A stretch of 64,000 nucleotides of DNA from Arenicola marina (Eukaryota > Annelida > Polychaeta > Arenicolidae), in the NCBI GenBank assembly GCA_964019135.1, contig OZ025258.1, forward strand, positions 29,072,186 through 29,136,185, read 5' to 3'. This document shows, piece by piece, positions 1 through 64,000 of the stretch (position 1 is its first letter; each line of letters opens with the position of its first letter). Position numbers and translations under genes: made by a program. Below the pieces are notes generated by a model that saw only the letters and a program-made list of their open reading frames with translations, made no database searches and was not told the origin of the DNA.

Positions 1-500
1 CAGTTAGAGCTCCGTCACCATATACAGGTCAGTTAGAGCTCCGTCACAATATACAGGTCAGTTAGAGCGCCGCCACAATATACAGGTCATTTAGAGCGCC
101 GCCACAATATACAGGTCAGTTAGAGCGCCGCCACAATATACAGGTCATTTAGAGCGCGGCCACAATATACAGGTCATTTAGAGCGCGGCCACAATATACA
201 GGTCAGTTAGAGCGCGGCCACAATATACAGGTCAGTTAGAGCGCCGCCACAACATACAGGTCAGTTAGAGCGCCGCCACAATATACAGGTCATTTAGAGC
301 GCGGCCACAATATACAGGTCATTTAGAGCGCGGCCACAATATATAGGTCAGTTAGAGCGCGGCCACAATATACAGGTCAGTTAGAGCGCGGCCACAATAT
401 ACAGGTCAGTTAGAGCGCGCCGCCACAATATACAGGTCAGTTAGAGCGCCGTCACAATATACAGGTCAGTTAGAGCGTGGCCACAATATACAGGTCAGTT
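1..500. repeat. 29-bp minisatellite carrying donor-like CAG/GTCAGT
   Basis: About 17 near-identical units of 29 bp (a few 31), each of the form CAGGTCAGTTAGAGC followed by a GC-rich stretch and CACAATATA. Units alternate between gcgccgcc and gcgcggcc versions, which suggests several expansion rounds. The array starts before the window. It lies upstream of the first visible SANBR exon, so it is probably intronic. Most units contain CAG/GTCAGT, a good match to a 5' splice site. Confidence 0.95.
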
Positions 501-981
501 TGCACAATGTACACCAGGTATTCATTGCAGTCCGGTAGATCGCGGGAAAAAACCCGGTGGATATTGCAACCACTGCAGTAATACTACTAAATAATGCGCC
601 GAAAGGAATAATTTACTTTACTTATTGGCTCAGTGTAGTTCAAAAGTGGCCTCAAACTCAGGCAATAAATGTTTCTGGACTATGATTTTTTTGTTGAATA
701 TTGAATTTTAGCGGCAACCAGCTTCAGACATGCGCTCTGTGCCCCAGTGGCCTATTTCACGTACATAGTTTAGCCGACATCAGTGCTTAGTCAGCTTAAT
801 TAAATCGCCCATCATTTACATGGTAATTCCGCCACAGATCTACGTATACAAATGTAGCATCTAACTTAGGCTCTGGATAATGAACGCGAGCTAATACTAC
901 AGAGACGTTACATCTACAAGTCACTGCGTAGAAATGTAGGTCCTCGAGGTCAGTAATGTGCGTTGTTTCCGTTGTGGACAG

Positions 982-1047
982 GTGTGCGGCGTGCAAGAGG
1001 TTGATGACGAAAAACATTGAAGGAAAAGTCAAGTGTCTTCACAACAG
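982..1047 (+). CDS. SANBR: SANBR exon a (first visible)
   Basis: Acceptor GTGGACAG and donor CAACAG/GTGAGT. It encodes CAACKRLMTKNIEGKVKCLHN, which parallels the CCLCKKLLTKE region of the vertebrate protein. It enters with one base of a split codon and leaves with two, matching the next exon. It is short (66 nt), and its call rests on homology plus phase. Confidence 0.85.
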
Positions 1048-4000
1048 GTGAGTGGAGAGAAAAGTGGACTGAGTTGTCGAAGGACACCCTTCACTCTGGT
1101 CTTCATGTGTGATATCCACTGTCAGTGTCTGCTGCCTATCGTGGTCACTTTTACTTGAAAACTTCTATCTCAAAAAAATCTATCTTAATAATAGACGGAT
1201 GCGCTTCGATTTTAATCACATTTCCTTTAACTTTAGATGGTCAGGTTTCAGCTACTCACCTGTTGTTAGCACCTAACCTGAAGCATATACTTTTTTCCGC
1301 ATCCAATTCATGTTTTATTTAAATTATGAAAAAAAAGCTACTACGTCAAGGAACAACTTCTTGAAACAAATCTCGTTATGTCCTTAATTTGACAGACTCT
1401 CGGTGAACTCTCGCGGGAAGTTGGTGTACCGCCACGTGCGTGACATGACGTGGGACGTGAACGCCTACCTGCTGGAGCTGAAGGGCGAGCTGAAGACTTG
1501 GCGCGAGATCTACTGGCGTCTGTGGGGTCAGGTGAACGCGCTGCCGTGCGCGCGCTGCGGGGAGGTCTTCCCTTGCGCCGAGCTGGGCCACTGCCGCTAC
1601 CACCCGGACCACGTGGTCTACGAGGACAGCATGGCCGCCGTCAGCCGGGGCGCCGTTGGGGAGTTCCCGTGCTGCCAGCTCAGGGTGCTGCGGTTCGACC
1701 CCACGCAGCCCAACAAGGTGTGTAATGATTGACGTCACTGACCCCACACAGCACAACAAGGTGTGTAATGGTTGACGTCACTGACCCCACGCAGCCAAAC
1801 AAGGTGTGTAATGATTGACGTCACTGACCCCACGCAGCCAAACAGGGTGTGTAATGATTGACGTCACTGACCCTACACAGCCCAACAAGTTGTGTAATGA
1901 TTGACCCCACGCAGCCCCAACAAGGTGTGTAATGATTGACCACACTGACCCCACACAGCCCGCCAAGATATGTAATGATTGACCCCACCTAGCCAACCAA
2001 GTTGTGTAATGATTGACCCCGCCCAGCCATACAAGGTGTGTAATGATTGACCACACTGACCCCACACAACCCAACAAGATATGTAATGATTGACTCCACC
2101 CAGCCATACACGGTGTGTAATGACTGACCCCACTCCGCCCTACAAGGTGTGTAATGACTGAGCTCTCACAGCCCAACAAGATGTGAAATGATTGACCCCA
2201 CGCAGCCCAACCAGGTGTGTAATGATTGACCACACTGACCCCACACAGCCCACCAAGATATGTAATGATTGACCCCACCCAGCCCAACAAGTTGTGTAAT
2301 GATTGACCCCATTCAGCCATACAAGGTGTGTAATGATTGACCACACTGACCCCACACAGCCCAACAAGATATGTAATGATTGACTTTACCCAGCCATACA
2401 AGGTGTGTAATGACTGACCCCACTCCGCCCTACAAGGTGTGTAATGACTGAGCCCTCGCAGCCCAACAGGTTGTGTAATGATTGACCCCATACAGCCCAA
2501 CAAGGTGTGTAATGGTTGACCCCACTCAGCCCCACAAGGTGTGTAATGATGGGCCTCACCGACCAAACAACCCAACAAGGTGTGTAATGATTGACCCCAT
2601 ATAGCCAACAATGTGTGAAATGATTGACCTGACACTGCCCAGCAAGGTGTATAATGATTGGCCCCACCCAGCCATACAAGGTGTGTAATGATTGACCACA
2701 CTGACCCCGCACCTACCCCACACAGCCCAACACACTTCGATACTTATGGGAAGCATGTCAGAAAGGTCAAAAAGCGTCGAATGTAGGTATGAGCTGGATG
2801 AGCGGTTGGCGTTTATATTTATTTTGTGTCAAAATTAATATATGTAACCCGAAATGGGCTTCGGATAACCTGGTCGTTGGTTCGCGCCCTGACATCTGCA
2901 TGAGAGACGTGTTTCATCCAAACCTGTCTCGTCCCTGGAGGTGTGTCGACGCGGCTTGGTCTTCACGGGCACAACAGTTATTGAAAAATATTGAGGATTT
3001 TTTTTTTTTATATATACATGTTTTTAAAATATTTATTTCACACTGGACAGATTAACAATACTTCAAGACAGGTTAATAAAACATCAACTTCTTTTCAACT
3101 GAAATGTGGCACTAAATCCTCCCATGTTCCCATGATGGGTAGTCCGTACTCTCCCCAAGATGATATTCCATGCGGTAGTTTCACTTCTCTCTTCTGTGTC
3201 CTCCGTGACAGGGCTGCAAAGTGCGCGACCACGTGGTGACCTTGGCTGAAGGTGACTCCAGTGATGTCAGACAACAACAAGTGTACAACGACCTGCTGGC
3301 ACACCGTGACGTCATCTGTGTTCCCTACGAACCTGCGGAAACCGAGTGAGTCCTGCTGGCCAACTGGCCCTTCTAGCGGGTCGTTCTGATATGCTACCGT
3401 CAACTATTGGTTGATAATAGCTCACTTATTACTCGTGACCAGCATGTATTTCACAAGTCTATTTTGCTAACATGGTTGGAAGAGTGTTATCCTTAATCCG
3501 CATTCTAATTTGTTTACTTCAGTTACACGGAATATAATCTGTTTTGCTGTTACGTGGAATATATTTCACACACTATTATATTGCTCAGATCTGGAAATAA
3601 AATGGTCATCATGACATTAGCTTTAAAATACGGCCACATTGTTCGATTAATAACATTCTTTGTACGGTCAAGGTGTTTTGTGCTCTCGCATCGACATGAG
3701 TATTTATCAAACTGTGTTTGATTCCTCTTCCCTTGGCACCCCCCCACCCCTTCCCTCTGCCCCGCCCCCCCGCCCCCCATCCTCCCTTCCCAGGGATCCC
3801 GAAGTGGATGTGTTCGGCTCAGAGGACACATCCGTGACGTCACCACAGTCTGCGGTGACGTCACGCAGCAGCCTGACGTCATCAGCCGTCACCACGGAGG
3901 AGAGCGCCAAGACAGAGGTGAGGGGTGGGGACGGGCGTGCCACGTGGTAGTAACTACTTCATTGATGAATAAATCACGAAATCAATAATTGTAACAAAAG

Positions 4001-7000
4001 GCACGGAGATGAGGACTTACACGTTAGCTGTAGTGAAACGCTCATTCGTATTACCATGTTAACATTATATACTACTAATAAATATATATAACTCTTTTGA
4101 TTTCATTGGTGTTTTGCAGCACTTTGAGCCTGTGAGGCTATATCAGGCCTTTAACAATTATGATGACACAATTATTAATTGCGGATGACTTCCCACATTA
4201 TTCTCTTAATCTAATTAATATATTTGTACGCTTCACACACTTTATTTCCCCCATGATCCACGACCGTGCCTGGTTGTGTTGCTCGTATCCAGACGCGTCC
4301 TCAAGGTCGGCTCCAGGCCCTCACCGTCTCCAGAGAACTCTCCCACGAGACGGACTTCGGCGTCGGCGAGAGCGATGACGAGGTGGGCGACGAGGAGGAT
4401 TCTGGGAAAGGCAAGTATCAAATGACCTTGACCTTTGTAAACCTGTTAATGATCTCGTACATTCTGTGGGATTATGTTGATTTTTTTTTTAACTGAATCT
4501 TTTTATTTATTTCACATTTTATATGTTTTTATTGAGAAACGCCCGGGTACATAAGACTGAACCATTGTGGCTTTTGACTAGCGAATGTAGAGGGTACTTA
4601 TTATAAAGCAAAAATTGAAAATCGGCATTATCCCCAGGGGTACTCGAACCCAGGAGCCTTGTATGTATGGACTACACATTAACCGTGGACCATTAATTCC
4701 CTTGTCTGACTGTCATTGTGACGTAACAATGGGATCCTGTTTCCGGCAGGTCGCAAGGGTCGAGGTGGCCGACGAACCCTCATCACCGTGGACCCACAGG
4801 CAATACTGCTTGGGGCTCCGGACTTCAGGTGAGGACCACTCACCTCCCCCCACCCCGCTCACCCCCACCACACCACCATCCCCCCGCTCTCTCCCTCATA
4901 TGTACCAGTTTTGGGAACTTCCCCAACCCCCGTTGTAAAATTCGAACCTCCCTTCCAAGAGTTGCTGGGAACGTCATTGGACAATCATTGATCTTCGTGC
5001 TATGTGTTTCCAGCCAATATTATTTAAATTAATATATGTAATATATTTATTATATATTCAGCGTTGTTCTTGTATTCCGCCTATAGTACGACATATATAC
5101 AGATTATGATATGATAACACAATTAACTTAATCGTGAGAACAGCGGAGATTTGTTGCTTGGTAGATTAATTTTCACAGTTCTCTTTAACTTAACAGGATT
5201 CTCTGTTTTCAGTATATTTATTTATAAATGTTAGTGCTAGTAGAAGCGTACCTTAAGTATTTAAGTACCTTAAGTGAGCCTACATTTGACTTCTGACTGG
5301 TGTCACTTGCAGCATGACTAAGACAGGGAAGTGGGACTCGAGTCGCTCCATGAGGTGGAACCAGGACGCCCAGCGCGAGGAAGGTAATGGGGGGGGGGGC
5401 GCTAACCTGGAGGAATGTAATGGGGGGGGCGCTAACCTGAAGGAAGGTAATGGGGGGGGGCGCTAACCTGGAGGAAGGTAATGGGGGGGCGCTAACCTGG
5501 AGGAAGGTAATGGGGGGGGGGCGCTAACCTGGAGGAAGGTAATGGGGGGGGGGGGCGCTAACCTGGAGGAAGGTAATGGGGGGGGCGCTAACCTGGAGGA
5601 AGGTAATGGGGGGGGCGCTAACCTAGAGGAAGGTAATGGGGGGGGCGCTAACCTGGAGGAAGGTAATGGGGGGAGCGCTAACCTGGAGGAAGGTAATGGG
5701 GGGGGGGGCGCTAACCTGGAGGAAGGTAATGGGGGGGGCGCTAACCTGGAGGAAGGTAATGGGGGGAGCGCTAACCTGGAGGAAGGTAAGGGGGGGGGGC
5801 GCTAACCTGGAGGAAGGTAATGGGGGGGGCGCTAACCTGGAGGAAGGTAATGGGGGGGGGGCGCTAACCTGGAGGAAGGTAATGGGGGGGGCGCTAACCT
5901 GGAGGAAGGTAATGGGGGGGGGGCGCTAACCTGGAGGAAGGTAATGGGGGGGGGCTCTAACCTGGAGGAAGGTAATGGGGGGGGCGCTAACTTGGAGGAA
6001 GGTAATGGGGGGAGCGCTAACCTGGAGGAAGGTAATGGGGGGGGCGCTAACCTGGAGGAAGGTAATGGGAGGGGCGCTAACTTGGAGGAAGGTAATGGGG
6101 GGAGCGCTAACCTGGAGGAAGGTAATGGGGGGGGGGGGCGCTAACCTGGAGGAAGGTAATGGGGGGAGCGCTAACCTGGAGGAAGGTAATGGGGGGGGGC
6201 GCTAACCTGGAGGAAGGTAATGGGGGGGGGGCGCTAACCTGGAGGAAGGTAATGGGGGGGGGGGCGCTAACCTGGAGGAAGGTAATGGGGGGGGGGCGCT
6301 AACCTGGAGGAAGGTAATGGGGGAGGCGCTAACCTGGAAGAAGGTAATGGGGGGGGCGCTAACCTGGAGGAAGGTAATGGGGGGAGCGCTAACCTGGAGG
6401 AAGGTAATGGGGGGGGCGCTAACCTGGAGGAAGGTAATGGGGGGGGGGCGCTAACCTAGAGGAAGGTAATGGGGGGGGGGGCGCTAACCTGGAGGAAGGT
6501 AATGGGGGGAGCGCTAACCTGGAGGAAGGTAAATGGGGGGGGGCGCTAACCTGGAGGAAGGTAATGGGGGGGGCGCTAACCTGGAGGAAGGTAATGGGGG
6601 GGGCGCTAACCTGGAGGAAGGTAATTGGGGGGGGCGCTTACCTGGAGGAAGGTAATGGGGGGGGGCGCTAACCTGGAGGACGGTAATGGGGGGGGAGCTA
6701 ACCTGGAGGAAGGTAATGGGGGGGGCGCTAACTTGGAGGAAGGTAATGGGGGGAGCGCTAACCTGGAGGAAGGTAATGGGGGGGGGGGCGCTAACCTGGA
6801 GGAAGGTAATGGGGGGAGCGCTAACCTGGAGGAAGGTAATGGAAGGGGGCGCTAACCTGGAGGAAGGTAATGGGGGGGGGGCGCTAACCTGGAGGAAGGT
6901 AATGGGGGGGGGGGGCGCTAACCTGCAGGAAGGTAATGGGGGGGGCGCTAACCTGGAAGAAGGTAATGGGGGGGGCGCTAACCTGGAGGAAGGTAATGGG

Positions 7001-10000
7001 GGGGGGGCGCTAACCTGGAGGAAGGTAATGGGGGGGGCGCTAACCTGGAGAAAGGTAATGGGGGGGGCGCTAACCTGGAGGAAGGTAATGGGGGGGGGCG
7101 CTAACCTGGAGGATGGTAATGGGGGGGGGCGCTAACCTGGAGGAAGGTAATGGGGGGAGCGCTAACCTGGAGGAAGGTAATGGGGGGGGCGCTAACCTGG
7201 AGGAAGGTAATGGGGGGGGCGCTAACCTGGAGGAAGGTAATGGGGGGGTGGGGCGCTAACCTGGAGGAAGGTAATGGAGGGGGGGCGCTAACCTGGAGAA
7301 AGGTAATGGGGGGGGCGCTAACCTGGAGGAAGGTAATGGGGGGGGGCGCTAACCTGGAGGAAGGTTATGGGGGGGGCGCTAACCTGGAGGAAGGTAATGG
7401 GGGGGGGCGCTAACCTGGAGGAAGGTAATGGGGGGAGCGCTAACCTGGAGGAAGGTAATGGGGGGGGGGCGCTAACCTGGAGGAAGGTAATGGGGGGTGG
7501 CGCTAACCTGGAGGAAGGTAATGGGGGGGGCGCTAACCTGGAGGAAGGTAATGGGGGGGGGCGCTAACCTGGAGGAAGGTAATGGGGGAGGCGCTAACCT
7601 GGAGGAAGGTAATGGGGGGGGCGCTAACCTGGAGGAAGGTAATGGGGGAGGCGCTAACCTGGAGGAAGGTAATGGGGGGGGGCGCTAACATGGAGGAAGG
7701 TAATGGGGGGGCGCTAACCTGGAGGAAGGTAATGGGGGGGGGGGCGCTTACCTGGAGAAAGGTAATGGGGGGGGGCGCTAACATGGAGGAAGGTAATGGG
7801 GGGGGGCGCTTACCTGGAGAAAGGTAATGGGGGGAGGCGCTAACCTGGAGGAAGGTAATGGGGGAGGCGCTAACCTGGAGGAAGGTAATGGGGGGGGCGC
7901 TAACCTGGAGGAAGGTAATGGGGGAGGCGCTAACCTGGAGGAAGGTAATGGGGGGGGCGCTAACATGGAGGAAGGTAATGGGGGGGGCGCTAACCTGGAG
8001 GAAGGTAATGGGGGGGGGGGCGCTTACCTGGAGAAAGGTAATGGGGGGGGCGCTAACATGGAGGAAGGTAATGGGGGGGGGCTAATCTGGAGAAAGGTAA
8101 TGGGGGGGGGGGCGCTAACCTGGAGAAAGGTAATGGGGGGGGGCGCTAACATGGAGGAAGGTAATGGGGGGGGGCGCTTACCTGGAGAAAGGTAATGGGG
8201 GGAGGCGCTAACCTGGAGGAAGGTAATGGGGGAGGCGCTAACCTGGAGGAAGGTAATGGGGGGGGCGCTAACCTGGAGGAAGGTAATGGGGGAGGCGCTA
8301 ACCTGGAGGAAGGTAATGGGGGGGGCGCTAACATGGAGGAAGGTAAGGGGGGGGGCGCTAACCTGGAGGAAGGTAATGGGGGGGGGGCGCTTACCTGGAG
8401 AAAGGTAATGGGGGGGGGCGCTAACATGGAGGAAGGTAATGGGGGGGGGCTAATCTGGAGAAAGGTAATGGGGGGGGGGGGGGCGCTAACCTGGAGGAAG
8501 GTAATGGGGGGGGGGGGGCGCTAATCTGGATGAGCAACAGCAGAAAGCCCGGTTGGTGTGGCGATGTTCGGCGTATTTAGGCCCGAATGCATGATGATAT
8601 AACTTTACTCCATGATTTAAACATAAGTTACGAACGCTTCTTGATAAAATCAAAACTGGACTCCCCACTTTTCATAAAGTCTTGCTGTTAATTGTTTGAC
8701 CGGTGGCCGTTAACGTGAAGCATCAAGCACACATAGAACGAAAAGCAATTTGCTTAAATGTTGTTTAATATACATAAGTGCAGAAATGTGAGTTTCCCCT
8801 TGGTCCATTGGCATCAAGTTTTATGCCGACATATGCTGGGATACATAAACAATTCTGAATGCCTATCATCTACCGTAGACCAGAGAAGAATGACTGAGAT
8901 GGTAAACTACTTGACCAAGCTGAGGGCCAACTCTGAGAAGATGGAGCGACTGAGACAGAGAGAGGTCAGTTATTGGTCATATATTCTATATATCGTGGAC
9001 ATCTCGGGGACATGGACGTGCAAAACGAAGATGGCCGACATTACTCTTCTCGGTATTAGATTTGTTCAGCTCTTTGCTCTACTTGAAGAACATTTATTAT
9101 GAGTAGTAGTTCATATACCTTTTTATATTTTGGGTACGAATCTTATGTTTTGGATGAAAATACCACATGTATATAGAAATAACTGAAAACATGAAAGTAC
9201 TCGTGAAGATCTCAATCTGTTTAAAGTCACATTTACCGGTTTGTATGGCGCTGCAGATCAAAAGGTCGCGGGTTCGCACCCTGGCAGCTGTATCTGGGGC
9301 ATGTTTTATCGAGCTGTCCCGGGAGGTCGCGGCACAACTTAGCCATGTGCACAGAAGCGGCCTGGGGCCGCCTCGATAGCTCAGTGGGTTAGATCGCTCG
9401 CCTTGGGTGCTCCGGCCACCTGCGAGCCTAACGTACGATGGTTCGACCCCGCTGTGGCCATGTCTGTGCGGTCGCTGGATAAAGATCCCATGTCATTCTT
9501 CGCAAAGAGTAGGGGGATACCCCCGGGGACATGGCTCCATTCTCCCTTCCTTCTCCCATTGACGCGATATGACAAAAAGTGGTTAAAGCGCCTTGAACTT
9601 ACGACCAACAACCAACCAGAAGCGGAAGTAAGACGCTAACGTTGTCATTGCAGTGTGCTGGAGGTGTGTTTGTCCGACTCGAGGCTCAGTGGAAGGCAGT
9701 TCATCTACCGACCGCCAAGCCTGGTGGCGCCCCCCTTAGGTCAGTCGGGGCTTCCCGCCCACACCGGCGCCATCTAATGTAAATGAGATGAGTCAATCTG
9801 ATGAAAAAAGGTCGATGACCGTCACAATGTCGAATATTAAGCGACATAATGAAACTACGCCACCATAATCTCGATTCTGACTATATTTCAATACGACTCT
9901 TTTACTTACTGTCACATGATATGCGATCGGTTCCACCCGATTTCTGAAACAATGTCGTCTGCACCAGCATACATACCTATCTCAAATATTGTTCATTTAC

Positions 10001-10151
10001 CATAGCGAGGGTTGACCCCGCGTTGAGCCCGGGTTGACCCCGCGTTGAGCCCGGGTTAACCCCGCGTTGACCCCAGGGCCAAGCCAATATAACGCAGCAT
10101 TATATTTGTTTCAGGAACAAGCCGAGACTGAGTCAGCTGGTCAACAAATGA
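982..10151 (+). CDS. SANBR: SANBR (KIAA1841) homologue, C-terminal part, 10 exons, 5' end outside window
   Basis: Exons 982-1047, 1396-1717, 3212-3345, 3794-3917, 4293-4410, 4750-4828, 5313-5383, 8879-8964, 9654-9739 and 10115-10151 join in one uninterrupted frame of 373 codons and a stop. I recognise the vertebrate KIAA1841/SANBR order of motifs: a CxxC pair (CAAC), TWDVNAYL, WREIYWRLWGQVN, CARCGEVFPC with HCRYHP, PCC, RFDPTQ, GCKVRDHVVTL, an acidic DDEVGDEED stretch, then WDSSRSMRWNQDAQRE, DQRRMTE and AGGVFVRLEAQ near the end. The Cys/His cluster looks zinc-binding (inference). In mouse, SANBR (SANT and BTB domain regulator of class switch recombination) is described as a negative regulator of class switching that contacts corepressors. 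An invertebrate has no class switching, so the ancestral role is unknown, probably nuclear. The SANT and BTB regions would be encoded upstream of base 1. All introns are GT-AG except one GC-AG. Confidence 0.93.
1396..1717 (+). CDS. SANBR: SANBR exon b, Cys/His core
   Basis: The most conserved exon: 107 full codons running from LSVNSRGKLVYRHVRD to RFDPTQPNK, with the CARC / FPC / HCRYHPDH / PCC cysteine-histidine cluster. Donor AACAAG/GTGTGT. The last ~21 coding bases (DPTQPNK) are the seed of the minisatellite in the following intron. Confidence 0.95.
1718..2735 (+). repeat. Intronic minisatellite built from the exon b/intron junction
   Basis: About 26 degenerate units of 32-45 bp. The first units read GACCCCACGCAGCCCAACA + AGGTGTGTAATGATTGACGTCACT, a copy of the last 21 coding bases plus the first 22 intron bases. 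Many units keep AAG/GTGTGT; others have drifted to AAGTTGTGT or AAGATATGT. The first four units also contain a full CRE palindrome TGACGTCA. The long open frames on both strands here are by-products of the repeat. Confidence 0.95.
2840..2965 (+). mobile_element. Degenerate tRNA-derived SINE fragment (family 2)
   Basis: Contains a Pol III B-box-like GGTTCGCGCCC at 2879-2889, followed by CATGAGAGACGTGTTTCATC and a TCGTCCCTGGAGGTG stretch. The same order (B box, CATGTTTCAT, CGTCCTGGGAG) is seen at 60970 and near 9273. No clear A box or target duplication. Confidence 0.5.
3212..3345 (+). CDS. SANBR: SANBR exon c
   Basis: Begins GCKVRDHVVTL directly after DPTQPNK, as in vertebrate SANBR (DPTQLTK-GCKVRDHMVTL), then runs to CVPYEPAET. 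Acceptor GTGACAG, donor ACCGA/GTGAGT, phase 0 in and 2 out. Confidence 0.95.
3346..3793 (+). other. SANBR intron, no feature
   Basis: Ordinary intron sequence ending in a C-rich stretch (3739-3793). No repeat or motif seen. Confidence 0.6.
3794..3917 (+). CDS. SANBR: SANBR exon d, Ser/Thr-rich linker
   Basis: Encodes DPEVDVFGSEDTSVTS and on to AVTTEESAKTE, a low-complexity Ser/Thr/acidic linker. Splice sites CCCAG and GACAGAG/GTGAGG; phases 2 in, 0 out. Preceded by a C-rich polypyrimidine stretch. Confidence 0.88.
4293..4410 (+). CDS. SANBR: SANBR exon e, acidic segment
   Basis: Encodes TRPQGRLQALTVSREL, then ESDDEVGDEEDSGKG. The DDEVGDEE stretch matches the conserved EDEVGDEE of vertebrate SANBR. 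The donor is GC, not GT: GGGAAAG/GCAAGT. Confidence 0.9.
4411..4412 (+). other. GC-type 5' splice site (GC-AG intron)
   Basis: The intron 4411-4749 begins GCAAGT after AAAG. Apart from the T-to-C change, the site is a perfect consensus donor, as is usual for functional GC-AG introns. No in-phase GT nearby joins the two exons. Confidence 0.85.
4620..4695 (-). mobile_element. tRNA-like/SINE head fragment
   Basis: On the minus strand CTGGGTTCGAGTACCCC (B box) lies downstream of a GGTCCACGGTTAATGTG stretch that could be a decayed A box. Possibly a SINE remnant; too short to assign. Confidence 0.35.
4750..4828 (+). CDS. SANBR: SANBR exon f
   Basis: Encodes RKGRGGRRTLITVDPQ and on to LLGAPDF, a basic stretch. 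Acceptor TTCCGGCAG, donor TTCAG/GTGAGG; phase 1 in, 2 out. Confidence 0.88.
5313..5383 (+). CDS. SANBR: SANBR exon g
   Basis: Encodes MTKTGKWDSSRSMRWNQDAQ followed by REE, matching WDASRSLRFNQDAQRED of vertebrate SANBR. Acceptor CACTTGCAG, donor GAGGAAG/GTAATG. This junction is repeated about 95 times in the next intron. Confidence 0.95.
5384..8525 (+). repeat. Large intronic G-rich minisatellite built from the exon g donor
   Basis: Roughly 95 units of 29-36 bp: GCGCTAACCTGGAGGAAG/GTAATG followed by 6-14 G. The exon ends GCGAGGAAG/GTAATG + poly-G, so the array begins exactly at the splice junction and each unit restates it. Unit length differs mainly by the poly-G run. A higher-order repeat of about 368 bp is visible at the 3' end (blocks starting near 7780 and 8148), with CTAACATGG and CTTACCTGG variants. 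Three frames look open because CTAACC and GTAATG are stop-free in two of three registers. Confidence 0.97.
8879..8964 (+). CDS. SANBR: SANBR exon h
   Basis: Encodes DQRRMTEMVNYLTKLRANSE, then KMERLRQRE. DQRRMTE is identical to the vertebrate motif that follows REDD. Acceptor CTACCGTAG, donor AGAGAG/GTCAGT; phase 1 in, 0 out. The predicted helix is basic and coiled-coil-like. Confidence 0.95.
9235..9350 (+). mobile_element. tRNA-derived SINE fragment (family 2)
   Basis: B box GCGGGTTCGCACCCTGG near 9270-9286, then CTGGGGCATGTTTTATCGAG and CTGTCCCGGGAGGTC. The downstream block resembles that at 61050-61100. A second SINE follows directly. Confidence 0.5.
9366..9625 (+). mobile_element. tRNA-derived SINE (family 1)
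   Basis: A box TAGCTCAGTGG at 9377-9387 and B box GGTTCGACCC at 9440-9449. The body contains CATTCTTCGCAAAGAGTAG, CCCCC, GGGGACATGGCTCC, then a tail ending TTAAAGCGCC ... ACCAACAACCAACC. The body and tail match the minus-strand copy at 58005-58260 (CTTCTTCGCAAAG, CCCCC, GAGACATGGCTTC, ACCAACCAACC), which supports a real family. Lies in the SANBR intron between exons h and i. Confidence 0.8.
9654..9739 (+). CDS. SANBR: SANBR exon i
   Basis: Encodes CAGGVFVRLEAQWKAV, then HLPTAKPGGAPL. AGGVFVRLEAQ matches the vertebrate AGGVYSRLEAQ. The last 38 coding bases and the donor (CTTAG/GTCAGT) lie inside the left arm of the inverted duplication. Homology to vertebrates fades at about the arm boundary. 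Confidence 0.9.
9702..10076 (+). repeat. Left arm of a 3.8-kb inverted duplication
   Basis: 375 bp whose reverse complement is present at 13157-13509. Comparing by eye I find about 5 substitutions plus one extra 23-bp unit in this arm (about 98-99% identity). The arm starts inside SANBR exon i and includes its donor and most of the last intron. Confidence 0.95.
10012..10076 (+). repeat. Short 23-bp direct repeats at the inner end of the left arm
   Basis: Three units of GTTGACCCCGCGTTGAGCCC-type sequence; the right arm has two. This copy-number change is the main length difference between the arms. Confidence 0.85.
10115..10151 (+). CDS. SANBR: SANBR last coding exon with stop
   Basis: Acceptor GTTTCAG. 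Encodes NKPRLSQLVNK then TGA. With the split Arg it gives RNKPRLSQ, which resembles the RSKSRFGQ near the vertebrate C terminus. It is short, so confidence is lower than for the others. It sits in the loop between the inverted arms. Confidence 0.75.
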
Positions 10152-10467
10152 TCGCCGGGTCACGTGATGATGTCTGTCCTCATGGCAACCAATATGCTGA
10201 GATTTAATTCCGGAGTGTGAACTTTTCAATCAAATTGGAGTAGACGTATATATTTATGTATACATGTGAAAAGAATTTGGGATGAAGTCACAATTTTTGG
10301 AACTTTGATACTCTTCACCTGCTGTGATATTTTAGTCACAATGAATAGATGTTCTAATGGTTTTTTTGTTATCGCTAGTCGATAGTTCACCCTAGATGTT
10401 CGGTCTTGTGTGAAAGACGGATGGATACATACAGCCATAGGTTGGTTATATTTCTGTACAGGACCGA

Positions 10468-10473
10468 AATAAA
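10468..10473 (+). terminator. Candidate SANBR polyadenylation signal
   Basis: AATAAA about 317 bases after the stop codon; the first canonical hexamer downstream. Not confirmed by any transcript evidence. Confidence 0.4.
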
Positions 10474-11607
10474 CGATTGCACGATTGGAGTACGCTTTGC
10501 GAAGCCTTTTGTCCCGTGGTCCAACCTATCTGTTCCCCCGAGATGCATGTATGCCTCCGTTAGCCTCACCTACATGGACATCACTGTGACGAAACTTACA
10601 ATCTTACATTCCTTGGAAGGGCTACTATTCCATTGTCCTAGTCATATGACTGTTGGACGGGTACATATAAGGCAGGGCATAGGCAACCATAGAACTAGGG
10701 CTAAACACATTTCCGTGGAATACCCGATCGGGCAAGTTTTATGCAATCTCATTTCGCTCTCCGTTGCCCAATGCAACACCAACTTTGATGGGTACGTTAT
10801 GATGGATGCCATTTTCTATTCCCTGGTGATTCACGGCAGAAAGAACACCGGCCCTGTTATTGACGTAACGGAGAAATCAACTGATATATACCTTTTTCTG
10901 ATATTTTTTTTCCCGCATTATTTCGACATATTTACGATGTAAAGGGTGCTATAAATAGCGATCCATCCATATGGAAATACAAACTGACAATTACAGGTGG
11001 GATAAGATACAGCGTTGTTACCACATGACGCTGGGCAAGGCTCCTATGCACACGAATTGGTTCGTCACTTCACCATTGATCTGAACCTTCGGGTCTTGAT
11101 GCCCGGCCAGTTTTGCCACTCTACCCACTCCTGGAACGGGAACGGGCGTCTTTTGTTCGCTATAGTAAGGCGGCGATACTTCCATACAACTGAGGGTTTT
11201 GTCTGTCCGTGGGATATGCAGTTTTACCCCACGCCCCCTTGTCTCCCCACTTTTTCTTCAATCCGTTTTCCCGGTGCGTGAGCCGCGCGTTGTTTCCCCG
11301 CTTCCGCCAAGCTCTCGCCCAAGTCTCGCAGCACACCCGTCCCATAAGCGCGCCGATAACGCTATATCGAGTTGGGTGCGACGGCTTGGGCGTTCAGTCC
11401 ATCCCCATCTGTCGTTTCTGAGCTAATAATTTCGTTTTATAGCGCAGGCGAACCTGTCAATTTACACAACGTTTTGCGGCCATAAAACTGGGGGCGGCAA
11501 AAGGGGGGAGTGTGAGTGTCACCTGCAGACGGGCGGCGAGTGCTGCCGCCACCCCTCACTGGTGCCCCCCACCCACACCCCACTGTTTGATTGGTAAGCC
11601 GTACCCC

Positions 11608-11765
11608 CCCCCCTCCCACCAACCCCCTGTGCTCTGCCCACACAAACACACCGGCCCCACATGGCTTGTGCCCCATATGGCCCCCCTCCCACCAACCCCC
11701 TGTGCTCTACCCACACAAACACACCGGCCCCACATGGCTTGTGCCCCATATGGCCCCCCTCCCAC
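11608..11765. repeat. 73-bp tandem duplication
   Basis: Two copies of a 73-bp C-rich unit (CCCACCAACCCCCTGTGCTC ... CCCATATGG) plus the start of a third, with one or two differences. Confidence 0.9.
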
Positions 11766-12639
11766 AGAGTCTCCGGTGCGCGCTCGGGCGTGACGCCCGC
11801 GGGCTCAGCGCGACCTTGTGAGACCGTAGAGCTCAAAAGACGCCACCCTTCACCCGCTGGCTCTGCTTGGCTGCCACCCCGACGACACGCGCCCGCATGT
11901 TGTCCCCCTCCCCGCTCACCCTGTCACCCACGCCAGAGGCCTGGAACAGTGGCCTGGTAATATAGAAGGCTGGCCTGGTCCACGGCGTCATATTTAGCGT
12001 CCTCGCGTTTACTCGCCACGCGGCGAGTGCATTCACCTCCACCCCCTCCTCACCCGAACTCCCCCTCCCCCTCACCCCCACTTCTATGTGTGTGACCCCC
12101 TCCAATCCCCCACCCCACCTCTACCCTTCCCGCCCAAACAAAAAAACGCCCGCGCACCCACCCCCTTTTTAAATTTCTTGGTCCACTGACAAAGGTCGGG
12201 GAAAGAAACAAATATGGGTAGATATCATCAGCAGGTCGCTTAGACGGCAGGTGGGGAGGTGAGACCGTTATAATGCGGTCTTATGCGCCGGAAAGTAGTA
12301 ATATCAAAACGATTAAAGGAGTTTGGAAGCATGGCATGAGCCGGGAAGCCAACGCCGGCCCCTCCACCACCACCCCCCGCCTCCCCACCGGCGCCGCCCC
12401 ACACGGGCGTTTTGGCTGAAAGATACGTGGAAGACCGATGGCGCCTGGCGAGGCCTGGGCAGGTATGAGTGGAGACCTCAAGGCGCCAGAGGCTGAAGCA
12501 CCCCCCCCCGCACCCCCTTCTACCGAACAACCCAACCTCCACAGACGTCGCCCCATCAGCCTTCATCGCCCCCAGCCCGACCTACCACCCCCATCTCCCG
12601 CACTGAATTGTATATAGAACTCTCTTGGCTTCTTCCCTT

Positions 12640-12775
12640 TTTAAATCTCTGTGTGTCCCTCTCCCTCTCCCCCTCCTCCCCCCTCTCTCCCTCTCCCCCT
12701 CCTCCCCCCTCTCTCTCCCTCTCTTCCCCTCCCCCTCCCGTCCTCTCTCTCTGTCTCTCCATCTCTCTCTCCCCG
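12640..12775. repeat. C/T-rich low-complexity tract
   Basis: Polypyrimidine stretch of CTCTCCC and CCTCC runs; open frames on either strand here are compositional. Confidence 0.85.
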
Positions 12776-12901
12776 ACTGCCGAGACTCCCAACATCTTGC
12801 CCATCTTGACATCTAAACTGTCTTCAGTTACACTCAGTATTTCTATCCAGTCATCTGTGAACTTCCAAATTCGTGCCATCTGCCAGTGACGCGCTATGAT
12901 C

Positions 12902-13016
12902 GCCTGCAACTACGTCCTGTTAAGTCATCTGCCGTGGCCTGTAAGTACGTCCTGTGACATCATCTGCCATTGCCTGCAAGTACGTCCTGTTAAATCATCT
13001 GCCATTGCCTGCAACT
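12902..13016. repeat. 35-bp tandem repeat, three copies
   Basis: Unit GCCTGCAAGTACGTCCTGTT + AAATCATCTGCCATT, three copies and a partial fourth, with a few substitutions. Confidence 0.85.
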
Positions 13017-13156
13017 TCATGCAATACGTCCGATAAAATGTATTGAGTAATATTCGACCAAGGTGTCAAAACAATCCTAAAAAAACTAGAAAATTTAATA
13101 TGTCTAGTCACACCGTCTGCCATGGCGACCTGGCGGGGATGACGGGCAGCACGCCG

Positions 13157-13509
13157 CTGGGGTCAACGCGGAGTCAACCCGGGCTCAACGCGGGGTCAAC
13201 TCTCGCTATGGTAAATGAACAATATTTGAGATAGGTATGTATGCTGGTGCAGACGACATTGTTTCAGAAATCGGGTGGAACCGATCGCATATCATGTGAC
13301 AGTAAGTAAAAGAGTCGTATTGGAATATAGTCAGAATCGAGATTATGGTGGCGTAGTTTAATTATGTCGCTTAAGATTCGACATTGTGACGGTCATCGAC
13401 CTTTTTTCATCAGATTGACTCATCTCATTTACATTAGATGGCGCCGGTGTGGGCGGGAAGCCCCGACTGACCTAAGGGGGGCGCCACCAGGCTTGGCGGT
13501 CGGTAGATG
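13157..13509 (-). repeat. Right arm of the inverted duplication
   Basis: Reverse complement of 9702-10076 less one 23-bp unit. Bases 13472-13509 are an antisense copy of the end of SANBR exon i. No matching target-site duplication flanks the two arms (AGGCAGTT on the left, CGTGCTGC on the right), which speaks against a terminal-inverted-repeat transposon. Confidence 0.95.
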
Positions 13510-14115
13510 CGTGCTGCTGGTGAGTCGTCGTCAAGGCGACGCGCCGCACCACGTGTTCAGACGGCGCCTCTCCCCTTCTTTCGGTCCCCACCATGACATC
13601 CCAGGGACCGGTTGCAGAAGTTTACCTATGATATGGAGGGGGGGGGGGCTTAAATAATTGACACAGTGGGTCTCTTTCAAACCCGAGGGGCTGGAGTTGG
13701 GGTGGAAGAAGGGAGGGGGATGACGGGATGTACGCCCTATTAGCCATCAGCTTTCAGGTAGGGGGGGCGGGGGAGGTTAGCGACTGGATCCACCATAGAC
13801 CCCGCCCATACCCCTCTATGGGGATGTGTGTTACCTCCCTGCTGCCCCCCCCCCCCACTACCCCACGTGCCTGGGTGTCCCCCCCCCCACACTCCCCCTC
13901 GTGCCTGGGTGTATGGCGCCCTCCCGTCATATCAGTAATCCTACTCATCCTGGAATGAGTATGGCTTTATGTAAACGGTGGGCATACATCACAAAAGCTA
14001 AATTAACGTTTCTGTGCCATCCACTCATCTTAGGCTCTTCCACAGCTCCATCTCCGCTCGCTCCATGTGACCAATATGAGTAAGCGGGCCACCCAGCGGG
14101 GGACTGGGGAGGAGT
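13510..14115. other. No gene seen; C-run-rich spacer
   Basis: Contains a G11 run (about 13638-13648) and two C-rich runs near 13846 and 13880 followed by a repeated GTGCCTGGGTGT. Confidence 0.5.
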
Positions 14116-14119
14116 ACCA

Positions 14120-15905
14120 TTCAGCTATCCATCCAGCCTGCCATCCAGCCTGCCATCCAGCCATCCAGCCAACCATCCAGCCTGCCAGCCTGCCATCCAG
14201 CCAACCATCCAGCAAACCATCCAGCTTGCCATTCAGCAAACCATCCAGCCTGCCATCCAGCCTGCCAGCCAGCCATCCAGCCAACCATCCAGCCTGCCAT
14301 CCAGCCAACCATCCAGCTTGCCATTCAGCAAACCATCTAGCCTGCCATCCAGCCATCCAGCCAACCATCCAGCCTGCCATCCAGCCTGCCATCCAGCCAA
14401 CTATCCAGCCAACCATCCAGCCTGCCATCCAGCCAACCATCCAGCCTACCATCCAGCTTGCCATCCAACCAACCATCCAGCCTGCCATCCAGCCTGCCAT
14501 CCAGCCAGCCATCCAGCAAACCATCCAGTCTGCCGTCCAGCAAACCATCCAGCCTGCCATCCAGCCTGCCATCCAGCCAACTATCCAGCCAACTATCCAG
14601 CCTGCCATTCAGTCAACCATCCAGGTTGCCATCCAGCGAACCATCCAGCTTGCCATCCAGCCTGCCATCCAGCCAACCATCCAGCCTGCCATCCATCCAA
14701 CCATCCAGTCTGCCATCCAGCCTGCCATCCAGCCTGCCATCCAGCCTACCATCCAGCCTGCCATTCAGCCTACCATCCAGCCAACCATCCAGCCAACCAT
14801 CCAGCCTGCCATCCAGCCTGCCATCCAGCTTGCCATCCAGCCAACTATCCAGCCAACCATCCAGCCTGCCATCCAGCTTGCCATCCAGCAAACCATCCAG
14901 CCTGCCATCCAGCCTGCCTGCCTGCCATCCTGCCATCCAGCCAACCATCCAGACTGTCATCCAGCCTGCCATCCAGCCTACCATGCAGCCTGCCATCCAG
15001 CCTACCATCCAGCCTGCCATCCAGCCTGTCCTCCAGCCTGTCATCCAGCCTGCCATCTTGCCATCCAGCCAACCATCCAGCCAGCCATCCAGCCTGTCAT
15101 CCAGCTTGCCATCCAGCCTACCATCCTGCCATCCAGCCAACCATCCAGCCAACCATCCAGCCTGCCATCCAGCCTGTCTTCCAGCCTGCCATCCAGCCTG
15201 TCATCCAGCCTGCCATCCTGCCATCCAGCCAACCATCCAGCCTGCCATCCAGCCTGCTATCCAGCTTGTCATCCAGCCAACCATCCAGCCTGCCATCCAG
15301 CCTGTCATCCAGCCTGCCATCCTGCCATCCAGCCAACCATCCAGCCTGTCATCCAGCCTGCCATCCAGCCTGTCATCCAGCCTGCCATCCTGCCATCCAG
15401 CCAACCATCCAGCCTGTCATCCAGCTTGCCATCCAGCCTACCATCCAGCCTGCTATCCAGCTTGTCATCCAGCCAACCATCCAGCCTGCCATCCAGCCTG
15501 TCATCCAGCCTGCCATCCTGCCATCCAGCCTGCCATCCAGCCTGCCACCCAGCCAACCATCCAGCCTGCCATCCAGCCTGCCATCCAGCCAACCATCCAG
15601 CCAACCATCCAGCCTGCCATCCAGCCTGTCATCCAGCCTGCCATCCAGCAAACCATCCAGCCTGCCATCCAGCCAACCATCCAGCCTGCCATCCAGCCTG
15701 CCACCCAGCAAACCATCCAGCCTGCCATCCAGCCTGCCATCCAGCCTGCCATCCAGCCAACCATCCAGCCTGTCATCCAGCCTGCCATCCATCCTGCCAT
15801 CCAGCCAACCATTCAGCTTGCCATCCTGCCTGCCATCCAGCCTGTCATCCAGCCTGCCATCCAGCCTACCATCCAGCAAACCATCCATCTATCCATCCAT
15901 CCATC
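14120..15905. repeat. 1.8-kb minisatellite of 12-bp units
   Basis: Units CCATCCAGCCTG and CCATCCAGCCAA, interspersed with CTTG, TCAT and CCTGCCATCC variants. Because 12 is a multiple of 3 and the units lack stops in most registers, five or six frames stay open for hundreds of codons (the longest about 675), giving [16 protein letters not shown] and SSLPSSQP-type products. It grades into a CATC microsatellite at 15885-15903. Confidence 0.97.
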
Positions 15906-17644
15906 TTGGAATCTACCCTGTCATCTATCCATCGTTCCATACCGTCATGGAATAGGCCACAATACATACATTCCATTCCATGCCATATCAACCGGCGATT
16001 GCAGCTCACTGCAGCGAGTACTTGTCATCGTAATATGTGTCTCGGTCAATCTGCCATGTCGTGTGGTGCCTTCGTGTCATGCAATGTAATATAACATAAT
16101 ACATGCACGCGGCATGACATTACCATGGCATACTGCCATGCATTCTCCAATCTCTAGTACCTGCCAACCCATCACCGGTGACGATATCACTTCCATCATA
16201 ATCCCCTGCCCTTCCCTTGTTAAAGCAGTGTCCATCCTATTTAAATCACCCCTATTTCCCCACCCCCCTCCCAGCCACCCAAGCGCACCCTCACCTCATC
16301 CTGCCCCACCTCAAATGCACCCAGCCACCCAGCCACCCCCGTACATACCCCGGCCGCTTGGTTCACGACATGTGACGGTGCAAGCCAGAACAGGACTGCC
16401 GTTCCCGGTGCTCACCCATCTGTCTTCACCCCCACCGTGGCCACCCCACCGTGGCCACCCCTCGACCCGTCACTGACGGAACGTTACATCGACGCGTGTG
16501 TCCGCTGCGGCTGCAGGCGAAGTCTTGTCCACCAGGCACGGCATAGCTTATCCCGGGAGTGGCGACCCCCCCCCCCCCCGCGGGGGGTGTGAGGGGGGGG
16601 GGGTATAGGTTCTGAAATTGCAGGGGTTGTGGCTGGGGGATCTGAGCTGCAAGGGGCGGGGCGTGACCTGGGGGTGCCGGGGGAGGGGTGTATCAGAGCT
16701 CGCGGAGGAAGGAGGCCCCGTACACCGAAGAAGCTGGGTCGCTAGGGAAGGAAGGGAGGAGGAGGAGGGGACGGTGGGGAGGACGGTACCGGGACGAGGA
16801 TGGGGATAGAGAGATATACGCAAGGCGGGGGTGTGGAGAAGGGGGAGGAGGGGATGTCACCGCACTGGAGTATCTTGAGGCCGTATTGACGTTCGTATTG
16901 GCCATGCAGCCAAGCCAGCCAAGCCCAGCCAAGCCCAAGCCCAAGCCTAGGCCAGGGCCAGGGCTGGAGCCTGGGCTTGGGGCCGGGCCGACTGCCCGTA
17001 TAAGGACGGACCTCAGCCTTGTATTCAACGCTGCCATTCAGAGCCACGTCTAAGCGACATACGGTGAGGCGCCGCGGCCATCACTGCGTGCGGACCGCGC
17101 ACGGCGAGAAAACCTTTAGGGGAGGTCCTGCTGACCGTGATTCTTGTTATTTATTGATAACACCCCGACGCCGCCGTTACGCCCAAGGGATACCGGGATG
17201 TTTTTTTAAGCCACTGTTGTGCACACATAGGCCAGAAGAAACGGTCCCAGACACTGCGCCTCAGGAACAGTCGGACTGATGCAGCACGCTATGTGACGTC
17301 ATTAATACCGTGATGCTCCCGATGTTTAGGGGTCCGGAATAGGGGGGGGGGGTGTCCAATTTCGATTTTTCTAAATTCTCAGTGTCGAATGTCAATTTTT
17401 GGTTCAGTGTTTTTTTTTTTAATTGGGGGTCATTTCGCCATTTACATCTTCAAGACCACTATACTTTGTTTGACCGGGGATAACCACAACCATTCACAAA
17501 GTACTATATTAAGCGACCCAGAAAATTTGATGGCTCTTTGCTCATCATCGTCGGTCAAATAATACAAAATATTCACGCCGCTATCAATTTCATTAGCCAA
17601 ATTCATGATGAGGCAAGAGGGAAATTTGGCTAACGTTATTCAGG
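15906..17644. other. No gene recognised
   Basis: Holds a C13/G10 pair near 16567-16603 and a CCAAGCCCAAGCC / GGCTTGGGG imperfect inverted repeat at about 16910-16983. Nothing else supported. Confidence 0.5.
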
Positions 17645-17845
17645 TTAATATTCAATATAATATATTGTTAATATTCTCTGTAATATATTATTAATATTCC
17701 CTGTAATGTATTGTTGATATTCCCTACAATATATTGTTAATATTCCCTATAATATATTGTTAATATTCCCTATAATATATTGTTAATATTTCCTATAATA
17801 TATTGTTATATTTCCTATACTGTATTGTTAATATTCCCTATGTAC
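17645..17845. repeat. AT-rich 23-bp tandem repeat
   Basis: About eight units of AATATATTGTTAATATTCCC + TAT, with small changes. Confidence 0.9.
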
Positions 17846-17907
17846 GGCATATATACATTGATTCACGTCAGGCGTATTTCTCCCGAAACTCCATTGCAAT
17901 GAACATT

Positions 17908-18078
17908 TCAGGGAGGGGTGGGGTGGGGGCGGGGTAGGGTGGAGGCGGGGTGGGATGGGGGCGGGGTGGGGTGGGGACGGGGTAGGGTGGGGGAGGGGTG
18001 GGGTGGGGGCGGGGTAGGGTGGAGGCGGGGTAGGGTAAGGGTGGGGTGGGGGCGGGGTAGGGTGGGTGCGGGGTAAAT
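17908..18078. repeat. G-rich minisatellite
   Basis: About ten units of GGGGTGGGGGCGGGGTAGGG-type sequence, 16-17 bp each. Potential G-quadruplex former on the + strand. Confidence 0.9.
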
Positions 18079-18242
18079 AATTGACACATCAGACTAGCTA
18101 GGCCTCACATGCTTACAGCTCTGGCTAGAATCGATAATGATATGGTATTAAATTGTCTAGACGCGGTCTGACCAGGTATGTTACCGTATGTTAGATACCA
18201 GTGAACTGTGTGTGAAACTGGCCCAAGCTCCGTCCAAAGTAA

Positions 18243-20131
18243 GAGCGGTAATACGCTCTACCACTCGACCACTGAGCCAGGCGTGGTTCGAACCGGGGAC
18301 GTGTCGCTGTGAGGTCGAGCGCTCTACCACTCGACCACTGGGCCAGGCGTGGTTCGAACCGGGACCTGTCACTGTGAGGTCGAGCGCTCTACCACTCGAC
18401 CACTGAGCCAGGCGTGGTTCGAACCCGGGACCTGTCGCTGTGAGGTTGACCGCTCTACCACTAGACCACTGAGCCAGGCGTGGTTCGAACCCGGGACCTG
18501 TCGCTGTGAGGTCGAGCGCTCTACCACTCGACCACTGGGCCAGGCGTGGTTCGAACCGGGACCTGTCGCTGTGAGGTCGAGCGCTCTACCACTCGACCAC
18601 TGGGCCAGGCGTGGTTCGAACCCGGGACCTGTCGCTGTGAGGTCGAGCGCTCTACCACTCGACCACTGGGCCAGGCGTGGTTCGAACCGGGACCTGTCGC
18701 TGTGAGGTCGAGCGCTCTACCACTCGACCACTGGGCCAGGCGTGGTTCGAACCCGGGACCTGTCACTGTGAGGTCGAGCGCTCTACCACTCGACCACTGG
18801 GCCAGGCGTGGTTCGAACCGGGACCTGTCGCTGTGAGGTCGAGCGCTCTACCACTCGACCACTGAGCCAGGCGTGGTTCGAACCCGGGACCTGTCGCTGT
18901 GAGGTTGACCGCTCTACCACTAGACCACTGAGCCAGGCGTGGTTCGAACCCGGGACCTGTCGCTGTGAGGTCGAGCGCTCTACCACTCGACCACTGGGCC
19001 AGGCGTGGTTCGAACCGGGACCTGTCGCTGTGAGGTCGACCGCTCTACCACTCGACCACTGAGCCAGGCGTGGTTCGAACCCGGGACCTGTCGCTGTGAG
19101 GTTGACCGCTCTACCACTAGACCACTGAGCCAGGCGTGGTTCGAACCCGGGACCTGTCGCTGTGAGGTCGAGCGCTCTACCACTCGACCACTGGGCCAGG
19201 CGTGGTTCGAACCGGGACCTGTCACTGTGAGGTCGAGCGCTCTACCACTCGACCACTGAGCCAGGCGTGGTTCGAACCCGGGACCTGTCGCTGTGAGGTT
19301 GACCGCTCTACCACTCGACCACTGGGCCAGGCGTGGTTCGAACCCGGGACCTGTCGCTGTGAGGTCGAGCGCTCTACCACTCGACCACTGGGCCAGGCGT
19401 GGTTCGAACCGGGACCTGTCGCTGTGAGGTCGACCGCTCTACCACTCGACCACTGAGCCAGGCGTGGTTCGAACCCGGGACCTGTCGCTGTGAGGTTGAC
19501 CGCTCTACCACTAGACCACTGAGCCAGGCGTGGTTCGAACCCGGGACCTGTCGCTGTGAGGTCGAGCGCTCTACCACTCGACCACTGGGCCAGGCGTGGT
19601 TCGAACCGGGACCTGTCACTGTGAGGTCGAGCGCTCTACCACTCGACCACTGAGCCAGGCGTGGTTCGAACCCGGGACCTGTCGCTGTGAGGTCGAGCGC
19701 TCTACCACTCGACCACTGGGCCAGGCGTGGTTCGAACCCGGGACCTGTCGCTGTGAAGTCGAGCGCTCTACCACTCGACCACTGAGCCAGGCGTGGTTCG
19801 AACCCGGGACCTGTCGCTGTGAGGTCGAGCGCTCTACCACTCGACCACTGGGCCAGGCGTGGTTCGAACCCGGGACCTGTCGCTGTGAGGTCGAGCGCTC
19901 TACCACTCGACCACTGAGCCAGGCGTGGTTCGAACCCGGGACCTGTCGCTGTGAGGTCGACCGCTCTACCACTCGACCACTGGGCCAGGCGTGGTTCGAA
20001 CCCGGGACCTGTCGCTGTGAGGTCGACCGCTCTACCACTCGACCACTGGGCCAGGCGTGGTTCGAACCCGGGACCTGTCGCTGTGAGGTCGAGCGCTCTA
20101 CCACTCGACCACTGAGCCAGGCGTGGTTCGA
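18243..20131 (-). repeat. 66-bp tandem array of a tRNA-like (SINE-head-like) unit
   Basis: About 28 units of 65-66 bp. Read on the minus strand, each contains TGGTCGAGTGG (fits the Pol III A box TRGYNNANNNGG) and, about 43 bases later, GGTTCGAACC (B box), the spacing found in tRNA genes. The flanks GGCTCAGTGG and GCCTGGC resemble an acceptor/D arm. The anticodon arm does not fold well, so these are tRNA-derived rather than working tRNAs. Variants alternate (gagcc/gggcc; gtcgagcg/gttgaccg) in blocks of about 197 bp, showing higher-order copying. The 22-codon open frame (VERSTTRPLSQAWFEPGTCR) is a by-product. Confidence 0.93.
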
Positions 20132-20331
20132 NNNNNNNNNNNNNNNNNNNNNNNNNNNNNNNNNNNNNNNNNNNNNNNNNNNNNNNNNNNNNNNNNNNNN
20201 NNNNNNNNNNNNNNNNNNNNNNNNNNNNNNNNNNNNNNNNNNNNNNNNNNNNNNNNNNNNNNNNNNNNNNNNNNNNNNNNNNNNNNNNNNNNNNNNNNNN
20301 NNNNNNNNNNNNNNNNNNNNNNNNNNNNNNN
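20132..20331. other. Assembly gap (200 N)
   Basis: Exactly 200 N at the 3' end of the tRNA-like array. The true array length and its right boundary are unknown. Confidence 0.99.
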
Positions 20332-23040
20332 ACCCAAGAAAGGGAAGTTAATTTAGCCAGAGGGGGCAGGAAAATACCCCGGGGAGGGTGGGCGGGCTTC
20401 TATTATTTATACACCCCACCCCCCAACCTCCCTCCTGCCCTCACACCTACAAGGGATATAGCTCGGCCGTGAGAGGCAAATAGAGTGAATGCGTTGTGAG
20501 ATGGAGATTCGGGTTTTGGCTGAAAGTCGGATGGGGGTGGAGAAGGATGGGGGTGGAGGAGAGAGGGGGGGGGGGTCGCTACCTAAGCGAGAGAGTGTGT
20601 GTTGGAGAGGGTTGGGGGGCAGTCCCCCGCGTTCCCCACATGTCGTTTACTCTCCACTCAGTCTCCTCTACTACAAACATTTTGATCACAAACATTTCGT
20701 TTATATAGATATAGACCTTTGGAAAGCCGATTTCGCCACCGCCGCAGACCGCTAGAATAGACTGACAGGCATCTCTCTCGACTCGGGCCCCACGTGCCGG
20801 GCCTCCCCTCCCCCCCCCCCCCTCCCTCATTCACCCACCCACCCATCCGCTCCGTAAACATGCGATAAGATAACGGGGCGACGCCTGTCGGTCGTCGGTC
20901 GGTCCGGAGATGACCAGTGGAGAGTGCTTCGCCTAAGAATCCGAGACGTCCTAACGAACATACGGGCCTCAACGTCATATCTCTGGCGTCCCAACAACCC
21001 AATCCATAGCATCCATCCATTTGAGAGATTGGTGATGCAGGGTGGGATGTGGTGTGGATATGATGGTGGCCGCGGGGGCCAGGGGCGGGATGATGGTGGT
21101 GGCGAGGTGGGGGGGGGGGGCGTGAATGAATAAGGGGGCGGTACGGGTCACCACCCCAGGGGCAAGTGACAGGAGACATCCTCCAGGTGGCGCTGTCTTA
21201 GGAGCGCCACTCAGAGGGTTTCTGAGCCTACAAACAAACCGCTCCGGTCTCCATCCATCTTCCCCTTCTTGCTTTTCCCCCTCCCCCCTTCCCCCCTCCT
21301 GCCCCCCCCCCCCCCCCGTCTGTCTCCTGCCAGGACTTGAGTGTCATTTATACAACCACCGATAGAGGGCACTGGGGCAATCCGACCTGAGAGCCACGCC
21401 TTCGCAACTCTTCTCTTCCTGAAACTTAAATAACATCAGTTAATTCCCTGGGAGTTTATTCTCTCGCCTTCAGCCCTCACTGCTTGCCGTCCGTCACCCT
21501 TTACGAGAGCTCTGCAAAAACTTGTCCATTTCACGACAAGCATGTCATCGCATGCGCATGCGCCGTGACCCCATCGCCTTGCGCCAACAATAGGATTAAA
21601 AGACACTTAACCGTTCAGAGACCAGACGAGGTCAAACAAAACCAAGTACCCTGACAGTTTTGCGTCAGGACGTGTTTGAAAAGTTGCTTTATTATGCACG
21701 GGACGATGTTCGGTGTTCAGCTGTTGGAAGTGATAACGTTCCGCTCAGTTTTTCAGTTTTCTACATGCGGACTTTACTACCTGGCGAGAAATACGCTCTT
21801 AAATCTTGGAATTTATCGTGTTTTTTTCCCCTTCCTGCATCTGCCAATCCGTTTAACTTATAAACAGCGTAACGGTTTGGAAAAAACACATTGACATTCA
21901 GCTGTACCCCCGCGTTATACCCCCTCCCCCCCCCCTCCCGTCGTCGTTGTGTTAAAGCTGTTCATTGCAAAATTTTCGCTGCTCATAGTTGTTTGACTCT
22001 AATAATAGACTTGTTTAGAACTGTTTTGGACATGTCGTCGGGTCTTTTAAACTATGTAAGAAATGTGTGCGTTACTATTTCTGCCAATTTTGATGACGTA
22101 ATGCACCAAAAAGACATATCTACCTATCTATCTATCTATCGTTCGTTCGCAAAAATGCTGCATTGGAAGCTTTAACGCGTTGTTAACGACGGATACATTA
22201 TATATATGTATGCGACGTTACTTCATATTGTCCAATGACAGTGCCCCTTGCCCCTCCCCCCCGCCCCCCCCCCCCCCGCCAGTCCCGCGCCCACCACCCA
22301 CCAGACACTATCTATAAACTGACTTCCTTGAGAGGTTGCTGAGAGGACTGGAGAGGGAGGCAGTGTTACAATATATCACGGGATCTACATGTTTGCTACC
22401 AACCCAAGCCGCTCTGGGAATGAAGATCAGCGGAACAAATCTGGCGCCAGATGTCCAGCTATAACCGTAATCTCTACTGCCCAGCACGGAGATTGACGTT
22501 TACCGATGCCTTGTAACTATCTCCCTGGAGATTGAGTACCCAACCAGCGCCCCTGTATGTCACTGTGCTTGATACAATAAGCCCCCTCCCCCCCCCCTGC
22601 AACCCCCGCCCCTGGGTGCTATATCCCCTTGTAATAATAACCCCGCCACTCCACACGCCACCCCCCCAATCCCTCTGCGATTTCCCCCCCCCACCCTCTC
22701 TGCGACCCCCCCCCCTCCCCCACGCACACGCTTTGATACCCATACAAGGGTCATTTATTATTCAAATGGCCGCAGTTAAGCGGGTGGCGACAGACTGCCA
22801 ATAAGCCAGGGGTATGGCCCGCTTTCACGGGCTAAATGTTTAAATGTCCTGCCAAATGTCCAATACACTTGGCCTGAACCTGTACAGACCCTGTATTGAC
22901 GGTAACCCTTTATACTCACTCCAGTCAGTACACACACCGTTAGGCCGGGGAAAAGGTATAGCGGCCAAGTGTAAGGCAATCTGGTATATGTATGACACGC
23001 ACCCTAATGGATAGGGACTGCGTGTGTGCTGGTACATGTA
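20332..23040. other. No gene recognised
   Basis: Noncoding by inspection; several C or G runs of 8-17 (near 20571, 20811, 21110, 21303, 21927, 22257, 22585, 22683, 22706). No repeat array. Confidence 0.5.
21181..21196 (+). promoter_or_regulatory. CTCF-like motif
   Basis: CTCCAGGTGGCGCTGT fits the CTCF core YAGRKGGCRS. Sequence match only. Confidence 0.35.
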
Positions 23041-23043
23041 GAT

Positions 23044-23150
23044 CTATCACAGCTTAAGGGGTCTGTATCAGTGTATCACAGACTAAAACATCTATTCCGG
23101 TATATCACAGGCTAAAATGTCTCTAGCGGTATATCACAGGTTAAATCATG
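23044..23150. repeat. Degenerate 35-39-bp tandem repeat
   Basis: Three to four units of GTATATCACAGGCTAAA-type sequence. Confidence 0.7.
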
Positions 23151-23904
23151 CATCGTTTACAGTTGATCACAAATCCGTTTCTACAGTATTCTACAGCCTG
23201 TTGTTGGCTAGCGTCATGAACATATTACGTAACGTTGCCTCACGTTTTCATGCATGTGAATGAAGTCAACACAAACAAGTCAACTGGGTCTAATTAATCT
23301 GGAGCTTATGTAAATAAACCCCAGCGGTCGCAGACGCAATCCCCTTAACTGTAGCTTACGCATAATATTTTACCCGGAGTCAAATCATAGCCACAGAGGT
23401 TTGAGCGGCGCTGTTCTACGTGGTACTATTAGACAGTAGGTCTATGGTGGGCGGATTATCAAGCGTAAGCCAGGATGGGATTATTACTGCCGTTCCTGAT
23501 CCCGTTGCCACATGGGGGCAGCTGTGCGTATGTAATGGCTGTTTATTGATGTGGCAAAATGATTCAGCTGTTATTTTATTATACGAAAAAAACTAAACAC
23601 CTTGGTCATATACAACCGCGGGGTGGAGGTCTTTAGAATCTCGTTGCAACATATAAATATTGATGTTGTGTGCATTTGATATACGTGAGGACACTTGGAG
23701 GCTTGTATCTGAATATTGGATATATATATCAATGACATGTTATCGGGCGACTGAGGTGGGCTTGTGACTGGGGGATGTCGGGGGGCCGTGGTCAGTTTTT
23801 GTAGCGAGTTGTACGCTCGCCATGATGTTCCGATCTGTGAATGACTGGACCCCACACGCCATCTGCCGGCCGGCCGGCCGGCCGGCACAGCTCAGCTAGC
23901 TCTC

Positions 23905-23919
23905 AACAGATGGCGCTGG
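23905..23919 (+). promoter_or_regulatory. CTCF-like motif
   Basis: AACAGATGGCGCTGG, a good match to the insect/vertebrate CTCF core AGATGGCGC. It faces the opposite-strand motif at 24096. Confidence 0.35.
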
Positions 23920-24095
23920 TGACGACTGGGGGTGTGGGAGGGCGACGCGGTGCGTGCGGGGTTGGTCCAAATACCAAATGGAGGAATACTGCATGCGCGG
24001 AGGAGGAAGAGGAGGGGGAGGGGAGGGGAGGGGGGAGGTGGGGAGGGGAGGGGGTGGGGTTGGAGGGTGTTCACCAACGAACGGAAGTAACTGCT

Positions 24096-24112
24096 AGTGG
24101 CGCCATCTGCCC
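24096..24112 (-). promoter_or_regulatory. CTCF-like motif
   Basis: Minus strand GGGCAGATGGCGCCACT, convergent with the motif at 23905, about 190 bases apart. Confidence 0.35.
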
Positions 24113-24931
24113 ATGGCTTGTACGCCACCAGCGCCGCCTGACCTTGGAGAGTGGTACTACAGGAACCGGCGCCCGTCCTTCCGCATACGCCGATTATGAT
24201 GGATACACTTGTTATTTATTGGCCCATTATCCCTAATATCGCTCACAGGGCCCAGGGCTCGTAATAACGCATACCACCCTCTGCGCGAACAGGATGCGAC
24301 GTACGTACGTGTTTTACCAGCGATTTGGGCCGGGGGTGATGGGTGATCACGTCTTATTTGAGAATGATAAAAAAAGTGACTCGTTCACGAACCTTTTACA
24401 CCTAGATAATCATTGTAACGGTTATGATATTGTCATAACAAATAAGCTCAATTGCCGCGCCCTGCGCAAACCATGTCGAGTGAACAATTATTGGTAACTG
24501 ACATCTCTCGCCCCCCCCCCCCTCCCCCCGCCCGCCTCTCTTTTTCTTCGCGCTTATGACATGGCAAATCCACGCCGATCACGTGACTATGCCGGTATAT
24601 GTGACCTGCCATGGTGTTACCCTTGGCTGAGGTCGGAGACATCATGTCTAGGCGACTCCGGTCGATAATAGGAGAGGAAGCCGGAAGGAAGAGCAACAGG
24701 CGGCTGTGGCGTCCCCAGAACACGGCCGAACAGTTATGGCCCCCTGATCACGTGACTTGGGTATGCCTATGTCCGCGACCCGAGTGGAGACTGGGTAGGA
24801 GGAGGATCGAGTGGGTGTACCAGTGGGTGGGGGGTTGGGGGTAGGGAGAGGCGGGGGGTTATTTGATTAAGTGTCAGTGCGGGTAAACCGACAAATGTCT
24901 TTTTTTTTTCTTTTTTTTCTCCGCTGGTCCA

Positions 24932-24945
24932 GTTACCATGGTAAC
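24932..24945. promoter_or_regulatory. Perfect 14-bp RFX X-box palindrome
   Basis: GTTACCATGGTAAC is a perfect palindrome and a full match to the X-box consensus RYYNYYATRRNRAC. No adjacent gene seen. Confidence 0.4.
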
Positions 24946-25524
24946 GCGCCTGGGTACAGCCATATCCCGGTACTGTTACGTCCCATCTTGTTGCAATGGG
25001 TCATTCTCTGTCTAATTAGCTGGGCTCTCCTATTGGAAGAGGCAGTTTACGATGCCGGATGGCGACTGAGACGAATCGATGCCCCCCCCCCCCCCCCACC
25101 CACACACACACCCCACTCGTCGCAGTCCCATGGTATTGCCCACTTCTAAAGTACAATAGCAGTGATGGTGTGAATGGCCATGGAGCGAGCAGACTTTCGG
25201 TGTTAGGGGGTGGGGTCATAGAAAGCGCTGTTTAACCTTGGGACATTTTTTTTTTTGTTCGCCCCATATGACGCTGCCACCGTCACAAATGGTTTGTTTC
25301 CTCTGCGTTTTACGAGTGCGGCATATGGCTGGGATGTTTACCATATTTGGAGGTGGGAAGGATAAAAAGGCCGAGACGGCAGATAAAACGTGGTGCCATG
25401 GTGGCTGGTGGGAAGGAAATGCTGGTGGGGGTGCTGAGGGGGGTGGGGGGTACGCGATCCCACAGGGTGCTGGAAATATGTCAATTTCATGGCGTCCCGC
25501 GGCGCCGAGTGCCATAACTGTCGC

Positions 25525-25538
25525 GTTGTCCAGGCAAC
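25525..25538. promoter_or_regulatory. RFX-like motif
   Basis: GTTGTCCAGGCAAC, near-palindromic, followed within ten bases by a CCTAGCAAC half site. Confidence 0.3.
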
Positions 25539-25611
25539 GGCGCCAGCCTAGCAACGACCAGGGTACGGGAGAGGAAAGGGCTTCTCTGTCTCTGTTCTGT
25601 CTCAGCCACTA

Positions 25612-25652
25612 CCCCCTACCCCTACCCCTACCCCTACCCCTACCCCTACCCC
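25612..25652. repeat. (CCCCTA)n microsatellite
   Basis: About 6.5 copies of CCCCTA (TAGGGG on the other strand), a one-base variant of the metazoan telomere repeat. Confidence 0.9.
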
Positions 25653-28579
25653 TGTCATGGCTCACAGGATTGATTGAAAGATCCTGCTTCGAATGAACTC
25701 CTTCGCCTTTGGAGGATGATCTTTTTCGTGTGTCTGTTAAACATCGAAAATTGGAAATGAATTTACAAAACCCTGTTTTCCTCCTCTAGATACGATGCTC
25801 CAGAGCAGCAGCTTGGGTTTACACCACCACTCTCTTTTCTTTTGTAAACACGCAAAGCCTTAATCGTCGACTTTGGTCGGTGTATGAATGCTAACGAAGT
25901 CGCGTTCCTGGGCGGTCGGGGTCTTCCCGTTAAGCCTTGGGTCAACTTGAGATCTGACGCCCACGATGGACCTCAAGTCAACCTTGTCCGTCTCATGTTC
26001 CGTCCACTTGGAGTTACCACCCCACCCCCTCTCTACTCCACCCCTGCTCTACCCCACCCCATCTCTACCCCGCCCCATATCTATCTACCCCACCCCTCTG
26101 CCGCTATCCGCCAATCAGTATCCTCCGATAGCTTTGTAAACATGCCTCGGCGCTAAACCACGCGTCGAAACCAAGCCATCAAACTGTGTTTGTGTGATTA
26201 ATTTTCTGGGCAAGTGTTTTTATGCATGATGACATTTATTGGAGTAAAGTGAGCAATGTGACCCCAAAAGCTAACGGTTGACGTGATCTCCTGTTTTGTT
26301 GCTTCTTTTCAGCTTTGGGTGGGAGCGATAATATGTTTACTTACGCTCCATGATCATATTGATCGCCACATTTTATGTCGCTATATTAGTGTTTATTTCG
26401 CTGACCAGCCAGTCAGTCGGAGCAGACTTTATGCTTGTATTGATGCGGGAACCAGCCTTATTGTTCATGGACGAGTTCATTTTGCGATCGATTTGCTATT
26501 GGTTCTTTGCCAAGAATCAGTGAGCCATGTTTAATTGAAAGGAACGAAAAGGATGACATCCATTAGAGTTCAAGGAAGGGAGGGGGACACTGGTGCCATA
26601 TAGGCCTACTGACAAGCGGGGACACGGGTTCCGCTCCTTTTGCCTTCGCACGGTTGCCAAACCTGGCATATTTACGTGCACCGTTGGTAATTAACCAACC
26701 AGTCCTGTCCCGGGTGAAGGTTTTATGCGCGGACATTTACAGCTTTTAGTGCGTGCGGACGGAGGCTGGTTCCCTGGAACTGTTCCCCTTGTAACTCACT
26801 GGCGTCTTGAAGTATTCCGTAAACCAGTCAAGTGTACACTGCAGCCACTGCTCCCCCGCAGGGGTGAAAGTTCCCCACCGCTGGCTGCCGCTAGGTGGGG
26901 TTGTCTGTCGTTTGTCACTCGTCCCCCCGTCGTTGTCTGCGCTGTGTCCCTCGCCGCCGTTCTGGTGTACCGCACCAACGTCGATCGTGACGTCACGGGA
27001 GTCAGCCAGAGAATCCTTAAATAGCAGCAACTATTTTCGATTTGTATTATCCTCAGCATCAACGCAATCTCACTGGTTCCTTTCCCCTTGGGAGATGCGT
27101 ATAGAAAGTGGCTGCAGGTTTATCGCACTGAAAGGGGTTATTTGTACGGGGTCGATGCCTCTCCGGCGAATGCCATATCCGGTGTGATGGATCTGATCCA
27201 GTAGATGAAGGCACAGTGGCGCTCCCTATCGGGAGGAGGGAGGTGTTTGAGACACAAATCGAGCTCTTGGCGTGAAGGGAAGGCAGCCAGTGCGAACGAT
27301 CGGAACACGAGACAAGAGGGGTGGTGGGGGGGGGGGGGGTTAATCAAATCTGTCTGGGATATGGGTCTAGTTATATTTATTACACACACGTCGATCATTC
27401 TGCGCTATTCGGTATGCCGATGGGTGGCGCTGTCGGTCTGATGACGTCGCAGTCTGGTACCAAGAGTAGGATGGGCATGATGCCTCAGTTAATATCTCTC
27501 ACAGATCGGCCGCAGCCAATGGATTTGAGGCACGCGAAGACGCACAGTGACGTCACGATTAAATGGTAGCCCGCAGCGGAAGCCGCAGTGCATTATGTAC
27601 CAGAGCCAGGTGTCGGGGGCGGCGATCGTCTGGTGCACTATATATGTCCGTCCCATGTGGTCTCCAGTTCGCTTTCCACCCGCTAGGGGGTGCGCTCGAG
27701 GCACGGCAAGGCGCGGTTGCGGGGCGGGGAGGCTGGGGGGGGGGGGGGGGTAATGCGAGGGGTGCGGCCTGGGGTGATATATTGCCGGACACCCACGGTC
27801 ATCTTCCTTCAGGGTGAGGGCGTGTGGATGCTGGGGGAGGGGAGTGGTGGGGGGGGCATTCGTAGCGGCATGGAGCCATTATGGCGTTGGGCCTCCCTGT
27901 CTATGGCTGGCGACCTTTGGCATTATAACATTGTCGCCAACGAAGGGACATCAATTTGAACGACCTCAGTGTATCCCAGTGTATCCCAGTGTATCTGGTC
28001 ACACCCGGCCCCCTTGACCCTCCCCAACCGCCACCTCCGTGCCCCACGCCACCAACAAACAAACACACTATGCCATCGTGTCATAGCCTCTCCCCCCCCA
28101 CTCTCTCACTTCCCCGAGTTGCAATTACTGTGATGTCTATCTTCAATGATTCATATGACTCTCGCAGTAGACGCCAGTGGCCCTACCGTTGTGGACTTAT
28201 TTGCCCCCTTTTTTATCAGACCCTTTAAGCAAGCGCCCCACCTAGTCCCCCTCGCACCCACCCATCTCCTTGGCGAGAAACCCCTTTTTAACCCTTACCC
28301 CCCCCTCCCCTCCCCTAAAAAGGTATAGTGCTAGCGAGCCGTTCCCTGGTGCGTGATGTCCAGGGTGCGATGTATGGTACGAGATAGGCGTGCAGACCCT
28401 GTAATCCATAGGGGTCTTGTTAGATTACATCCGCTGCAGATTTAGCCTGCTGAGTAAAATATCTTTGCGTCGAAAGTATAAATAGTTGCTGTAAAGGTAT
28501 GCATATTAGTGGTCCCGCTGAAGCATACTTACCAAGCGAACTGCTGAACTGGGCCTAATTGGACATGATATGCAACATC

Positions 28580-28965
28580 AGATATGCCACAGCAAATGAA
28601 GCCTGGCCAAACCGGTCCTGCCACACCAGGTCTACCACGTTGGACCGGCAATGGTAAAATTGTCCGCATCAGCAGACCTGGTGCAGTAGACCTTCCACAC
28701 AGCACAACTGTCACAACGGTAGCCAAACCAGACCTGCCTAACCAGACCTACCTCACCAGACCTGCCTCATCAGACCTGCCTCACCAGACCTGCCAAACCA
28801 GATCTGCCTCACTAAACCTGCCTCACCAGACCTGCCTCACCAGACATGCCTCATCAGACCTGCCAAACTAGACATGCCTGACCAGACCTGCCAATCCAGA
28901 CCTGCCTCACCAGACCTGCCTCACCAGACCTGCCTCACCAGTCGAGATGCCACATGAGGCATGCC
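28580..28965. repeat. Degenerate 12-bp repeat CAGACCTGCCTCAC
   Basis: About 25-30 units around CCAGACCTGCCT(CA/AA/AT), more degenerate at the left end. Confidence 0.85.
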
Positions 28966-30504
28966 ACGCCAGGCTTGTCACAACAAAGCGGTCATTAATA
29001 ACTGGCAAGGGAAGGAGATGTCAGTGGATGTGGGGAATGGGGACAGGGGCAAGGGCAAATAATGAGCATGCTGTTATCTGACCTCTTTTCCTCTCCATGT
29101 AACCCCCCCCCCCCCCACCATCCTCCTCCCCAGTCCTGTGTATGGTTAATACACAGAGGAAATGCGCGGTCGCCCCCCCCCCCACACACACACACCCCGC
29201 CCTCCCCCGCGCCCGTTCCCTCCCCTCACCCTCTTCGGTCACTGTCACCCTCTTCCTCCCTCTCCCTATCCCTCTCCCGACCCCGGCTCTGTCCCACTCG
29301 CCAAGGTCGCTCGGCCTTGAGGGAGAGATGGCGGGGCTGGTCAGCGTCATCACCCAGGGGAGAGGGGGGCGGGGGGAGGGAGGAGCCCCTAGCTTCTGGC
29401 CACTGTATGGACCCACCCCGGGCCACGCCCATGCGCTCGCCCCTGGCGACGGCGGGCGCCGGGGTGGAGACCCTCGCCTAACCGCGGTCCTTTACTGCCC
29501 CGCTGCCGATGGCAGACCTGTGGTCACTGACACAGCGGGGGTGGGGAGTGGGGGGCGGGGCAGGGGCAGGTCCCTCATGGCGTACGGTGACCTTGCCTTG
29601 GGGCGTGGGTGGGTTGTGTTGTGAGGTGGGTGGGTCGGGCGGGTGATGCTGGGGTGAGGACAGTGCCGCTTCAGGCAAGGTTTGACCTTAGGGGGGACAG
29701 GCCGGCCACGATATGAACACGGAATATGCAGGACACCCATGCAGTAACACACTGCCTAGCGACCACCAAACCCGCCCCCCCCCCTCCCCTCACAACCCGC
29801 AACCTGGGCGACCAGTAATTAGAGTAACTCCCGCGAAACCCATTGCTACGGGCGGGTAAACACATTCACCGAGATAGTTATCACCTCTCACTCTGTCACT
29901 GACTGCTCCCGTTCCCTCATCACCCCTCCTCCCACCCCAACTCTACCCCACCCCTACACCACCCCGCCTCACCTCACCCCGTCCGACAATTACCCCGTAC
30001 ACTCGCACCCTGTATACACGTCAGCCAGCATAGAATACATTCGTTCCCAAGCGTGGACCCCAATGCCTCCCCCCAACCCCCCCCCCCCCCATACCCCACC
30101 CCCCAGCTTGATGGAGTGTGTAATACCAGATCAGGAGGACTCCGGGCCTATTGTCGCCCTATTGTCGCCGGGTGGCGCCACTGTCTCCGATACTGGCTCC
30201 ACACTCAAGCTGCTCCCAATGGAGCCACTGACACGTTTATAACTGGAGTTGTCGTTTGCGATCAGACGCGGACAGAGTACAGCAGTCATTTTCATACTGT
30301 ACAATCATGGTTCCAGCCGACAGCGACGCCTAGGAGGAGAGTGGGCGATATAGATATACTGCTATCGAACTGCGGTGGCGTTTTTCTTGGCTTTGGCAAC
30401 AAAAAATACGGTGTTATTTTGGAAGCGGGGGACTGCATGGCCACTTCATGGGCTGCGTGTTCTGTAGGGAGAATACGACTGTGTGCCGAGTGAGCTGCAG
30501 CCAT

Positions 30505-30818
30505 GTAATGGAGAGTTATTGACAGGCGAGCCGTAGCGGGGAGTTATTGGCAGGCGAGCTGTAATGGGGAGTTATTTACAGGCGAGCTGTAATGGGGAGT
30601 TATTTACAGGCTAGCTGTAATTGGGAGTTATTGACAGGCGATCTGTAAAGGGGAGTTATTGACAGGCGATCTGTAAAGGGGAGTTATTGACAGGCGAGCT
30701 GTAATGGAGAGTTATTGACAGGCGAGTTGTAGCCATATAGTGGGGAGTTATTGACAGGCGAGTTGTAGCCATATAGTGGGGAGTTATTGACAGGCGAGTT
30801 GTAGCCATGTAGTGGGTA
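30505..30818. repeat. 29/38-bp minisatellite
   Basis: About ten units of GAGTTATTGACAGGCGAGCT + GTAATGGGG; some units carry a 9-10 bp insertion (AGCCATATAG). Confidence 0.93.
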
Positions 30819-30884
30819 GTATGCATTGACAGACCAGCTCCAGCCATGGCTGTTGACCTAGCTCTGCCTGTGCCATCAGCAGCA

Positions 30885-30992
30885 TCAACAGCAGCCAGCC
30901 AGCCAACCAGTCAGCCATCCCGCCAACCAGCCAGCCAGCCAGCCAGTCATCCCGCCAGCCAGCCAGCCAGCCATCTCGCCAGCCAGCCAGCC
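30885..30992. repeat. (AGCC)n-type microsatellite
   Basis: CAGCCAGCCAACC and CCCGCCAGCC variants over about 100 bp. Confidence 0.9.
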
Positions 30993-33900
30993 CCCATGCA
31001 CTTGTTGCTGACACGGCCACCACTTTGCCCGCTGCCTGTTTGCGCGGTACATCACATATAACCGTCGGCAGAGGTTATCTTGGCAGTGACCTAACCTTCT
31101 CGTGACGTTGGGTCGAGGCGGAGATATATATATATATATATATATACGCAGCTATTTAGTCTTTAAATGTAGTTTAAGGCGGGGACGCGGGGCGGTCCAA
31201 CTCAAGGCTCATGGCATAGAGGGAATGTTAGCGTCAACACGCGACTTGAGCGGAAGGAGATGGCTGGTAGCGATGGATTACACGGAGGAGGGTGTAAGGC
31301 AAGAAGAAGGGTATTTGGACTGGAGGGGTGGTGAGGGGAGGGGGGGGGGGCGCTGAGGGAGTGGGAGGGTCTCAATGGCGTCCGTCCCTCACTAACTCAG
31401 CGATGGAGGCGCCCCCTCACGTGATGGTCGAGAGATAGCAGCCCTTTTACCGTTATCTCTCCGTGTCGCTTCCGCCGCGGTGAACGCCGCTCGTGCACCC
31501 GACCTTCAGGGCGACGTGACCTTGAGGTCAAGGACACCAGGGACGCCACGCCACAGGGGGTGGGAAAAAAAGGAATATTCAAATTTTCGAGCATGTTACT
31601 CCCTCCATAAGGTTGTGTTTGTGTGCGATGTGACACAAAGGAGCCCAAGGTTCCATGTCTTCTCCCGGACAAAGGTCTCACTTCGTCCTCCCCCTCCTCT
31701 CCCACCAAGCCTCCCGGGGCTAATATCTTAACCCACTTCATGTCTCGTTCGCGTCACCGCCTCGCCAATCACCTGCTCACAAGCTCCTCTGCCACCCTCA
31801 CCTGCAACAGGAAACCACTTCATGCGCCATTGAGTAGCACTTTGGGGGATTGTATAGGGTGTAGGTGGTGAGGAGGGACGGGCTGGCGGAGGTTGGAGGA
31901 ATGGAAGGGGGGTTCTTGAGGTATCACGAGGCGTCTCAGTTTATTGCCTCCGAAGCTTTCTCAGGTGCTTTTTGCTCCTGTCAAGACTGTCAGCGAGCTT
32001 TACCCATTGTTCTAGTAAGACACAGGGAGTCTGGATATTGCGCAGTAAGGTTGGTTTCCGAGAGCGGGAGAGACGTACTTGTAGTGTGAGGGAGGCGATA
32101 CCAGACAGACCAGCTGCTCGGCATAAGCTGTTAATGGAAGTAATAGTGGTGGCGTTTTAGCGCCGAAAACATGGTAAAAGGGTTAAAAAAACAGTGACAC
32201 GGCAGCCGAGTCCAAAGCCCAACAGAAAAATATTCCATATTGAGGGTGATAATTCACTCTGATAAATAGAGACAACAAACGGCCTGCGATATACACCTCA
32301 TCTTTTATACCGTGGCTTACACTAGTCAGACTGAGCCACCAACATCTCTAGCTCACCACAGACCACTATAGACATTCACCTAAAAAAGAAACCAGAAACA
32401 TTCAATATTTGTGAACCGGATTCAAATCAAAACTGTCTATATATAAATATATAGATATCCACATCCATACAACTTGTAACGACATGCAGGATGATCAGTG
32501 GAGACTTCAATGCAAGGATGGCATTTTGAAATGCATGATGTGCTTTTTCGTTCGTACGAGAGTCGCCGACATCTACGCCCACCTCACAGCCCCGGCCGCG
32601 ACCTTTGTGTTTACTGGACTATTAAATCCAGCTACTGGTCCCAACCTTGCCTTACCGAGGTACACAGCAGGATGTTTAACCAGGCGGCCGTCACCACTTC
32701 AGCCTTACCTTTCTACACAGGCCTCAGGGCTGGCTGCTCAGACCCGAGGTGGCATTTGACGCTACGGGGTTTTTCTTTTTTTATTACTGTGACTGGCTGC
32801 ACAGCCTCTTTTTATATACCCACTTTTTTTGTAAAGGTTCTTTGCTTTGTGTAATAATAACTGAGTCTTACAGACGGGAGATGCAGGGGGTAGGGAGGGA
32901 CCTTGCGGAACTTGCAGGGTGCGTAGGACGGGAGCATTGTGGCGTGGAATGTTTTATATAACGACACAGTGGCTTCATATTTACCACAGAGGCAATATTT
33001 TTTAGCATTCAAGTCGCTTCTTAAAAAAACAGAATAGTTCAAAAGTTGAAAGCCAATGGCAAACATGTCGGTTATATGATAGCTCCGTTAGTTGTTTTTT
33101 ATAGTAAAAAAACAATGACACAGCTGACGTGTGTGAATTACATACGATTTCCGCATGTCTTTTTTCACGGTAACAGTGACATCCCTGACTGCTCACTGAA
33201 GGGTGCCGCATAGACCTATTGCTTCTTAATAGACTACAGTATATGAATTACCCTCGTCTCGTAGCCTAAAAAAATATAAAAAAAATATAATACACCTCCA
33301 TATCCATTATCCATGCAGGACATCATAAAAACAAGGAGAGTGGGCGAGGGGCGGGGGGGGGGATTGGTTTGTGTTACATCATGGGTCTCTTGTTGTTTAA
33401 TGCTCGTCCTTGCGGGTATTGTAGAAGACGTGCAACTGTGATAAATGACGTGTAACTGTGATAAATGACGTGTACCGAGATTGCAATGATGGAGTGCCAA
33501 CATTATGTCCACAACTGGTGTTCTGTTTCATGTTGATTTGTATCTCATTATGCAAAGGACGCGAGAAATGAAGTATATCACGTGGGACGTTAATACCTAT
33601 ACATAACATTGTATGAAATCATGCTAGAGATCCTGAGTTTCTGGCGTTTTTTTTCCATTCTCTAACCCAGATTTTCTGGCGACAAAAGGCCAGCGTTACA
33701 GTTTCAGGTCGAATGACCTCTGGTGAAAGTTACATTGGCCTTTGGCTGGCAGGATCAAGGGTAGCCTTGTCGGGTCGGCGAAAACCGCGTCTCAGTCACC
33801 GTGATGCAGTACGGATGCCTGCATTCGTGTGGCAAGGTCATATCTGACGGTTTCTCAGTCCTCGCATATCCACCCACTCGGCGGCCCGTTGCGAGTAAGG

Positions 33901-34030
33901 ACAGACCGACTTTTATCTAAATGAGTCGTGGCGTCTTGCTGACAATGATGGCCTTAGCTAGCCTTTGTGGACGTTGTGGGGTGGTCCCTTACAGCGACCC
34001 GTGGGCGCTGGGGGTGACTCGCCCCTGGTC
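30993..34030. other. No gene recognised
   Basis: Contains a (TA)n run at 31125-31147, a short 22-bp duplication (GTGATAAATGACGTGTAACT) near 33440, and otherwise featureless sequence. Confidence 0.5.
31405..31421 (-). promoter_or_regulatory. CTCF-like motif
   Basis: Minus strand CGTGAGGGGGCGCCTCC, containing GAGGGGGCGCC, close to the CTCF core. Confidence 0.35.
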
Positions 34031-34032
34031 GT

Positions 34033-34834
34033 GAATACACCCTGGCGGCCTGCCTGGTGGTGGCCAGGTCGCCCTGGTGGTCCTGTGGTGGTCTGGCGTC
34101 TCATGGCGTGAAACATCCTGGCGGCCTGCCTGGTGGTGGCCAGGTCGCCCTGGTGGTCCTGTGGTGGTGTGGCGTCTCATGTCGTGAATACATCCTGGCG
34201 GCCTGCCTGGTGGTGGCCAGGTCGCCCTGGTGGTCCTGTGGTGGTCTGGCGTGTCATGGCGTGAAACATCCTGGCGGCCTGCCTGGTGGTGGCCAGGTCG
34301 CCCTGGTGGTCCTGTGGTGGTGTGGCGTCTCATGTCGTGAATACATCCTGGCGGCCTGCCTGGTGGTGGCCAGGTCGCCCTGGTGGTCCTGTGGTGGTCT
34401 GGCGTGTCATGGCGTGAATACATCCTGGCGGCCTGCCTGGTGGTGGCCAGGTCGCCCTGGTGGTCCTGTGGTGGTCTGGCGTCTCATGGCGTGAAACATC
34501 CTGGCGGCCTGCCTGGTGGTGGCCAGGTCGCCCTGGTGGTCCTGTGGTGGTGTGGCGTCTCATGTCGTGAATACATCCTGGCGGCCTGCCTGGTGGTGGC
34601 CAGGTCGCCCTGGTGGTCCTGTGGTGGTCTGGCGTGTCATGGCGTGAATACATCCTGGCGGCCTGCCTGGTGGTGGCCAGGTCGCCCTGGTGGTCCTGTG
34701 GTGGTCTGGCGTGTCATGGCGTGAATACACCCTGGCGGCCTGCCTGGTGGTGGCCAGGTCGCCCTGGTGGTCCTGTGGTGGTCTGGCGTGTCATGGCGTG
34801 AATACATCCTGGCGGCCTGCCTGGTGGTGGCCAG
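34033..34834. repeat. 76/78-bp minisatellite, about 10.4 copies
   Basis: Each unit starts CTGGCGGCCTGCCTGGTGGT and contains the inverted motif CCAGGTCGCCCTGG. Two tail types (TCATGGCGTGAAACATC and TCATGTCGTGAATACATC) alternate in parts of the array, so it grew partly by dimers. Confidence 0.96.
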
Positions 34835-36855
34835 CTTGGTAGGGATCGTCCTTTCTGGGGGCACGCATTGACCGTTAAGGTCCTGCCGCGACAATACCCT
34901 GGTGTTAAGTTGGTGTGAGGGAGAGGCCAGCAAGGTGCGCTGGGAATACCCAGCACGTAGTACAACTACTACTAAAGTTCTCGTTTCATGGATCAACTGC
35001 ATCAACTGCACCAATAATTATTGTTTAAAGGATGACAGGGCAGGATGGTGTGCAAGAAGTAACACCTTCTGCACCACAAATTGTAGTGTTTGAAGAAAAG
35101 GAAACACTGTTGTTGCGACCATCTCCTTTGGTATGAGCGATATACCAACCCCGCCACCCCCTCCCCCCCCCCCCCACCCCCTCCTCTCGGTTTGACAATC
35201 ATTTCACGGTCTATAAACTCCTCGTTAACAAATGGAATATAGCAAGACCTGAAAAAGGCCGATGTTACACACATCAGGAACGTCTTTACCGTTGACACAC
35301 CGAAGGCATTTGCTCATTTTCAAAGTGTTAAGTTTTTAATTATCGAATTTTTAGAAATGAATATTGTACATGTAGACGTGTAGCTGCAGACCGTAGCAAG
35401 ACGTCGTAATGTGTCTTCAACGCAAAGCACACTAAGACAAATAGCATAGCTTCAGAAAGCCCTGGTTCTTTGACCCACAAAGATGCTTACTAGACACCGT
35501 GGAAAGGACACCCTACTGCTCCGACCGAACTCATCGAGACAGCCGCAGGTGCTCCGGTTAAGGTCAGACATTCAGATGTCGATGTGTCTCGTGCAGACTG
35601 TCCACTTGCGGGGGTGATAAAGGGGGCGAGATGGTGAGACTGGTCCCAGATGGCCTGGATGCCTCAGATGGCGTGTCCCAGGTGGCAGTCAGTTCACCGA
35701 GGTCGTATCGGCGCGGTGTCTGCAGCTTGTCAATACAATGGACGCCACGCTGTCTGCAGATGGGGCGGGTACTGACCGACGGGATAGCCGGGACGTCTCT
35801 CTCTCTCTCGCTACGTCTCAAGCCTGCCATCTCCCACCCCCTCTTCCTTCTCCCCACTTCTCGTGCCATCCCATCCCCTTCACCCACTTCTTCCTTCTGC
35901 TTCTGTCTCACACTTGTTTTATCACATTCATAACATCGAAGGGCCGAAGAAAAATACAATATATATGTCTGTCCCTGAACTCAGATTGTTCTATTTGTCA
36001 AAATTGACGGCGCAAGCTTGGCGGCCTGTGCTGGGGGGGGGGGGGTGACTTGACAACCTCGTGATACTCGGTCCAGTGATTCTGAGTCATAGCAACATGA
36101 TTCAAATCGATGATCATGTGTTATTTGCGTGTTCAGTATAAATATCAGGCGAAGATCGCTGTGCGCCTCTGTCAGTCTGTAGGCCCAGCATGTCGAGGAA
36201 TGACGACAGTGTTGCTGTAGATCAGGGTGATTCTGAGGGTCGGGGTCATGTTTAACATGTCAGGGGAAGATCGAACTTATTCTATAAAACTAAGGGAAAG
36301 TCAAACAGCAGTGCTGCTGTATAGCATTAATTTAGTTCAATCACGTGGTATCTGTACTGCTTAGACTTTCGGATAACAGGTTCAAATAGATCCCCAAAAA
36401 ATGCTGATCTATATCAAAAATAGATTTAACTATTATTGTATGGCACCGATTTGTTTTAAAATGTTGTCAAAATGGGCCGTGATGGTAAGGATATCAGCGT
36501 TCTGGATATTAGCCCCAATAATGTATCAGCTTGAGGGTATAGACCATCTGCACTTGCGGCCATAGTTTCAGCTATTGCTGGGGGTGGATAGCTGGAAAAT
36601 ATTGCGTAATACTGAACCTTACCGCAAGCACCCTTGTACAGAAAGGACGGGAGCCGCGTTCCAGTACAGTCTCGTATTTTTTCTCTGCCTGTGAGGGTTT
36701 TATCAGGCAGTTCCCTTGTTATTTAGCAGCTGATAGGGAGACCATTAAACGAAACAGGGTTCAAAGGCCTATGCGTTAAGGCGACTAGTAGCACTGGCTG
36801 ACAGAAAGAGTGGGTGGGGGGGGGGGAGCAGAAGGTTGGCAGAGGAAAAGGAAGG
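34835..36855. other. No gene recognised
   Basis: Contains a C-rich run near 35160-35190 and a TATAAATA at 36139-36146 with a TCAGTC about 30 bases downstream that could be a core promoter. The first ATG after it opens only 21 codons, so no gene is proposed. Confidence 0.4.
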
Positions 36856-37265
36856 GTGCGAGAGGCAAGATTGGCAGTGGGGGAGGAAGGGTGTGAGAGG
36901 CGAGATTAGCAAGGACAGACGGGGGTTGTGGGAGGTAGGATTGGCAGTGGGAGAGGAGGGGTGTGAGAGGCGAGATTAGCAAGGACAGACTGGGGTTGTG
37001 GGAGGTGTGAGAGGCGAGATTAGCAAGGACAGACGGGGGTTGTGGGAGGTAGGATTGGCAGTGGGGGAGGAAGGGTGTGAGAGGCGAGATTAGCAAGGAC
37101 AGACGGGGGTTGTGGGAGGTAGGATTGGCAGTGGGAGAGGAAGGGTGTGAGAGGCGAGATTAGCAAGGACAGACGGGGGTTGTGGGAGGTAGGATTGGCA
37201 GTGGAAGAGAAGGGTATGGGAAGCTAGATTGGTATAGCGGAAGAGGTAGGGTCTCGAAGGCAAGA
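36856..37265. repeat. 70-bp minisatellite, about 5-6 copies
   Basis: Unit GGGTGTGAGAGGCGAGATTA + GCAAGGACAGACGGGGGTTG, then TGGGAGGTAGGATTGGCAGT; one unit is shortened to about 47 bp. Confidence 0.95.
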
Positions 37266-40200
37266 TTGGCAGAGGTAAAGGAAGGGTGCGGGATTTAGTA
37301 TTAGCGTGGAAACATGCAAGGTGCACCGCGGCAAGGCGATGGCGTCGTGTGAGATGCTGGGTGATGTCTCCTGTGATTTGTTTTCTGTTTCGGCGATATC
37401 TCTATTCCAGTTGTCACTACTATGGCCTTTCATGGAAGACAGGCCATTTCATGATTGATTGAGGAGGGAGAGAGGGGTGTGTGTGTTATATTGTGCCGGA
37501 TGTTGTGTTCGTGGTGTGTCTCCTGTTCAGCAGCGTATAGGCCCATGACCATCATAGCGTATATGTTGAGTGACGTATGCTTTCCCTCTGAGTGGCATAT
37601 ATATCGCTTGCATCTACTTTGAGTGACATGTTTGGCATATATCTTGGGTAGATATGACATAAGAAGGGTCTGTTTTGCGGTACACATTTGATTTGAAACC
37701 ACGCACCCTGTGCAAGGGGAGGTGTTCTGCCGCGTTTCCCTGAAGGCATTGCCTGCCTACCATAGACACACACCTTGCCGATGTGTCGGGTCACTGACGG
37801 TGGTTAGCAGTTATACACTCATGATATTCTATAATGTATGACCGCCAGACATCTTCGCACTTGAAGGAATAATTGGATTTTTTTTCAGTTTTTCTTCAGG
37901 CGCGAAAATAACGATGTTCTGGCGACAGATGCCTTGGAGGTTGACTTCCACACTGGGAGCGACTAATTGCCGAACTCGTTGTGCGAACGTCACTGACCGA
38001 GCAATGCCACCGCTCCCAGCCCCTCCTCCTGCCCTCACCCATCGCCCCAACTATGACCAGCCTGGCCTGCCCTGCCATCTCCTCTCATGCCTCGCAGTCA
38101 TGCATTAAGGAGCCTTGTAGGGGTATTGACATAATTATTTGTACGTTTGATTGCGGAATGTAACGTACTTGTCGTTCTTACCGCACATGCAGTCAGAGAG
38201 TAAGAACAAAAAAGTATATTTCCCACACATTTGTTACTGAAGAGTTAGACAGTATTGCAGTCATAGCGCCTAGCCAATGAGGTAACACCATTCCCATTAT
38301 TGTAATGGTCTCTGTTCGTGTAGATGCCTTCAACCTCGAACCCTCCCATACCGAAACAATGACAGTGATATGATATGAATGTGAAAGAATATCTTCTGTC
38401 CACAGCTTGAGGAAGACTTTTCGTCTTCACCTCATCCTCATGTATCTTGTAGCTTGTGAGAAGCTTGAATAAAGCCACTTGACATCTTGGCAGCTAAAAG
38501 AGTCATCCATTTCTACATTCGATGGAAGTGGTTTGATTTTGCGGTCGGTTGATCTCTTGGTTCTCGCAGATGAGCGCTCTGTGCCATGCTGCGTGTTACT
38601 GCAACCCAAACACGTCACTTCCGGTGGGCCCGCATTAACGGCCGAGGTCCGTGCGGGACGCCGGTCACACGGGAGACCGAAGTCCCATCAATATTTGATG
38701 TCTTCGCCGCCAGAATGGTAGCCAGTATGTAGCCCTGGCCCGGCGGTAACCCAAACCCCGCCTCTACCCCCACCCTCTCCCCTCTCCTCCCCTCACTGTG
38801 TCCACCTGTATTCTTAACCATCTGGCGAAAGCCCAGCTTCGCCATTCATCCCATCCACCCTCCCGCCCTCATACCCCCTCTATCCTGCCCCCCCCCCCCC
38901 CCCACCACCGCCACCCCTTCCCTACATTCCAACCACCGTCCTGTGTATCGGATAAAGTGTCCAATAATACGTTATTGTGATGCGAGCAGCGCCGTGGCTA
39001 CTGCCACCCATTCTGCGGGCCTCACGTGGTATATCTGGGCCAATGGGGTGAGGCAGGCGGCGTGATGCGGCAGCCATTGGAGTGGCGATACTGGTTGACC
39101 CGACGGGTACGCGGGCCGCCTCCACGCCACTCACTGCCTGGTCCCCGCGGCGGCGCCACTCACTGCCTGGTCCCCGTGGCGGCGCCATTCTGTTATTGTT
39201 CGATAGTAAAACCAATGCAGGCTGGGCTTGTATCGATCTGGACACACCTGAGGCTCACCGTGTCACGTCTTCTGCGGGATATAACGGGCCTATGGGGCCA
39301 AGTCTGCCACGGGCACGGTATCAGCCACTGCGGCAGGTTACCGTGTAATATAGACAGTGAAACGATAGGGTACTCACAGTTAGCCCTCAAATTATCCCAA
39401 AAAGCCAGCCGACATAGCCATAAGCAGACCCAGACACCTCCAATGGATTTCCTCATTCACCAAGTAAAGGTGCATACTAGCGTATTTATTGCACATTCCT
39501 TCTGGGATATCATCTGACATATCTTCTGACATAGTTGTCTTATCTTGAGCTGTGCTACACATCCAAACATATATCTCGCTTCAAACTCATGTCACCTTCA
39601 TAAGTCCTTGTGAAGCTCCGATAAACACCACCGGCTCGCCATCGAACAAGGGCGCATGAAGGTCAAACGTAATGCCTCAAGTGGAAATAAATGTTCTGTG
39701 AAAAGCTCTTTCCCATACACCCAGCATCATCAAACACATCCACGCCATCTCAAAGAGTGGAAGTAACGCATTTATATAATTATTAAATAAATGACACGCT
39801 AAATATGTAGAAAGTAGCGTAACATATAGACATCGGACGACACTGATAATGGTTTAATAAATAGTAACGAAAACAAACTTTTGTCCGGAATATTTCTGTA
39901 TGCAATATGATATTTATGGATATAAATGCGTTATGCTGTACAAATAACCGATGCTCAACCGAGACAAAAGTCGTCAACGTTGTCCCTCGATTCTGACTCA
40001 TCCTTGGCGCGGTTCTTGCAAAAAGTGAAGGCGTGTTCACGGTCCGTGGCAGACGTACCTCAGATACCATACATTGATTATCTGATGGCCCGCTGAATAC
40101 TCAATGAGGGCTGCTAGATTAGCGATCTAGTCGACAGGATAAAACACGTGCCGACATCAGTTACAAAACATGGCTTCCTAAAATGCCGGAAGGCTCCCCC

Positions 40201-40790
40201 GGCGAGTGTATGTTATAGTTACGAAGCCCCCTGCCACTGGTGGTATGAGTTTTTTTAATGTCTGGATGGGGAGAGGAGGCGGGGAGGAGGGAGGTGGGGG
40301 TGGGTATCTAAAATGGAGCACTATTGTGTCTCAATAGAACAGGTTGTGCTGATGGTGAGATGGATATGGTTTGTGGAAGGGTGGGGGGTGGGCGGCAGGG
40401 GGAGGGGGTACGAGATTGCATGACGATATCCCGCGGTTTTTATCCGGGCAACCCGAGGCTGAGTGACAGGAAAAGTCACGTGGTCCACTCCCTGCAGCAT
40501 GGAATTCTGGGAAGGCCTTTTATCGACTAGGCTTCCACTTGCACGGTGGCAGGTGACTCCGTTGGGATGACAACAATCCCGTTGCCATGGTGACGTCGTC
40601 GCAATGGTAATGTGTCCCCATAATGGACCTCTTTTCTCTCTCTTGCTCTTCTTCTCTCCCAATCTCTTTCTTGATGTATTATTTCGTTAAAAAAAATGAA
40701 TAGCATACTTTAATTTACATTTAACGTTCGCCATTTTTTTTACTTCGACCCGTTGTAAATTTCAATTGCGTGCCGCATGCAGAATGACGT
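37266..40790. other. No gene recognised
   Basis: Featureless apart from a C18 run near 38889 and a 34-bp tandem duplication at about 39124-39190 (CACTCACTGCCTGGTCCCCG). Confidence 0.5.
40581..40594. promoter_or_regulatory. RFX X-box overlapping a CRE-like site
   Basis: GTTGCCATGGTGAC matches all 14 X-box positions and overlaps TGACGTCG, a CRE-like site. It lies about 200 bp before a large TGACGTGG array. Confidence 0.4.
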
Positions 40791-40794
40791 AACC

Positions 40795-42715
40795 GGCAGT
40801 GGGACAATAGACTAGTGACGTGAGCCTCAGTGTCACGACAAGGCTAGTGACGTGGGCCTCAGTGTCAGGACAGTAGACTAGTGACGTGGGCTTCAGTGTC
40901 ATGACAATAGAGAAGTGACGTGGGCCTCAGTGTCACGACAATAGACTAGTGACGTGGGCTTCAGTGTCATGACAATAGAGAAGTGACGTGGGCCTCAGTG
41001 TCACGACAATAGACTAGTGACGTGGGCTTCAGTGTCATAACAATAGACTAGTGACGTGGGCCCCAGTGTCACGATAATAGACTAGTGACGTGGGCTTCAG
41101 TGTCATGACAATAGACTAGTGACGTGGGCCTCAGTGTCACGACAATAGATTAGTGACGTGGGCTTCAGTGTCATGACAAGACTAGTGACGTGGGCCTCAG
41201 TGTCACGACAATAGACTAGTGACGTGAGCCTCAGTGTCAAGACAAGACTAGTGACGTGGGCCTCAGTGTCACGACAATAGACTAGTGACGTGGGCCTCAG
41301 TGTCACGACAATAGACTAGTGACGTGGGCTTCAGTGTCATGACAAGACTAGTGACGTGGGCTTCAGTGTCATGACAATAGAGAAGTGACGTGAGCCTCAG
41401 TGTCACGACAATAGACTAGTGGCGTGGGCTTCAGTGTCATGACAAGACTAGTGACGTGGGCTTCAGTGTCATGACAATAGAGAAGTGACGTGGGCTTCAG
41501 TGTCACGACAATAGACTAGTGACGTGGGCTTCAGTGTCATGACAATAGAGAAGTGACGTGGGCCTCAGTGTCACGACAATAGACTAGTGACGTGGGCTTC
41601 AGTGTCATGACAATAGACTAGTGACGTGGGCCCCAGTGTCACGACAATAGACTAGTGACGTGGGATTCAGTGTCATGACAATAGACTAGTGACGTGGGCC
41701 TCAGTGTCACGACAATAGATTAGTGACGTGGGCTTCAGTGTCATGACAAGACTAGTGACGTGGGCCTCAGTGTCACGACAATAGATTAGTGACGTGGGCC
41801 TCAGTGTCATGACAAGACTAGTGACGTGGGCCTCAGTGTCACGACAATAGACTAGTGACGTGAGCCTCAGTGTCACGACAAGACTAGTGACGTGGGCCTC
41901 AGTGTCACGACAATAGACTAGTGACGTGAGCCTCAGTGTCACGACAAGACTAGTGACGTGGGCCTCAGTGTCACGACAATAGAGAAGTGACGTGAGCCTC
42001 AGTGTCACGACAATAGACTAGTGACGTGGGCTTCAGTGTCACAACAATAGACTAGTGAAGTGGGCTTCAGTGTCATGACAAGACTAGCGACGTGGGCCTC
42101 AGTGTCACGACAATAGACTAGTGACGTGGGCTTCAGTGTCATGACAATAGAGAAGTGACGTGGGCTTCAGTGTCACGACAATAGACTAGTGACGTGGGCC
42201 TCATTGTCAGCACAATAGACTAGTGACGTGGGCCTCATTGTCAGCACAATAGACTAGTGACGTGGGCTTCATTGTCACGACAAGACTAGCGACGTGGGCC
42301 TCAGTGTCACGACAATAGACTAGTGACGTGGGCTTCAGTGTCATGACAAGACTAGTGACGTGGGCTTCAGTGTCATGACAATAGACTAGTGACGTGGGCT
42401 TCAGTGTCATGACAATAGACTAGTGACGTGGGCCCCAGTGTCACGACAATAGACTAGTGACGTGGGATTCAGTGTCATGACAATAGACTAGTGACGTGGG
42501 CCTCAGTGTCACGACAATAGATTAGTGACGTGGGCTTCAGTGTCATGACAAGACTAGTGACGTGGGCCTCATTGTCAGCACAATAGACTAGTGACGTGGG
42601 CCTCATTGTCAGCACAATAGACTAGTGACGTGGGCCTCATTGTCAGCACAATAGACTAGTGACGTGGGCCTCATTGTCAGCACAATAGACTAGTGACGTG
42701 GGCCTCAGTGTCAGG
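40795..42715. repeat. 31/34-bp minisatellite carrying TGACGTGG
   Basis: About 57 units: ACTAGTGACGTGGGCCTCAG + TGTCACGACAATAG, with 31-bp versions lacking ATA. Nearly every unit has TGACGTG(G/A), the motif bound by ATF6/XBP1-type bZIP factors in animals. Unit subtypes (gggcct/gggctt; tcacg/tcatg; agaag/actag) recur in blocks. Confidence 0.97.
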
Positions 42716-43496
42716 ACAATTGCATGTCATTTTAAATAGCTCCGTGATAACATTACCGTAACATTAAGCCCCCATCCATGTAATTACTATAGTTGTGGGG
42801 TTGACTTACCCCTTTGTTCCTTTTGCGACGCCATAATCGTTAAGTTAACGCGAACGACACGTGCAATGGAACTATATTTTTTAACATCTTTATTTCTTTT
42901 GCACTTTCTCTGCGCCAAAATGTAACTCGTGAAACGTGATATGTAGCGAGCGGCGTTTTCTGTGTTCAAAGTTTAAGAAGGAGAAGGGGAAAAAAACACC
43001 GGTTTCGGTTGTTCAGTTTTGCGGTCTTTTCTCGGTCCCAGTCTACTTGTAACACAGTCTGAAGCATTCCACGCTACCACAAGACGTATGGGGTTTTATG
43101 GATTTTTCCTTGCGGTATGGGCCCCGGGAACCATCTGAAAATTTATCTTTCAATCAGGCGGTCCTAGCTGGATTCTAACAAAATTATATAGGGTTCTGTT
43201 GTGCGTGTTCTCCACATGACTCCCGTCTAAATATAGTTCCTAATCAACCGATACAGAGTACATGACTTTTATTATTGCTTTGTTGGGGAAAAAAATCGTT
43301 GAACGCTGTATAGTGTTATGTTCAAGGTTGAAATGACGTGTAATGCGAAGTAAAGGCCGCAATATCCCCGAGCATACGGGTGTTGATGGACGTCTGTCCC
43401 TTTATGCATGTGAACTAGATCGAAAGCGAGCCATACATACATATCCCAGTTTGACCTTGCCCAAAACAGAAGAGATGGCTTCCAATGGGGGGCATA

Positions 43497-43540
<44 letters not shown>

Positions 43541-46500
43541 ATAGCTGGTCTGGGCTGGATATATTTTATCACCCTGGTTTAGTGGTTATTGTCCTAGGAT
43601 TCGTTTCACGCTGCAATGGCGGCGGTCAATGCATACGCCAGTGAGTCAACAGGATGCTAGTTTAACTGCTGACTGTACAAGGGATCGTTACGGTCAATTA
43701 AGGCCGATCATTGCCGATAGGGGCCGCCCTGGATGTAGGTCATAGAGATTGTCCGTCATATTCGACATCCCGTGACGCAGAAGCCATGATCTTCGCAATC
43801 CGATATTTGTTTATCAAGGGCACGTGGTGGAGTTTAGCACCCAGTCGGTCTATCATTATGCGGGATATATTGCACGTAACCTGTGACCATTAGACTGGAT
43901 AATTAACGACAACGCAAAACTATGGAAGCGGATTATTTTGGTGCTATTATATTCCGCACACCGTTAATTTGCTTGGCTAAATGCGTAGGTGCACAAACAA
44001 GCCGTAAATTTTGTGCCGAAGTTCCCAGGTATATAAGGGGAAACTCCATTGGGTTTCCAGTCTCATTGAAATATCAAATGTGTCAATGGGACAAGTGACA
44101 CTAGCTGAGGGTCTTTGCGGAGCACGTCCTGCCCAAGATACGACGTGCCACTTCCTGGAACCACCTGCGAGACTTCGTGTCTGATACGTTGTTGACACTG
44201 CTAACGTGATGGTCTGACATTTACTCGTTGTCTTCCCCGTCCTATGTCATCATCCTTCTCCTCAAGCATCGGCCCTTACAGTCAGACATTAAGTGGACGG
44301 TGTCATGGCGAGATAAATACCGTATATATCACACACCACCCCGAACCCTTCCCTCATACTGTCTCCAGAACAGTGGATACAAATATCATACATTACCTAA
44401 CCTTCCGCCATCCTTGTAGGAACGCGACAAACAGTTTGACACTTCAGAAAAATGTTGAACGCGACGGGAAACGCTCTCTGTTCAATATTCATTGCATTAA
44501 GAGATTAAAAGTATAAAAACCATGTGGGGCGGTCGTAAATCCACACGAAGGGCAGATTCGACGGCCGATCTATTTTTGGGCGGCATTCAATTATGTTGGT
44601 TTGGGCAGTCTTGTTTTGTACGCCAGACCGTCTGTCCGATATTGCCAGCCTCTACCCGTGGGGGGGTGGCAGCAGGCTAGGGAGCTGGTAGCCACTGTGG
44701 AGGGTACACATGGGGTGGGGCTAGGTCATTAAGTTTAATTAGACATGGGGATCGATCGGTCCGACGGGGGTTTATCGAGAATAAAACCCCACGCATTGCA
44801 AAAAATCAACGTGATTTGTTGCCGTTTCATCGTTATTTCCGTCCTTTCGTGAGTTTTTCCACACTTGTCATGATGGTTCTTTCATATTTGCTATATATAT
44901 CTTATCTTCTTTGTTGTTATGTTGCTCTTTGGTTGTTGAGAGACAAATAATAATCTTAGTTTTAAGAGGTTTCTTTCGGCCGGGTCCGAGAGGATTATGT
45001 ACATTATTTTCCAACTCCCTATGGAAAGTCTAATGCATGGGGGCCGTTCTGAATTGCAATGCTCTATATTGACGGAATCTGGTGTTGAGCTTATTTTATC
45101 AGCTGCACTCGAGTCTTTGTTGGAATGCTGGCTGCATTGGATCCCGGCATATCGTGCGCAATCACGTGTCAATAAATATCCCGATTAATATTCAATCGAC
45201 ACTGTCCAGAAATAGGGCGGGTCTCAAACCAGTACATAACCCTGTAAAAACCACTTTCATGAGCGACTTGGGCCGCCTCGACACCAGTTTGGACCTCTGG
45301 ATGTATTGGATTGAAGCAGATAAAGAGAGACCGAGAGCGAAAGGGAGAGGAAATTAGGGCCCCCCACCCCCCCTAATTCTCTCTCCCACATCTTCCACAC
45401 CAGTAACAGGCGATGCCTCACCCTCCCCTCCCGCCTTCCACCGTGTAAGTCAGATAATATTGCATCAACAATGTGGTACATACATACAAGGTGGTACATA
45501 CATAAAGGTGGCAGCTTCCAGCGCTGCTGTGTTCACCATATGGGGCTTGTCTTTCGCGATTCATAACCCAATAGTGACTGAAGACAACCTTCTGCCAGCA
45601 GGACAAGTAAAGACCTAACCTCTAGCGGGTTGGTGCTAATGGCGACAGGGTTTACTCAGCAAACATGGACTCAGGACGTCGAATGTCTAGCGTGAATGAA
45701 TGTCGTATGTTGAGGGTCGTATAATGTACCTAAGCTGTCTCCAGCTGTAAATTATTGTACATAGAAGTTATATATTTATCTCCATTAAAATCGAAAATAG
45801 CCTTGGCAATATATACAACCCGTGAGGTCGACGTCCTCTTAAAGTACTTTAGGTAATTTCTGTTGGCTGTTCCGCTCTCTGACTTACACGGTGGAAGGGT
45901 GGAGGGGAGGGGGAGGCAGTTACTGGTGTGGGAGATGTGAATTTCGTGATAACGCCAGCCCCGTAGCCGGCGGCATGCCGGACGAATATGTGCCTTCGAA
46001 GCTTGAATTCCGGTGCAATCAAACGGTGAAATTTGCTTCAGAAACGAGCCCCTTATCTGTGCCCCTTACCCCTTAACGCGGCCAGCTCCAGAGAGCAGAT
46101 TAAAGCAGTGTCTGTTATGAGCGTTTACACTTCGCGAGTCCACACTATAACATACCACTTGAATGTTTTTTTGGGTCCGGCCATTTAGCACTGGAAAAGG
46201 CGCGAAAGCAGCAGACGACTTTTACGCATTAAACGTGTATATTAGGCGCAGCCTTTCATGAAGCTATCGCAGACTTTGTCTCAAGTTTACCATCGTAAAA
46301 CATTTACGTGTTTTAGGTTTACGGTTGTGCGTGTATACCAAAGCCCGTGTTACGGTGCTAACCGATACTATGAAACACGTGTCAGCCCGGTTTCTAGACG
46401 CGGTTCAAGAGCTTTTTTTTTCGCGGTTGTTTTGGCCCCCGTCTGCAGGCATATATTTCTTTTATTCTCTATTTGTAGCACGGGCCAAAGAAATGGATCT

Positions 46501-46829
46501 GGGTCCTCGTGAAAGGTTACATTCCAGACTGTGGGGTTAAATCCGAGTGTTTCCGCTCCCATGGGGGTCTAGGCGGGATTAAGGCAGTGGCTGCAAGGGA
46601 GCAGCTGGGTGATAGAAAACTATATATAATCAGTGAGGTAGACGGCAGCCTGTGAGATTCAGCTACCTATGCGCCATTCTGCCTCCCACCGTCACAGAAT
46701 ATAATCACTCCCCTCGTAACCACTGATCGACAATGCTCAGCTCACCGCTAATTCATTTTACCCCGCTCAAGAAGATCACTTTGTATGATGCATTCATGAG
46801 TCAGCTGCTCCCCGGCATGACAAACCATG

Positions 46830-46843
46830 GTTGCCTAGGTAAC
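46830..46843. promoter_or_regulatory. RFX-like palindrome
   Basis: GTTGCCTAGGTAAC, near-perfect inverted repeat of the RFX type. Confidence 0.35.
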
Positions 46844-48131
46844 GAATCACTCGTTTCACGACCGGTCGCAGAGCTAATTGGCGTGGCGACCGCGCGCCAA
46901 TTAATCCCTCAGCTCGTTGTAATTATCCTAGAATTCCGATTGCCCACCGGGTTGGGAGACCACGTGACAGACTCTCTGGCGCCTATTGGCTCCACCTTGT
47001 CGCCAGTGGTTATCTGTAACTGAGCCTGAACGGCCACCGCTCTGCCTCCTGTAACCCCCGCCTCATCCAAGATTGGAGAGGGCTGGAGTGGGGGCGTCCC
47101 CAGTATACTCCCCAGATATTTATAGGGATACGCCCAGTTTTTATTCCCAATGAGATGCTTTATAAGATTTTTTGTCAAGAATCACCCAGATACATTACAA
47201 ATCTTACTTAACGCAAGTAATGCTCTGGTGAGAGATGATGTAACTAATGTATATGATATAAAAGATACTCTGACACAAATATACTGTGATATAAATAGTA
47301 GATATGAAATTTTTACTAGTCTTTGAAGCATAAGCCCCTTTGTTGAACTAGTCCCATGGTTCATTGGTTAATTTAGTCCGGCACAACCACATTTATACTT
47401 CGGTTACCAAGTCGGTCACCAAGTTATGTGATGTCATCATTGTTTAAATTATCTTCCATTAGATGTGAAACCGCGAACACTAATTGAGGAGCTCTTGATT
47501 ACTGGTTGTCACGAGGCTCAGGACGTCCGGTCATTACGCTTATCACCACGTGACTCACATCACACTCTCTAATTACCGAAAACTGATTGTGTAAACTGTG
47601 GCAAGTTGATGTACTGCGGCCTTGGCTTATGAGGTGTCCACTTGCCACGTTGTAACACTGTTTCACAATGCTACCACCGCCCGCGAGCGTTCTAAGGAAG
47701 GGAGTATGAAACATACAGCTTATGGATTGATGACTAATAGTTGAGGACAATCGCCAAAGTTGTCACGGCGTTGTGGGATGAGAGTGAGTGTGAGAGAGGG
47801 TTGTGGGGGGGGGGAGGAGGGGGGGGGGGTGGCCAGAATGAATGGACCATGCATGGACAGTCGTGAAAGGAGACTAAAATTTCGCCGCGGGAGACAAATT
47901 TAACGAAATCAGTCGATTAGAAAAGCCTTGTTGTACTTCCAACCTGCCCTATTATCGCTCACACTGATCCTCCTGTAAACAAAGCGACGGCCGGTTTCTC
48001 CGGTCGCCCATCGCTGGAGGCCCTCGACCGGAGGGTGTGTGTGATTGGTGAGTGTGGAGGGCGGGGGCTTTTCGGTGGTCAATGGGGCAGATGTCGGGGG
48101 CTGAACAAAGGCGCCGGGGCTCGTGCCGTCG

Positions 48132-48149
48132 CCGTGAGGGGGCGCCACT
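48132..48149 (+). promoter_or_regulatory. CTCF-like motif
   Basis: CCGTGAGGGGGCGCCACT, close to the CTCF core (AGGGGGCGCC). Confidence 0.4.
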
Positions 48150-51100
48150 ATCGCCGATCATCGTGACGGCGCTAATCTGCCGTGACCACCCCCGTACCGG
48201 CCGAGGTGGGCAGAGGGGACAGATGGGCGAACTGACCAGCCGCCCCAGCCCCAGCCCCGGTCCCCACCGCCTCGCTCTTGTCGCTCGCCCACCGGCCTGT
48301 GGGTGCGGCTGCAGCACGCGGGGAATACGCTTTGCACGTGTGGAGGGGCAAGTTGGAGCGGCTTTCATGGCTTAATTACCCGAATGGCGTCCTTTTGGCT
48401 GTGGTCAATGTTTGCTCCAATTAATGAATTGAGGGTAAAGACAAAAAAAAGCTTTGAATGAACGATGAAGACACAGAAATGAAATAAAAGGAGCGCGCAT
48501 TAACAATTTGTTCTTCAACGGTGAATATAAAGTCGGCATAGGCTACAAGTGTCGGGGAGCACAATGGCTATTCACTAACCAGGATCTGCTGCCGACCAGC
48601 CTGGTATTAATGACCAGCCTCCCAATTATCCACGAACTATTTCTGCATTAGATATATAAACCGAAACCTTTTGTGAATGCCTAGGTCATATGTTTATGTA
48701 TATTATATACACATACAAATTGCATTACAAATAAATATAATTTATATTATATACACATACAAGGTGCATTACAAATTAATATAGTTCATATTATCCACAC
48801 ATATATGTGCATCATGAGACAAAACAAGGCATTATACCAACTGAGTATATTATTCGATGTAAAGCCGGTTCACATTGTTTGATCGTTTTTGCCGAGGTTT
48901 CCCGGCTCTGACTATTATGATCACGTGGTTTTCAATCCTTGGCATGGAGAAGGTATCATTCTTCATCGCCATTAGCTCACCCTGTCACCCTGAAGGTCAG
49001 TCTCATTCAAAAGGCGCCAGTGGAAGCTGTATATTGTTCGGCCAAGTGGTATCCAAGGTCAATTACGTTGTGTGAGATATCTCCCCGATCAGCAGTTTCC
49101 GGTGTGCTATGGCCTCCCACTGCCATCTCCCTCGGGTGTCTTTTTGGCACCGGAACTATTGTCCGCACTTACCCGATGCAGATCCTGACTAAACCTAATC
49201 GATTGGCAAGCACCACTGAATTGTATGTTGGACGATTCACCAAGGCAGGCTATAATTACAAATGATATAATGATGACGATGTGGGAATACAAAAGGTCGG
49301 GAGGCTCTTCAACTGTACATATCTGCCCCCCCCCCCCCACCCCTACCCCTTCTCACTGCTGCTCCTCAGTCTTTAACAGTAGCCCGAAGGGCCTGTAACC
49401 GTGGGTGTAAGTAATCTAACATACCAACTCAAGGGAAACGGCCTTTAATTTCGGATCCTAACGATAAGTTACCACACGTCCATATGAAGGTATTTGTCAG
49501 GACTGTTTTATTCTCTTCTACAAGGGGGATGATCGAGTATTCTCTGACGACGTGGGAGCTCTTGATTTATAGCCGCTGCTAAACAAAGTGATTTCCATAG
49601 CAGCGCCGGGGTTAATGTTTTGATATCGTACCATTGGCCATCACCCTTTTGATGAAGGGAGTGAGATGGGCGCTATCTGTGCGGGAGATTTTGATGCTAG
49701 TCAATAACTGCCTGGGTTAGCCATGTTTTTCACCCAATCCTCCTACATAACGCAGACCTGGCTTATATCTTGTACCCATCATCTCGGCAGCTACCATCGA
49801 TTCCTCACGCTTCAGGTGCTGTTAAAACAGTCCGGGATGTTGAAGGATGGCATTGAAACTGAATTCGATTCAGCATAGAAACGACGGTATTGACATACAA
49901 CGACTGCGCATGCGTTAAGCGTTGCATGGAATCGTGTTGTAGTCAATGGAACGTCTGTGCTTTCTGTGGCGCGAGTATGGTGTTGGTGGGGGGGGGTGGG
50001 GGGGGCAGTGAAAGGAGACAAATGAAAGGGACAGGTGGGGGAGGGAGTTGAATGAATATCGAGGACTTAGAAGTCATGGTGTTGTGGGCAGGGGCTGACT
50101 GGGGCGATGGGGTAAGATTTAGCCTATTGTGAATGTTGCCTCTATCGTTGACGGGCATGCTAAGAACAACGGGGGTGAGGGGTGAGGGAGAGGAGGAGCG
50201 GGGGGGGGCGGGGACGAGTTGAAACTTACAGAGATACATTGTTGGAAGCCCATGACACCCCCACCCTGCCCCCACACACATATCGGCCCCTATTTTAACT
50301 GGGATATTGTTTGTGACAGACTTTGAGTGGTCGTGTGTCGATCTACGCTTCAGGACTCAGCGCTAAGTATAGCTATCTAGGTCTATGACTACACATATAT
50401 AATTATAACTGAGCCCTAATGTAAACAGTGACATACCCAGGCACGTACAGGTATCTGTGGTGATGAAGTTTAAAGTATCGCTGTTTCAATGCAATTATAT
50501 ATGTATTATATTTGCGAACGATATATACTATTAAAAAACTATCACAGTTTAATTATATCAAACGCAACCAAAGTTGTTGGTGGACATTCATTGATTGATT
50601 GTGATTCATAGCTATCATCCTGACCTCCGTCCGTCCATTAATACTGACCTGTGTAATGGTAGGTTTGACACCCGGTAATGGTCAGTTTACGGGCTTGGGC
50701 GTGGGACAGTGGGAAGGGGGTGGGAGAGCGTCGGCGATTCAAAGCAAATGCATTTGCGCTAGCAGCGAAGCGCGAAATTCGCCGAGTCACGCGGAGGTGC
50801 CTAGCAACTAGCGCGACGTTATTGCGCTAATAGTCGCATACCTCGTACACATTCAAACTACCTATATAGATTAACATATCTGGCTGGGTTTTGCCACGCT
50901 GATTGACGCCATAAAAGATGCCATTGTGTGACTAATAGTCATCGTCGAACGACCGACATATTTCGAAAGGCATGTATTTTAGCTTTGGGGCTGGGATCCG
51001 GTGTGCATGGTGGCAAATGTACCGGAAATGGGTATTCCTGGATAAATAGTGATTGGTTTTTCCGTTGTCCCGATGGCTTCCCTTTGTGTGATTGATTTAT

Positions 51101-51427
51101 GCAAAACTACCTGCCACAGCATACAATTAGCAGGACGTTCCTGTTTGCTCCCCTTTCCCCACAGAGCTCCAAATAGTTCTGCAAACTGTGGCTGTAGCTA
51201 TATATATGGGCTGATTGCTACCGTTGTCACTATATTTTTTAGTATAAACCTCCATTCGTGACGAGCTACACGTTTTTTCCTCCTACCATATGGCTCCAGA
51301 CATACGTAAGATGGCTTGTTCACCGACTAAACAGGTGGTCGAGGTCCATTATCTAGGTCACGTTATTCTACTTACTGTCGTATATATGTATTGTGCACTA
51401 TGAGCAAACACATGTTTCCAATCATTT

Positions 51428-51503
51428 CACTTTAAGTCACTCAGTTCTTATAACATAAAAAAAGTCACTTTAAGTCACTCAGTTCTTATAACATAAAAAA
51501 AGT
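51428..51503. repeat. 38-bp tandem duplication
   Basis: Two identical 38-bp copies starting CACTTTAAGTCACTCAGTTC; identity suggests a recent event. Confidence 0.95.
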
Positions 51504-51665
51504 TGTATTCGATTAGGCTTCTCGCTAAGTGAAATGTGCTCCTGCGGCCGGAAAAAGTGCTACAGGGTGTAGGCCTGGTCTATATTCTGCTGAAGGCTAG
51601 TGGCTGATGCCTCACCCTGGAATGGGTGAAGGAAAGTCAGATTAGCGGAAGCATTTGAAGGTAGC

Positions 51666-51723
51666 ATGGCTTCCATGCGCTGGTTGTTTACCGTTCTCAG
51701 GTTTCATCTCGTGACTGTGCTAG
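51666..51723 (+). CDS. Candidate first coding exon (signal peptide) of the Ig-domain gene
   Basis: ATG followed by 18 codons giving ASMRWLFTVLRFHLVTVL, a short basic N end and a hydrophobic core. It ends CTAG/GTGTCA with one base over. Spliced to the exon at 55595 it restores Ala and continues AHA-QDAV, a textbook A-x-A signal-peptidase site between residues 23 and 24. The donor GTGTCA is weak and the intron would be 3.9 kb, so this is inference. If wrong, the true first exon lies elsewhere upstream. Confidence 0.42.
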
Positions 51724-53804
51724 GTGTCACTCCCAAGAACTATGGCTGCCGGCTAAAGGTTGGGTTTATATAAAGATAACAGAATGTAAGTTGAATCCCG
51801 ATATATTTGGAGGTTTCCTTTGGCTTCTAAAACTGAAAAAAGCACCAATGGGTGGGGGGGGGGGGGGGGGGGCAGGCGAAGTAATGCCGTGAGTGCTTAT
51901 GGTTTCTATGGAGTGGCTTCTTAGTTACTGGTTGTTATGCAGTGGCATCTTAGTTACGGGCGTTAGGAACCCTTTGCTGACATGTCACTGCGATATGTCG
52001 TAAATCATAGCGACGGTGCCGTCTGTCGTTTATCACAGCCAAAGAGTCATGAGTGTCGAGGACCTGTGCTTAGCCATAGAAGTAGGAGAGACGTGCCATT
52101 TGCGACGTATGTCACATGGGGATTGTGTCACATGGGGCGTATGTCACATGGGGAGTATGACGTGACAGGTATGGCATATAGGGTGTTCAAATGCATGTCT
52201 CATGCGGCGTATATTTATGATGTGTCACATTTTGGTATAGCTTAAACCGACGCGTTAAGCTTAAGTTTTAACCTTTTGGATCTACTCGCGGTTGCGGTCG
52301 GTTCAGCTAGGAACGGCCGGAAAGTACCTACCACCTTTGATGAAATCGCGCCCTTTTGTTAAACTACACGACTGAGTTTGGAGAACTTGATGCTCAGCGA
52401 ACAAGACCAAGGTAACCTTAGACAGCTCACAGGTTTGTACTTGATTTGTTGCTTAACCCCTGGTGAATTTTGAATTAATACGTAATGATATTTAAAGGGC
52501 CGCATGATAACATGACTAATTACATTAATTGTGATGACATTAACTCCCGGGCCTTAACTGATAGCACCCTATTGGCTAGACCGTTCACGCTATTGATATT
52601 TTGTCACCTACCTCACCCACCACCCTCCGTCGACTGCACACCCCATGCGGACAACACCACTCCCCACCCATTCCTCTCATAGAACCCACACATAACAACC
52701 CCACCGCCATGAAAACCATTCCGCGAATGTGAAAGATACCTTGAATGGGCCTTACTCTTTTTTAAGTATGTGGTACAACTTTGCTTTAAAATATAAATGT
52801 GCCAGCGTCCTGTCATCCCCTTGGAGGTACATTACCCCCCCTCGCCACCACCCACCCACCCTCACGCTCCCCCTACCGCTTTGTTAAACAATTATAATCA
52901 TGGCAATGTACTAACAGATACCCTGCGCCGAACCTAGACAAACGCTTACCTCTCGCAAGATACCTCCTGCCTTAATCGTTAATTCCCTTACTAAGCCTGA
53001 ATTTTCACTACCCAGCCCTGGTCTTATCTCATTAACCCTTGCATTTGGCGAAATCTCACAATAAGTTACAAAATACTTACAATTCACGCACCTCTAACTG
53101 CACGGTTTAGCCTACATCTGTACCCGCTCCACAACAGATACCTGTGTAGAGTGTGCTATGCTTGTATGGTTTGCGCTAGTGCTCGTTAGTATGTTAGTAT
53201 GGCTTTGCTTGTACGTAGCATTTGTCACCGTGCTTTTGCCTTCAAGCGTATTTAAGTTCTTGTTTTATTGCCTTATTTACCCAATCATGAAGTTTGATGT
53301 TTAGATGATTGTTTTCATTATATTTATTTATCAAATGATTTTTGTAAAGTATTTTGTTTTATGGAATTTTACATTGTCACCGGTTCCAGTTTTTGTTTCT
53401 TTTGTGCAATAATATTTGTTTTATTGTAGCTGTATGTGGCCCCATGTGAAACAACATACCTTGTCGCATGTGATTGTTAGCGGTAATATCTCACCAAATG
53501 ACGCCTTTCTCGTTATTTTGTGCTATATCGACGAAGATCAAGGAACGTAAAGGCAATGACTTACAACATGGGAGATGTTTTTACTCGCTTGAATTCTTAA
53601 CGTGATTGGTGTACGCGTGAAACCTGCATGCATATACTCACATTTAACTGTTCATTGTCCCGACCAGATACCGTGTTGTTATATATTTCCTCTTCTGGCT
53701 ACCTCGTCCAGTTGGATTAAACCATTCGACAAGCATTATAGATTTTAACATTATATGACTAGTGGAATGTTTCATCTCCAACAGCAAAAGAAAAATCCAT
53801 TTGC

Positions 53805-53821
53805 GGGCGCCCCCTGTTGGC
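53805..53821 (-). promoter_or_regulatory. CTCF-like motif
   Basis: Minus strand GCCAACAGGGGGCGCCC, the best CTCF-like match in the window. It lies upstream of the main Ig-gene exons, or in its first intron if the 51666 exon is right. Confidence 0.45.
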
Positions 53822-55594
53822 GAAATGGAAGCGAGGCACGATAACTTGAGCACACATTGGTTTAGCGATAACAAACCCTTCGTGACGTCATCTCATTTGG
53901 CTTTTCATCTATGCCTTCGATTTCGTATAGTTCATAAATCAGATTTATAGCTATTTTAATATAATGAATATGACTTTACAATGAACACACCGTTCACTTT
54001 GAAGTATTGTGAGGTGTGCCGTCAAAGAATCGATACGCTGGCAGCCGCCACACGTTTAGGCCATACGACAACCTCTGCCATGTAACAGAGGAGCGTCGCT
54101 TGGACGAGCGCTTTATGACGCACCTCTGCCTCCCCTAACATTTTACGAAACAATGATTTCCTTCTCACGGAGAGAAACACCCAAAGCGAAAGAAATTCGC
54201 ATATTTCGGCTACCTCTTTAAGGGTTCGTCTGTTGTATCCCTATCTGCTGTCGTAAAACTGATTTTTTTCTCACTAATTTAAATATTGAAACTTATGTGT
54301 AATTTGGTTTCCTGTTTTTTGTTTTCGTTTTAGGCAAGTCGTACAATGTGAATATAGTCTGGAGAGGAAGTCGGGTACGCTAAGCATCTGTCTGCAGGCC
54401 ACTCCCTGCAGGGTCACTGCTGGCCCAAGCTAAATGCTGGCCCAGTCTCATTGTGAGGCACGTTCCACGCTCCGAGCGCAGAAACTATGGGAAACATGGG
54501 AGTTTTAGAAATATCCCAGCATTCTATGATAATTATTTCCTCCGTTGACTTCGAAGTTCAACTACTGATGTGCATGCCATCTTAGCGAGTAGATTGCCTT
54601 GCCTTGACACGAATACCGGCTGGTTTTAAGTTAAGTTATTGCGAAAGTGTGATTTATTTACAATAAAACGAGCAGGATTAATAGACGTATTACGACTCAG
54701 AGTTTGACATTCTATGATTCAAAGCCTGCTGGGCGTCGACCACACACATTTGGTCCCTGTTATACACGTGGTCAGGCTTTGCTTGGAAGTATATCGCCCT
54801 TATCTACAGATTCGAATATTTGCTGTTTGATTTGTTTTCCATAGTGACATTAAATGGATCATCCACTGTGATAACATTGCATGTAGCAATAGATTGTAGT
54901 ATGTTGTTCCAATGGTATTGTTGCGTTTAAATTATTATTGTTTTTACTGTTTGAAATGATAATAGGTAATATTTCAGCATCCTCCACCGATATATTTCCA
55001 TCAGTTGCTTCCTTTCTGGAATATTGTATTTGTTATCTGTATACTGATAAGATATATATGTTTTGCATGGTTGTACGCTGCTTAACGCTTTCACATACAC
55101 CAAATAGGAAATCTTATGACAAAATGAATTAGTTATCCAATAAATGTCAACAATATGTGCATTTGCGTTGACTCAATAAAATAATTAACAGCAACATCCG
55201 CGAGTGACTTACTTTACTTGTATGCACGCTGTCATGATTCCATTGCTTTACCTGTTAGAAGCATACAAACAAGATCCGTTAACAACCAGCCAACACGGCA
55301 ACACATCGCTCACAACTTGCCTTGCAAACATACATCTATACTTTATCAGATTCAGCCGTATTTTCAACATGAATAAAAAAGAATATAATTTTGTTTAAAA
55401 ACGATTTAAAAAAAGAAATAATATAGAAAATTAAAAAAGAATATAAAAAAATGTAAAAGAAATATTCGCTCGCCTCTTTTTTTGGCCATTTTGCCGACTA
55501 GTGTCGTAAGTAACGTTAACTATCTTGGCATGTCTGTACACTACGAGGCATTTTGCATGACCCCAATATTTTACGTGACATCTTCTGTTCGCAG

Positions 55595-55864
55595 CTGCGC
55601 ATGCGCAAGATGCGGTGCCGTCAACGGTCATACAGTCGAGCACCTCTGAGGTGGCTCCGGGTGACAGCTTCAACGTCAGTTGCCGAGTGTCCAACCTGAG
55701 AACGCCAAACTTCTTCCGCCTGGAGAAGTATCAGGCTGGAAGCGATATCCCTGTGGACCTCATGACCAATGGGTTCCTGGTGGAATCGGTCCGGGTAATC
55801 GATAGATACAGCGGAAGCCATGCAGCAGATGGACTCGTGTTCGTCTTCACCTTCCATGTCAAAG
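55595..55864 (+). CDS. Ig gene exon 2, start of mature protein and first half of Ig1
   Basis: Acceptor TGTTCGCAG, donor GTCAAAG/GTGAGT, phases 1 and 1. Encodes [25 protein letters not shown] and FVFTFHVK. Reading past the donor stays open into the 29-bp array, but the donor is strong. Confidence 0.9.
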
Positions 55865-58800
55865 GTGAGTTCATGTCATTCAGACCATGGAGTCCATCGT
55901 CGCATGCATATATAGATTATATATTACATCAAGCAAGACTACCACAGATATATTACATCAAACCAGACCACCGCCGATATATTATATCAAACCAGACCAC
56001 CACAGATATATTATATCAAACCAGACCACCACAGATATATTACATCAAACCAGACCACCGCCGATATATTATATCAAACCAGACCACCACAGATATATTA
56101 CATCAAACCAGACCACCGCCGATATATTATATCAAACCAGACCACCACAGATATATTATATCAAACCAGACCACCACAGATATATTATATCAAACCAGAC
56201 CACCGCAGATATATTATATCAAACCAGACCACCACAGATATATTATATCAAACTAGACCACCCCAGATATATTATATCAGACCAGACCACCGCCGATATA
56301 TTATATCAAACCAGACCACCACAGATATATTATATCAAACCAGACCACCACAGATATATTATATCAAACCAGACCACCACAGATATATTACATCAAACCA
56401 GACCACCGCCGATATATTATATCAAACCAGACCACCACAGATATATTATATCAAACCAGACCACCACAGATATATTACACCAAACCAGACCACCGCCGAT
56501 ATATTATATCAAACCAGACCACCACAGATATATTATATCAAACCAGACCACCACAGATATATTATATCGAACCAGACCACCACAGATATATTATATCAAA
56601 CCAGACCACCACAGATATATTATATCAAACTAGACCACCACAGATATATTATATCAAACCAGACCACCACAGATATATTATATCAACCCAGACCACCACA
56701 GATGTATTATATCAAACCAGACCACCGCAGATATATTACATAAAACCAGACCACCGCCGATATATTATATCAAACCAGACCACCACAGATATATTACATC
56801 AAACCAGACCACCGCCGATATATTATATCAAACCAGACCACCACAGATATATTATATCAAACCAGACCACCACAAATATATTATATCAAACCAGACCACC
56901 GCAGATATATGATATCAAACTAGACCACCCCAGATATATTATATCAAACTAGACCACCCCAGATATATTATATCAAACCAGACCACCACAGATATATTAT
57001 ATCAAACTAGACCCCCACAGATATATTATATCAACTCAGACCACCGCAGATATATTATATCAAACTAGACCACCACAGATATATTACATCAAACCAGACC
57101 ACCGCAGATATATTATATCAAACCAGACCACCCCAGATATATTATATCAAACTAGACCACCCAAGATATATTATATCAAACCAGACCACCCCAGATATAT
57201 TATATCAAACCAGACCACCGCAGATATATTATATCAAACCAGACCACCGCAGATATATTATATCAAACCAGACCACCGCAGATATATTATATCAAACCAG
57301 ACCACCGCAGATATATTATATCAAACTAGACCACCACAGATATATTATATCAAGCCAGAACACCACAGATATATTATATCAAACTAGACCACCACAGATA
57401 TATTATATCAAACCAGACCACCGCAGATATATTATATCAAACTAGACCACCACAGATATATTATATCAAGCCAGAACACCGCAGATATATTATATCAAGC
57501 CAGATCACCACAGATATATTATATCAAACCAGACCACCACAGATATATTATATCAAACCAGACCACCACAGATATATTATATCAAACCAGACCACCGCAG
57601 ATATATTATATCAAACTAGACCACCACAGATATATTATATCAAACCAGACCACCCCAGATATATTATATCAAGCCAGACCACCACAGATATATTATATTA
57701 AACCAGACCACCGCAGATATATTATATCAAATTAGACCACCCCAGATATATTATGTCAAACCAGACCACCACAGATATATTATATCAAACCAGACCACCA
57801 CAGATATATTATATCAAACCAGACCACCGCAGATATATTATATCAAACCATGGCGTTGCAAGGACAACTGAAGAACGAACCTTAAAGTACGCACGCATCG
57901 ATCACACATATTTGTTCCAAGTAATTGAGCGGGTAGATTAATCACTACTTCGTGGAAAATCTGTCCAGTTCTACACTGTATGTTCTATCCACAGCTTTAA
58001 TTTGTTGGTTGGTTGGTTTAATAAGTAGAACGGTGTAATCGCTGTAGCTCCTATCGCGACAAAGGGACGGGTCAAGGTAGAGCGAAGCCATGTCTCTGGG
58101 GGGTAGGCTTTGCGAAGAAGGAGTTTATACATTTATCATGGACAAACATATAGACATGTGCCCAGGTGAGATTCGAATCACCCACCGGCTGGTTGGGATA
58201 TTCTAGCAGAGTACACTGGAAATAGTGGAGCTCTGCCAGATGACCGTCATACCCTGCCCGCGTTGTGTTAATGATTAGCGTTGTAACGGATGTGACGGTC
58301 TTGCCCCGCAGATGCCATGGTGGAAGATGCCGGGGCGTACGCGTGCACTGTGTTCGGCAGCAACGTGAGGGTGGTCACCAGCAAACGACACGCCATCGAC
58401 GTCATCGGTGAGTGCTTACGACGTCCACGTGGAGGAAGTCACGTGACTGAACACGTGATTGCCCTTAGGCGCGAGCCAACTAACAGTTTTTTTCCCCATT
58501 TTATTAAATTTTTCATCCGTGGAATCAGTGTATTGTAATAAAAACGTTAATAATCGAAAATAGAAAAGAAATGATAATAAATTAATAATGAAGAACATAG
58601 CTACGGTAATGGCAACATCCGAACAATGACTGTTACTATGGTAGCCATACTCATTCGTGACTGCTAATTAATTACCAATATCGACAAACACATATAGTAC
58701 GGCCATGTATGCATCTGTCCATCCATCCATTCATCCACACGTGCATCCATCCATCCACACGGTCCTTCATCCAGCCATCCATTCAGTCGTGAATTCATTC

Positions 58801-61800
58801 CTCTATCCATCTATCCATCCAGTCTTTCATCCAGTCTTCCACCCATACATTCATCCATCCAGTCGTCCATTAATTCCTTCATCCATCCAGTCGTCCGTCC
58901 ATCCATCCATGCAAGGATCCATCCATCAGTCCAACTTGTCCTGCATCTATCCCTCCATCCATCCATCCAAAGTCGTGCATCCATCTATCCAGTCGTGCAT
59001 TCATTCCTCTATCCATTATGTCGTCCATCCATCCATGCATCCATCCATCCATGCATGCATGCATGCATCCCTCCATCCATCCATTCATTGATCCATGCAT
59101 CCAGTCGTGCATTCATCCATCCATTCATTCATCCATTCATTCATCCATACATCCAGTCGTGCATTCATCCATACATCCAGTCGTGCATTCATCCATACAT
59201 CCAGTCGTGCATTCATCCATACATCCAGTCGTGCATTCATTCCTCTATCCATTATGTCGTCCATCCATCCATGCATCCATCCATCCATCCATGCATGCAT
59301 GCATCCCTCCATCCATCCATTCATTGATCCATGCATCCAGTCGTGCATTCATCCATCCATTCATTCATCCATTCATTCATCCATACATCCAGTCGTGCAT
59401 TCATCCATACATCCAGTCGTGCATTCGTCCTAACATCCAGTCGTGCATTCATTCTTCCATCCCTCTATCTATCCACACAGTCGTCCGTTCATCCATCTAT
59501 CCATCCACCCATGCATCCATCACTACATCCGTCCATCCTTCTATCCGTGCATTCCTCCTTCCATCCTTCCGTCCATCCATCCAGTCATCCATCCATCCAT
59601 CAATCCAATCAGTCCTGCATCTATCCTTCCATCCTTCCATCCGTGCATCCATCCATACTTCCATCCGTGCATCCATCCATCCTTCCGCCCTTCCATCCTT
59701 CCATCCGTGCATCCATCCATCCTTTCATCCACGCATCCATCCACCCATCCATCCATCCATCCATCCATCTATCCATCCACCTATCCAACCACCCATCCAT
59801 CCAGCCATCCATCCACGCATCAATCCAAACATCCAACCACCCATGCACACAGTCTTCCCAGCACTAGTCGCTGACAATAAGTGCCCTTTCCTCCAGTTGA
59901 GCCGGCGGAGGTCGTGCTGGTGGTGACGGACCCGGCGACGGGCGAGGAGGTCTACATCGATGACGATACTCCGCCCTTCGAGTTCGACGAACAAGTGCGA
60001 CGTCACATCCGGTGCGAGGCGCGCGGCTCCACCCCCGAGCCCGTCATGCGCCTCCTGGTGGGCAGCACTGACCTCACGCCGCTGTTCACGGCCGACAACG
60101 AGATGCGCGCCACGTCAAACCCGGACCTCGCGGCACTCATCGCCTACAGCTATGACGTCACCATGACTGCCGAGGACTTGTTGATCGACAACAGCTTCGT
60201 CCGCTCCGCCTTCGAGTGCCGAGTGATCGTTGGAAGCCACGAAATCAGCAAGAAATTCTCCGTCAAATTGCAAGGATGTAAGTAGTAATTAACTTCACTA
60301 GATATGACCGATGCTCGGTGCTCCGGTCTCCACGTATACATAATATGTGCATTTCTGTTAAATTCCGGCCGACTTCTCGATCCCAGGTAACCGGTACGAT
60401 AGCGCCTCTCGTTGCATTCAAGCGTCCCCGAACTGTCGCGGATAACCTAAAATGTCACCATAAGCCCAAATCGTGCAGCATGCAGCTGTTAATCTGACGT
60501 TATAGCTTATTACATAGGTCTGCTACATATGTCGGCTTAAACGGTATAACGAAAATACAGGCTTTTACGCAATTTACGCAATATCTTCGATATTCCGTTT
60601 ACGTAAATCATATATTTGATTGTTTTACTTTAATCACTTATTTTGCTCTTTCGCTTTAATCACTTATTTTACTCTTTTACTTAAATCACTTATTTATCTA
60701 ACTCTTTTATTTTTGATATATCAAAATTGTTCACTATTTCACTTTTTCCGTTTCAGTCGCGCCCGAGTTTGACAACTGCACCTCGAGCCTGGTGTCGTAT
60801 GACGGGGAGTCGGACGTGAGCTTCACGTGCAGGGTGTTCGCCAGCCCGCCCGCCTCCATCTACTTCTACTTCCTGCGGGAACTGGACGGAAACGCTACCG
60901 AGAAGGTGGAGATTTTCCCTGGCGAAAGATACACACACTACCAATTCCTGGAATACGAGGTGCGTCAGTTATGTCGATGTATTGGTTAGCGCGCTAGACC
61001 ACCAACGGGCGATAGTCGCTGGGTTCGAATCCGGGCCCGGGCAACTGATCTGGAACATGTTTCATGCATGCATTTATCCTTCATCGTCCTGGGAGCTTTC
61101 TTGACCCAGTTCAGCCCTTGTGCCCAGAAAAGAGGCATGGAGCACCAATTCATGTTATTTGTCGTTTTTGGATGTATAAACCGTTGTTTGCATGTATGCG
61201 CCGCTTGTAACGTCGGCACACCGTGACGTGGAAATGGCGTAGAAAGAAGATCTCGTTTACTTTTTCCTTACTTTCCTTATTTTCCTAAAGATACCCTCAT
61301 TTCACGGAGGCTGACTACGTAGATGTCGTGATATGTTTGTATATGGATCCATTATTTGTGTGTTACAGGATGGAGAGGACGTTGAGGTCGTCATAAACAT
61401 TGACGTCATGTATCCTCAGTTGTTCAGAAGTCACTTCCTCGTGGCCGAGAACGAGGCTGGCGTGCGCGAGCATGAGGTCGAGTTCATAAGAGGTAATTAA
61501 TAACTTTTACAGTAATTTAATAACTTTTTTCAATTCGTACTCTCCGTTCCTATCACTTTTATCATAAGAGGTAATTAATAACTTGTACAGTAATTTAATG
61601 ACTTTTTCAATTCGTATTCTCCGTTCTGTCACTTTTCCGATATATCCATGGGTGGGCCAACAGGGCTGTGGGCTGACACCCCTGAACCATAATCTCCCTT
61701 TAGGGTTATCGCTTCCTCCATACGATGAAAAATAATCGATCCGCCTCGATGTGCTTTATATCATTTTTATTTTGATCTATTAAATTATTAGACCTTCTTA

Positions 61801-62202
61801 AACGGCAGTTCGATAAGTATAATTGACGGTACGTCGGGTTTTAATTTAATGCAACAATTTAAAAACCAATTTGGACAATGGTGTGATGACGTATGGACAG
61901 CTAATCCCCAAATAAAACATTGCTTGACGTAGGTTGTTGATATTTGATATATATATGATATATCAAATATATATGATAAGGCCTTCTGTGATATGAAATA
62001 ATGGTTAAATGTTACGATAAGGCATTATGTGATGTGATATTATTGTTAGAGGCCGCGACAACTGTGTCAATGATACGTTAATTTCCTGCTGTGTTTCCTT
62101 ACAGATTTTGATAAGGAAGTTACAGAAGGTGCCAGTCACAACACGGTGTCCGTCGTTGCCCTATGCTTCCTCGCCATTACGCAGTTCCTGCTCCACTGGT
62201 AA
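55595..62202 (+). CDS. GPI-anchor-type immunoglobulin-superfamily surface protein
   Basis: Exons 55595-55864, 58312-58407, 59897-60277, 60757-60959, 61369-61492 and 62105-62202 join in frame. With the candidate exon at 51666 the product is 409 residues (numbers below use that). Ig1: C49 (FNVSC) to C121 in EDAGAYAC, split over two exons. Ig2: C181 (HIRCEARG) to C249 (FECRV), one exon. Ig3: C293 (SFTCRVF) to VAENEAG at 361-367, split over two exons; the F-strand position expected to be Cys is Leu360. Possible N-glycosylation at N46, N275 and N314. The C terminus [18 protein letters not shown], then QFLLHW and stop, has small residues, a short spacer and an 18-residue hydrophobic end with no cytoplasmic tail, typical of GPI-anchored cell adhesion proteins. 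The ligand and exact family are not recognisable; an adhesion or recognition role at the cell surface is inferred. Confidence 0.88.
55905..57850. repeat. 29-bp intronic minisatellite, about 67 copies
   Basis: Unit AGATATATTATATCAAACCA + GACCACC(A/G)C. Units end in CCACAG or CCGCAG, an acceptor-like sequence. All three + frames stay open for long stretches because 29 rotates the frame and the unit has no stop. Confidence 0.97.
58005..58260 (-). mobile_element. tRNA-derived SINE (family 1)
   Basis: Minus strand: head with B box GATTCGAATC (58170-58179), body CTTCTTCGCAAAG, CCCCC, GAGACATGGCTTC, and tail ending AAACCAACCAACCAAC. Shares its body with the copy at 9366-9625. Lies in the intron of the Ig gene. 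Confidence 0.8.
58312..58407 (+). CDS. Ig gene exon 3, second half of Ig1
   Basis: Acceptor CCCCGCAG, donor GTCATCG/GTGAGT. Encodes [18 protein letters not shown], the diagnostic D-x-G-x-Y-x-C of an Ig F strand. Confidence 0.92.
58700..59860. repeat. CATC/CATT compound microsatellite with higher-order copies
   Basis: CATCCATC with CATTCATT and CCAGTCGTGCATTC interruptions. A block of about 245 bp (from about 58970 and again from about 59218) is duplicated almost exactly. It ends about 35 bp before exon 4. Both strands show false open frames. Confidence 0.96.
59897..60277 (+). CDS. Ig gene exon 4, Ig2
   Basis: Acceptor CTCCAG, donor GGAT/GTAAGT, phases 1 and 1. 126 full codons with [12 protein letters not shown] at the start, RHIRCEARG, a long C'-D region, AFECRVIVG and KKFSVKLQG. 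It lies only ~35 bp after the end of a CATC array. Confidence 0.92.
60757..60959 (+). CDS. Ig gene exon 5, first half of Ig3
   Basis: Acceptor TTTCAG, donor TACGAG/GTGCGT, phase 1 in, 0 out. Encodes [20 protein letters not shown] and [19 protein letters not shown], with two cysteines 17 residues apart. Confidence 0.92.
60970..61205 (+). mobile_element. tRNA-derived SINE (family 2)
   Basis: A-box-like ATTGGTTAGCGCGCTAG and B box GGTTCGAATCC at 61022-61032, then CTGGAACATGTTTCATG and TCGTCCTGGGAGC, shared with the fragments at 2840 and 9235. The head starts about 10 bp inside the intron after exon 5. Confidence 0.7.
61369..61492 (+). CDS. Ig gene exon 6, second half of Ig3
   Basis: Acceptor GTTACAG, donor ATAAGAG/GTAATT. 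Encodes [19 protein letters not shown], then [20 protein letters not shown]. Retaining the following intron would add Gly-Asn and a stop. Confidence 0.9.
61485..61637 (+). repeat. Two-copy 78-bp duplication of the exon 6 donor junction
   Basis: CATAAGAGGTAATTAATAAC occurs at 61485 (real exon end and donor) and again at 61563, followed by the same 50-60 bases with about seven differences. The second copy contains a decoy GAG/GTAATT. Confidence 0.93.
61943..61967. repeat. AT-rich hairpin
   Basis: TTTGATATAT and ATATATCAAA arms of 10 bp around a 5-base loop. Confidence 0.8.
62105..62202 (+). CDS. Ig gene last exon, GPI-attachment signal
   Basis: Acceptor TCCTTACAG. Encodes [12 protein letters not shown], then a hydrophobic run ending at a TAA stop at 62200-62202. 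Likely omega site among Gly386-Ala387-Ser388. Confidence 0.88.
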
Positions 62203-62610
62203 ACGACCTCCAACCATCACCACGCTGGTATGGAAGGGTGGAAGCGGCGTCAGCAAGTCTAGCGTCACGACAACTCACCCAATAACATGGCGCGGATTTG
62301 AAAATGACATGATGACACTGTGACGTCATTGGGGAGTTGGCTGTACACTGAATGAGGTGTTAGTTTGGGGCGGTCGACCTAGATCCATGAAGGTTCCTGC
62401 CTCCCTTTGGATGGCGCTGGCTTGCCGTTTGTTTTAAAGTCGCTTGCTGGGCGATAATTCAGAGCTCTTTGAAAAGTAACCTCACAGATCTGACAAGTTT
62501 TTCTTTTTTTGAACACTGTATTTTTATCGTCGGAGAACGAAACGATCTTGCCTAATCTTGCGTGCGACGCCGTAGCGCGGGTAATTACGTATTTGAATGA
62601 AATGTTTTCT

Positions 62611-62616
62611 AATAAA
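62611..62616 (+). terminator. Candidate polyadenylation signal of the Ig gene
   Basis: AATAAA about 410 bases after the stop; first canonical hexamer downstream. Confidence 0.5.
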
Positions 62617-64000
62617 GCATTGACTAGATGAGTAATAGCTGTAGGCTTCAAATGATGTGGCCATTTGTAGGAACGTAGAATGCTAAGTAGGATGCATCGA
62701 GAATCGTGAAGTGTAGAGAAGAAAAACTAAAAATCTACATAATTTGTATTATTCTCGGTATCAAGAACGCGATATAGGTCTCGTTAATCCTGTCGCCAGG
62801 TGGCGCTATGTTTCACGGATATGCGCTTATCACCATAAATGAAAACTGGTACTTGTGCAAATTCGTTTACATATCCCAGATTATTGATTGTGAATTTATT
62901 GTACGGTTTCGTTTTTGGTGTTCATTGTACGTGAGTCGCACTCCGAATCTGTTTCTGGTTGTTTCTTTGGCCGAGAGAGTTTCCCTTTTTCTCTTTCTGA
63001 ATGGTAGCGACACACTCATGCCGTGATTGCCACGACTTGGCGTACAATACACCGGCGGCAGTGTACCGACTTCCCCGAGTAATTGACAACAATAACGTGT
63101 TCTTTCTTTCCTGTGAAAGTCTGAAGTGCATCTGGCTCACTGCCAGTGCGCCATCACATGCTGTGATAATGACAACGTTTTGTTATCAACTCTATATATT
63201 ATTTTTTGCAACCTCTTTAGTGCCTTCGCAATATAATTCGTCCGTAGTTATGAGATTGGTACTAGAAGTGCAGAATACAGCACACTTGTTGGTGTTCACA
63301 CAGTCATGAGATTTCTCGTTCGGTGATAAGAAATTCACAATCTGAGATTCGCCTGTATCTATCTATCTATATATCTATATATATATATTATATATATGTG
63401 AGTATATACCTGACCCCATTTAATACCATGTAAACTACTTCTTCAGCTCAGCGCAATGTTGTTAAGATACTGCGCTGTCAATTAAATTCTGAAATATAAT
63501 AAATGGATTGTTGTTATCGTTACCCCATTTCTTCGAATATTAAGACGCTTGGAACTGGTTTGAATTTGCACACGAGATTTGTGTATCTTTAATATATAAC
63601 TAATTGTTCTTCAAGTTGTTATATATATGGCGTCGATTTTAGATATTATGCATGTATAAACATTGTCTATTGTTGTTAGCATGACAAGTAGTACAATGTG
63701 TTTCTATATAAATGTTTGGCCCTGATGCTCGCTCTGGCTCTAGCCCCGTATATAGATTACATGGTAACTGGTGGAGCTTGTTGTCCTCGGTGTAAACATT
63801 TACTTTGAGTGTCTAATTGAGATGTACGGTTCTATTAGTCGTATGTATTACTGCCGTAGGGGTGGCGTGAGAGAAATAGCCTAGCAGCCTTCGCTATGTG
63901 ACATATTGATACTGGTCTGTAGTTGTACACTGGCATCGCGTTTTTGGTGCATCGCTACACTTAGAATTTTCATAGACGCTGTGAAAAAAAAACGATTTAC
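62617..64000. other. No gene recognised
   Basis: AT-richer sequence with a short TATC/TA microsatellite at about 63355-63400. Nothing coding supported. Confidence 0.5.
62794..62809 (+). promoter_or_regulatory. CTCF-like motif
   Basis: CGCCAGGTGGCGCTAT fits the CTCF core; about 180 bp downstream of the candidate polyadenylation signal. Confidence 0.35.

Follow-up and report, generated by a model that had tools for sequence, protein, structure and literature searches.

The window analysed here, a stretch of 64,000 nucleotides from contig OZ025258.1 of the Arenicola marina assembly GCA_964019135.1, raises the question of why a 5' splice site should be followed by some hundred copies of itself, and of what these copies mean for the gene that carries them. 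We propose that this array, called A4, is probably an ordinary minisatellite that was born and grew at an exon boundary (a 'mirage') of a SANBR-like gene, with splicing acting as a filter.

Host gene and sister arrays

Judged by its predicted protein, the host gene is SANBR (KIAA1841)-like, its upstream exons matching the Pfam family BTB_SANBR at 1.4e-34. The assembled exons gave no match at E 0.01 to solved structures, and scans of the window against Rfam (gathering thresholds) and for tRNAs found none. Table 1 lists the features discussed. Exons L and M form one open frame across their junction (G/AC, ...QREE-D-QRRM...). This reading frame suggests that the first exon L donor is the one in use, and it confirms the exon end at 5383 given by an earlier note on this DNA, in which exon L was called exon g.

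Unrelated donor-spanning arrays (period at least 14, at least 4 copies and at least 150 bp) were found on four of the 13 traced donors of this gene (exons A to M), two of them starting upstream of the window. All four arrays found from exon A to exon M sit on donors, in a gene that, in contrast to the kinesins described below, was not blindly chosen. A2 starts at L040:7678, upstream of the window and inside exon E (...ESAATIYR/), and its unit consists of 22–24 exon nucleotides followed by 5–7 intron nucleotides. The earlier note had considered the '1718' array (A3) to share the geometry of A4 while having arisen independently. The independent origin holds, and two further unrelated arrays sit on donors of the same gene; as for the geometry, A3 spans a donor and, like A4, begins inside its exon, at 1697, 21 nt before the exon G donor.

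Table 1. Features of the SANBR-like gene within the window (a slash marks an exon-intron boundary)
Feature	Position	Strand	Remarks
A2, donor-spanning minisatellite, 3' end	1–500	+	29 bp, 97 copies; ...ATACAG/GTCAGT
Exon F (CAACKRLMTKNIEGKVKCLHNR)	982–1047	+	gtggacag/GTGTGC ... CAACAG/gtgagt; frame read by eye, continuous with exons E and G
Exon G	1396–1717	+	end CCCAACAAG/gtgtgt
A3 ('1718' array), donor-spanning minisatellite	1697–2712	+	period 34–43 with longer-order repeats; 21 nt of exon end plus donor
Exon H	3212–3345	+	
Exon I	3794–3917	+	
Exon J	4293–4410	+	GC-type donor (GGGAAAG/gcaagt)
Exon K	4750–4828	+	
Exon L	5313–5383	+	ttgcag/CATGACT ... GAGGAAG/gtaatg; open frame runs on into 8879–8964
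A4, donor-spanning minisatellite	5377–8530	+	~102 units of ~30 bp
Real 5' splice site of exon L, AAG/GTAATG	5384–5389	+	frame continuity; donor score 7.5
7-unit run of A4, first copy	7755–7967	+	213 bp; identical at 8123–8335, 12 units (368 bp) downstream
7-unit run of A4, second copy	8123–8335	+	identical to 7755–7967
Exon M	8879–8964	+	ccgtag/ACCAGA...AGAGAG/gtcagt

Structure of array A4

About 90% of the intron between exons L and M consists of A4. Its unit is made up of the 6–7 nt of the exon end, the donor, a G run and CGCTAACCTG, and TRF calls the array at 5377–8513 with a period of 30, 101.7 copies and 91% matches. The earlier note had placed it at 5384–8525, starting exactly at the first intron base. 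The array is real and lies at the donor, but its unit takes in the last exon bases (5377–5383), and its limits are 5377 and about 8530. Within these limits, and with the real junction included, exact occurrences number 80 for GAGGAAGGTAATG, 94 for the 9-mer of the real donor (AAGGTAATG) and 98 for AAGGTAA, in agreement with the count of about 95 identical donors reported before. A donor weight matrix finds 101 sites at 5 bits or more, 98 of them at 7 or more. Since all 58 occurrences of the 19-mer GAGGAAGGTAATGGGGGGG in the 867-Mb assembly fall within A4, and its reversed pattern occurs 0 times there, A4 is far above chance expectation and, as far as this 19-mer shows, unique to the SANBR locus, of which a single copy was found in the one assembly examined.

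Copy 2 (GAATGTAATG) has lost the AG, and the next good copy lies 63 nt downstream of the real donor. The real donor is followed after 80 nt by an in-frame stop, with the result that most of the later donors would truncate the protein. Because of this stop, the variable-length NLEEGNGG peptides envisaged in the earlier note are mostly impossible, since reading could extend no further than the second downstream copy. Most likely, the A4 copies are intronic sequence that goes unused and the SANBR-like protein is normal.

The 7-unit run found twice in A4 exceeds the longest recurring run obtained when the order of the units was shuffled 200 times, which was 4 units, and only one pair is identical among the five units that follow each copy. 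The copying of this run 12 units away argues for growth by blocks. CTAAC, a branch-point-like pentamer, stands shortly before the next AAG/G in most units (93 CTAAC). The idea that the units serve as tiny introns or recursive-splicing steps was dropped, as the pyrimidine tract is absent and the spacing too short.

Donors and acceptors in a genome sample

A repeat-blind sample was taken from a single protein family, the kinesins, with 40 exon matches fetched in random order from the 128 located on main contigs; 5 of all 133 matches were left out (small contigs, in-frame TAA/TAG). The aldehyde dehydrogenase and kinase families were rejected as exon samples, their matches being too few or the top ones mostly intronless. 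The kind of search that found kinesins exon by exon gave 0 matches in the genome for the GFP and sialyltransferase families, with no control matched, a result that would fit a genome other than a lancelet's, and none for mollusc haemocyanin, which says little given that no control matched there either.

Arrays span the donor in 6 of the 40 matches under a strict threshold (at least 4.5 copies) and in 8 under a lenient one (at least 2.7 copies), as against 0 of 40 for acceptors, where one two-copy duplication was seen (Fisher two-sided 0.026 strict, 0.005 lenient); the acceptor count is not by itself below the roughly one array that random DNA would lead one to expect. Judged by position, array L091 overlaps the start of a match, but on reading it stops 10 nt short of the acceptor. 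The 40 donors are an upper bound, with five matches having no donor scoring above 4 near their end. Some of the matches with no donor near the end may be last exons or relics.

In five random 20-kb blocks, 33 array stretches occupy 37.9 kb of 100 kb (37.9%), and arrays start at a rate of 0.53 per kb of non-array sequence, which gives 0.96 expected starts in 40 × 45 bp. The 6 or 8 starts observed at donors (Poisson 5e-4 and 7e-6, respectively) thus represent a 6–8 fold excess. In array coverage, by contrast, donors (6–8 of 40) do not exceed positions +100 to +200 (8–10 of 40) or random DNA (37.9%), and they are therefore enriched only in array starts. A further donor-spanning case, at a SANT-domain exon that we take to be RCOR-like, was met in one of the five blocks. 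An exon in random block R4, presumably calsyntenin-like, looks like a long-unit case; it runs into N and was left out of the count. This small sample suggests that donor-spanning arrays are frequent in the genome, at the front ends of introns.

Genome-wide, a triple-donor pattern matched 4521+10407 times and its reversed control 2750+3381 times. It was rejected as a measure of array number, since a long array is matched many times over and the control is also high. Two of the four arrays first listed by this pattern (L041–L044) have a Pfam-matched exon before them; at L041 and L043 the fetched stretch stopped short of the array start.

Cut points, periods and donor columns

Cut points and periods were compared in 14 arrays (eight from the kinesin sample, four from SANBR and two from the donor pattern). 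Their exonic lengths and base periods were set manually from the unit-boundary readout and TRF, since the automatic readout took double periods for A1–A4 and L093 and was displaced by 4 nt in A2. The exonic share of the unit ranges from 3 to 92%, and the cut points look uniform (KS against uniform p=0.21, n=14). Base periods range from 29 to 62 bp, and 12 of 14 are not multiples of 3 and break the frame. With the first copy left out, the GT is intact in 202/202 cells of A4 and in 774/778 over five arrays. In A2 and A4 the donor columns are less changed than the remaining ones (Fisher 0.002 in either array, A4 G-run columns left out); among all unit windows of the same length, however, the donor window ranks 33/40, 17/29, 5/30, 2/39 and 8/34 in the five arrays. 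Nothing is consistent among them, and donor columns have been neither weeded out of the copies nor preserved in them. The spread of exonic shares, the off-frame periods, these unremarkable donor columns and the early stop past the exon L donor speak for neutrality.

Origin and growth of the arrays

The birth of A4 would have begun when some 30 bp, which by chance included the 5' splice junction, were duplicated in tandem. Such a duplication would be tolerated because the exon-proximal, first-transcribed donor would still be used and all later copies would be intron. A duplication spanning an acceptor would instead bring copies of the repeat into the mRNA and be selected against, as the contrast between donors and acceptors suggests. 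This filter is not absolute, since the lancelet globin BflGb6, with 3 and 6 copies in its haplotypes, has a duplicated acceptor boundary for which RT-PCR suggested regular splicing, according to the available text (PMC3087553). Neutral growth to about 100 copies may have followed. Blocks of several units would have been copied by unequal exchange or a similar process, of which the recurring run is a partial record, and G-run slippage, which can explain the 29–36 bp scatter of A4 unit spacing, would have contributed. The same process would operate elsewhere in the genome, lengthening introns from their 5' ends.

Tolerance alone predicts less than the 6–8 fold excess of starts at donors, because intron interiors should tolerate arrays equally well, and something else must contribute. 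One candidate is the GC-rich edges of exons (GC 0.573 in exons, 0.424 in the 5' intron flank, 0.566 in arrays and 0.464 in other random DNA). An alternative, possible but rather unlikely, is that seeding is due to mechanism and not to tolerance, an active 5' splice site raising duplication through U1 binding, polymerase pausing, R-loops or strand breaks. The excess of starts would agree with this, as would the sense-strand GC skew, clearly positive in 10 of 15 donor-spanning arrays; yet three of these arrays are near zero and two negative, and the widely varying place of the donor in the unit reveals no fixed cut point.

Coincidence is improbable. Where tandem arrays take up 38% of random DNA, some donors are bound to be struck, donors lie in arrays no more often than positions further into the intron, and lancelet mirages are described at both boundaries (PMC3087553, available text), but neither the number of donor-spanning starts in the blindly chosen kinesins nor the placing of all four SANBR arrays is what chance would give. 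It is very unlikely that the copies form a functional multi-donor array kept by selection for stronger exon definition, U1 holding or graded alternative exon ends. The many exact copies of the real 9-mer, the intact GTs and the less changed columns of A2 and A4 would fit such a role, and the inconsistent window ranks, the broken frames and the early stop speak against it, as does homogenisation, because of which the copies are not independent; nor do the donor columns support the term 'decoy' used in the earlier note. Least credible is that note's suggestion that G-run slippage or R-loops drive A4, which has 101 G runs of at least 5 (lengths 5–14, mode 8 in 32 of 101) and a GC skew of 0.60, but is alone among the 15 arrays in having G runs above 6, has sister arrays of the same geometry with longest G runs of 4, 2 and 3 and skews of 0.24, 0.00 and -0.19, and contains a copied 7-unit run that single-run slippage does not produce, while the five arrays lacking positive skew show that a G-rich non-template strand is not common to the class and tell against a general cause of growth.

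Extending the tolerated-minisatellite reading to the whole genome is more tentative, and we place it slightly short of an even chance. In its terms, 5' splice sites would be the main birthplace of genic minisatellites here, with about one donor in six amplified and acceptors hardly ever. The asymmetry would reflect a rule by which the donor transcribed first wins and so does the acceptor transcribed first; donor duplications would then be neutral and acceptor ones harmful, and introns would grow from their 5' ends in the manner of a one-way ratchet. Should roughly one in six donors be amplified, mostly on one intron side, this would be a major source of intron length. It would also provide very many natural tests of how the spliceosome chooses among dozens of identical donors and of whether transcription order decides the choice, and a standing supply of AG/GT-bearing repeats for intron gain.

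Relation to known exon-boundary repeats

A4 is a case of a known kind, the exon-boundary minisatellites, which include the lancelet 'mirages' and the human CBS 31-bp VNTR and which, in the papers found, have so far been described gene by gene. New here are the four unrelated donor arrays in one gene, the donor-side bias in the kinesin sample, and the statistics on cut points, periods and donor columns. Lancelet mirages, as far as the available text of the papers goes, are tandem minisatellites that span an exon-intron boundary, donor or acceptor, and carry splice signals in many copies, with a unit of 10–72 bp in Adh3 (PMC3087553; PMC3902484). Further traits associated with the kind are undisturbed regular splicing, length polymorphism and somatic instability. 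A4 resembles them in its boundary-spanning unit, with the boundary fixed by the reading frame, and in the splice signals of its copies; its 30-bp unit and the periods of the 14 arrays lie within the Adh3 range. Unlike the mirages, described with few copies and at both boundaries, A4 has about 100 copies, sister arrays in the same gene and a class confined to donors among the sampled kinesins.

In earthworm metallothionein, intron minisatellites are described away from the boundary (PMC12783039, available text). Intron or exon gain by tandem duplication carrying splice signals is described for potato RdRp and for human internal tandem repeats in the available text of two papers (PMC4974935; PMC2812944). 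The arrays here likewise arise from tandem duplication carrying splice signals, but what is seen is the lengthening of an existing intron and no new intron or exon, A4 lying within a single intron between exons that appear joined in one frame.

The CBS 31-bp VNTR has an effect on splicing, and Lievers is said to have linked it to enzyme activity in 2001. Its formal name, c.1444_1467+7(16_21), denotes 16–21 copies (PMC2630376, available text). The geometry derived from this name is a unit that begins 24 nt before the exon end and stops at intron +7, each copy with a donor, and the geometry of A2 is nearly the same. The VNTR is one locus in human and has fewer copies than A4.

The array on the exon L donor

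The array A4, on the donor of exon L (5313..5383) of the SANBR-like gene, consists of about 100 head-to-tail units of GAGGAAGGTAATG(G run)CGCTAACCTG, which a unit census resolves into 102 units of 41 kinds. It starts 6-7 nt inside exon L and so spans the exon-intron junction, rather than starting exactly at the junction as the earlier note had it. The estimate of about 95 donors given there holds: the 9-mer of the real donor, AAGGTAATG, occurs 94 times in A4 and AAGGTAA 98 times, both counts including the real junction. A 19-mer of the unit has 58 exact matches in the 867-Mb assembly, all 58 within A4; the reversed 19-mer, used as a control, has none in the same assembly. By arithmetic, the array fills about 90% of its host intron (5384-8878). 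A run of seven units (213 bp) has an identical copy 12 units further along, and in 200 shuffles of the unit order the longest recurring run was at most four units; block copying thus accounts for at least part of the growth of A4.

Splice signals and open frames guided the exon mapping, which took in the window and 20 kb fetched upstream; for exons B-F it was done by eye. A Pfam match to BTB_SANBR (E = 1.4e-34) covers residues 2-89 of the assembled exons, which come from the upstream exons. SANBR is the SANT and BTB domain regulator of class switch recombination. Exons L and M (8879..8964) are assigned to the same SANBR-like gene because the frame is continuous and by comparison with the human sequence. 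KIAA1841 and SANBR both serve as names in PMC8141524. The L-M join reads ...QREE-D-QRRM... with the donor at 5383/5384 or with any same-frame copy. An in-frame stop lies 80 nt past the real donor, so that only two copies could be read through, one at +63 and one, without its AG, at +33; the NLEEGNGG-type peptides once proposed for later copies would be confined to these two. A tRNA-derived, SINE-like sequence, GCCTCGATAGCTCAGTGGGTTAGATCGC...GGTTCGACCCCG, was noted by eye at 9343-9620 in a SANBR intron.

Exons A-M have 13 donors, four of them spanned by arrays whose units are unrelated to each other, as had been claimed for A4 and the exon G array. At a period of at least 14, at least four copies and at least 150 bp, the exon A-M stretch holds no further array and no acceptor-spanning one; two-copy repeats below this threshold lie at 3046-3087 and, inside exon E, at L040:7632-7680 (L040 being a stretch upstream of the window). 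Since its arrays were what led to this gene, it is a biased sample. The G-run/R-loop mechanism suggested earlier fits A4, but A4 alone among the arrays compared: in its three sister arrays the longest G runs are 2-4 and the skews 0.24, 0.00 and -0.19. Over 15 arrays, sense-strand skew is clearly positive in ten, about zero in three and negative in two.

Donor-associated arrays (L-numbers are fetched genomic stretches)
Exon or region	Location	Period (bp)	Copies	Class
Exon A	L040:5264-5829	40	14	donor-spanning
Exon E	L040:7678 to window 500	29	97	donor-spanning
Exon G	window 1697-2712	34-43		donor-spanning
Exon L (A4)	window 5377-8530	30	101.7 (TRF)	donor-spanning
Kinesin	L056	37		strict donor-spanning
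Kinesin	L058	55		strict donor-spanning
Kinesin	L067	32		strict donor-spanning
Kinesin	L079	49		strict donor-spanning
Kinesin	L082	52		strict donor-spanning
Kinesin	L093	62		strict donor-spanning
Kinesin	L065, L073		2.7-3.6	weaker; 1-2 exonic nt
Aldehyde dehydrogenase (Pfam 7.1e-8)	L042 (G000:C1:604000-613900)	39	about 168	donor-spanning
Lustrin-like, cysteine-rich (Pfam 1.9e-4, under curated cut-off)		34		donor array

Donors versus acceptors

Exons were chosen blind to repeats through a genome search for the kinesin motor family. Of its 133 matches, five that lie on small contigs and contain TAA/TAG in frame were left out, and the first 40 of the other 128 in random order were taken together with flanks of 250 bp on the 5' side and 320 bp on the 3' side. 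At a TRF period of at least 14 and at least 2.7 copies, these regions contain 18 arrays. Twelve start near or past the 3' end of the match, eight of them with a unit that includes or touches the donor: six strict cases (at least 4.5 copies, 26-48 exonic nt in the unit) and two weaker ones. In L087, L091, L092 and L094 the array starts elsewhere in the 3' flank. At the same threshold, none of the 40 regions has an acceptor-spanning array; the L089 acceptor carries a two-copy duplication below threshold, and one L091 array overlaps the match start yet stops 10 nt short of the acceptor. The difference is significant for both counts (Fisher two-sided, 6 vs 0, p = 0.026; 8 vs 0, p = 0.005). In L071 and L058, the intron on the 5' side of the exon contains arrays whose units look like donors (GCTGTGAGT; AAGGTTAGT/AAGGTCAGT); these may belong to the preceding donors.

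Five random 20-kb blocks (L045-L054) served as background. Their 33 array stretches of period at least 14 cover 37.9% of bases, making this genome very rich in minisatellites. Arrays start there at 0.53 per kb of non-array DNA, from which 0.96 donor-spanning starts would be expected in the 40 kinesin matches; 6-8 were observed. Unlike array starts, array coverage is not raised at donors (exon end, 6-8/40; +100 to +200, 8-10/40; up to 100 nt before the exon, 1-2/40). One random block contains a SANT-domain exon (Pfam PF00249, 3.9e-6), presumably RCOR-like, whose donor GAG/GTGGGT opens a 54-bp, 11.4-copy array. The aldehyde dehydrogenase and lustrin-like examples were drawn from a triple-donor pattern search of the genome; in the former, donors read ACAT/GTAAGT in 34 copies vs ACAG/GTAAGT in 109.

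Origin of the polarity

Among 14 arrays, the exonic share of the unit ranges from 3 to 92% (mean 55%; KS vs uniform, p = 0.21), and this scatter argues against a fixed cut site. Periods are not divisible by three in 12 of the 14. In five arrays, donor columns of the copies show no consistent excess or deficit of change relative to other columns. We infer that the copies are unused intron. A duplication spanning a donor would leave the first donor in place and the remaining copies in the intron, and one spanning an acceptor would, were the first acceptor used, add repeats to the mRNA. Such filtering by splicing would account for the preference for donors over acceptors, and we consider it the probable explanation. 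Alone, it leaves unexplained the excess of array starts at donors over other DNA. GC content is 0.573 in exons, 0.424 in intron flanks, 0.566 in arrays and 0.464 in other random DNA, and GC-rich exon edges may be more prone to duplicate, a candidate second factor. That active donors are themselves more prone to duplicate seems rather unlikely as the main cause, although it and filtering by splicing can both be partly true.

Comparable repeats are known. In PMC3087553, "mirages" are lancelet tandem repeats across exon-intron boundaries in Adh3 and two globins (BflGb6 at the acceptor, BflGb9 at the donor), possibly more general in cephalochordates, unstable in length, and leaving splicing undisturbed by RT-PCR. 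Further mirages are mentioned for TnC and PGBD5 (PMC3902484), and the human CBS VNTR, per its formal name, has 24 exon and 7 intron nt in 16-21 copies (PMC2630376). Boundary tandem repeats are described as able to create new introns in human paralogues (PMC2812944) and in potato (PMC4974935). We recognised no genome-wide rate or donor/acceptor comparison for such repeats in the literature searched, mostly titles and abstract openings with few subscription papers.

Other repeats and matches

GFP, mollusc haemocyanin and sialyltransferase families have no match in the assembly, nor in the control genomes. Given how the GFP and sialyltransferase families are distributed, their lack here would make a lancelet unlikely, with the limit that the controls gave no match either. 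Small contigs (C330, C390, C443, C465, C504, C536) give kinase/kinesin matches that contain TAG/TAA in frame but no TGA, the pattern of a ciliate code; these and similar contigs are probably a ciliate contaminant or symbiont. Contig C3 carries, spread over about 14-57 Mb, dozens of matches to protein kinases, each in one open frame of about 300 codons and many with near-equal scores; they make up an expanded, apparently intronless family. In the window, at 55624-57850, lies an Ig-like exon (by eye) that is followed, about 140 bp past its donor, by a 29-bp, 66-copy array that excludes the donor. A 66-bp array of 28.6 copies at 18254-20131 has a unit resembling a tRNA-like stretch (GTGGTTCGAACCCGGGACC), and at 14034-16094 an array built from some 150 copies of a 12/24-bp CCATCCAGCCTG unit keeps a 686-codon frame open.
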